NCBI GenBank assembly: GCA_026988125.1
Contig: JALSLU010000148.1
Span: 1 to 34,753 of the forward strand
Direction: 5' to 3'
DNA length: 34,753 bases
DNA from: Sulfurospirillum sp.
Lineage (GTDB): Bacteria > Campylobacterota > Campylobacteria > Campylobacterales > Sulfurospirillaceae
Shown: positions 1 through 34,753 of the stretch, in pieces
Layout: every line of letters begins with the position of its first letter
Numbering within the stretch: position 1 is the stretch's first letter
Program-made: the position numbers and the translations under genes
Notes under the pieces: model-generated
The model's database searches: none
Told to the model about the DNA's origin: nothing
Seen by the model: the letters and a program-made list of their open reading frames with translations, nothing else

Positions 1-788
1 TCGAGGGTTTTTATGGCATCTTTCATACTCTTTTTTATCGACTCATCTGCATCGTTCATGTAGTTTTCAATAACTGCTATGGTTAGTTTTCTGTTGCTAT
101 CTAACTTATCGCTAACTTTTATGTGCGGCTCATTTAGGCTTGTTGAGTCTCTTGGCTCATGCCCTGCAATTATGTCATAAAGAATAGCAGCATCCTCTAC
201 ATTTTGAGTTATAGGTCCAATTTGGTCTAGTGAGCTTGAATAAGATGCAAGTCCATAACGACTGACTTTGCCATAAGTTGGCTTCATGCCTACACATCCA
301 CAAAATGCTGCAGGCTGTCTTATGCTCCCTCCTGTATCACTTCCAAGAGCAGCTATAGCAATGCCTCCGGCAACTGCAGCCGCACTTCCGCCACTACTTC
401 CTCCTGGAACCCTTTTTGGGTTGTGTGGGTTTAGAGTCTTACCATAAAAACTACTCTCAGTCGAGCTCCCCATTGCAAACTCATCCATGTTACATCTTCC
501 AAACGGAGCCAATCCATTTTTTAGCATATTGTCTATAACGGTTGCATTGTATGGAGCAATGTAGCCTTGAAGTATGTTTGAAGCGCTTGTAACACTCCAG
601 CCATCTACTTGGATGTTGTCTTTTATGGCTATTGGGATACCCTCGCCATACTCGCTAAGCTCTATGTTTTTTAACTGCTCTACATAGGCTCCTAGCTCCT
701 TTTTCTCTTTGATTTTAGCTCTTAGATCCTCTCTTATGGCCTTTATCTCATCACTATTTAGGCTTAGTGCCTCTTTTAAAGTTATCAA
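1..788 (-). CDS. gatA: Aspartyl/glutamyl-tRNA(Asn/Gln) amidotransferase subunit A, partial
   Basis: This is the amidase subunit of the GatCAB complex, which releases ammonia from glutamine and uses it to convert Glu-tRNA(Gln) or Asp-tRNA(Asn) to the correct amide in the cytoplasm. The reading frame is open from a TTG start at 788 to the left edge, so about 262 N-terminal residues are present and the C-terminal part lies outside. The amidase signature is clear: PIAIKDNI with the catalytic lysine, then [13 protein letters not shown] with the catalytic serines, then [16 protein letters not shown]. It is absent from the ORF track because the start is TTG. I chose TTG because AAGGAG lies just upstream and the protein then begins ITLKEALSL, as is usual for GatA. 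The stop of a 36-codon ORF lies two bases upstream, so the genes are probably translationally coupled. Confidence 0.95.
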
Positions 789-790
789 AG

Positions 791-901
791 CTACTCCTTA
801 ACCTTCTTCATTTTCACCAAAACTATCCCAACAATGGACAGTCCAACCAAAACAGCTATTGTCTTTAGTATAAAACTAAACTCAACCGGATTTTCTAACA
901 T
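791..901 (-). CDS. 36-residue single-pass membrane micro-protein between ileS and gatA
   Basis: This ORF is too short for the ORF track. Its ATG overlaps the last codons and stop of ileS (ATGTTAG) and its TAG stop lies two bases before the gatA TTG start. The product has a short acidic N-terminus (MLENPVEF), one hydrophobic stretch at about residues 9-29 rich in I, V, L and G, and a basic tail (KMKKVKE). That is the pattern of a small inner-membrane protein with its C-terminus in the cytoplasm. The ribosome binding site of gatA (AAGGAG) is formed by its last codons, so its translation probably helps gatA start. I do not recognise a family. The tight overlap on both sides favours a real gene over chance, but 36 codons is near the limit of what can be judged by eye. 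Confidence 0.6.
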
Positions 902-3642
902 TTCACCACACTCTTGCATCTTGCACAAAGTCCATCTTCGGCCTCCGCTTTAAACTTCCAGCACCTTGGACACTTATGCTTTAGTGCTTGAACTATCTTA
1001 AACCTATCACCATCTACTTCAAACTCCCCAAAACTCTTTGCTTCACTACTTGGTAAAACCTCGCTACATGTAAACCAATCTTCTCTGTCTGCTTCAGTTA
1101 AATCTAAAACCTTTTTAGAATCACTCACAAGTGCCAATTCAAGAGTTGATTTTATGCTCTTATCTTTTTTAAGCCCATCTACCACTTCAAAAAACTTCTC
1201 TCTAGCACTCTTAAAGTAATCACTATCAAACTCAACCTCTACACTCTTTAGTGGTTCATAAACCAAATCAAAAACATCACTAGCACTCTGTTTTATAATC
1301 TTTGGAGCATGCTCTAAAATCTCATCTACCGTGTAGGTTAGAGTTGGAGCTATAAGAGCTATAAGCTTTCTAGCTATAAGAGCTGTTGCACTCTGAGCAG
1401 AGAGCCTAATCTCATCATCTTTTGCATTACAATAGAGTCTATCTTTTGATATATCCAAATAAATCCCACTAAGCTCAACCGTTACAAAGTGGTTCAAAGT
1501 CGCAAATCCCTTAGCAAACTCATACTCTCTAAAATTTTCCTCTACTTCATCAAAAACTCTTTTTGCTTCACTCAATATCCATCTATCTAAAACACCCATC
1601 TTTTCAAAAGGCAATATCTTTTCAAGCCCATCACAGTTTGCTAGTAAAAATCTACATGTATTTCTAAGTTTCCTATACTGCTCACTAACTTGATTTAAGA
1701 TGTTATCGCTAATCTTTAAATCTGTAGTGTATTCGCTCAAACTAACCCACAATCTTAAAATCTCAACCCCATACTGTTTGGCAATCTTTTGAGGAGCAAC
1801 CACATTCCCTTTAGATTTGCTCATCTTTTCACCCTTGGCATCAACCGTAAATCCATGAGTTAAAATTTTCTCATATGGTGCTATGCCTCTAGCCGCACTT
1901 GAGACTAGCAAGGAACTTTGAAACCAACCCCTATGCTGATCGCTTCCCTCTAGGTACATGCTAGCTGGGTAGTCTCCCGCATCATAGTTTTGGCTCTCTA
2001 AGACTGCTCTCCAGGTGCTTCCACTGTCAAACCAGACATCCAAGATGTCCATCACTTTTTCTAAATTGTCTGGGTTTAAATTGCTATTTGGATTTAAAAG
2101 CTCTTTTATCTCCATATCCCACCAAGCATCAGCTCCCTTTTTTTCAAAAATTTCAGCTATATAGCTAGTAACCTCTTCATCAAAGATTGGCTTGCCTGTA
2201 GTTTTGTCTCTAAAAAATGCAATTGGCACACCCCAATCTCTTTGGCGACTAATGCACCAATCTGGTCTATTTTCTATCATTGTTCCTAATCTATTTATAC
2301 CGCTTTTTGGATAGAACCTGACATTTTTTAAGTTATTTGATGCAACCTCTCTTAGACTTTTGCCATCTTTTTTCTCATCCATTGCAATAAACCACTGCTT
2401 GGTTGCTCTATAGATTACAGGCTTGTGAGTTCTCCAGCAAAATGGGTAGGAGTGAGTAAACTTTGAAACTTTCAAAAGTGCATCACCCAAAAGCTCCAAT
2501 ATCTTCTCATTTGCTTTAAATATATGCTCCCCTACAAAACTCTCTGGCAGAAGTGACTCTCTAACTATGGTCTCATCATAACACCCTCTCTCATCAACAG
2601 GCATTATCACTTCTATGCCATATTTTAAGCTAACATAGTAGTCATCCTCACCATGACCAGGAGCTGTATGAACACATCCACTTCCTCCATCCATACTCAC
2701 ATGTTCACCCATAATTAAGAGCGAATCTCTACCATTTAGAGGATTTTTGGCTTTTAAATTCTCTAGTATCTCAGCTTTGAAAGTTTTTACTATCTTACCC
2801 TTTACCACCTCGTTTTCAACTAAATCATCATAGAGTGGTTTAGCAACTACATAGCCATCGTCTGTTAAAACATAATCCTCTTCAGGGTTAAAACTAATCG
2901 CCTGGTTAGCAGGAAGTGTCCAAGGAGTAGTAGTCCAAATAACCACACTGGCTTTTTCAACCCCAAGCTCCCTCAAAGCTTCACCTTGCAAAGGATAGGC
3001 TACAAAAATAGAGTAGTCCTCTTTGTCTTTATACTCCACCTCAGCTTCAGCCAAAGCACTTCTAGCTGCCCAAGACCAGTAAACCGGCTTGCTTCTCTCA
3101 ATCAAAAGTCCCTTTTTTGCCACTTCACACAAAGCTCTATAGATGTCCGCTTCAAACTCAAACTTCATAGTCATGTAAGGATTCTCCCAATCCCCAATAA
3201 CTCCTAAAGATTTAAACTCATCTCTTTGTATATCTATGTACTTTTTTGCATGCTCTCTACAAAGCTCTCTAATCTTACTCTTTGGCAAAGACTCTTTCTT
3301 CTCTTTTCCAATCTTCTTTTCAACCTGTTGCTCAATTGGCAAACCATGGCAATCCCAACCCGGAACATACCTTACATCTTCACCAAAAAAGTAGTGAGTT
3401 TTTACTATGATGTCTTTTAAAATCTTATTTAAAGCGTGTCCTATGTGTATGTTTCCATTGGCATATGGTGGTCCATCGTGTAGAAAAAATCTTTTCTTAA
3501 CGCCCTCTCTGTTGCTCTTCATCTTTTTGTAAGCAAATTCATCTTTAAACCACTTAGCATACCTCTTTGGCTCATTTTGAGGAAGATTCCCCCTCATAGA
3601 AAAACCGGTTTTCGGTAAAAGTAGAGTATCTTTATAATCCAT
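895..3642 (-). CDS. ileS: Isoleucyl-tRNA synthetase
   Basis: This class I aminoacyl-tRNA synthetase charges tRNA(Ile) with isoleucine. At 915 residues it is full length. Seen motifs are HIGH at residues 66-69 within [11 protein letters not shown], the editing-domain segment [49 protein letters not shown] and the KMSKS loop in [12 protein letters not shown]-terminal zinc-finger pair (CPRCW and CARC) is present, typical of the bacterial type. The start [10 protein letters not shown] matches the usual N-terminus. It faces away from cinA across a gap of about 120 bases, and its 3' end overlaps a 36-codon membrane ORF leading to gatA. I see no T-box leader upstream. Confidence 0.98.
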
Positions 3643-3694
3643 CTGTTCTATCCTAATATAAAATTATGCGATTATATCCAAATAGTACTTATGC

Positions 3695-3700
3695 TATAAT
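3695..3700 (+). promoter_or_regulatory. Likely extended -10 promoter of cinA
   Basis: TGCTATAAT is a perfect extended -10 hexamer on the plus strand about 65 bases before the cinA ATG. No good -35 box is seen, which is normal for sigma-70 promoters of Campylobacterota. Transcription would start within or next to the AGGGCACC repeat. Confidence 0.55.
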
Positions 3701-3703
3701 TAT

Positions 3704-3720
3704 AGGGCACCTCTAAAAAA
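3704..3720 (+). repeat. 17-base repeat AGGGCACCTCTAAAAAA, copy 1
   Basis: The same 17 bases occur exactly at 16243-16259, and a related AATTAAGGGCACCT lies at 19961-19974. Here the copy sits in the 5' leader of cinA. It is followed by TTTAGGGGGT, which can pair imperfectly with ACCTCTAAA to form a hairpin. The GC-rich core stands out in this AT-rich background. Confidence 0.55.
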
Positions 3721-3763
3721 ATTTAGGGGGTATTCTATAGTCTCTTTTCATAAAGGATATAAT

Positions 3764-4840
3764 ATGCTATCTTCTTTAATCGTTTTTGGCAAATCTTTAA
3801 GTTTAAATGGACCATTTTTGGATTATATAAAATCCGAACTACCTTTTATGCCCGATAGTATTAACTTTTTTGAAAAGAACGATACTAATATATTTGAAAA
3901 TTTAGAAAAAATAATTTTAAAATCTAATAAAATACTTATATTTGCTTCAAGAGAAAATTTTAACTTTATAGCAAAAATTATCTCAACACTGTGCGAAGAC
4001 TCTTTGGAATTTAAAGAGGAGACACTCATCCCTTCAAAATCTATTGATTTTTCTAAAAATACTTTTCTAATCAAATACAAAAACTGCCTTATAAACACGC
4101 TACTTGTTTATGAAAATGAAGAACTACCAGAGATTCTTTTAACAAATGAGAATAGAAGTAAAACATTCTCACTCATTGGAGTAGATAAAGAGAGTGCAAA
4201 AATTTTAACTCAGCCACTTGCACAGACTTATGAAGTAGATATTGAGACAAGTTTGCTTGTTGAAGGATGGAGCATTGTTGAAGCAAAAGCAAAAAAGTAT
4301 GGGGATATTGAGCATTTTTTGCAATCTGTTTCATCCTTATTTCCCGATAAATATCTTCAAAGTGACAAACCAGTAGAACACATTGTAAAAAAACTAATCC
4401 AACACAATAAAACAATAACAACCGCTGAGAGCTGCACAGGAGGTAGGCTAGCTTCTATGATCACAAGCATTAGTGGCTCTTCAAAAATCTTTCATGGTAG
4501 TGTAGTTAGTTATGCAAATCACATTAAAGAGGCTTGGTTAAATGTCGACAGACAAACCATCGAAAACTATGGAGCAGTTAGTGAATTGTGTGTTAGAGAG
4601 ATGCTTGAAGGCTCTATAAAACTTACAAATTCAGATTTTTCATTAGCAACAAGTGGTATAGCTGGACCAACTGGTGGCACAAAAGAAAAACCAGTAGGAA
4701 CTGTCTATGTAGGTGCAAGAAATAAAAAAGGAGATGTGTTAATAGAAAGACTTTTGTTAAAAGGAAATAGAAACTATATTCAAATCCAAAGTTGTTATCA
4801 CGCTTTTAGACTGCTTTTTATATTACAAAAAGATATTTAA
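3764..4840 (+). CDS. cinA: CinA family protein (nicotinamide-nucleotide amidase type C-terminal domain)
   Basis: The protein has 358 residues. The C-terminal part from about residue 205 is the CinA/PncC domain, with TTAESCTGGRLASMI, then SGSSKIFHGSVVSYAN, LATSGIAGPTGGT and EKPVGTVYVG. In the family this domain deamidates nicotinamide mononucleotide in pyridine nucleotide salvage. The N-terminal 200 residues are divergent and do not show the usual MoCF-like (COG1058) motifs clearly, so the pyrophosphatase half may be degenerate. The ATG at 3764 follows AAAGGA at good spacing. The gene is transcribed alone. Its stop codon borders a large palindrome that may end the transcript. Confidence 0.85.
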   Translation: MLSSLIVFGKSLSLNGPFLDYIKSELPFMPDSINFFEKNDTNIFENLEKIILKSNKILIFASRENFNFIAKIISTLCEDSLEFKEETLIPSKSIDFSKNTFLIKYKNCLINTLLVYENEELPEILLTNENRSKTFSLIGVDKESAKILTQPLAQTYEVDIETSLLVEGWSIVEAKAKKYGDIEHFLQSVSSLFPDKYLQSDKPVEHIVKKLIQHNKTITTAESCTGGRLASMITSISGSSKIFHGSVVSYANHIKEAWLNVDRQTIENYGAVSELCVREMLEGSIKLTNSDFSLATSGIAGPTGGTKEKPVGTVYVGARNKKGDVLIERLLLKGNRNYIQIQSCYHAFRLLFILQKDI

Positions 4841-4917
4841 ACCCGAATTATGTGATAAGATTTGCTAAACTAGGCTATAAGTGCTAATTTAGTGAATCCT
4901 ATTGAATAATTTGGGTT
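4840..4917. repeat. Large imperfect palindrome, REP/MITE-like, with a second arm copy at 28252
   Basis: The left arm begins AACCCGAATTATG at the cinA stop codon and runs to about 4874. The right arm, read in reverse complement, begins AACCCAAATTATT and continues with CAATAGGATT and CTAAATTAG. About 26 of 34 arm positions agree. The transcript would fold into a stem of about 34 pairs with a short loop near GCTATAAGTG. An independent arm copy at 28252-28281 matches the left arm at 26 of 30 positions, which makes this a repeat family rather than a single chance hairpin. It may also end cinA transcription. Confidence 0.65.
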
Positions 4918-5098
4918 AAATATCTTGTGCAAGATTGCGTTTGTAAAAACCCACCCTATGGGCATCTTTAGCTTTTTCCTATGTATTCTTACTCTTTTTG
5001 GACTTAGCTATGGCTAGGTCTTCAAAAAAGCGCCTAACCTAGGAAAAAGCTAGAGATGTTGTGAACGCCTAAGTTAATCAGAGGATTCAATTTTTTAA
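4888..5098 (+). ncRNA. Structured small RNA candidate, possibly 6S RNA
   Basis: Here lie about 210 bases with no credible protein gene but nested pairing arms. The outer helix is TGAATCCT (4894) with AGGATTCA (5083). Inside it GCGTT (about 4937) pairs with AACGC (about 5064). A long stem then follows, CATCTTTAGCTTTTTCC (4963) with the region ending AAAAAGCTAGAGATG (5058). Near the apex CTTTTTG pairs with CAAAAAG, capped by GACTTAGC-TATG-GCTAGGTC. A run of six T follows at once, as in an intrinsic terminator, and TATAAG upstream (about 4875) could be a -10 box. A rod with a large internal bubble closed by a terminal stem is the architecture of 6S RNA. The 6S name is inference from shape only; the motifs of SRP RNA and RNase P RNA are absent. 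The ends are estimates. Confidence 0.45.
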
Positions 5099-5124
5099 AA
5101 ATTTAAAAAAAATGAAAAAAACTC

Positions 5125-5153
5125 TTGACAAATGAAATATATTTGTCTATAAT
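5125..5153 (+). promoter_or_regulatory. Consensus sigma-70 promoter of the tRNA operon
   Basis: TTGACA and TATAAT are both perfect and are separated by 17 bases, about 30 bases before tRNA-Lys. A dyad GACAAAT-N7-ATTTGTC spans the -35 box and spacer. A full -35 box is rare in this window, which fits strong stable-RNA expression. Confidence 0.85.
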
Positions 5154-5184
5154 TTCACCCTCATTACAAAAGAGCAGTAAAGAT

Positions 5185-5260
5185 GACTCGTTAGCTCAGC
5201 AGGTAGAGCATCTCCCTTTTAAGGAGGTGGCCGTTGGTTCGAATCCAACACGGGTCACCA
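5185..5260 (+). tRNA. tRNA-Lys (UUU)
   Basis: A full cloverleaf is visible. The acceptor GACTCGT pairs with ACGGGTC, the D arm is TTAGCTCAG, and the anticodon loop CTTTTAA gives UUU at 5218-5220. The T arm has GGTTCGAATCC, and CCA is encoded. It is the first of four tRNAs behind one strong promoter. Confidence 0.97.
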
Positions 5261-5270
5261 TTTTGTGTGC

Positions 5271-5346
5271 GACCCCTTCGTCTAGTGGTCCAGGACCCCG
5301 CCCTTTCACGGCGGTAACAGGGGTTCAAATCCCCTAGGGGTCGCCA
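5271..5346 (+). tRNA. tRNA-Glu (UUC)
   Basis: The acceptor GACCCCT pairs with AGGGGTC. The anticodon stem CCGCC/GGCGG encloses the loop CTTTCAC, giving UUC. The T arm has GGTTCAAATCC, and CCA is encoded. It lies ten bases after tRNA-Lys. Its charged form is also a substrate of the GatCAB pathway, whose gatA is at the left edge. Confidence 0.97.
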
Positions 5347-5368
5347 TTTTTATTTATTCTGTTTTTTA

Positions 5369-5444
5369 GGTCGCTTAGCTCAGTTGGTAGAGCGCCACCC
5401 TTACAAGGTGGATGTCAGTGGTTCGAGTCCACTAGCGACCACCA
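5369..5444 (+). tRNA. tRNA-Val (UAC)
   Basis: The acceptor GGTCGCT pairs with AGCGACC. The anticodon stem CCACC/GGTGG encloses CTTACAA, giving UAC. The T arm has GGTTCGAGTCC, and CCA is encoded. Confidence 0.97.
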
Positions 5445-5456
5445 CTTATCACATGC

Positions 5457-5533
5457 GCGGCGGTAGTTTAGTTGGTTAGAATACCGGCCTGTCACGCCGG
5501 GGGTCGCGAGTTCGAGTCTCGTCCGCCGCGCCA
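5457..5533 (+). tRNA. tRNA-Asp (GUC)
   Basis: The acceptor GCGGCGG pairs with CCGCCGC. The anticodon stem CCGGC/GCCGG encloses CTGTCAC, giving GUC. The T arm has AGTTCGAGTCT, and CCA is encoded. It is the last tRNA of the operon. Confidence 0.97.
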
Positions 5534-5541
5534 TGAAGTTT

Positions 5542-5586
5542 AAAAGCCTTTATAAAATTGATTTAAATTCTATTGGCTTTTTGTTT
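5542..5586 (+). terminator. Possible terminator of the tRNA operon
   Basis: AAAAGCC (5542) and GGCTTTT (5575) form an inverted repeat with a 26-base AT-rich loop, followed by TGTTTT. Its right arm overlaps the end of the convergent gene at 5563-6012. The long loop makes it a weak call. Confidence 0.4.
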
Positions 5587-6012
5587 TAATCCCTCATTTT
5601 CATAAATCTCTATTTCTGTAGCATATGTTGGATTGGCTTTTTTTAACTCTTTATTACAAAATGCTATTAGTTTAGCATCTGCATTTTTATGACTTGCTAT
5701 TAGCAATACAAATTCTAAGTACAATTCTGCCTCTTTTGGTGCAACTCCTCTGCTTTTCTTTGGAAAAGGCAACTCTTTTGCAACCTTTAAAATTGCATTT
5801 ATAAGATCACTTCTTGATGAATTTATATTTGCTGCAATTTCTACCATCTCCTTTATAGTAACTTTTTTATCTCTATAAGAAGTAGTACCTTTCTTCTGAA
5901 CTTTTTTTACAACCTTTTTTTTACTTCCCATAGAGGAAAAAGTTAAAAATAGAACCAAAACAATTATAAATAGTGCAGCAAAAATTAAAAAATAGATTAA
6001 ACTTTTTTCCAT
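5563..6012 (-). CDS. Conserved-looking membrane-anchored protein of unknown function
   Basis: This 149-residue protein has one N-terminal membrane helix (about residues 5-26, FLIFAALFIIVLVLFLTF), a lysine-rich linker (SKKKVVKKVQKKGTTS), and a soluble, mostly helical domain of about 100 residues. The domain looks cytoplasmic by the positive-inside rule. It contains VTIKEMVEIAANINSSRSDL and a PFPKK stretch but no catalytic motif I know. It lies 66 bases downstream of ccsBA on the same strand and may be cotranscribed with it, which would suggest an envelope or respiration role; that is inference. It converges on the tRNA operon. Confidence 0.8.
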   Translation of the reverse strand: MEKSLIYFLIFAALFIIVLVLFLTFSSMGSKKKVVKKVQKKGTTSYRDKKVTIKEMVEIAANINSSRSDLINAILKVAKELPFPKKSRGVAPKEAELYLEFVLLIASHKNADAKLIAFCNKELKKANPTYATEIEIYENEGLKQKANRI

Positions 6013-6078
6013 AAGTGTATTATATCATATAACTACAGTAGCAGAGGGACTACCATAGCCCCTCACCATAATATATTT

Positions 6079-9000
6079 TCAAAGTGTCTTAGAAAGTTTT
6101 CTGTTTCTATATGCCAAAGCAATAACCAAACCAACTACTGCAACAGTGTAGTAAACAAAATCAGGAATTGGTACAGGATCGCCACTAGCATATGAATGCA
6201 TCCCGCTTAAGTAAAAATTTACTCCAAAATAGGTCATAATTATAGAAGCAAATGCTATGGTTGAAGATACAGCAAATGCAAACTGATTATTGAGTCCTTT
6301 TACAAACCTAAAGTGGACTATAGCAGCATAAAGTAGCATAGAAACAAGCGTCCAAGTCTCTTTAGGATCCCATCCCCAGTATCTACCCCAACTCTCATTT
6401 GCCCATACTCCACCTAAAAAATTTCCTACAGTCAGCAGACATAAACCCAATATCATTGACATTTCATTGATCCTTGTTGCTTCAATGATATTTCTATCTA
6501 TCTCTTCATTCACCTTTTTATCTTTAGAGTTTTTCCTTACAATAAATAAAATCAAAGTAAAAAATCCGAGCAAAGAACAGAGCCCTAAAAATCCATAACT
6601 AGCGGTAATTACAGATACATGGATATTTAGCCAATATGATTTTAAAACGGGAACAAGTGTTGTAATTTGTGGATCCATCCAGCTAAGGTGAGCAACAAAA
6701 AGAGTAACTCCTGCCATAATAGAGGTCAAAGATAGTGAAACAATTGACTGTTTTGAAAAGAAAAGTCCAGCAACAGCAATTGCCCAAGCAATATATATCA
6801 TACCTTCATAACCATTACTCCAAGGAGCATGACCTGCTATATACCATCTAAGAGCCAATCCGAAAGTGTGAATTAAAAATCCAAACAATACGACGCCAAA
6901 AACTACTTTACTCACAACTCTCAATGATATACTAGGCTTAACCATCTTGGCAAATATGCCAAAAAGCAAAAATAGTCCACTTAACAAATAAACAAGTGTT
7001 AATCTATCAAAAATTTGAGCCTTATTAAAAAACATCTCAGCAGCAATTTTACTAGAACTTGGCATAATCTCTGATGCATACTGCTCTTGGTATGCTTTTA
7101 TCCTCTCTACCGCTTTATTAGCATCACTCCAATCACCAGTTTCCACACCTTTTGAAAGGGCGGTGAAATACTCTGCTAACATTTTTCTAACATCTTCACT
7201 CTCATCTTTTGGAAAAAGAGAGATCGCACCTTTTGGACTATACCATTTGTGATTTGGATCACCAATTTTAGGGATCATTTTAAAAATTTCGCCAGTATAT
7301 ACAAGATAGACTATATTTACCCTCTCATCTACCTTTATTACATCTTTGTCAAACTTGTTTCTCTCAGCAGGCTTTTTTCTATTTGCCTCTTCAGCATATT
7401 TTTGTAACTTGTATGCAAAATTTCCATCTCTTTCAAAAAAGTCATTAAACGATGCTTTTTTAGCTTCTTTAGGCAATCCAAGCAATTTTTTTAACTCTGG
7501 ATGAAAAACATGGATCATTGGTATATTTTGCCACTCATTGGGACTTGCCATCATCCCTAATATAACTTGATTTGCACTTAGTCCATTGTATGTGGTACCT
7601 CTATATACTTTATTTAGTACTTCGGTTGAGATTGTATCTATAGGTTTTATCCTTCCATCTGCACTTTGAACCAGTATCTCCCCAAATTTATCGGCATGCT
7701 TTTTATCATACTGAGTTAAATTTGCTGCTTCTAAATTTCCTACTTGAAACAGTGAAGCTGTCACTAAAAAAGCTACTATAAAAGATTTCATCTTTACCAT
7801 ATCCCTCTGTATCAAACTTGCTAGTTTTCTAAATCTGCTGTTAGGATTAAAAATATTTAACAGCATTCCTAAACTCAGCAGTATATATCCTATATAGGTT
7901 GGCCATTTGCCTGGATCTCTGTTTACTGTTAAAATTGTTCCCATTTCATCCATGTCATAAGATGCCTGAAAAAATCTAAAACCTCTATAATCCAAAACAT
8001 GATTCATATAGATTCTATAAGGCAGATTCACACCCTTTTGCTCATCTACCACTTCAACTTCACTAGCATAGCTCATAGGTGACATACTTCCTGGATATCT
8101 ATCAAGCTGAAAATCATTTAATTTAACTAAAAATGGAAGAGTAAAAACCTGAGAACCCCACTCTAAAACAAAATCGTCTCCAGCTATATTTACCTGCTGA
8201 GGAAACCCTTTAGCGCCTTTTCCCATTCCAAAGAGAGCAACTTCCTCTTTTTTTCCTTTATAATCAACCTCTACTATGAGAGCTGACAGTTTCTTTTGAG
8301 ATCTCATCATTGGATTTTTATCGGCTACAACCTTTTCTTTACCTTTTAAACCAATATATTTTGGAGCAAAATTTGTATCGCCAATAGTATACAGTTGGCC
8401 ACCAACAAATGGGTATTCTACACCTGCTTTATACTCTCCTCTTTTATTTTCAACCATTTTAAACCATGTAATATCTCTATTTGACTTAAAGTAAAATTTC
8501 CCATCTTTTATATATATATTGACAACAGGAATGTCTTGCATATTTACTGGTTTATTAAAAGTTAAAACAATCCCTTCATTTGTTATATCACCTTCACCCA
8601 AAATAATGTTTTTAGCACCATTTCCACCACTAACCATCATTGAAATTAGCGGTACACCATCTTTATCATCAACAACGGTCGTTGTAGCATTAGGTATAAA
8701 GTCTTTATACCTAACAGTAGCAATATCTCCATTTATATCCAACTTCATTTCAAAATCATTATCACTAATTGCCGAAATAGTTTTTTTCTTTGCAACTGAG
8801 TAAATTTTGCCATCTTTTTTGACACTAGCTTGAATAAAGCTATCTCTTGAGATTACTCTATTTTCACTTTTACCCTCTCTTATGTGCAAACTTCCCTCAT
8901 AACCTAAAAATCTAGTAATTATTGCACCAACTAGAACCATAATAAAACCTGTATGAAAAATGAGAGATGGAAGTTTTTTTACTTTATAAACCCTATACTT

Positions 9001-9198
9001 ATAGAGATTATAAACTAAAATAACTCCTAGATAGAGTTGAATAAACTCAAACCATCTTGATTCATAAACAACTGCCCAACTAGCATCAGTTCCAAAATCA
9101 TTTTCAATAAATGTTGCAACTCCACTAGCTATCGCAAAGATAACCATCAAAAATATGGCTACCTTCATAGAGACAAGGCTTTTTAACAAAGACTTCAT
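6079..9198 (-). CDS. ccsBA: Cytochrome c biogenesis protein CcsBA (fused ResB/CcsB-CcsA, System II)
   Basis: This large fused membrane protein of 1039 residues exports haem and joins it to CXXCH apocytochromes outside the inner membrane. Residues 1 to about 455 are the ResB/CcsB half, with N-terminal membrane helices (VSMKVAIFLMVIFAIASG; IFHTGFIMVLVGAII), a big periplasmic domain and a further helix near 435. A second hydrophobic stretch near 470 (SFIVAFLVTASLFQVG, then LEAANL) looks like an internal signal or membrane segment, and a periplasmic domain of about 210 residues follows. The C-terminal 350 residues are the CcsA half with multiple helices. They carry the tryptophan-rich WWD haem-binding motif (WANESWGRYWGWDPKETWT) and conserved histidines in GFLIHTFG, WLNIHVS and GMHSYASG. 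The fused form is typical of Campylobacterota. The cytochrome c gene at 14376 and other respiratory cytochromes would be clients. Confidence 0.95.
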   Translation of the reverse strand: MKSLLKSLVSMKVAIFLMVIFAIASGVATFIENDFGTDASWAVVYESRWFEFIQLYLGVILVYNLYKYRVYKVKKLPSLIFHTGFIMVLVGAIITRFLGYEGSLHIREGKSENRVISRDSFIQASVKKDGKIYSVAKKKTISAISDNDFEMKLDINGDIATVRYKDFIPNATTTVVDDKDGVPLISMMVSGGNGAKNIILGEGDITNEGIVLTFNKPVNMQDIPVVNIYIKDGKFYFKSNRDITWFKMVENKRGEYKAGVEYPFVGGQLYTIGDTNFAPKYIGLKGKEKVVADKNPMMRSQKKLSALIVEVDYKGKKEEVALFGMGKGAKGFPQQVNIAGDDFVLEWGSQVFTLPFLVKLNDFQLDRYPGSMSPMSYASEVEVVDEQKGVNLPYRIYMNHVLDYRGFRFFQASYDMDEMGTILTVNRDPGKWPTYIGYILLSLGMLLNIFNPNSRFRKLASLIQRDMVKMKSFIVAFLVTASLFQVGNLEAANLTQYDKKHADKFGEILVQSADGRIKPIDTISTEVLNKVYRGTTYNGLSANQVILGMMASPNEWQNIPMIHVFHPELKKLLGLPKEAKKASFNDFFERDGNFAYKLQKYAEEANRKKPAERNKFDKDVIKVDERVNIVYLVYTGEIFKMIPKIGDPNHKWYSPKGAISLFPKDESEDVRKMLAEYFTALSKGVETGDWSDANKAVERIKAYQEQYASEIMPSSSKIAAEMFFNKAQIFDRLTLVYLLSGLFLLFGIFAKMVKPSISLRVVSKVVFGVVLFGFLIHTFGLALRWYIAGHAPWSNGYEGMIYIAWAIAVAGLFFSKQSIVSLSLTSIMAGVTLFVAHLSWMDPQITTLVPVLKSYWLNIHVSVITASYGFLGLCSLLGFFTLILFIVRKNSKDKKVNEEIDRNIIEATRINEMSMILGLCLLTVGNFLGGVWANESWGRYWGWDPKETWTLVSMLLYAAIVHFRFVKGLNNQFAFAVSSTIAFASIIMTYFGVNFYLSGMHSYASGDPVPIPDFVYYTVAVVGLVIALAYRNRKLSKTL

Positions 9199-9265
9199 AT
9201 ACCCACCTTTTAAAAAAATAATTGGACAATATTAGCAAAATAGTTTAAATAGTTTTTAAATAGTT

Positions 9266-9961
9266 TTAACCGCCAAGATATTTTCTACGAATTTCATCAT
9301 TGCCAACCATTTCTTTTGCTTTACCGCTCATAGCAATATTTCCATTTTCTAAAACATATGCATAATCAGAAATATTTAACGCCGCAAAAGCATTTTGCTC
9401 AACTAGCAAAATTGTAATTCCTTCCTCTTTTAGTTTAATTATTGTTTCAAAGACTTCTCCAACAATCTTTGGAGCAAGTCCCAAACTTGGCTCATCTAAC
9501 ATCAAAAGTTTTGGCTCACCCATCAAAGCTCTAGCAATTGCTAGCATCTGCTGCTCTCCGCCACTCATAGTTCCTGCTAACTGATACCTTTTCTCTTTAA
9601 TTCTTGGAAAGAGTTTGTACATTTCATCTTTTAGGTGCTCATAATTTTCATCATTGTTAAAAGCCCCCATTCTTAGATTCTCTTCTACTGTTAAGTTTAT
9701 AAAAACTCTCCTACCCTCGGGGACTAATGATAAGCCTTTTTGAACAAGCGTATGTGTTTTATGGTTTTTTGTATCAAATCCACCAAAAATAACCTTCCCC
9801 TTTCTTTTAACACTATTTAAAAGAGCCTGAAGAGTTGAAGTTTTCCCCGCACCGTTTGAGCCTATCAAAGAGATAATTTCACCCTCTTTTACTTCAAAAC
9901 TAATCCCTCTAACCGCAGCAATAACTCCATAATAAACCTCTAAATTTTCTACTTTAAGCAT
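9266..9961 (-). CDS. livF: High-affinity branched-chain amino acid ABC transporter, ATPase LivF
   Basis: The protein has 231 residues, the usual LivF length, and is one of two ATPases powering the importer. It shows Walker A GSNGAGKT (34-41), the signature SGGEQQMLAIARAL, Walker B LLMLDEPSLGL and the switch histidine region replaced by LLVEQNA, as is typical for LivF. It overlaps the end of livG by eight bases, indicating coupled translation. The stop lies in an AT-rich patch with three near copies of TAGTTTAAA, probably just low complexity. Confidence 0.95.
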   Translation of the reverse strand: MLKVENLEVYYGVIAAVRGISFEVKEGEIISLIGSNGAGKTSTLQALLNSVKRKGKVIFGGFDTKNHKTHTLVQKGLSLVPEGRRVFINLTVEENLRMGAFNNDENYEHLKDEMYKLFPRIKEKRYQLAGTMSGGEQQMLAIARALMGEPKLLMLDEPSLGLAPKIVGEVFETIIKLKEEGITILLVEQNAFAALNISDYAYVLENGNIAMSGKAKEMVGNDEIRRKYLGG

Positions 9962-10721
9962 GTTTAAAATCTCCCAAATAGGCCTCTATAACCTTTTCAT
10001 TTACAATAGCATCACTTGGTTTTCCCTCAAAAATCTCTTCACCATAATCTAATACCAAAACTTTATCACACATATTGTTAACAAACTTCATATCATGTTC
10101 TATTAAAAGTATAGTTAAGCCAAATTCATCTTTTATTCTTCTAATAATTTCAGAGAGATCCTCAGTTTCATTAGGATTCATTCCAGCTGCTGGTTCATCT
10201 AAAAGGAGTAGCTTTGGATTTGTTGCTAAAGCTCTTGCAATCTCAACCTTTCTTTGATTTCCATAACTAAGAGATGTTGCATTAACCTCCGCGAACTCGA
10301 CCAAACCAAATCTTTCTAACATCTCCATTGCTTCTTTTTTTAACTTTCTTTCAAATAAAAAGTGTCTAGGAAGCCTAAACATTGACTCAAAGTATGTATA
10401 ATTTGCTTGATTATGAAATCCAATGAGTACATTTTCTAAAACACTCATACTTTTAAAGAGTCTTATATTTTGAAATGTTCTTGCAATTCCTCTTTGAACT
10501 ATCATATCTGGTTTTAGATCGGAAATCTCTTCATGATTAAAGATTACCTCTCCTTCTGTTTGAGTGTAATTTCTTGTTACTATATTAAAAAGGGTTGTCT
10601 TTCCTGCACCATTTGGACCAATCAAACCATAAATTTCTCCAGTTTTTACTCCAAAGCTTAGGTTATCTATAGCAGTTACTCCACCAAAGCGCATTGTTAT
10701 ATTTTTAAGCTCTAGTATCAT
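9954..10721 (-). CDS. livG: Branched-chain amino acid ABC transporter, ATPase LivG
   Basis: The protein has 255 residues. Walker A is GPNGAGKTT (35-43), the signature is LSYGNQRKVEIARAL, Walker B is LLLLDEPAAGMNP, and the switch region is LLIEHDMKFV. The AGMNP stretch and the length separate LivG from LivF. It overlaps livM by four bases (ATGA type) and livF by eight. Together LivF and LivG form the cytoplasmic motor under the LivH-LivM channel. Confidence 0.95.
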   Translation of the reverse strand: MILELKNITMRFGGVTAIDNLSFGVKTGEIYGLIGPNGAGKTTLFNIVTRNYTQTEGEVIFNHEEISDLKPDMIVQRGIARTFQNIRLFKSMSVLENVLIGFHNQANYTYFESMFRLPRHFLFERKLKKEAMEMLERFGLVEFAEVNATSLSYGNQRKVEIARALATNPKLLLLDEPAAGMNPNETEDLSEIIRRIKDEFGLTILLIEHDMKFVNNMCDKVLVLDYGEEIFEGKPSDAIVNEKVIEAYLGDFKHA

Positions 10722-11725
10722 TTGCTACCCTTTTTAAAAATTTCTGTCAACTCTTTATCTTGAAAGATACCCTTTCTAGCAAAAAGCATCATAATTATAA
10801 GGAGTATTGCAAAAACTACCATTCTCATACCAGGATGAGCTCCTGTTTCATACCCAAAGATTGTCATATTTTCATCTAAAAATCTTAACCACTCCATACC
10901 ACCTATAACTAAAATAGTTCCTACCATTGTGCCAGTCATAGAGCCTAGTCCACCTAAAACAATTATGATCAATAATTGAAAAGTTAAAAGGAAAGTAAAC
11001 TGATCTGGAGATATAGTAGTAAGAAGAGCCGCCAACAAACCACCGCCTACTCCTTCAAAAAACGCACTTGTCATAAAAGCATATGTTTTTATCCAGAAGG
11101 TATTGATCCCCATTGCAGTTGCTGCATCCTCATCATCTCTAATTGCTTTCATAGCCCTTCCAAATTTTGAGTAGATTATATTTAACATAGCAAGCATGGT
11201 TAAGATCATAATTCCACCTGTCCAGTATAGGTTAGAAAACTCTGGAATATCATTTAATCCCATTGCACCATTTGTATATTTTGGATTGTTTATAGCCAAA
11301 ATCTTGATTATAAATCCAAATCCAAGTGTTACTATGGCCAAATAATCCCCTCTTACTCTAAAAACTGGTACCGAGAGTATAAAAGCAACAAAGGCTGCAA
11401 CTACACCACTTACTAAAAGTGCAGGCAAAAAGTCCAAACTCATAGCTAAAATAATCGGAGCAGGATCTTCTAATGCAAACATATCTACCTTTGTATCGGC
11501 TGAGATTAGAAATAGAGCTGTTATATACGCCCCAATAGCAACAAAACCATTTGGCTCTAGCGAGAACTGACCTGTTACACCATTTATAAGGTTATAGCTA
11601 AGTGCCAAAATAGCAAAGATTGCTATATTGTTTAGTATACTTAGCGCATATGGATCAATATAATTTTGTGCAAACCATATAAAAAGTATTGAGATTATCA
11701 AAAAAGAGATTTTTACCATTTTCAT
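10718..11725 (-). CDS. livM: Branched-chain amino acid ABC transporter, permease LivM
   Basis: The protein has 335 residues, with about nine or ten hydrophobic helices. Family motifs include LSYNLINGVTGQFSLEPNGFVAIGAY, RVRGDYLAIVTLGFG, GRAMKAIRDDEDAATAMGIN and the ABC-coupling region ending LLIIIVLGGLGSMTGT. It is separated from livH by ten bases. With LivH it forms the transmembrane channel. Confidence 0.95.
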   Translation of the reverse strand: MKMVKISFLIISILFIWFAQNYIDPYALSILNNIAIFAILALSYNLINGVTGQFSLEPNGFVAIGAYITALFLISADTKVDMFALEDPAPIILAMSLDFLPALLVSGVVAAFVAFILSVPVFRVRGDYLAIVTLGFGFIIKILAINNPKYTNGAMGLNDIPEFSNLYWTGGIMILTMLAMLNIIYSKFGRAMKAIRDDEDAATAMGINTFWIKTYAFMTSAFFEGVGGGLLAALLTTISPDQFTFLLTFQLLIIIVLGGLGSMTGTMVGTILVIGGMEWLRFLDENMTIFGYETGAHPGMRMVVFAILLIIMMLFARKGIFQDKELTEIFKKGSK

Positions 11726-11735
11726 ACATCCACTC

Positions 11736-12632
11736 CTAAAATCTACTTCGCTCTAAATCTTGTCCCATAATGCCCGTTGGCCTAAAGAGTAAAACAAGAA
11801 TCAAAAACACAAATGCAAAAGCATCTTTGTACCCACCAAGCTCTGGCATAAATGCAACTACTACTATCTCGGTAAAACCTAGTATAAAGCCACCTAAAAC
11901 TGCACCAGTTACACTACCAATTCCTCCAACAACTGCCGCTGCAAACGCCTTTAAGCCAACCAATATACCCATTAAAGGATCGATTGATGGGTAAGAGATG
12001 GCATAAAAAATTCCCCCAATTGCTGCTAGAGCTGAGCCCATAGCAAAAACGAGCATTATAATGAAATCTGCATTAATACCCATAAGTTTTACTGTAGGTA
12101 TGTCAAATGCAAGTGAGCGAATTGCCATACCATATTTTGTTTTATTGAGTATAAGAAGTGTTATACCAAGCAACAATCCAGTAACAACTGGAACAATAAT
12201 CACAGTAACTGGAATTACTATACTTCCAAGGTGTAAAATTTTTGTTAAATACTCTGGTGCTGCAAAAGCCCTTGGTACTCCTCCAAAAAGTACATTAAAA
12301 AGATTTTCTAAGAAAAAACTTATACCAATAGCTGTAATTAATAGTGAAATTTTTGGTGCATCTCTAAGCGGTTTGTAAGCTATCTTATCCGTTAAAATTC
12401 CAGTTAACATAGCTGCGAGTATAGCTATGACTACTGAAATCTCAAATGGAACTCCAGCACTATTGGCTAAGTAGGCAACAAATGCTCCTACCATCATTAT
12501 ATCGCCATGTGCAAAGTTTATAAGTCTTAGAACTCCATAAACCATAGTATAACCTATAGCAATAAGTGCATACATACTACCTAAGCTTATACCATTTACC
12601 ATCTGTTGCATAAATGTAGAAAAATCCATCAT
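11736..12632 (-). CDS. livH: Branched-chain amino acid ABC transporter, permease LivH
   Basis: The protein has 298 residues and is strongly hydrophobic. It has the N-terminal family signature GISLGSMYALIAIGYTMVYG with INFAHGDIMMVGAF, and the coupling motif AFAAAVVGGIGSVTGAVLGG. It starts the downstream part of the liv operon, 103 bases after the livK stop, and that gap contains a hairpin. The ATG at 12632 is preceded by another in-frame ATG codon region only within a few bases, so the start is uncertain by a residue or so. Confidence 0.95.
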   Translation of the reverse strand: MMDFSTFMQQMVNGISLGSMYALIAIGYTMVYGVLRLINFAHGDIMMVGAFVAYLANSAGVPFEISVVIAILAAMLTGILTDKIAYKPLRDAPKISLLITAIGISFFLENLFNVLFGGVPRAFAAPEYLTKILHLGSIVIPVTVIIVPVVTGLLLGITLLILNKTKYGMAIRSLAFDIPTVKLMGINADFIIMLVFAMGSALAAIGGIFYAISYPSIDPLMGILVGLKAFAAAVVGGIGSVTGAVLGGFILGFTEIVVVAFMPELGGYKDAFAFVFLILVLLFRPTGIMGQDLERSRF

Positions 12633-12698
12633 TATGACCTTATTTTAAAGTTTGGAAAGTATTATACCGATGGGAGCTAAAGAAGAGATTAAGTATTG

Positions 12699-12727
12699 AA
12701 GATAGGTGGCATAAAACCACCTATCTT
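12699..12727 (-). promoter_or_regulatory. Intercistronic hairpin between livK and livH
   Basis: AAGATAGGTGG pairs perfectly with CCACCTATCTT (11 pairs, seven-base loop). On the minus strand no clear T-run follows, so it is probably a partial terminator or a block to 3' exonucleases. It would keep the binding-protein mRNA more abundant than the permease mRNA, a common design in ABC import operons. Confidence 0.6.
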
Positions 12728-12735
12728 GTTTTATA

Positions 12736-13860
12736 TTATGGATTTACAGTTGTTTTATAAACAAACTTTCCATTTTTTACCTCATTTACAACACCAGATT
12801 TAACCGCATTACCATTTTTATCAATGCTAATTACACCTGTTACACCTTGAAAATTTTTAGTATTTCTTAAGTTAGTATTGACACAAATTTTGTCTGTAGG
12901 TGCTTTACCTTCATCAATACACTTGTTCATTGCTGCTAAGATCATATTGTAAGCATCTGCTGCTAGAGCACCCATAGAGTCCGCTGGCTTATTATATTTC
13001 TTATGAAAAGCTTCTATATAAGCTTTTGCTACATCACTACTTGCAGCCTTTTCATTAAAGTGGTCACTATACATAAAGCCCTCTACTGCCTCTCCACCAA
13101 TCTTAACTAACTCAGGGAAACCAACACCATCTGCACCTATAAAAGGAGCTTTTACACCAACCGCTCTAGCCTGTCTAGCCATCAAAGCAGCCTCAGGATA
13201 GTAACCAGTAAATGCAATTATATCTGGATTTTTTGCTTTTATTGTAGATACTTGAGCATTGAAGTCTTTGTCACCAGAGTTTATCAATACAGTTCCAACA
13301 ACTTTACCACCACCATTTTTATAAGCCTTTTTAAAGGCCTTTGCAAGTCCAACTGAGTAGTCCTGCTTAGCATCAACTACCACAACTGCAGTTTTATAAC
13401 CATTGTCTAGTGCGTATTTAGCACCAATCGCTCCTTGAAAAGGATCTATAAAACATGCTCTTGTTACAAACTTTTTACCCTTTGTTACCCTTGGGTTTGT
13501 AGAAGCGTGTGTAATCATAGGAGTTTTAGACTTTTCAGCGATTGGAGCCATTGCCATAGAGTTACCACTTGCAACTTCACCCAAGATAACTGTAACTTTG
13601 TTTTTGTCAATTAATCTTTTAGTTGCAGTAGCTGCTTCTACCTTGTCTCCTCTATCATCTAGAATCTCTAATTTGATAGTATCACCATTTTTAAGTTTAT
13701 GATTTTGCTCATAAGCAATATCCAAACCTCCCTTACTTGTCTGTCCAAATGCAGCCAAAGGACCTGTCATTGGTAAAACCACTCCAATCTTAACCTCTTT
13801 TGCTAAACCAACAGTCGCAACCAACGCAACCGCTACACTAATTTTTGCAAATCTCTTCAT
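12736..13860 (-). CDS. livK: Branched-chain amino acid ABC transporter, periplasmic binding protein
   Basis: This 374-residue periplasmic type I binding protein has the signal peptide MKRFAKISVAVALVATVGLA, probably cut before KEVKIG. The mature start KIGVVLPMTGPLAAFGQ and the segments ILGEVASGNSMAMAPIAEKSKTP and ITHASTNPRVT are typical of the Leu/Ile/Val family. Substrate cannot be fixed by eye: leucine-type amino acids are the default, while amides or urea are possible in this family. The start follows AAGGAG at good spacing. As first gene of the operon it is followed by a strong hairpin. Confidence 0.93.
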   Translation of the reverse strand: MKRFAKISVAVALVATVGLAKEVKIGVVLPMTGPLAAFGQTSKGGLDIAYEQNHKLKNGDTIKLEILDDRGDKVEAATATKRLIDKNKVTVILGEVASGNSMAMAPIAEKSKTPMITHASTNPRVTKGKKFVTRACFIDPFQGAIGAKYALDNGYKTAVVVVDAKQDYSVGLAKAFKKAYKNGGGKVVGTVLINSGDKDFNAQVSTIKAKNPDIIAFTGYYPEAALMARQARAVGVKAPFIGADGVGFPELVKIGGEAVEGFMYSDHFNEKAASSDVAKAYIEAFHKKYNKPADSMGALAADAYNMILAAMNKCIDEGKAPTDKICVNTNLRNTKNFQGVTGVISIDKNGNAVKSGVVNEVKNGKFVYKTTVNP

Positions 13861-13941
13861 ATACTCTCCTTATATTAATTAATCATAGTAAATTTAGCAT
13901 ATATTTTATTAAGTTTAGCTTTATAGCATAAAGATTAAGTA

Positions 13942-14360
13942 TTAAAAGAGATTTGCTATTTTTGCCACAATTCCAGCCATAGAGATAGCTGAAAAAACCA
14001 TTGCAAAAGTGAATAGTCTTATAATTGCCATTCTATTTTCTGCTAAACCTCTATCTATTTTTACATCAATTCTATCTATTAGCTTATCAATTTTCTCTTC
14101 AATTCTTTCAAATCTTTTATCGATATCTATTTACATATCGTCGAACCGTTTATCCACTTGAGGAAACTTTTGATTTACTTCTTCAAACTTTTTATCCATA
14201 GTAAATTGGATATTTTTGACGCTATCTTTCATCTCATAAATTTGATACTGAAGATGATCAAACCTAGCTTCAAAGTACTGAGAAGTTGGTATGAACTTTG
14301 CTATGAGTATCTCCATAGATTTTTCATTAAAACTACATTTTGTTCACCATTTTTTTCCAT
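13942..14360 (-). pseudogene. Broken gene for a coiled-coil protein with C-terminal membrane helix
   Basis: The ORF track shows only residues from MEILIAKFIP to KRFDDM. Read on in the same frame after the TAA at 14131-14133, the sequence continues IDIDKRFERIEEKIDKLID, then RIDVKIDRGLAENRMAIIRL, then a hydrophobic helix (FTFAMVFSAISMAGIVAKIA), ending at a TAA at 13942. The heptad-like coiled coil runs straight across the stop, so the stop looks like a recent nonsense mutation. Upstream, ATG at 14360 with an AAGGA site opens MEKNGEQNVVLMKNL in another frame, which suggests a frameshift near 14320. The original would be a small tail-anchored coiled-coil protein of about 140 residues. It lies 15 bases after the cytochrome c gene. 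Function unknown. Confidence 0.6.
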
Positions 14361-14375
14361 ATCATAATCCTTACT

Positions 14376-14891
14376 CTACTGCAAATAACTGCTACTCTCT
14401 TCTTGATTTTTTTCTACATTTGTAGAGTTTTGTAGTGTTTTTTCACCTTTTAAATAGCTATATATTGCCTCAGCCTCATTCTCTCTTAACCCTTCTGTTG
14501 CACTTTGCATGAGCATTTTCATTGAGCCACCATATTGATCATCAAGCTGATATGATCTAAGAGCAATCAAAAAGTCATCTTTTGAGAGATTTTTTATAAT
14601 TCTGCTTCCAGCCCCTGCTTCCTCTTCACCCTTTTTACCATGACAATTAGAGCACTTTTTTGTAAAAAGTTCTTTGCCATCTAAATTTTCATCATATTTA
14701 TTTAGTATAGAATTAATTATACCATCGCTTTTTTTATAAACTTTAGCCTCAATTTTTCCCTCTTTTGAGTACTTTTCAACTAAAGCTTTCAGCTCCTTTG
14801 CAAACTCTCCTTTTGCTTCAAAAACATAGGACTCATCTGCACCAACCAATATAACAAAACTTAACAACAGTGTAGCAATAATTTTAATCAT
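14376..14891 (-). CDS. Monohaem c-type cytochrome
   Basis: This 171-residue protein has the signal peptide MIKIIATLLLSFVILVGA and one haem motif, CSNCH, within LFTKKCSNCHGKKGEE. A likely axial methionine lies in GGSMKMLMQSATEGLRENE, followed by AIYSYLKG, the classic end of a class I (c553-type) fold. About 60 residues between signal and haem motif, including YVFEAKGEFAKELKALVEKY, form an extra N-terminal region. A short serine-rich tail follows the domain. It is a periplasmic electron carrier matured by the CcsBA system. The reductase or oxidase partner is not in the window. Confidence 0.9.
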   Translation of the reverse strand: MIKIIATLLLSFVILVGADESYVFEAKGEFAKELKALVEKYSKEGKIEAKVYKKSDGIINSILNKYDENLDGKELFTKKCSNCHGKKGEEEAGAGSRIIKNLSKDDFLIALRSYQLDDQYGGSMKMLMQSATEGLRENEAEAIYSYLKGEKTLQNSTNVEKNQEESSSYLQ

Positions 14892-14990
14892 ACAAATCCC
14901 TTAAAGTAATAAAAAGTATAGGAAATTATATCTATATTTTCTTTATATTAGCTTTACGGGCGAAAATGAAGGAAGTATTCAAAGCAGAAT

Positions 14991-15011
14991 CCAAGGCCTT
15001 AAAGACCTTGG
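14991..15011 (-). terminator. Possible terminator downstream of the porin gene
   Basis: On the minus strand CCAAGGTCT-TTA-AGGCCTTGG forms a nine-pair stem with one G-U pair, 20 bases after the porin stop. The following ATTCTGCTTTG is only moderately T-rich, so this may be a weak terminator or an mRNA-stabilising hairpin. Confidence 0.5.
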
Positions 15012-15030
15012 AAAGTAGATGTACTATTTC

Positions 15031-16077
15031 TTAGAAAGAGTACTCAGCGTGGAATCTCATAAGAGTTAAATCATCTCCAGCTCCAACAGGATCTGCTGAA
15101 CCATATCTTACATATGTAGAAAGCTTTTTACTTACATCATATTTAACTTGTCCATAGTACTGGCTATCATATAATCCATTATCATAGCTTACATAACCAG
15201 CTTTTGCACAAAACTTACCAAATTTACCTTTTACTTCACCAAAGTATGTATTTAGATCAGCTGTATTGTTTTGAACTAATCCATAAATACCACCATAGAT
15301 TAAGTCGTTATCACCCTCTGCTGAACCATCTACTGTAACATCACCAGCCTTGTCATCATTTGTAATATAACCAGCTCTTAGAGTAAAGTTATCAATTTTT
15401 CCTGTAGCCTGTAAACGAATAGTACTTGCAGTTGGAGCACCTGCAGCATCAGGATCTGCTGAAGCATATTGTGCTTTAAGTGCAACTGGACCAACATTAG
15501 CTCCAGCCTCAACAAACAAGTAAGAAGCACCATCATTTCCAATTTCATCCGCTTTATCTATATACCAAACTCTACCATTGAACATCTTGTCAGAATAGAT
15601 AACCCCAGCAGCAGCTAACTCATTAGTTACCGCACTATTGTCTGTAAAGTATGCAGCTGCTAAAGTCAACCCTTTTACTGGAGAGCTAACAACTTTAAAA
15701 CCAAGTCCAGCAGTATCATCTAATGGAGATCCAACATACATTCTACCTATAGTTACTTTTGTATTTTGAAAACCAGTATAAGAGATCATTAATCTATCTA
15801 CATTTGCTGTAGCGCTACCAGATGTTAGACTATCATATGTTTTATTGCTAGCAGTAAATCTTGTTACAAACTGAACATTTTCTTGTACCGGAGCAGTTAG
15901 CTGAGCTCTTAACTCTATCTTGCTATATGCTTCAGCATTAGAAGCATCATGGTATCTATAGTAACCATAACCTTTTATATCTACACCTTTAATTGCGTCC
16001 TCCAAAGACTGTGCGTTAACAGTACTGAACGCACCCACTGCCATTACAGCTGCCAAGCTTAATTTAGCTAATTTCAT
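15031..16077 (-). CDS. Outer-membrane porin
   Basis: The protein has 348 residues, with signal peptide MKLAKLSLAAVMAVGAFSTVNA. The mature part starts QSLEDAIKGVDIKGYGYYRY, the typical entry of Campylobacterota porins, with alternating strands rich in glycine and aromatic residues. It ends FHAEYSF with the C-terminal phenylalanine expected by the BAM complex. It probably forms a trimeric barrel for small solutes. The gene has its own leader of about 150 bases and a strong AAGGAG site, and its GC is slightly higher, as in highly expressed genes. It lies between a TRAP importer and a cytochrome gene. Confidence 0.88.
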   Translation of the reverse strand: MKLAKLSLAAVMAVGAFSTVNAQSLEDAIKGVDIKGYGYYRYHDASNAEAYSKIELRAQLTAPVQENVQFVTRFTASNKTYDSLTSGSATANVDRLMISYTGFQNTKVTIGRMYVGSPLDDTAGLGFKVVSSPVKGLTLAAAYFTDNSAVTNELAAAGVIYSDKMFNGRVWYIDKADEIGNDGASYLFVEAGANVGPVALKAQYASADPDAAGAPTASTIRLQATGKIDNFTLRAGYITNDDKAGDVTVDGSAEGDNDLIYGGIYGLVQNNTADLNTYFGEVKGKFGKFCAKAGYVSYDNGLYDSQYYGQVKYDVSKKLSTYVRYGSADPVGAGDDLTLMRFHAEYSF

Positions 16078-16205
16078 ATTTTCTCCTTAAGAAATTTAAT
16101 TTACAAAGAGGAGTTTAGCATAAAAATTATTTGATTTCAAGCAATTTTGCTCTTTTTTTATGTTAAATTACAAATTTGTTACAATTTTTTAGTAAATGGA
16201 TGGTA

Positions 16206-16236
16206 AACTGCTACTTTTTATTTAAAAGTAGCAGTT
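16206..16236 (-). terminator. Hairpin at the end of the TRAP permease gene
   Basis: AACTGCTACTTTT pairs perfectly with AAAAGTAGCAGTT (13 pairs, five-base loop). The stem touches the permease stop codon. No long T-run follows on the minus strand, although the stem itself ends in A/T pairs. It probably ends the TRAP transcript or protects its 3' end. Confidence 0.6.
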
Positions 16237-18143
16237 CAATTAAGGGCACCTCTAAAAAATCTTTTTTTAAGAACACCATACCAATGAAAACTTAACAAAT
16301 AAGAGTAGAGATATGTACCAATTACAATTAAAACAAATGTTACAGTAATTTGTGTTGCTGAGTACCACTCATAACTACTACTCTGAGGTATATACTTATA
16401 CATAAGAAAAGCAGGAACATAAGCAAATAAAAATGGACCAAGATATAAAAACTTTGCAAACTTAAATGCATTAAAAGCTGTTTTCCACATATCGGCTTTA
16501 GCTATGGTAGCACCAACAAATGCTGCTATACAAACTGGTGGAGTGATATTTGAGTCTTGAGATAGCCAGTAAATTATAAAGTGTGCTGCTATTGGGGAAA
16601 CACCTAACTCAACTAAAGCTGGAACCGCAATAACAGCTATGATTAGGTATGCTGCTGTTACAGGAACTCCCATACCTAAAACCAGTGATGCCAAAGCAAT
16701 AAGAAGGATCGTTAACCATAAATGACCATCGGCAAGCTGAATTACAATAGAGCTAAAAGAGAATGTCAATCCACTAAATGTAAGCATAGATATAATTATG
16801 CCTATAACCCCAACAGTGGCACCAACAAGCAAGCTTGAGGCTACTCCATCTCTAGTAGCATCTAAAATCATAGAAAAATCCACCTTAGACTCACCCCTAA
16901 AAAATGCCAAAACAAGAGCAAAAAGAAAACTAATTGCCGCAATAGCAAAGTTTGATATATCTATAAAACCGTAAGCATCTGCTGCTAAAAGGATCATCAT
17001 TGCAATCATATGAACCAAGGAATAAATTCCAGCCGTAGTCCAACCTATGAGTATGCAAGATATTATCCCTGCAACTGCTGCATAAGCAGGTGAATAACCT
17101 GCAATCATAAGTATGGTTATAATAATTAAAGGAACAAAATAAAACCATCCGCTTAAAAATATCTTCTTTGCATCCTCTTTTGACTTTTCACCAACTATTC
17201 CCTCTTTTTTTGCTTCATAGTGAACCATAACAAAGACACTAAAAAAATACATTAGTGCAGGAAATATAGCAATAAGCATAATTATATTGTAAGAGATGCC
17301 TGTTAACTCAGCCATTATGAAGCCTCCAGCACCCATAATAGGAGGCATAAACATACCACCGATTGATGCAGCTGGCTCAACTGCACCTGCAACATGAGGT
17401 TTAAAACCAGCCTTTTTCATTAGCGGTATAGTAAATGCTCCTGTTGAGGCTGTATTTGCTATGGCTGAACCCGATATGGAGCCAAATATAGCACTTGCTA
17501 CAACTGCCACTTTTGCGGGTCCACCAGTCTTATGACCAACTAACGCTAAAGGTAGTTCTATAAAAAACTTTTGAGCGCCAGACTTTTCTAAAAATGCACC
17601 AAAAAGTACAAAAAGAAGAACATATGTAGCCAAAACATTTGCCATAATCCCAAATACGCCATCATTTGTGAAAAATATGGTAGTAGATATTGTATCTAAA
17701 AGTCCTCCCCCGCTATGAGCAAAAAGTCCTGGTATATACTCGCCATAAACGCCATACAACATCATAACAACGCCAATGATAACAAATACACCGCCTATAA
17801 CTCTTCTAGCGACTTCTATACCCATAATAATTCCAATAAATGCTATCCATTGATCCAATAGTGTCTCAATTCCAGCTCTATTGTTTATATCAACAAAGAA
17901 AAACATATAATACATAACAGGTATAGCAGCTGCCATCATTAGTAGATAATCTAAAAGTCTTAGCCAAATATTTGAAGACTTATAAATTAAAAAAACAAGT
18001 ACATAGGTAATGAGTACATAGACACTTCTATGATACTGCGTAGCAACTGGTTCAACAAGCGCAGCATATGAGTAAAATACAAGCAGAGCCAATGCCAAGA
18101 GATCAAAAAAAAGCCTCTCAGCCCTATTTAAATTTTCCAACAT
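16236..18143 (-). CDS. TRAP transporter, TAXI family fused permease (4TM/12TM)
   Basis: This 635-residue inner-membrane protein is the fused small and large (DctQ-DctM-like) subunit found in TAXI-type TRAP systems, which use an ion gradient instead of ATP. The four N-terminal helices are followed by a typical large subunit. Family segments are GAFLEKSGAQKFFIELPLALVG, SAIFGSISGSAIANTASTGAFTIPLMKKAGF, AVEPAASIGGMFMPPIMGAGGFIMAE and LGMGVPVTAAYLI. It follows its receptor gene by 89 bases, which hold a hairpin. The extreme C-terminus FFRGALN is written by a repeat sequence and may be a recent tail. Substrate is unknown; TAXI systems are commonly linked to glutamate or other small organic anions. 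Confidence 0.93.
   Translation of the reverse strand: MLENLNRAERLFFDLLALALLVFYSYAALVEPVATQYHRSVYVLITYVLVFLIYKSSNIWLRLLDYLLMMAAAIPVMYYMFFFVDINNRAGIETLLDQWIAFIGIIMGIEVARRVIGGVFVIIGVVMMLYGVYGEYIPGLFAHSGGGLLDTISTTIFFTNDGVFGIMANVLATYVLLFVLFGAFLEKSGAQKFFIELPLALVGHKTGGPAKVAVVASAIFGSISGSAIANTASTGAFTIPLMKKAGFKPHVAGAVEPAASIGGMFMPPIMGAGGFIMAELTGISYNIIMLIAIFPALMYFFSVFVMVHYEAKKEGIVGEKSKEDAKKIFLSGWFYFVPLIIITILMIAGYSPAYAAVAGIISCILIGWTTAGIYSLVHMIAMMILLAADAYGFIDISNFAIAAISFLFALVLAFFRGESKVDFSMILDATRDGVASSLLVGATVGVIGIIISMLTFSGLTFSFSSIVIQLADGHLWLTILLIALASLVLGMGVPVTAAYLIIAVIAVPALVELGVSPIAAHFIIYWLSQDSNITPPVCIAAFVGATIAKADMWKTAFNAFKFAKFLYLGPFLFAYVPAFLMYKYIPQSSSYEWYSATQITVTFVLIVIGTYLYSYLLSFHWYGVLKKRFFRGALN
16238..16259. 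repeat. 17-base repeat, copy 2, inside the TRAP permease 3' end
   Basis: AGGGCACCTCTAAAAAA at 16243-16259 is identical to 3704-3720, and AATTAAGGGCACCT matches 19961-19974. On the minus strand it encodes the last residues FFRGALN of the permease and lies directly next to the terminal hairpin. Confidence 0.55.
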
Positions 18144-18173
18144 CGAAAATTACCTCTAATTTAAAATAAAGAA

Positions 18174-18201
18174 CTCCCCAAAGGTTATTCCTTTTAGGGA
18201 G
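18174..18201 (-). promoter_or_regulatory. Intercistronic hairpin between TAXI receptor and permease
   Basis: CTCCC/GGGAG and AAAGG/CCTTT form a two-part stem in the gap between the receptor stop and the permease start. The placement repeats that of the livK-livH hairpin, suggesting partial termination or mRNA stabilisation favouring the receptor. Confidence 0.5.
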
Positions 18202-18232
18202 CAAAATAATTGACCAAATAATTAGATACTAA

Positions 18233-19198
18233 CTACTTAAGTACACCTTTTTCTTTCCAAAATCTAATTGCACCAGGATGGAGTTCAAGCTCAGATGTTC
18301 CTTTGATTCCACCCTCTACGCTCATCTGCTTAGCAGTTTTTTTGATAGCAACCATATGCTTTAACCCCTCATCAGTAAATATGGCCTTTAGCATCTTATA
18401 TACTACATCAGCAGGAACATTCTCATTTGCAATCCATAAAGCAGAGTCTTGAAATGATTTTATATCACTGTTTTGACCTCTATATGTTTTTGCCGGTATA
18501 GTTATAGGACTATAAAATGGATACTCTTTTAAAACACCAAACTTTTGTGCATCTGTATAAACATTTATAAGGTCTATATCATTTTGTTGTGCTGCTTGAA
18601 TTACCGCTGCCGTAGGATAACCTGCAAATACCCAAAATGCGTCCAATTGGTTATTTGAAAAAGCCGCAGCAGCATTGTTATAACCTAAAAACTCTGGCTT
18701 CATCTTATCCCAAACACCGATTCCTTTGAAAAATCTCTCTGCATTTGCAGCTGCACCAGAGCCTCCCTTACCAACACCAACTTTCTTACCAGCCAAATCA
18801 GCAGCTGACTTTATACCTGAACTCTTTTTAACAATAAGCTGAGCAGGTGCGCCATAAAGGTATGCTACAGCTTTAACACCTTTGTACTTTCTATTGTCTT
18901 TTGGTGAAAGCTTTCCTTGTGAAGCAAGGTAGGTATCTCCTGCATACGCTATTGCAAAATCTGCTCTTTTTGCACTTACCAGTCTAACATTTTGAACAGA
19001 ACCGGCTGATGCACTTACATTAATCTTTGCATCTATGACCTTGTTGTCATTTACATACTGACTAATACCTGCTGCAAAATACTGAAATGTTCCACCTGAT
19101 GGACCACCTGAAAATTTATACATCTTTGCAGATACAGCCGTAGTTGATACCATTGAAATTGCAACTACCGTACCTACTGTTGCTAACATTTTTTTCAT
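18233..19198 (-). CDS. TAXI family TRAP transporter solute receptor
   Basis: This 321-residue periplasmic binding protein has signal peptide MKKMLATVGTVVAISMVSTTAVSA. The mature start KMYKFSGGPSGGTFQYFAAG is the family signature. Further typical stretches are ADFAIAYAGDTYLA, LIVKKSSGIKSAADLAGKKVGVGKGGSGAAANAE (given here in part) and DAFWVFAGYPTAAV. The C-terminal LELHPGAIRFWKEKGVLK is also characteristic. It delivers its ligand to the permease encoded downstream. The start follows AAGGAG. A plausible -10 (TATAAG) lies near 19245 on the minus strand. Confidence 0.94.
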   Translation of the reverse strand: MKKMLATVGTVVAISMVSTTAVSAKMYKFSGGPSGGTFQYFAAGISQYVNDNKVIDAKINVSASAGSVQNVRLVSAKRADFAIAYAGDTYLASQGKLSPKDNRKYKGVKAVAYLYGAPAQLIVKKSSGIKSAADLAGKKVGVGKGGSGAAANAERFFKGIGVWDKMKPEFLGYNNAAAAFSNNQLDAFWVFAGYPTAAVIQAAQQNDIDLINVYTDAQKFGVLKEYPFYSPITIPAKTYRGQNSDIKSFQDSALWIANENVPADVVYKMLKAIFTDEGLKHMVAIKKTAKQMSVEGGIKGTSELELHPGAIRFWKEKGVLK

Positions 19199-19350
19199 CT
19201 TGACTCCTTATAAATTGATCAAAATCCAGTTTATCAAACTTTTTCTTATACTAAACTGACCATATATAACAACTATTAATCACTAAGGAAACTTTTGGAA
19301 AATAGTAGCAAAATAGTTTCTTTTTGAAACATAAGTACTGTCTATAGAGG

Positions 19351-19941
19351 TTAAAGCTCAACTGACTCAACCGCTGGAACACTCAAAACTTGATGTTTTT
19401 TACCCTTTATGATCTCTTTTTTTTGCTTATTTATAATTCTCTCTTTTTTTAATAGAATTTTTTTTCTTTCAATTGACTTTTTAGTCTTATTTGGTAGATT
19501 TTTGTGTTTTTTAGACTTTATATTTGCTTTTTTGAGTAAGTAATACTCTTTTACATATAAGTTCTTGAAAATCACATATACTTCATCGCCCACATTAAAC
19601 AGTTTTTTAGTGCTAAAACAGACAACATGTGGAACTTTTCCATTAGATAGGTCATAACCTTTTATGCTATAAGTCCACTTTTTGTTGAAACTAACACTCC
19701 TAACAATCCCTTTTACTATGCCGTTTTTAAGCTCTTTCTTTAAAGTTGGATGTACTTTATTGTATCTGTTCTCTTTGGATTTCATAAAAACTTTTTTTTC
19801 ATTTTTTTTCTCAATATGTTTGTTGGCATACTTCTTTTCAACCTTTTCATAATCAACAACAGTTACCTTTTTTTGAACAATCGAACAGCTAGATAAAAAA
19901 AATAGTACAATTACAGATAAAAGAATAGAATTTTGCTTCAT
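19351..19941 (-). CDS. Lysine-rich lipoprotein of unknown function
   Basis: This 196-residue protein has a lipoprotein signal (MKQNSILLSVIVLFFLSSC) with lipobox LSSC and Cys19. The mature protein is very basic. The middle, about residues 75-115, looks like a small beta domain (GIVKGIVRSVSFNKKWTYS, then GDEVYVIFKNLYVKEYYLL). A highly charged stretch of K, R, I and N follows, ending LSVPAVESVEL. I recognise no family. Many lysines could bind lipopolysaccharide, peptidoglycan or nucleic acid, but that is speculation. It stands alone, divergent from ssrA, with a hairpin about 25 bases before its start codon. Confidence 0.75.
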   Translation of the reverse strand: MKQNSILLSVIVLFFLSSCSIVQKKVTVVDYEKVEKKYANKHIEKKNEKKVFMKSKENRYNKVHPTLKKELKNGIVKGIVRSVSFNKKWTYSIKGYDLSNGKVPHVVCFSTKKLFNVGDEVYVIFKNLYVKEYYLLKKANIKSKKHKNLPNKTKKSIERKKILLKKERIINKQKKEIIKGKKHQVLSVPAVESVEL

Positions 19942-19960
19942 TTTAAATTTCCCTTGTAAA

Positions 19961-19984
19961 AATTAAGGGCACCTAAGGTGCCCT
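19961..19984 (-). terminator. Perfect hairpin AGGGCACC-N3-GGTGCCCT upstream of the lipoprotein gene
   Basis: An eight-pair GC-rich stem has a three-base loop. On the minus strand it is followed by TAATTTTT, so it has the form of an intrinsic terminator, yet no minus-strand gene ends here. It may be an attenuator in the lipoprotein leader or the complete form of the AGGGCACC repeat. Confidence 0.55.
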
Positions 19985-20012
19985 AAAATCACTCAATTGT
20001 ACACTAAAAATA

Positions 20013-20041
20013 TTTACAAATATTTGAATTTTAGATATAAT
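20013..20041 (+). promoter_or_regulatory. Promoter of ssrA
   Basis: TTTACA and a perfect TATAAT are spaced by 17 bases. The predicted start, near 20048, lies about 15 bases before the mature tmRNA 5' end, leaving a short leader for RNase P to remove. Confidence 0.8.
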
Positions 20042-20062
20042 CAGCTTCCTGCACAACAATAT

Positions 20063-20439
20063 GGGGTTGATTTGGCTTCGACAGGAGTAGTTTTTAGCTT
20101 ATGGCTGCATGTCGGAAGTGAGGATCTTCCGTTAGACAAACCTCAAACAAATAACTGCTAACAACAGTAACTATCGTCCAGCTTACGCTGTAGCGTAAGT
20201 TTAACTAACTTTTGGACCGCTTCCACACTCAATTCTGCCTGAGGGTGATTTTGGAAGTGTCATAGATATGGCAGATATACTTTGGCACTGCCTCAAGCCA
20301 AAGCGAAGTTCTGAGGCTCGCTTCAAATAGCTTTGTTGGTTGAGCGAATTGAAGCTAAACACAATCAACCATATCTAAGCATGTAGAGGTCATAGGTGGC
20401 TACTTCTGGACAGGGGTTCGATTCCCCTCAACTCCACCA
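20063..20439 (+). ncRNA. ssrA: Transfer-messenger RNA (tmRNA)
   Basis: This one-piece tmRNA of 377 bases rescues stalled ribosomes with SmpB. The 5' end GGGGTTGATTTGGCTTCGAC and the 3' end GGGGTTCGATTCCCCTCAAC followed by TCCACCA form the alanyl-tRNA-like domain. The tag reading frame runs from GCT at 20157 to TAA at 20196-20198 and encodes ANNSNYRPAYAVA. This resembles Campylobacterota tags (ANN...PAYA) but ends in AVA rather than AKAA. Several internal inverted repeats fit the pseudoknot ring. It has its own promoter upstream. Confidence 0.97.
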
Positions 20440-20441
20440 TA

Positions 20442-20462
20442 GTAAAAACTTTACCTTTTTTT
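20442..20462 (+). terminator. Terminator of ssrA
   Basis: GTAAA-AAC-TTTAC is a short stem followed by a T-run, three bases after the CCA end. The stem is weak (five pairs), but the position and T-run fit an intrinsic terminator. Confidence 0.55.
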
Positions 20463-20509
20463 AATACACAAGACAGTACAATATTAAAAAACTGGAGTAA
20501 TAAATTTTT

Positions 20510-21241
20510 ATGAATCTTTTTAAATTGCTACTTTTGACTTTTTTACTCTCTTCATCTCTACTTGCTTTAGAAGATGATAACTTTTTAGAAGATGAGTTTG
20601 GTGAGCCAATGAGTTATGAAAGCTATGATCCTTTAAAATCTTACAATATACAAATGACAAAATTTAATGATTTTGTATATATGCAAGTCTTTAATCCTAT
20701 CTCAAAAATGTATACTAAAATTACCCCAAAAAAAGTCAGAGTATGCATCTCTAATTTTTTTTATAACTTGGCATTTCCAGTGAGATTTATAAACAATATA
20801 CTTCAATTGAAAATTAGAAACTCTATTGAAGAGAGTGCTAGATTTGCTATAAACTCCACTTATGGGTTAGGAGGTTTTTTTGACTTGGCTACAAATGAGG
20901 CAAACTTAAAAAAACACAATGAGGATTTTGGACAAACTCTTGGTTTTTATGAAATTAAAAATGGGGTATATATAGTTTTACCTCTGCTTGGTCCATCAAA
21001 TCTAAGAGATAGTTTTGGATTATTGGTTGATTATGGTTTAAATCCATTAAATTATTCTGCTATAAGAGATGGATATAATCTCAGTAGAAGCTCTTATAAT
21101 CTAATGAGTGGGTATAATTATCTCAATGAATTTTCACTTCATATCAAAGAATATGAATCTATAAGAAAAGATTCGATAGACTTGTACATCCTTTTAAAAA
21201 ATATGTATGACCAAAGAAGAGAAAAACTCATAAAGGAATGA
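20510..21241 (+). CDS. mlaA: MlaA/VacJ family outer-membrane lipid asymmetry protein
   Basis: This 243-residue protein is the outer-membrane part of the Mla pathway, which removes misplaced phospholipids from the outer leaflet. The family core is clear: DPLKSYN, FNPISKMYTKITPKKVR, RFAINSTYGLGGFFDLA, EDFGQTLGFYEIKNGVYIVLPLLGPSNLRD and DYGLNPLNY. The N-terminus MNLFKLLLLTFLLSSSLLA is a signal peptide, but no lipobox cysteine is present. Unlike E. coli MlaA it is therefore not an obvious lipoprotein. It is first in an operon with mlaC (four-base gap) and an MMPL-type permease, the same order as C. jejuni Cj1371-Cj1373. Confidence 0.93.
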   Translation: MNLFKLLLLTFLLSSSLLALEDDNFLEDEFGEPMSYESYDPLKSYNIQMTKFNDFVYMQVFNPISKMYTKITPKKVRVCISNFFYNLAFPVRFINNILQLKIRNSIEESARFAINSTYGLGGFFDLATNEANLKKHNEDFGQTLGFYEIKNGVYIVLPLLGPSNLRDSFGLLVDYGLNPLNYSAIRDGYNLSRSSYNLMSGYNYLNEFSLHIKEYESIRKDSIDLYILLKNMYDQRREKLIKE

Positions 21242-21245
21242 TCGG

Positions 21246-21812
21246 ATGAAAAACATACTTTTTTTAGTACTATTTATTGCAAGTTCACTTTTTGGGCTTC
21301 AAAGAGAAGAGATAGTTCCTATAATGACAAGCAAAATTAATAAAGCTACCGAAATTTTAAGAAATAAAAATAATTTATCGATCGAGGAGAAAGCAAAAAA
21401 AATTTTTTCAATGCTTGATGAAGTTTTTGATTATGCTCTTATGGCACGACTTAGCCTGGGAAAAACAAACTGGAAAGCTCTGAACAAATCTCAAAAAAAA
21501 GAATTTATAAGAAGATTCAAAGAACATTTGAAACGCTCTTTTATGGATAAACTTGTTTTGTATAAAGATGAAAAAACAGAGATATTGGAGCTTAAAAAGT
21601 ATAAAAAAAACAGATTGTGGCTAGTTACTCAGCTAATTGGAAACAAGAACAAATATAAAATAGTCTACAAATTTTATAAATCCAAAAAGAGCGGATGGAT
21701 GGTCTATGATCTAAATATTGCTGGAGTTAGTTTGATTCAAACATATAGAGTTCAATTTAGCGATGCCCTAAAAAGTGGTACATTTGAAGATCTTTTAAAA
21801 AAACTTAAATGA
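21246..21812 (+). CDS. mlaC: MlaC/Ttg2D family periplasmic phospholipid-binding protein
   Basis: This 188-residue protein has signal peptide MKNILFLVLFIASSLFGLQ. The mature part fits the Tol_Tol_Ttg2 family: ARLSLGKTNWKALNKSQKKEF, RFKEHLKRSFMDKL, then KIVYKFYKSKKSGWMVYDLNIAGVSLIQTYR. In this family a single lipid is held in a pocket and shuttled between MlaA and an inner-membrane complex. Its stop overlaps the next start by four bases (ATGA), so the following permease is probably its partner. Confidence 0.93.
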   Translation: MKNILFLVLFIASSLFGLQREEIVPIMTSKINKATEILRNKNNLSIEEKAKKIFSMLDEVFDYALMARLSLGKTNWKALNKSQKKEFIRRFKEHLKRSFMDKLVLYKDEKTEILELKKYKKNRLWLVTQLIGNKNKYKIVYKFYKSKKSGWMVYDLNIAGVSLIQTYRVQFSDALKSGTFEDLLKKLK

Positions 21813-24190
21813 TTGAAAAGCTTTATAAAAATTTTATCTTAAAGTATCCTATATTTACACTTTTTTTACTATCTATCTTTATTAGCTTTTTAGCTTACAA
21901 CTCTTTAAAACTTAAAGTCGATGCTTCTAGTGATACAATAGTTTTAGAAAATGATGCAGACTTGAGCTATTTTAAAAAAATTAGCAAAGATTTTGAAACT
22001 AATAACTTTTTAATAGTAGCTTTTACTCCCAAAAATAATCTGCTAGATGATAAAACTCTAAATACAATTAAAAGCTTAAGCAAAGAGCTTGAAACTTTAA
22101 ATCTCACAAAAAGTGTAACATCCATACTAAATGTACCTATTTTGATCTCTTCAAATTTAGAGTTAAAAGAGTTGAGCGACAAAGTTCCCACTCTTGAAGA
22201 TAAAAAGATAACTAAAGAGATAGCTAAAAGGGAGTTTTTAACAAATCCACTTTATAAGGAAAATTTGGTTAGTTTAGATTTTAAAACTACTGCAATCATT
22301 ATAAACCTAAAAGAACAAAACTCCATAGATAAAAATAATCCAAAATATAAAGAGATAAAAGATTTTAGAAGAGAGCAGAATCATAGATATATATCAAACA
22401 TAAGAAAAATTTTAGAAAAATATAAACATAGTGGAACACTTCATTTAGGTGGAGTGGATATGATAAGTGATGATTTAGTTACTTTTGTCAAAAGAGATCT
22501 CATAGTTTTTGGTAGTGCTTTAAGCTTTATGTTAGCCTTAGTACTTTGGTTTATATTTAGGCAATTAAGATGGATAATTATTCCAATTTTTGTATCTTTT
22601 ATTTCGATTATTTCAACTGCAGGTCTTCTTGGATTGTTTGGATGGGAAGTCACAGTGATTTCATCAAATTTTGTAGCACTGCAACTTATTATTACCCTCT
22701 CAATCATTCTTCATTTAATTGTTAGATATAGAGAACTGGTTGAAAAAGGGAGCTATAAAACTCAAAATGAACTACTTTTAGAAACAATTAAATCTAAAAT
22801 ATCACCATCTTTTTTTGCAGTTTTAACTACTGTAGTAGGATTTAGTTCTCTACTATTTTCAAATATCCTTCCTGTTATAAACTTGGGCTGGATGATGAGT
22901 GCGGGTATATTTATATCACTCATACTATCTTTTATACTTTTTCCTACAATAGTAGTACACTTAAAAATTAAAAAAGCTAAAAAAACATTAAATGAGAAAC
23001 TTTCCCCAACAGAGTATTTTAAAAACTTAGTACTAAAACATAACAAAGCAATTATTTTTGCTTCACTATTTGTAGCTCTTTTTAGTATAAGTGGTGCTAG
23101 TAGATTGATCGTAGAAAATAGCTTCATAAACTACTTTGTAAGCTCTACAGAGATCTATAAAGGAATGAAAATCATAGATGAAAAATTGGGAGGTACTACT
23201 CCTTTAGATATCATAATTAAATTTAAAGAAGAAAAAAAAGAAACAATTACTCAAGAGGACGAGTTTTCTGAATTTGAAGATGAGTTTGAAGCTGAAAAGA
23301 CCAAAGAACAGTACTGGTTTACTCCCGCAAAGTTAGAGTTGATTAAAAAAGTTCATAACTATTTAGAATCAAAAGATGAGATTGGATATGTTGGAAGCTT
23401 CTCAAATCTTTTATATATAGGCAAAAAGCTTAATCATAACAAAGAGCTAGGTAGTTTTGAATTGGCTTTAATCTACTCTAAACTACCAAATAGATTTAAA
23501 AAAATCATAATAGACCCATATCTAAATTTAGAAAAAAATGAAGCAAGATTTGCAACTAGGGTTATAGATTCAAACCCAAAACTAAGAAGAGACAAACTAA
23601 TAAAGCAGATTGATAAAGACTTAGAACAAATTGTAGATAAAAATTTTGCAACTTTCAAACAAACAAACTTAATGATACTTTATAACAATATGCTCCAATC
23701 ACTATTTAAATCACAAATTGTTACTTTAGGATTTGTTTTGGTTTTGCTATTTATTATGTTCTTAATTATATTTAAATCATTAAAGATTGCTCTTATTGCG
23801 ATTTTAACAAATACATTAAGCATTAGTGTTATATTTGGTTTTATGGGCTGGCTTAATATACCACTAGATATGATGACAATTACTATTGCTGCGATTAGCA
23901 TGGGAATTGGCGTTGATGATACAATTCACTATATACATAGGTTCAATGATGAGCTTAAAGTTGATGGAAACTATGAAGAGGCTATGAAACGCTCACATAG
24001 AAGTATAGGAAATGCTATGTACTATACCTCAATAACAGTCATACTTGGTTTTTTAGTACTGGTTCTATCAAATTTTATTCCAACAATCTATTTTGGACTT
24101 TTAACAGTAATTGCAATGTTGAGTGCGCTTCTTGGCTCCATGGTTTTACTTCCAAGACTTTTAATAAATTATAAACCCACAAAAGCTTAA
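21809..24190 (+). CDS. MMPL/RND family transporter, probable lipid exporter or importer
   Basis: This 793-residue RND-superfamily protein has two halves, each with one helix, a large periplasmic loop and five helices. TM1 is YPIFTLFLLSIFISFLA, and TM7 starts near KAIIFASLFVALFS. The proton-relay region in the second half is intact (ISMGIGVDDTIHYIHRF). The matching site in the first half reads LQLIITLSIILHLIVRY, so both aspartates are replaced there. Related proteins include HpnN and MmpL, which move lipids. The tight coupling to mlaA and mlaC suggests it handles phospholipid in place of, or along with, the MlaFEDB ABC complex, which is not in the window. Confidence 0.9.
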   Translation: MIEKLYKNFILKYPIFTLFLLSIFISFLAYNSLKLKVDASSDTIVLENDADLSYFKKISKDFETNNFLIVAFTPKNNLLDDKTLNTIKSLSKELETLNLTKSVTSILNVPILISSNLELKELSDKVPTLEDKKITKEIAKREFLTNPLYKENLVSLDFKTTAIIINLKEQNSIDKNNPKYKEIKDFRREQNHRYISNIRKILEKYKHSGTLHLGGVDMISDDLVTFVKRDLIVFGSALSFMLALVLWFIFRQLRWIIIPIFVSFISIISTAGLLGLFGWEVTVISSNFVALQLIITLSIILHLIVRYRELVEKGSYKTQNELLLETIKSKISPSFFAVLTTVVGFSSLLFSNILPVINLGWMMSAGIFISLILSFILFPTIVVHLKIKKAKKTLNEKLSPTEYFKNLVLKHNKAIIFASLFVALFSISGASRLIVENSFINYFVSSTEIYKGMKIIDEKLGGTTPLDIIIKFKEEKKETITQEDEFSEFEDEFEAEKTKEQYWFTPAKLELIKKVHNYLESKDEIGYVGSFSNLLYIGKKLNHNKELGSFELALIYSKLPNRFKKIIIDPYLNLEKNEARFATRVIDSNPKLRRDKLIKQIDKDLEQIVDKNFATFKQTNLMILYNNMLQSLFKSQIVTLGFVLVLLFIMFLIIFKSLKIALIAILTNTLSISVIFGFMGWLNIPLDMMTITIAAISMGIGVDDTIHYIHRFNDELKVDGNYEEAMKRSHRSIGNAMYYTSITVILGFLVLVLSNFIPTIYFGLLTVIAMLSALLGSMVLLPRLLINYKPTKA

Positions 24191-24200
24191 AATCTTTAAG
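24186..24200. terminator. Small inverted repeat shared by two convergent stop codons
   Basis: CTTAAA-ATC-TTTAAG covers the stop codons of both the MMPL gene and trpA, which lie only five bases apart. It could act as a weak two-way terminator, though the stem is short and AT-rich. Confidence 0.3.
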
Positions 24201-24939
24201 AGTTTATCAAATCTTTTATATTTTTTGCCATAACAGAGATCTCTTTGATCTTCTGAGAGTATCCCAAGGAGTCATCAAGCAATATTTTTACAAACGCACT
24301 TCCAACTATGACTCCATCTACACCACTAGATTTAGCTTTTGCTGTTTTCTCATTGACACCAAATCCTACATAAATTGGTGTTTGTGAATACTCTCTTATG
24401 TGTTCAATCGTATCTTTCAAATCCTCATTCGCCCCACTTCCTGTAATTCCGGCATATGCCACTAGATAAATAAACTTTTTACTATTTTCAACTAGCTCCT
24501 TAATCCTCTCTTTAGGAGAAGTTGGTGCTACAAATGAGATTAAAGCGAGATTTGACTGCTCCATAATAGGAAGATAAAGCTTGGACTCTTCATTCGGTAA
24601 ATCTGGGATAATAAATCCACTAACTCTAGAATCAACTGCTTGATTTACAAAAAATGGAATGCCTTTGTGATAAAAAGTGTTGAAATAACCCATCCAAAGT
24701 GTATCAATCTTAAAAGCTATCTCTTTTGAAATATCAAAAAGAGTTTCAAGCTTAAATCCATTTTGTAGTGTTCTTAAATTTGCCTCCTCTATAATGGGGC
24801 CATCTGCTAGAGGATCTGAAAATGGTATGCCTAGCTCTAGCGAATCTACTCCAGATTCACTTAAAGCTAAAGCTAAATCAACCGTAAAATTTCTATCTGG
24901 ATATGCTGTTGTAATATATGCTACTAATTTTTTACTCAA
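24196..24939 (-). CDS. trpA: Tryptophan synthase alpha chain
   Basis: This 247-residue subunit splits indole-3-glycerol phosphate to indole and glyceraldehyde-3-phosphate, then passes indole to TrpB. The catalytic region is intact: LELGIPFSDPLADGPIIEEA with Glu35 and Asp46 (Salmonella Glu49 and Asp60). The phosphate-binding segments YAGITGSG and VIVGSAFVK are present. trpB and the rest of the trp pathway are not adjacent, so trpA is scattered. The start codon overlaps the end of an HPt gene by four bases, so its expression is tied to that gene. Confidence 0.96.
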   Translation of the reverse strand: MSKKLVAYITTAYPDRNFTVDLALALSESGVDSLELGIPFSDPLADGPIIEEANLRTLQNGFKLETLFDISKEIAFKIDTLWMGYFNTFYHKGIPFFVNQAVDSRVSGFIIPDLPNEESKLYLPIMEQSNLALISFVAPTSPKERIKELVENSKKFIYLVAYAGITGSGANEDLKDTIEHIREYSQTPIYVGFGVNEKTAKAKSSGVDGVIVGSAFVKILLDDSLGYSQKIKEISVMAKNIKDLINS

Positions 24940-25352
24940 TCTTCATGCCTTTGTAAGTGGATTGGAACTTTTATAATTAAGGGATTTAAAACTGTAAAAT
25001 GTTCCGCATCGTTCTCTATATCTTCTTTATACTTTGCAAATTGATCACTAACTAAAAGCAACCAATCTATGAACTCATCTGTAGCTGGACCCTCAATGAT
25101 CCTTGCTTCCTCAGCTATATCTTCGCTCAAAGTTGCCAATTTTATGATAGGATCAAGTTTTAAAAATCCTGCAGCAGATTTTAAATTGTGAAATATTCTA
25201 AATAACTCTCTAATGTTATTCTCATACTCATCTTTATTTCCAAGTCCTATAATAAGTGGTTCCATTATTTCGCACATTACTCCATAGTGAGATATAAAAT
25301 CCTCAACTATATCTAAGTCATAATCTACTTCGAGTTGTGATAACAAACCCAT
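24936..25352 (-). CDS. HPt (histidine phosphotransfer) domain protein
   Basis: This 138-residue, all-helical soluble protein has the HPt signature FRIFHNLKSAAGFLKLDPI, with phospho-accepting His55 followed by the usual K-S/G-x-A pattern. A second helix, LATLSEDIAEEARIIEG, completes the four-helix bundle. No kinase or receiver domain is attached. It would carry phosphoryl groups between a hybrid kinase and a response regulator encoded elsewhere, or act like the HPt parts of CheA-type proteins. It overlaps trpA by four bases and diverges from panB. The start follows AAGGATAAGGT. Confidence 0.88.
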   Translation of the reverse strand: MGLLSQLEVDYDLDIVEDFISHYGVMCEIMEPLIIGLGNKDEYENNIRELFRIFHNLKSAAGFLKLDPIIKLATLSEDIAEEARIIEGPATDEFIDWLLLVSDQFAKYKEDIENDAEHFTVLNPLIIKVPIHLQRHED

Positions 25353-25435
25353 ACCTTATCCTTTTATAGGGACTAATTGTAATAATACCATTTTTTAGAT
25401 AAAATCTAATTTTAAATTATCTTCTAAGGCAAAAA

Positions 25436-26218
25436 ATGCAGACTATAACTAGTATAAAAAGTTCTAAAAACAAGACCCCACTTTGTGTAATAACTGCCTA
25501 TGATGCTCTTTTTGCATCCTTATTTGATGAAAAAGTAGATATGATTTTGGTTGGGGACAGTCTAAATATGAGCTTCAATAAAAACCAAGATACACTTAGT
25601 GTCTCGATGGAGATGATGATTTATCATACAAAAGCAGTTTGTAGTGGAGCAAAAAATACATTTATAATTTGTGATATGCCTTTTGGAACATATACAGATG
25701 AAAAAACTGCTCTTTTAAATGCTTCAAGAGTCTATCAAGAAACAAATGCTCATGCTGTTAAAATTGAGGGCGGCAAAAATAGAGCAAACATTATAAAAAC
25801 TCTAACTCAAAACTCTATAGCTGTAGTTGGACACATTGGTCTTATGCCCCAATATGTAAGAGTTGAGGGCGGCTACAAGATAAGAGGAAAGAGCGAAGCC
25901 GATACCTTAGAGCTTATAGAGGATGCTAAAGCTGTTGAAAAGGCCGGGGCATTTTGTTTGGTAATTGAGGGAGTAAAAGCCAAAGCCGCAAAAAGAGTTA
26001 GCGAAGCTATAAACATACCAACAATTGGTATAGGTTGTGGAAATGTAACAGATGGTCAAGTGTTGGTTTGGAGTGATATGTTTGGATTTTTTGAAGAGTT
26101 TCAACCAAAATTTGTAAAAAAGTATCTTGATGGTGCAAATTTGATCAAAGATGCGCTTAATAAGTACATAGATGAAGTAAAAACTAAAAAATTTCCTGCG
26201 AGTGAGCATACTTACTAA
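25436..26218 (+). CDS. panB: 3-methyl-2-oxobutanoate hydroxymethyltransferase
   Basis: This 260-residue enzyme of pantothenate and coenzyme A synthesis transfers a hydroxymethyl group from methylene-tetrahydrofolate to ketoisovalerate, giving ketopantoate. Motifs include the metal-binding VGDSLNM and [16 protein letters not shown] with the metal-ligand glutamate, [20 protein letters not shown] and [19 protein letters not shown]. Length is normal. Its TAA overlaps the ruvB ATG (TAATG). panC and panD are not next to it. Confidence 0.96.
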
Positions 26219-27228
26219 TGGAAAGAGTAGTAGAGATCGATAAAATTTCTTTTGAAACTGAGTATGAAACTTCTTTAAGACCAAAAAGTTGGGAAGACTA
26301 CATAGGGCAATCACAAATTAAAAAGAATCTTCAAGTCTTTATAAAGGCTTCAAAAAAGAGAAATGAAGCTTTAGATCACATTCTATTTTTTGGACCTCCA
26401 GGACTTGGTAAAACTACCTTAGCTTACATAATTGCAAATGACATGGAAGCAAATATAAAGATGAGTGCAGCCCCTATGATAGAAAAAAGTGGTGATTTGG
26501 CTGCGATTTTAACCAATCTTGAAGAGGGGGATATACTCTTTATAGATGAGATTCATAGACTCTCTCCTGCTATTGAGGAAATTCTCTACCCTGCTATGGA
26601 AGATTTTAGGTTAGATATTATCATAGGTAGTGGACCAGCAGCTCAAACTATAAAGATTGACTTACCTAGATTTACCCTAATTGGGGCTACTACAAGGGCT
26701 GGTATGATTAGCTCGCCCCTTAGAGATAGATTTGGGATGCACTTTAGATTGCAATTTTACAACCATAATGAGCTAGCTACCATAATCACAAAAGCTGGAA
26801 AAAAGTTGGAAAAAGAGTGCGTTAAAGAGGCTTCACTAGAGATTGCTAAAAGAAGTAGAGGAACTCCAAGGATTGCTCTTAGACTATTAAGAAGAATCAG
26901 AGATTATGCCGATGTGGAGGATGAAGAAAAGATTACCTTACAAAGAGCCAAGTATGGACTAGATGAACTCGGAGTTAATGATTTGGGATTTGATGAGCTA
27001 GATTTGAGATACTTGAAAATCTTGATAGAATCAAAAGGAAGAGCATTGGGATTAAATACATTAGCTGCTGCACTTAGTGAGGATGAGGGGACTATAGAGG
27101 ATGTGATTGAACCCTATCTTCTAGCTCAAGGCTTTATTGAGAGAACCGCAAGAGGTAGGATCGCCACTAAAAAATCTTATGAAATTTTTAGACTAAGTTT
27201 GCCAAATAGAGGTCTTTTTGATGAATAG
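26218..27228 (+). CDS. ruvB: Holliday junction branch migration helicase RuvB
   Basis: This 336-residue AAA+ motor drives branch migration with RuvA. Walker A is GPPGLGKTT (59-67), Walker B is [11 protein letters not shown] (Asp110, Glu111), sensor 1 is LIGATTRAG, the arginine finger region is SSPLRDRFG, and sensor 2 is [18 protein letters not shown]. The C-terminal winged helix ends [18 protein letters not shown]. It overlaps panB by one base and the next gene by eight to eleven. No SOS-type operator is evident, and the coupling with panB indicates housekeeping expression. Confidence 0.97.
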
Positions 27229-28270
27229 CAGTAAAATCTTTTTTGGAGTAATCTTTGTTATAGTTCTTTATTGGGTTTTAAAACTTTATGAACCATTTTT
27301 GCTAACTTTAACGATAGCCTCTTTATTATCAATTGCAACTTATGGGATAAATGCCAAACTAATTCAAATAACAAGAAGTAGAGTCTTAAGTGCATTTTTA
27401 TCTACACTTCTTCTCTCTATTCTATTTTTTGCGCCTTTTGTATATATTATTACAACTATCAGTACAAAAACCGTCAATTTTGATACAGCCATTTTAGAAA
27501 AAATAATACAATATGTAAACTCTATCAATTTAAATTTACCAGACTCATTAGCATTTTTAAAACCAAAAATTAGTGATTTTATAAAAGATTTAAATTTAGG
27601 ACAAATTACAACCAACATTTTAGCATATGCCGCCTTTATAGGTAAAAATAGTGCAAAATTTTTAAAAGATATGTTTTTGATTACAATATTTTTCTTTTTT
27701 ACAAATCTTTATGGAAGAGAAATTATAAGATATGCAAAAAATTTAGCACCAATAGAAAACAAAGAGATAGATTTGGTCTTTAGTGAAGTTGGAAATGTAA
27801 TGAGTGTACTCTTTTACTCAATCTTGGTAACAGCTATTTTTGAAGGAGCTCTGTTTGCCATGATTGGTATAGTTTTTGGATATGATGGGCTTTTATTGGG
27901 AATTCTTTATGGCTTTGCCTCACTTATACCTGTCATAGGAGGAGCAATAATGTGGGTTCCTATTTGTGCTTATGAATTGGCAAAAGGCAATACTTTAGAA
28001 GCCATAATCATAGCTTCATACTCCATCATAGTAATCTCCATAATTGCAGATACCTTCATAAAACCGCTTATAATTAAATATATAAATAATTTAGCAAAAA
28101 TTCCTACAAAGATAAACGAACTTTTAATCTTTTTTGCAATAATTGCAGGATTATCAACATTTGGTTTTTGGGGAATGATTTTGGGTCCTGCTATTACAGC
28201 ACTATTTATATCTATACTAAAATTGTATGAGCTTTTAAAAAATAAGAGTTTAACCCGAATTATGCAATAG
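27218..28270 (+). CDS. AI-2E/PerM family transporter
   Basis: This inner-membrane protein of about 350 residues has seven or eight helices. N-terminal helices are followed by a soluble part and the family core [40 protein letters not shown], and it ends [18 protein letters not shown]. Family members are called AI-2 exporters or PerM-like permeases, but the true substrate is usually unknown; some are sodium/proton antiporters. Start may be TTG at 27218 or ATG at 27221; I prefer ATG. Its last 11 bases overlap the convergent dynamin gene, and its last codons (TRIMQ) lie in a copy of the palindromic repeat. Confidence 0.9.
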
Positions 28271-28281
28271 AATTTGCTAAA
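28252..28281. repeat. Single-arm copy of the cinA-downstream palindromic repeat
   Basis: AACCCGAATTATG and ATTTGCTAAA match 4840-4869 at 26 of 30 positions. The copy lies exactly where two convergent genes overlap and encodes both their C-termini and stop codons. A matching opposite arm is not seen nearby. Confidence 0.6.
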
Positions 28282-30266
28282 TGCTTTAAAATCTCAATTG
28301 TCTTATAATGTCTAATTTTTCTACTTTCACAAAGCTTCTTTTTTGAAGCACTTATATTGTAAAATTGACTAGAGAGCCTATCATAATTTTTACTTAAAAA
28401 GGTAGAATTTGAGTTCATCATATTTTCTAATTCATATAGATAAAATGTAATCTTTAGTCTATCTTTTATCTCATCAAGAGTTGGTTGATAAAGAGAAAAT
28501 TTTGCAGGGTTAGATTCATATAACTTTACAGATTCTTCAACTCTCCTCTCAATAAAAGAGATAACTACTTCAGTAGCATTTCTGTAGTTAAAATTAATAG
28601 CACTACTTAGATGGTTAAATTGTGAACTAATTTTTGCGTAAGATATATGAATTTCATCACTAAATGATTTAAGTATATTTTCATAAGCTTTTGAAGCAAA
28701 TTTTCGCATATTTGCAAACTCCACATCAGAGTAAATTCCTTTAGATTTTCTAATATACTCATAAGAACTCTGCCACATTTGAACTTTTTGCTTTATCATT
28801 TCATAAACTAGTGTATTATTTTCATTTACCTCATCCTGGATCTCCTTTAGTTCCCTTACATACTTTTTAAACTTTTTTTCAACTATCTCATCATCATAAA
28901 ATAGATAACGATAGACCATATCAGAATCAATTTTAGGAGCTTTATACTCAATCTTTTCATATAAAGTTCTTTTCTTTAAAAAGCCATTTTGAATAGCCCT
29001 ATATCTTACCCTTGAAACTTCTCTAGTATGTTTAAAAATTTCATTAGCAATTGTATCAATGATCTCTTCTATCTTTTCATAAGCATTTTTAAGTTTTTTG
29101 GAAAATTTGATTTTCAACTCATCAAATCTAGTGTTTGCCTCTTTTTCAAAGCCATTTAATTCAAATATAAGTTCATCATAAATTCTTAAAAAAAGCATAT
29201 GTTGCTCAATAAGAGTACTACATAAAGTTTTGATCTCATGTTTTATCGCATACTCCTTTGAATCATGAGCTATTGGCTTTATCTCGGTATTTATAAACTC
29301 TAATACTGCTTCTATATTAGAATTCTTTAGAATTTTTATATTTTTACTCAAATCACTACTACTTATTGCCCTTACTTTTTGCTTATACTCTTCATAAAAT
29401 TTATCTACACTATCCACATCTTCATAAATTACTTTCTCTTTTAATGTTTCAATAAATTCTTCAAAAGCTTGATGTATTAAAAGATTTTTGTCATGACTTC
29501 TTGAAATAAGTGCCTCTTTAGCTGAAATTGCAATTACCTCACTAAAAAATTCTGAAAAACTACTCTTTATATAGTTTTTTGTTTTTTCAACTTCAGATGG
29601 TTCAAACCTATCTTTTTGATTTAAAACACATAAACATTTATTTTTGTATCTGCTTAAATACTCTTGTAAAATTTTAGCTTCACTAAGCTTACCTGCATTG
29701 TCTATTAAGCTAAGCCATATAATTCCATCTACCTCTTTTAAAACTTTTTTAGTTACAGATGTATCGCTTTTAGATTGAGAGTTTAAGCCAGGAGTATCTA
29801 CAAACTCCACAACTTTTAAAAGCTCAAGTGGAACATAAAGAGTTAAAAACTCAATCTCTTCAACAATTTGCCGTTGATCAACAAATTTTGAAATATTCTC
29901 AATGCTTTGAAACTCCTCCCTGCCGTCACTATAATTTATTTTAATCTTAAAATCTTCACCATAGCGTATAAAATTTACCTTTGAAGTTACTGGAGTTATC
30001 CCTGTTGGAAGCACATTTTTAGATAAAAGTGCATTTAAAAATGTAGATTTTCCACTAGAAAATTGACCAACAATAGCTACCCTCATAGCCTCTTTAGCCC
30101 TTAATTTCAACCTAAGTAGTTTTTCTTTAAGCTCTTTTGATGGAGACATTTTTTCATCTAAAAGTATCTCTTCACTCTTTTTAATCAATCCCATAAGTGT
30201 CCCATCAAAGATAACTCTTTCGTTTTTATATAAATTTTTATAATTTTTTATAAAATTATCTAGCAT
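28260..30266 (-). CDS. Dynamin-like GTPase, second of tandem pair (DLP2-like)
   Basis: This 668-residue bacterial dynamin-like protein has its GTPase domain near the N-terminus. G1 is VGQFSSGKST (about 67-76), the G2 region is LPTGITPVTSKVNF, G3 is FVDTPGLNSQ, and the G4-like site is LNQKD, where the usual NKxD lysine is displaced. Long helical, coiled-coil-rich segments follow and probably form the neck and trunk. No clear membrane helix is seen. It overlaps its partner upstream by seven bases. In C. jejuni the pair Cj0411/Cj0412 forms a mixed complex that can tether membranes; this gene corresponds in order and length to Cj0412. The C-terminal residues LANSIA are encoded by a repeat copy. 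Confidence 0.9.
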   Translation of the reverse strand: MLDNFIKNYKNLYKNERVIFDGTLMGLIKKSEEILLDEKMSPSKELKEKLLRLKLRAKEAMRVAIVGQFSSGKSTFLNALLSKNVLPTGITPVTSKVNFIRYGEDFKIKINYSDGREEFQSIENISKFVDQRQIVEEIEFLTLYVPLELLKVVEFVDTPGLNSQSKSDTSVTKKVLKEVDGIIWLSLIDNAGKLSEAKILQEYLSRYKNKCLCVLNQKDRFEPSEVEKTKNYIKSSFSEFFSEVIAISAKEALISRSHDKNLLIHQAFEEFIETLKEKVIYEDVDSVDKFYEEYKQKVRAISSSDLSKNIKILKNSNIEAVLEFINTEIKPIAHDSKEYAIKHEIKTLCSTLIEQHMLFLRIYDELIFELNGFEKEANTRFDELKIKFSKKLKNAYEKIEEIIDTIANEIFKHTREVSRVRYRAIQNGFLKKRTLYEKIEYKAPKIDSDMVYRYLFYDDEIVEKKFKKYVRELKEIQDEVNENNTLVYEMIKQKVQMWQSSYEYIRKSKGIYSDVEFANMRKFASKAYENILKSFSDEIHISYAKISSQFNHLSSAINFNYRNATEVVISFIERRVEESVKLYESNPAKFSLYQPTLDEIKDRLKITFYLYELENMMNSNSTFLSKNYDRLSSQFYNISASKKKLCESRKIRHYKTIEILKHLANSIA

Positions 30267-32626
30267 TTTATCTCTTTTAAACTTCTTTCAATTATCTCTA
30301 AATGTTTCAACTTAATATTGCACTCTTGTGCCCTTTTTTTTGATTCATATGAGCTATTCTCAACCATTTTAATACTCTGTTCATATAACTTTTTTTTATT
30401 TTCGAAAGCACTTGAAATTTCACTAATTTTACCATTTGAGCTTTCTAAAAACTCTTCTATTAACTCACTATTTATACTCTCTATTTTACTCATAAACTCA
30501 TTAAAAATTTCACTAAAAGCCTCTTGTAAAAACTTATCAATTTTTAAACCTAAATTATCTAAATCATTTTTTGAAGATTGTTTTATAGCTAAGTTGATTT
30601 TTTTAATCAAAATTTCATTTGATTTAGTTAAGTTGATTTTTGAAAAGTATTGATCAAAAAATTCTTTTGTATCTTTAGGAGGAGTTTTATAATCCCTCTT
30701 TAACTCTTCAAACTCCCTATTTACTTGCCCAAATGCTTCATCTACTCTTTTATAAAATTCATATCTATAATCTCTAAAGATATCTATAAGTCCATCATAT
30801 AATGCTGTTTTAACAATGCTAGAGATTCTACTCTCGGATGGTTTAGTAGAATTTTTTCTAAGCTCATATGAAAAATCATCAACCACTCTTCTTTTTATAA
30901 CCTCTTTTAAAAAATTAAATTTAGAAGAGATAAGTCTATCTAGCGTTAAAAAATAAGTTTCTAAATCATCCCTCTTTTTTTTAAGTAAATCTACAATTAA
31001 AGTTAATTTTTTTTCTACTTTTTGGATCTCTATTGTGTATCTATTGTACTCATTTAATATCTCACTTTTACTCTTATTTAAAAGTTCTAATTCTGTTTCA
31101 AATAGATTTTTTGCTTGATTTATAACCCTTAATAACTCTTTTTGATTTGATTTGATTATGAGCTGTGCCTTTTGAGAACTACTCCCAAAAAGTAGGTCTT
31201 CTAAATATTTTTCGACTTTCGAAATCCCTGTTTTTTCTAAATCAAAACCTTTTTGTAAAGCCTCATTAGCCCTATTAGTTCTATGAAGTAGTGCCATATA
31301 TGCCGAAATTGGAATGAAATCAATTTTATCTATTATAGAGTTAAAAATATGCTCTTTATTTAGAAAATTCAATCTACTTTTTATACTTTTTTTTGTATAG
31401 TTGATAACCTCTTCTAATTCATCTTCGCTAATTGTATCTATTCTAGTAATGACAATTAACAGCCTAGCAATATTTTGGTACAATAGCGACTCAACAATAA
31501 ACTCAACATCTTTATTTGTTGCACTTTGATTTGCATTCATAAGATGTATCATTAAATCACACTCTGAAAGATACTGCTTTGTTATCTCTTCTCTTTGTAT
31601 AACTGGATCATCTAAACCTGGAGTATCTACTATGCTTACTCCATTTTTTAGAAATTTTAGCGGAGTAAAAAGCTCGACACTTTTAACTAAATTACACATT
31701 CCATTTGAAAGTTCAGCAGAGGTGTATTTTGGTAACTCTTTTAAGTCTATCTTTTTTGATAATCCATCAATGGTTATATATTTGAAAAAACTATTTTGAA
31801 AATTTTTTTTAGTTTCATCTACAAATTGAGTCAAACTATCAATGACTTCAGATGACTTTTCTATATCTTGCCACTCTTGCAAAGTCCAAAAGTTTACAAT
31901 GGCGTTAGGCTCTTTTTCATATTTTATGATAGTTAAATTTGCAGTTTCTGGAACAACTGATGTTCCTAGTAGTTCACTTTTTAAAAGAGCATTAAGCATA
32001 GTTGACTTTCCAGCATTCATAACACCAGTTATGCCTATAGAGAACTCTTGCTCTTTTAGTTTATTTGGAATCTCCTTTATCTTGCTTAGAGCATTTGTAT
32101 CTTCAATTATATTGAGTAAATTTTCAATAGCAACACTCAATACTTCAACTGAAGTATCAAAAAAATTACCCATTGATTTTGCTTTTTCTATAACTATTGG
32201 TTTACTTTCTGCTCTTTTTTCTTTTATAAGAGACAATAAGCTTATAATTTTTCTTGCTTTTTCATAGCCAATAATATCAGCTTTTCGTAGCTTATCAATC
32301 CTCTTTTCTATGTCTTGTTTTAATTTAAAATTACCCCTTGCAATTAAAAAAGATAAAATTTCTTTCTGAATAAACCATATTGACTCCTTACTCCACTCAT
32401 CAAATCCGCTAAAAAATCTTACTGCCTCTTTTGCTTCGACAATTTTTTCATATCTGTCTATATTTTCATAACTTATTGTCAAAACTATAGTACTACAATC
32501 ACAAAAAATCTCATACTTTTTTTCTAACGATACTTTTAAAAAACTATCAATATCCCCATAACTTGAAAATTTTTCTTTTATCTCCTCCCCCCAAAGCAAA
32601 AGAAAAAAATCATTGATAATATACAT
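30260..32626 (-). CDS. Dynamin-like GTPase, first of tandem pair (DLP1-like)
   Basis: This 788-residue protein has an N-terminal helical region of about 195 residues before the GTPase domain. G1 is GVMNAGKST (about 203-211), the G2 region is GTSVVPETANLTI, G3 is SIVDTPGLDD and G4 is ITRID. Extensive coiled coil follows, with SELIEEFLESSNGKISEISS near the end. It corresponds in order and size to C. jejuni Cj0411 (DLP1). Start ATG at 32626 follows TAAGG and lies seven bases after a DUF2892 gene, with which it forms an operon. The role is likely membrane tethering or remodelling at the inner membrane, inferred from the family. Confidence 0.9.
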   Translation of the reverse strand: MYIINDFFLLLWGEEIKEKFSSYGDIDSFLKVSLEKKYEIFCDCSTIVLTISYENIDRYEKIVEAKEAVRFFSGFDEWSKESIWFIQKEILSFLIARGNFKLKQDIEKRIDKLRKADIIGYEKARKIISLLSLIKEKRAESKPIVIEKAKSMGNFFDTSVEVLSVAIENLLNIIEDTNALSKIKEIPNKLKEQEFSIGITGVMNAGKSTMLNALLKSELLGTSVVPETANLTIIKYEKEPNAIVNFWTLQEWQDIEKSSEVIDSLTQFVDETKKNFQNSFFKYITIDGLSKKIDLKELPKYTSAELSNGMCNLVKSVELFTPLKFLKNGVSIVDTPGLDDPVIQREEITKQYLSECDLMIHLMNANQSATNKDVEFIVESLLYQNIARLLIVITRIDTISEDELEEVINYTKKSIKSRLNFLNKEHIFNSIIDKIDFIPISAYMALLHRTNRANEALQKGFDLEKTGISKVEKYLEDLLFGSSSQKAQLIIKSNQKELLRVINQAKNLFETELELLNKSKSEILNEYNRYTIEIQKVEKKLTLIVDLLKKKRDDLETYFLTLDRLISSKFNFLKEVIKRRVVDDFSYELRKNSTKPSESRISSIVKTALYDGLIDIFRDYRYEFYKRVDEAFGQVNREFEELKRDYKTPPKDTKEFFDQYFSKINLTKSNEILIKKINLAIKQSSKNDLDNLGLKIDKFLQEAFSEIFNEFMSKIESINSELIEEFLESSNGKISEISSAFENKKKLYEQSIKMVENSSYESKKRAQECNIKLKHLEIIERSLKEIKC

Positions 32627-32633
32627 TTAAACC

Positions 32634-32846
32634 TTACTTTTCCCATTCACAAGGAGGTAAAATTTTTTTCAATAACCATAATGATGGACAAAAATCTGTA
32701 ATCGCCCAAATGATTATCATAATTATAATAAAACTCTGAAGCAAGAAGGCTTCAAAAAGGTACTTACTATCACTTAAAATAGCAATAGCCATAACAACTC
32801 CCAACATAAAGGCTGTTAATAATCTTTGAACTCTACTAACACACAC
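32634..32846 (-). CDS. DUF2892 (YgaP-like) small inner-membrane protein
   Basis: This 70-residue protein has two membrane helices (about 9-24 and 32-50) and the family ending AITDFCPSLWLLKKI. The start is GTG at 32846; AGGAG lies six bases upstream, which decides it. The protein begins MCVSRVQRLL, with the usual xxRxxRLxxG-like entry. It precedes the two dynamin-like GTPase genes by seven bases, so it is the first gene of that operon. Function is unknown. A membrane anchor or partner for the dynamin pair is a reasonable guess. Confidence 0.82.
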   Translation of the reverse strand: MCVSRVQRLLTAFMLGVVMAIAILSDSKYLFEAFLLQSFIIIMIIIWAITDFCPSLWLLKKILPPCEWEK

Positions 32847-32876
32847 AGTTCACTCCTATAAATTATTTGTACAGAT

Positions 32877-32882
32877 ACTATA
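32877..32882 (-). promoter_or_regulatory. Possible -10 box of the DUF2892-dynamin operon
   Basis: TATAGT within TACTATAGTATC lies about 30 bases before the GTG start and after the frd terminator on the minus strand. No convincing -35 box is seen. Confidence 0.35.
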
Positions 32883-32895
32883 GTAAATATGTTTT

Positions 32896-32933
32896 GAAAA
32901 AGATTTAAGGACAATACTAAAGTATCATCCTTA
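32896..32933 (-). terminator. Intrinsic terminator of the frd operon
   Basis: On the minus strand TAAGGATGATAC-TTTA-GTATTGTCCTTA forms a 12-pair stem with two G-U pairs, followed by AATCTTTTTC, seven bases after the frdB stop. It separates frdAB from the dynamin operon. Confidence 0.75.
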
Positions 32934-32940
32934 TGTAAGT

Positions 32941-33660
32941 TTAACGAAGTGCTACAAGCTTTCTTCTCATATATGCAATTTTACTCTGTAGTGGTAAATG
33001 TTTTGGACAGTTATCCTCACAAGCAAGCAAGCTCATACAACCAAATATGCCATCATCATCTCCCACTAGCTCATAAAAATCCTCTGCAGTTCTATTGTCA
33101 TGTGGATCAACTTCAAATCTAGCAACCCTATTTAATCCAACTGCACCTATAAAGTTTGGACGCATTAGCTTCGTTCCACAACTTGCAACACAAATTCCAC
33201 ACTCTATGCATCTATCTAACTCAAATGTCTCATCTGCAACACTAGGCTCAATTGGCTTTTCAAGCTTGGATATATCTACCTCTTCATTTGAGTGAATCCA
33301 ACTCTCAACTCTTTTACTCATCTCATCCATCCATACACCAGTATTGACCGACAAGTCCTTGATGAGCTTAAAAGCAGGCATAGGAAAAAGCTCTATAACT
33401 CCACTCTCATAATCTTTAGTTAGAGTTCTACATGCAAGCTTTGGCACACCATTTACCATCATTCCACAACTTCCACAAATCCCAGCACGACATACAAAGT
33501 CAAAACTTAGATCAGGATCCATAGTCTCTCTAATCTGAGTAAGAGCTATAAAAAGTGTCATTCCATCAGTCTCTTCAAGCTTATACTCAACAATGTGTGG
33601 TTTAGATATTTTTGAATTTGGATTGAATTTTAGTGCTTTTATGGTTATAGTTCTACTCAT
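32941..33660 (-). CDS. frdB: Fumarate reductase iron-sulfur subunit
   Basis: This 239-residue subunit carries electrons between the membrane quinone site and FrdA. The plant-type [2Fe-2S] site is [15 protein letters not shown] with a further cysteine in KLACRTL. The second half has [11 protein letters not shown] and [13 protein letters not shown] for the [4Fe-4S] and [3Fe-4S] clusters. Start and stop are normal, and the ATG overlaps the frdA stop (ATGA). In Campylobacterota the enzyme works with a dihaem FrdC, normally encoded just before frdA and so outside the window. It may run as fumarate reductase or in the reductive TCA cycle. Confidence 0.95.
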
Positions 33661-34753
33661 TTTTTATCTCCAAATCTCTCATTTTTTGCTTTAAATTTAG
33701 CTTGCAACTCAAAAGGCATCAAAGCATCTTGAATTTCATACCTATCTTTACCCTCAGCCTCAAGCTCTTCTCTTATTTTATCAACCTCTTCTTGCCTCTT
33801 TGCACTCAGTTCATTCTCTATAATCATCCCTTTAGCGCCATATCCTCTAAAGGCAGGAGGCATCTCCATTTTCATTATATCTAACTCTTCATAAGTTACC
33901 GTAGGCAGAGTATCGCCCTCTTTCCAAGATGTAAGGGTTCTTTTTAACCAGTTTTTATCATCTCTTTTTAGATAATCTTCTCTATAGTGAGCACCTCTAC
34001 TCTCTTTTCTTTGCAATGCTCCAAGGGCTACACAAAGTGCAATTTTAAGCATCTTTGGAACCCTATAAGCCTCTTCAAGCTCAGGATTGCATCCCCACTC
34101 TTTTGAGCCTATCTTTACATCTAGTGATTTTTTATAAAGCTCTTCAAGCTCTCTTACAGCCTCACTCAGCCCCTCTTCATCTCTAAAAATTGCCACCTTA
34201 TCCCACATAATCTCTTTCATGCGATTTTTAATCTCAAAGACTCTGTTGGTGCCTTCTTTTTCTAAAAGACCTTTTATAAACTCAGTCTCTTTTTCAAGGG
34301 CCTCTTCTATGACTTGGGTGCTTATGTCTATCTCATTTTGCTCACAAAAATCTGCAAAGTACTCTCCAACAATCATTCCAGCTACCACTGTTTCACTTAC
34401 AGAGTTCCCTCCAAGTCTGTTAAACCCGTGCATATCCCAACAAGCTGCCTCTCCACAACTAAATAAGCCCTTTAGTGTTGGCGACTCTCCGGTTGGCTTT
34501 GTTCTAATTCCTCCCATAGAGTAGTGTTGCATAGGAAGAACTGGTGCCCACCCTTTTGGACCCTCATCGGCTGGATCTATTCCATTGAAGATTTGACAAA
34601 TCTCTTGTACATCTCTTAAGTTTTTCTCTATATGCTCACGACCTAGTATAGATATATCTAGCCACAAATGGTCCCCATAAGGAGATGGGACCCCTTTTCC
34701 ATTTCTTATATGCTCCATCATTCTTCTACTTACAACATCTCTACTTGCAAGCT
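33657..34753 (-). CDS. frdA: Fumarate reductase flavoprotein subunit, partial
   Basis: This is the C-terminal part (about 365 residues) of the FAD-binding catalytic subunit. The frame stays open through 34753, reading [15 protein letters not shown] at the edge, so the ATG at 34721 is internal and the N-terminus with the FAD fold lies outside. Seen are the active-site arginine region [42 protein letters not shown] and [11 protein letters not shown], then the conserved end region. The histidine and arginine residues match the succinate dehydrogenase/fumarate reductase family. It overlaps frdB by four bases. Confidence 0.96.

Follow-up and report, generated by a model that had tools for sequence, protein, structure and literature searches.

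Across the phylum of the Sulfurospirillum genome studied here, the genes mlaA and mlaC are linked to a gene encoding an MMPL/RND inner-membrane protein, and both this linkage and its independence of MlaE are well supported. An earlier reading of this DNA from the sequence alone had proposed that MlaA and MlaC are coupled to an MMPL pump, and this proposal is now strongly supported by perfect co-occurrence, linkage across phyla, survival in MlaE-free genomes, and a shared motif. In this study, we believe that the trio is probably a self-contained variant of the Mla pathway, in which MlaC docks alternately on MlaA and on MMPL, and the RND/MMPL protein replaces MlaFEDB as the partner of MlaC.

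The features of the locus within the window (the whole stretch of 34,753 nucleotides that was analysed) are listed in Table 1. The sequence-only reading had described the three genes as tightly packed, and the coordinates agree: mlaA and mlaC are separated by 4 bases (21242-21245), and mlaC and the MMPL gene overlap by 4 bases (ATGA, 21809-21812). The Pfam domains of MlaA and MlaC (PF04333 and PF05494) are both far above the cut-off, the closest solved structures to the mlaC product are of the MlaC/Ttg2D type, and the pump has both the MMPL domains (PF03176) and the RND fold. A tmRNA gene was found at 20063-20439, just 5' of mlaA. The signal peptide of MlaA, rightly described earlier as having no lipobox cysteine, is a hydrophobic Sec signal peptide, and no Cys is found ahead of the mature domain, before the DP anchor (residue 40). 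The lipobox is absent from most Campylobacterota MlaA and is kept in some Sulfurimonas-, Sulfurovum-, and Arcobacter-type genomes and in the MlaA of Desulfobacterota. It is a variable trait that comes and goes among relatives and is no part of the mechanism.

Table 1. Features of the mlaA-mlaC-MMPL locus (positions in the window)
Feature	Position	Strand	Remarks
mlaA	20510..21241	+	243 aa, MlaA/VacJ family; PF04333 E 4e-64; AF2 pLDDT 88
MlaA signal peptide, residues 1-19	20510..20566	+	From the sequence; probable signal peptidase I cleavage site LLA|L
MlaA putative docking motif LEDEF, residues 26-30	20585..20599	+	Low-confidence linker, short helix 25-29
mlaC	21246..21812	+	188 aa, periplasmic lipid-binding shuttle; PF05494 E 2e-36
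MMPL/RND inner-membrane protein gene	21809..24190	+	793 aa; PF03176 E 4e-28; AF2 pLDDT 86
MMPL periplasmic domain 2 disordered loop, residues 477-498	23237..23302	+	Sole segment with pLDDT < 50
MMPL putative docking motif FEDEF, residues 489-493	23273..23287	+	Predicted short helix 487-496
MMPL TM4 His302	22712..22714	+	Invariant in 56 homologues; TM4 without Asp
MMPL TM10 Asp703 and His707	23915..23929	+	Invariant in 56 homologues; probable proton relay

The co-occurrence of the genes was evaluated in a phylum sample of 200 genomes, including Sulfurospirillum, Arcobacter, Campylobacter, and others. MlaC was found in 107 of the 200 genomes as a single copy in each, with mlaA immediately 5' of mlaC in 107/107, and a strong MMPL orthologue was present in exactly the same 107 genomes. 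The MMPL gene lay immediately 3' of mlaC in 101 of the 107 MlaC-bearing genomes, and this arrangement of mlaA-mlaC-MMPL is far beyond chance. The exceptions were five genomes of one genus (f1/g2) and genome G139. In the five-genome genus, the neighbours of mlaAC are trpA, HPt, panB, and ruvB, the same genes as those flanking the operon in the window. Each unlinked genome encodes its MMPL elsewhere; the displaced proteins group together as a single clade inside the operon family, well apart from other HAE3 proteins, and retain the motif described below.

MlaE had a different distribution, being found in 194 of the 200 genomes, and approximately 90 genomes, including those of the Helicobacter type, had MlaE without MlaC or MMPL; in most of the sampled MlaE-only genomes, mlaE-F-D is followed by a small lipoprotein gene. 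Conversely, mlaAC-MMPL occurred without MlaE in four genomes, two of them complete and single-contig (G175 and G122) and two drafts (G174 and G089), which count less because draft genomes can miss mlaE. In G175, murJ and ruvA are adjacent, mlaEFD-lipoprotein having been cleanly excised with no masked bases (N), whereas in its relative G026 the same two genes flank mlaEFD-lipoprotein. G122 has only a LetAB-type multi-MCE protein. A further candidate (G046) was dropped as an MlaE-less case, its region being masked (N). The dependence of canonical Mla on MlaFEDB thus does not hold for the trio, which, judged by gene content, persists in G175 and G122.

The linkage extends to other phyla. When the MMPL alignment was scanned against 84,980 species genomes, 80 loci were obtained from Campylobacterota, Desulfobacterota, SAR324/Lambdaproteobacteria, Nitrospirota, and Planctomycetota. 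mlaC adjoins MMPL in 61 of the 72 loci having upstream DNA, and mlaA lies before mlaC in 45 loci (order A-C-M) and after MMPL in 11 (order C-M-A). Loci with MMPL only were rejected as MlaC-less cases, MlaC being found elsewhere in 12/12 of these genomes. An MlaE match was absent in 9 of the 28 genomes checked, including 4/4 of SAR324/Lambda; single absences are weak, because most of the checked genomes are MAGs.

In the mechanism that we propose, MlaC would ferry lipid through the periplasm. At the outer membrane, it would dock on an acidic-aromatic F-x-x-[DE]-F motif in the N-terminal linker of MlaA. Its inner-membrane dock would be the same motif, carried by a disordered loop on the periplasmic side of MMPL. 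Both contacts would probably be made by the positively charged cleft of MlaC that in E. coli receives the acidic MlaA tail and the MlaD FED loop. MMPL would take lipid from MlaC (or give lipid to it), driven by the proton gradient via Asp703/His707 of TM10. We infer the physical docking, the phospholipid substrate, the proton coupling, and the retrograde direction.

The nearest solved sequence to MMPL is HpnN (E 1e-17), and a Foldseek search with the AF2 model gave MmpL5/4/3 as the nearest folds (TM-score 0.70-0.73), followed by HpnN (0.67), with NPC1 also found. Like this MMPL, the mycobacterial MmpL3/4/5 have this fold and are RND transporters of lipids or drugs, but they share only ~13% identity with it and have other partners, and the MMPL studied here is without the TM4 Asp. 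Ser/Ala stands in TM4 where Asp is expected, and His302 of TM4 and Asp703 and His707 of TM10 are invariant in 56 homologues. The proton-driven route suggested by the sequence-only reading is favoured by the TM10 pair and weakened by the missing TM4 Asp; from these residues, proton coupling of MMPL appears likely.

The relationship with HpnN leads to the alternative that survives best, namely that lipid or some other amphiphile passes from MMPL to MlaC, which carries it to MlaA and the outer membrane. In this HpnN-like export path, the coupling is as we propose and the direction alone differs; we consider it possible, though clearly less probable than not. HpnN has been shown to be needed for the transfer of hopanoids to the outer membrane, an outward transport (PMC4337730). 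HpnM is an MlaC-like protein and HpnN an MMPL protein, the two superfamilies represented here. Among solved relatives, HpnN is the closest in sequence to this MMPL, and the MlaC studied here gives a better score against HpnM than against E. coli-type MlaC. However, both proteins are far below the equivalog cut-offs (HpnN, 106 bits against 751.9; HpnM, 71 against 160.1), the pair is accompanied by MlaA, and hopene cyclase (PF13249) was found in 0 of the 200 genomes of the phylum. Hopanoid transport was therefore rejected for this phylum, and phospholipid is the likely cargo. The export path is also opposed by the C. jejuni mlaA mutant, which produced more vesicles, interpreted as a build-up of lipid in the outer leaflet (PMC6549495). 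Because of the known role of MlaA and these excess vesicles, we lean tentatively towards retrograde transport as somewhat the likelier direction, and the anterograde direction keeps a lesser but appreciable chance.

MlaA and MMPL share a motif that is a candidate dock for MlaC on both proteins. The linker of MlaA, from the signal peptide to the conserved DPLxGYN start, contains F-[DE]-x-[DE]-[FY] or a close variant, and E29 and F30 are nearly invariant (30 MlaA). The same motif type is found in the loop of the second periplasmic domain of MMPL, between GGTxPLD and YWF. In the AF2 models, the MMPL loop 477-498 has pLDDT < 50, yet a short helix spans the motif, and the MlaA linker, too, was modelled at low confidence and includes a short helix (residues 25-29). 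The presence of this F-E-D-E-F-type motif in both the MlaA linker and the MMPL loop is newly noted here.

The best-matching 30-mer of the linker within its own MMPL was the motif loop in 82 of 94 genomes. The mean linker-loop scores of same-genome and permuted pairs were 37.3 and 31.5, respectively, and 0/5000 permutations reached 37.3, relatedness being uncorrected; in Campylobacterota only, the scores were 36.3 and 31.7, respectively (0/5000, relatedness again uncorrected). With the loop residues shuffled, the score fell to 25.1. The regular expression for the motif was fixed after the alignments were inspected, so the following counts are descriptive and not a blind test: the motif was present in 92/96 MMPL-linked MlaA (cis 83/87, trans 9/9), in 0/4 solo MlaA from genomes without MlaC and MMPL, in 2/22 ABC-type or canonical MlaA (including 0/16 plasmid-collection controls), in 105/105 MlaC-linked MMPL loops (cis 94/94, trans 11/11), and in 2/7 MMPL loops where MlaC is elsewhere. 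An example of the last group is Desulfonema magnum, whose MlaC is located in an mlaE-F-D-C operon.

Acidic disordered linkers are common, and the shared motif might be no more than a generic linker of this kind, or might bind some other periplasmic protein and not MlaC. We consider this rather unlikely: the match score drops to 25, from 37, when the loop residues are shuffled, loss of MlaC or its attachment to the ABC goes together with loss of the motif, and the motif resembles a proven MlaC dock. Docking of MlaC on the motif shared by MlaA and MMPL is, from these sequence comparisons, a strong hypothesis.

The proven dock is known from E. coli. The β6-β7 loop of E. coli MlaD (F118-E119-D120-x-E122) docks MlaC, and F118, E119, and D120 are each required for lipid transport (PMC11289387). 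The acidic C-terminal tail of E. coli MlaA (D243/D244) recruits MlaC via K84/R90 of MlaC (PMC10719372), and the footprints of MlaA and MlaD overlap on MlaC in one cleft (PMC10245069). The F-E-D-E-F-type motif of MlaA and MMPL resembles F118-E119-D120-P-E122 of MlaD. The MlaD of the studied genome was compared by MAFFT and HMM alignments with an E. coli MlaD sequence, in which residues 118, 119, 120, and 122 agree with PMC11289387. The FED loop is missing from this MlaD, which has GGSNESPLL at that position in the alignment; the F of position 118 is absent in all aligned MlaD of the phylum, and the FED motif is also absent from the lipoprotein encoded with MlaD in this genome. As MMPL carries the bait that would be expected on MlaD, and MlaD does not, we infer that MMPL takes the place of MlaD.

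The pathway of E. coli and the one proposed here thus share the MlaA and MlaC families and an acidic bait on the partners at both membranes, served by one shuttle (PMC10719372, PMC11289387, PMC10245069). They differ in that the inner-membrane partner is MlaFEDB in E. coli and probably RND/MMPL here, where the trio is kept in genomes without MlaE, and in that the bait lies in the C-terminal tail of E. coli MlaA, whereas the putative bait here lies in the N-terminal linker. The MlaA of the MMPL-linked family lack the acidic C-terminal tail and stop at the last helix, whereas 16 control MlaA extend a median of 31.5 residues further. In addition, E. coli MlaA is a lipoprotein, whereas MlaA here is mostly not lipidated. 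On the side of MlaC, K96 looked group-specific but aligns with E. coli K102, and no MMPL-specific acceptor residue was found.

The sequence-only reading had stated that the pump acts instead of the ABC complex and that no mlaFEDB genes are nearby. The latter is true, but the genome search that it recommended found an MlaEFD-type set on another contig (G000:C77), and "instead of the ABC" therefore fails for the genome as a whole. This set consists of mlaE, mlaF, a long mlaD, and a PF03886 lipoprotein gene. Its MlaE (375 aa) has an N-terminal STAS domain and is therefore MlaB-like and fused, its MCE protein (MlaD) is 323 aa in length, and its lipoprotein is PqiC-like. We conclude that this ABC is of a chimeric Mla-Pqi type with its own lipoprotein, and that it is lost and kept independently. 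Similar systems have been reported. For example, the chimeric Mla-Pqi system of Brucella (Mpc) lacks a homologue of MlaC, and in place of MlaA it has a lipoprotein of the PqiC type (PMC12436622). It resembles the present ABC in having MlaE, MlaF, a long MCE protein, and a PqiC-like lipoprotein; it works without MlaC or MlaA, and its counterpart here lies outside the mlaAC-MMPL locus. Similarly, an elongated MlaD bridges the envelope in Veillonella, without MlaA and MlaC (PMC10665443). The MlaEFD-lipoprotein ABC is probably a distinct bridge-type system, apart from the mlaAC-MMPL trio.

In C. jejuni, mlaA alone was studied and the result was interpreted as the normal Mla pathway (PMC6549495), in which MlaC would feed an MlaEFD ABC encoded elsewhere and MMPL would be an operon neighbour with another substrate. 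The ABC is indeed present in this genome and in 194 of the 200 genomes. We consider this conventional pathway improbable here, because MlaC tracks MMPL in 107/107 genomes and persists in two complete MlaE-free genomes, the ABC has the PqiC-like lipoprotein and long MCE protein of systems without MlaA/MlaC (PMC12436622, PMC10665443), and its MlaD is without the docking FED. It is equally improbable that MlaC exchanges lipid with both MMPL and MlaEFD, one route leading outward and the other inward. In favour of this, most genomes with MlaC have both systems and E. coli MlaC reaches two partners via one cleft (PMC10245069); against it, the genome's own MlaD and lipoprotein lack the FED motif and each system has been lost without the other.

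Mla is the model pathway for returning phospholipids from the outer membrane, and the MlaFEDB ABC is regarded as essential to it. In 5.4 million open-access papers, to which our search was confined, no discussion of MlaC/VacJ-MMPL coupling was found. We consider the chances evenly balanced for the broadest claim, that a proton-driven Mla exists in at least five phyla, and in Campylobacter among others, in which one F-E-D-E-F-type motif docks MlaC on both MlaA and the RND pump, MlaFEDB is no partner, and the MlaD FED loop and MlaA acidic tail of E. coli represent the same docking code. The shared motif also means that the mode of hand-over could be probed directly with peptides. If an RND pump is indeed the partner of MlaC in Campylobacter, Arcobacter, Sulfurospirillum, Desulfobacterota, SAR324, and Planctomycetota, current interpretations of Mla in C. 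jejuni would name the wrong inner-membrane partner, a proton gradient could power Mla-type traffic, and MlaEFD would have a separate role.

The genome of the window carries a separate ABC set on another contig, and the MlaE of this set has an STAS domain at its N-terminus. Because of this domain, an MlaB-like part is taken as fused to MlaE in this genome, whereas the epsilonproteobacteria have been described as lacking mlaB (PMC6549495). In the complete genome G122, which has mlaAC-MMPL and no MlaE, a multi-MCE protein was the sole MCE protein found.

Features and their coordinates
Feature	Location	Strand	Remark
MlaE	L002 2702-3829 (G000:C77)
Multi-MCE protein, 887 aa	L342 1198-3861 (G122)		after LetA-like genes
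MMPL-mlaA pair, Roseomonas plasmid	L307 3239-6651
Operon MMPL and relocated MMPL type	L143 4565-7042 and L144 6423-8909 (G126)
tmRNA gene, tag ANNSNYRPAYAVA	window 20063-20439		immediately upstream of mlaA
TRAP-type transporter membrane protein (635 aa), adjoined by TAXI-type solute-binding protein	window 16236-19198	minus	putative, names given from sequence

The genomes hosting the mlaA genes at L145, L146, L147 and L148 have no MlaC or MMPL, and the FEDEF-type motif, the putative MlaC dock, was absent from these four MlaA proteins. On a Roseomonas plasmid, mlaA is immediately preceded by an MMPL gene, with dxs-like and polyprenyl synthetase genes close by, and this MlaA was also without the motif.

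One Campylobacterota genome, G126, carries both the operon MMPL and the type sited elsewhere in the genome, and this coexistence hints that the relocated MMPL clade may have spread laterally.
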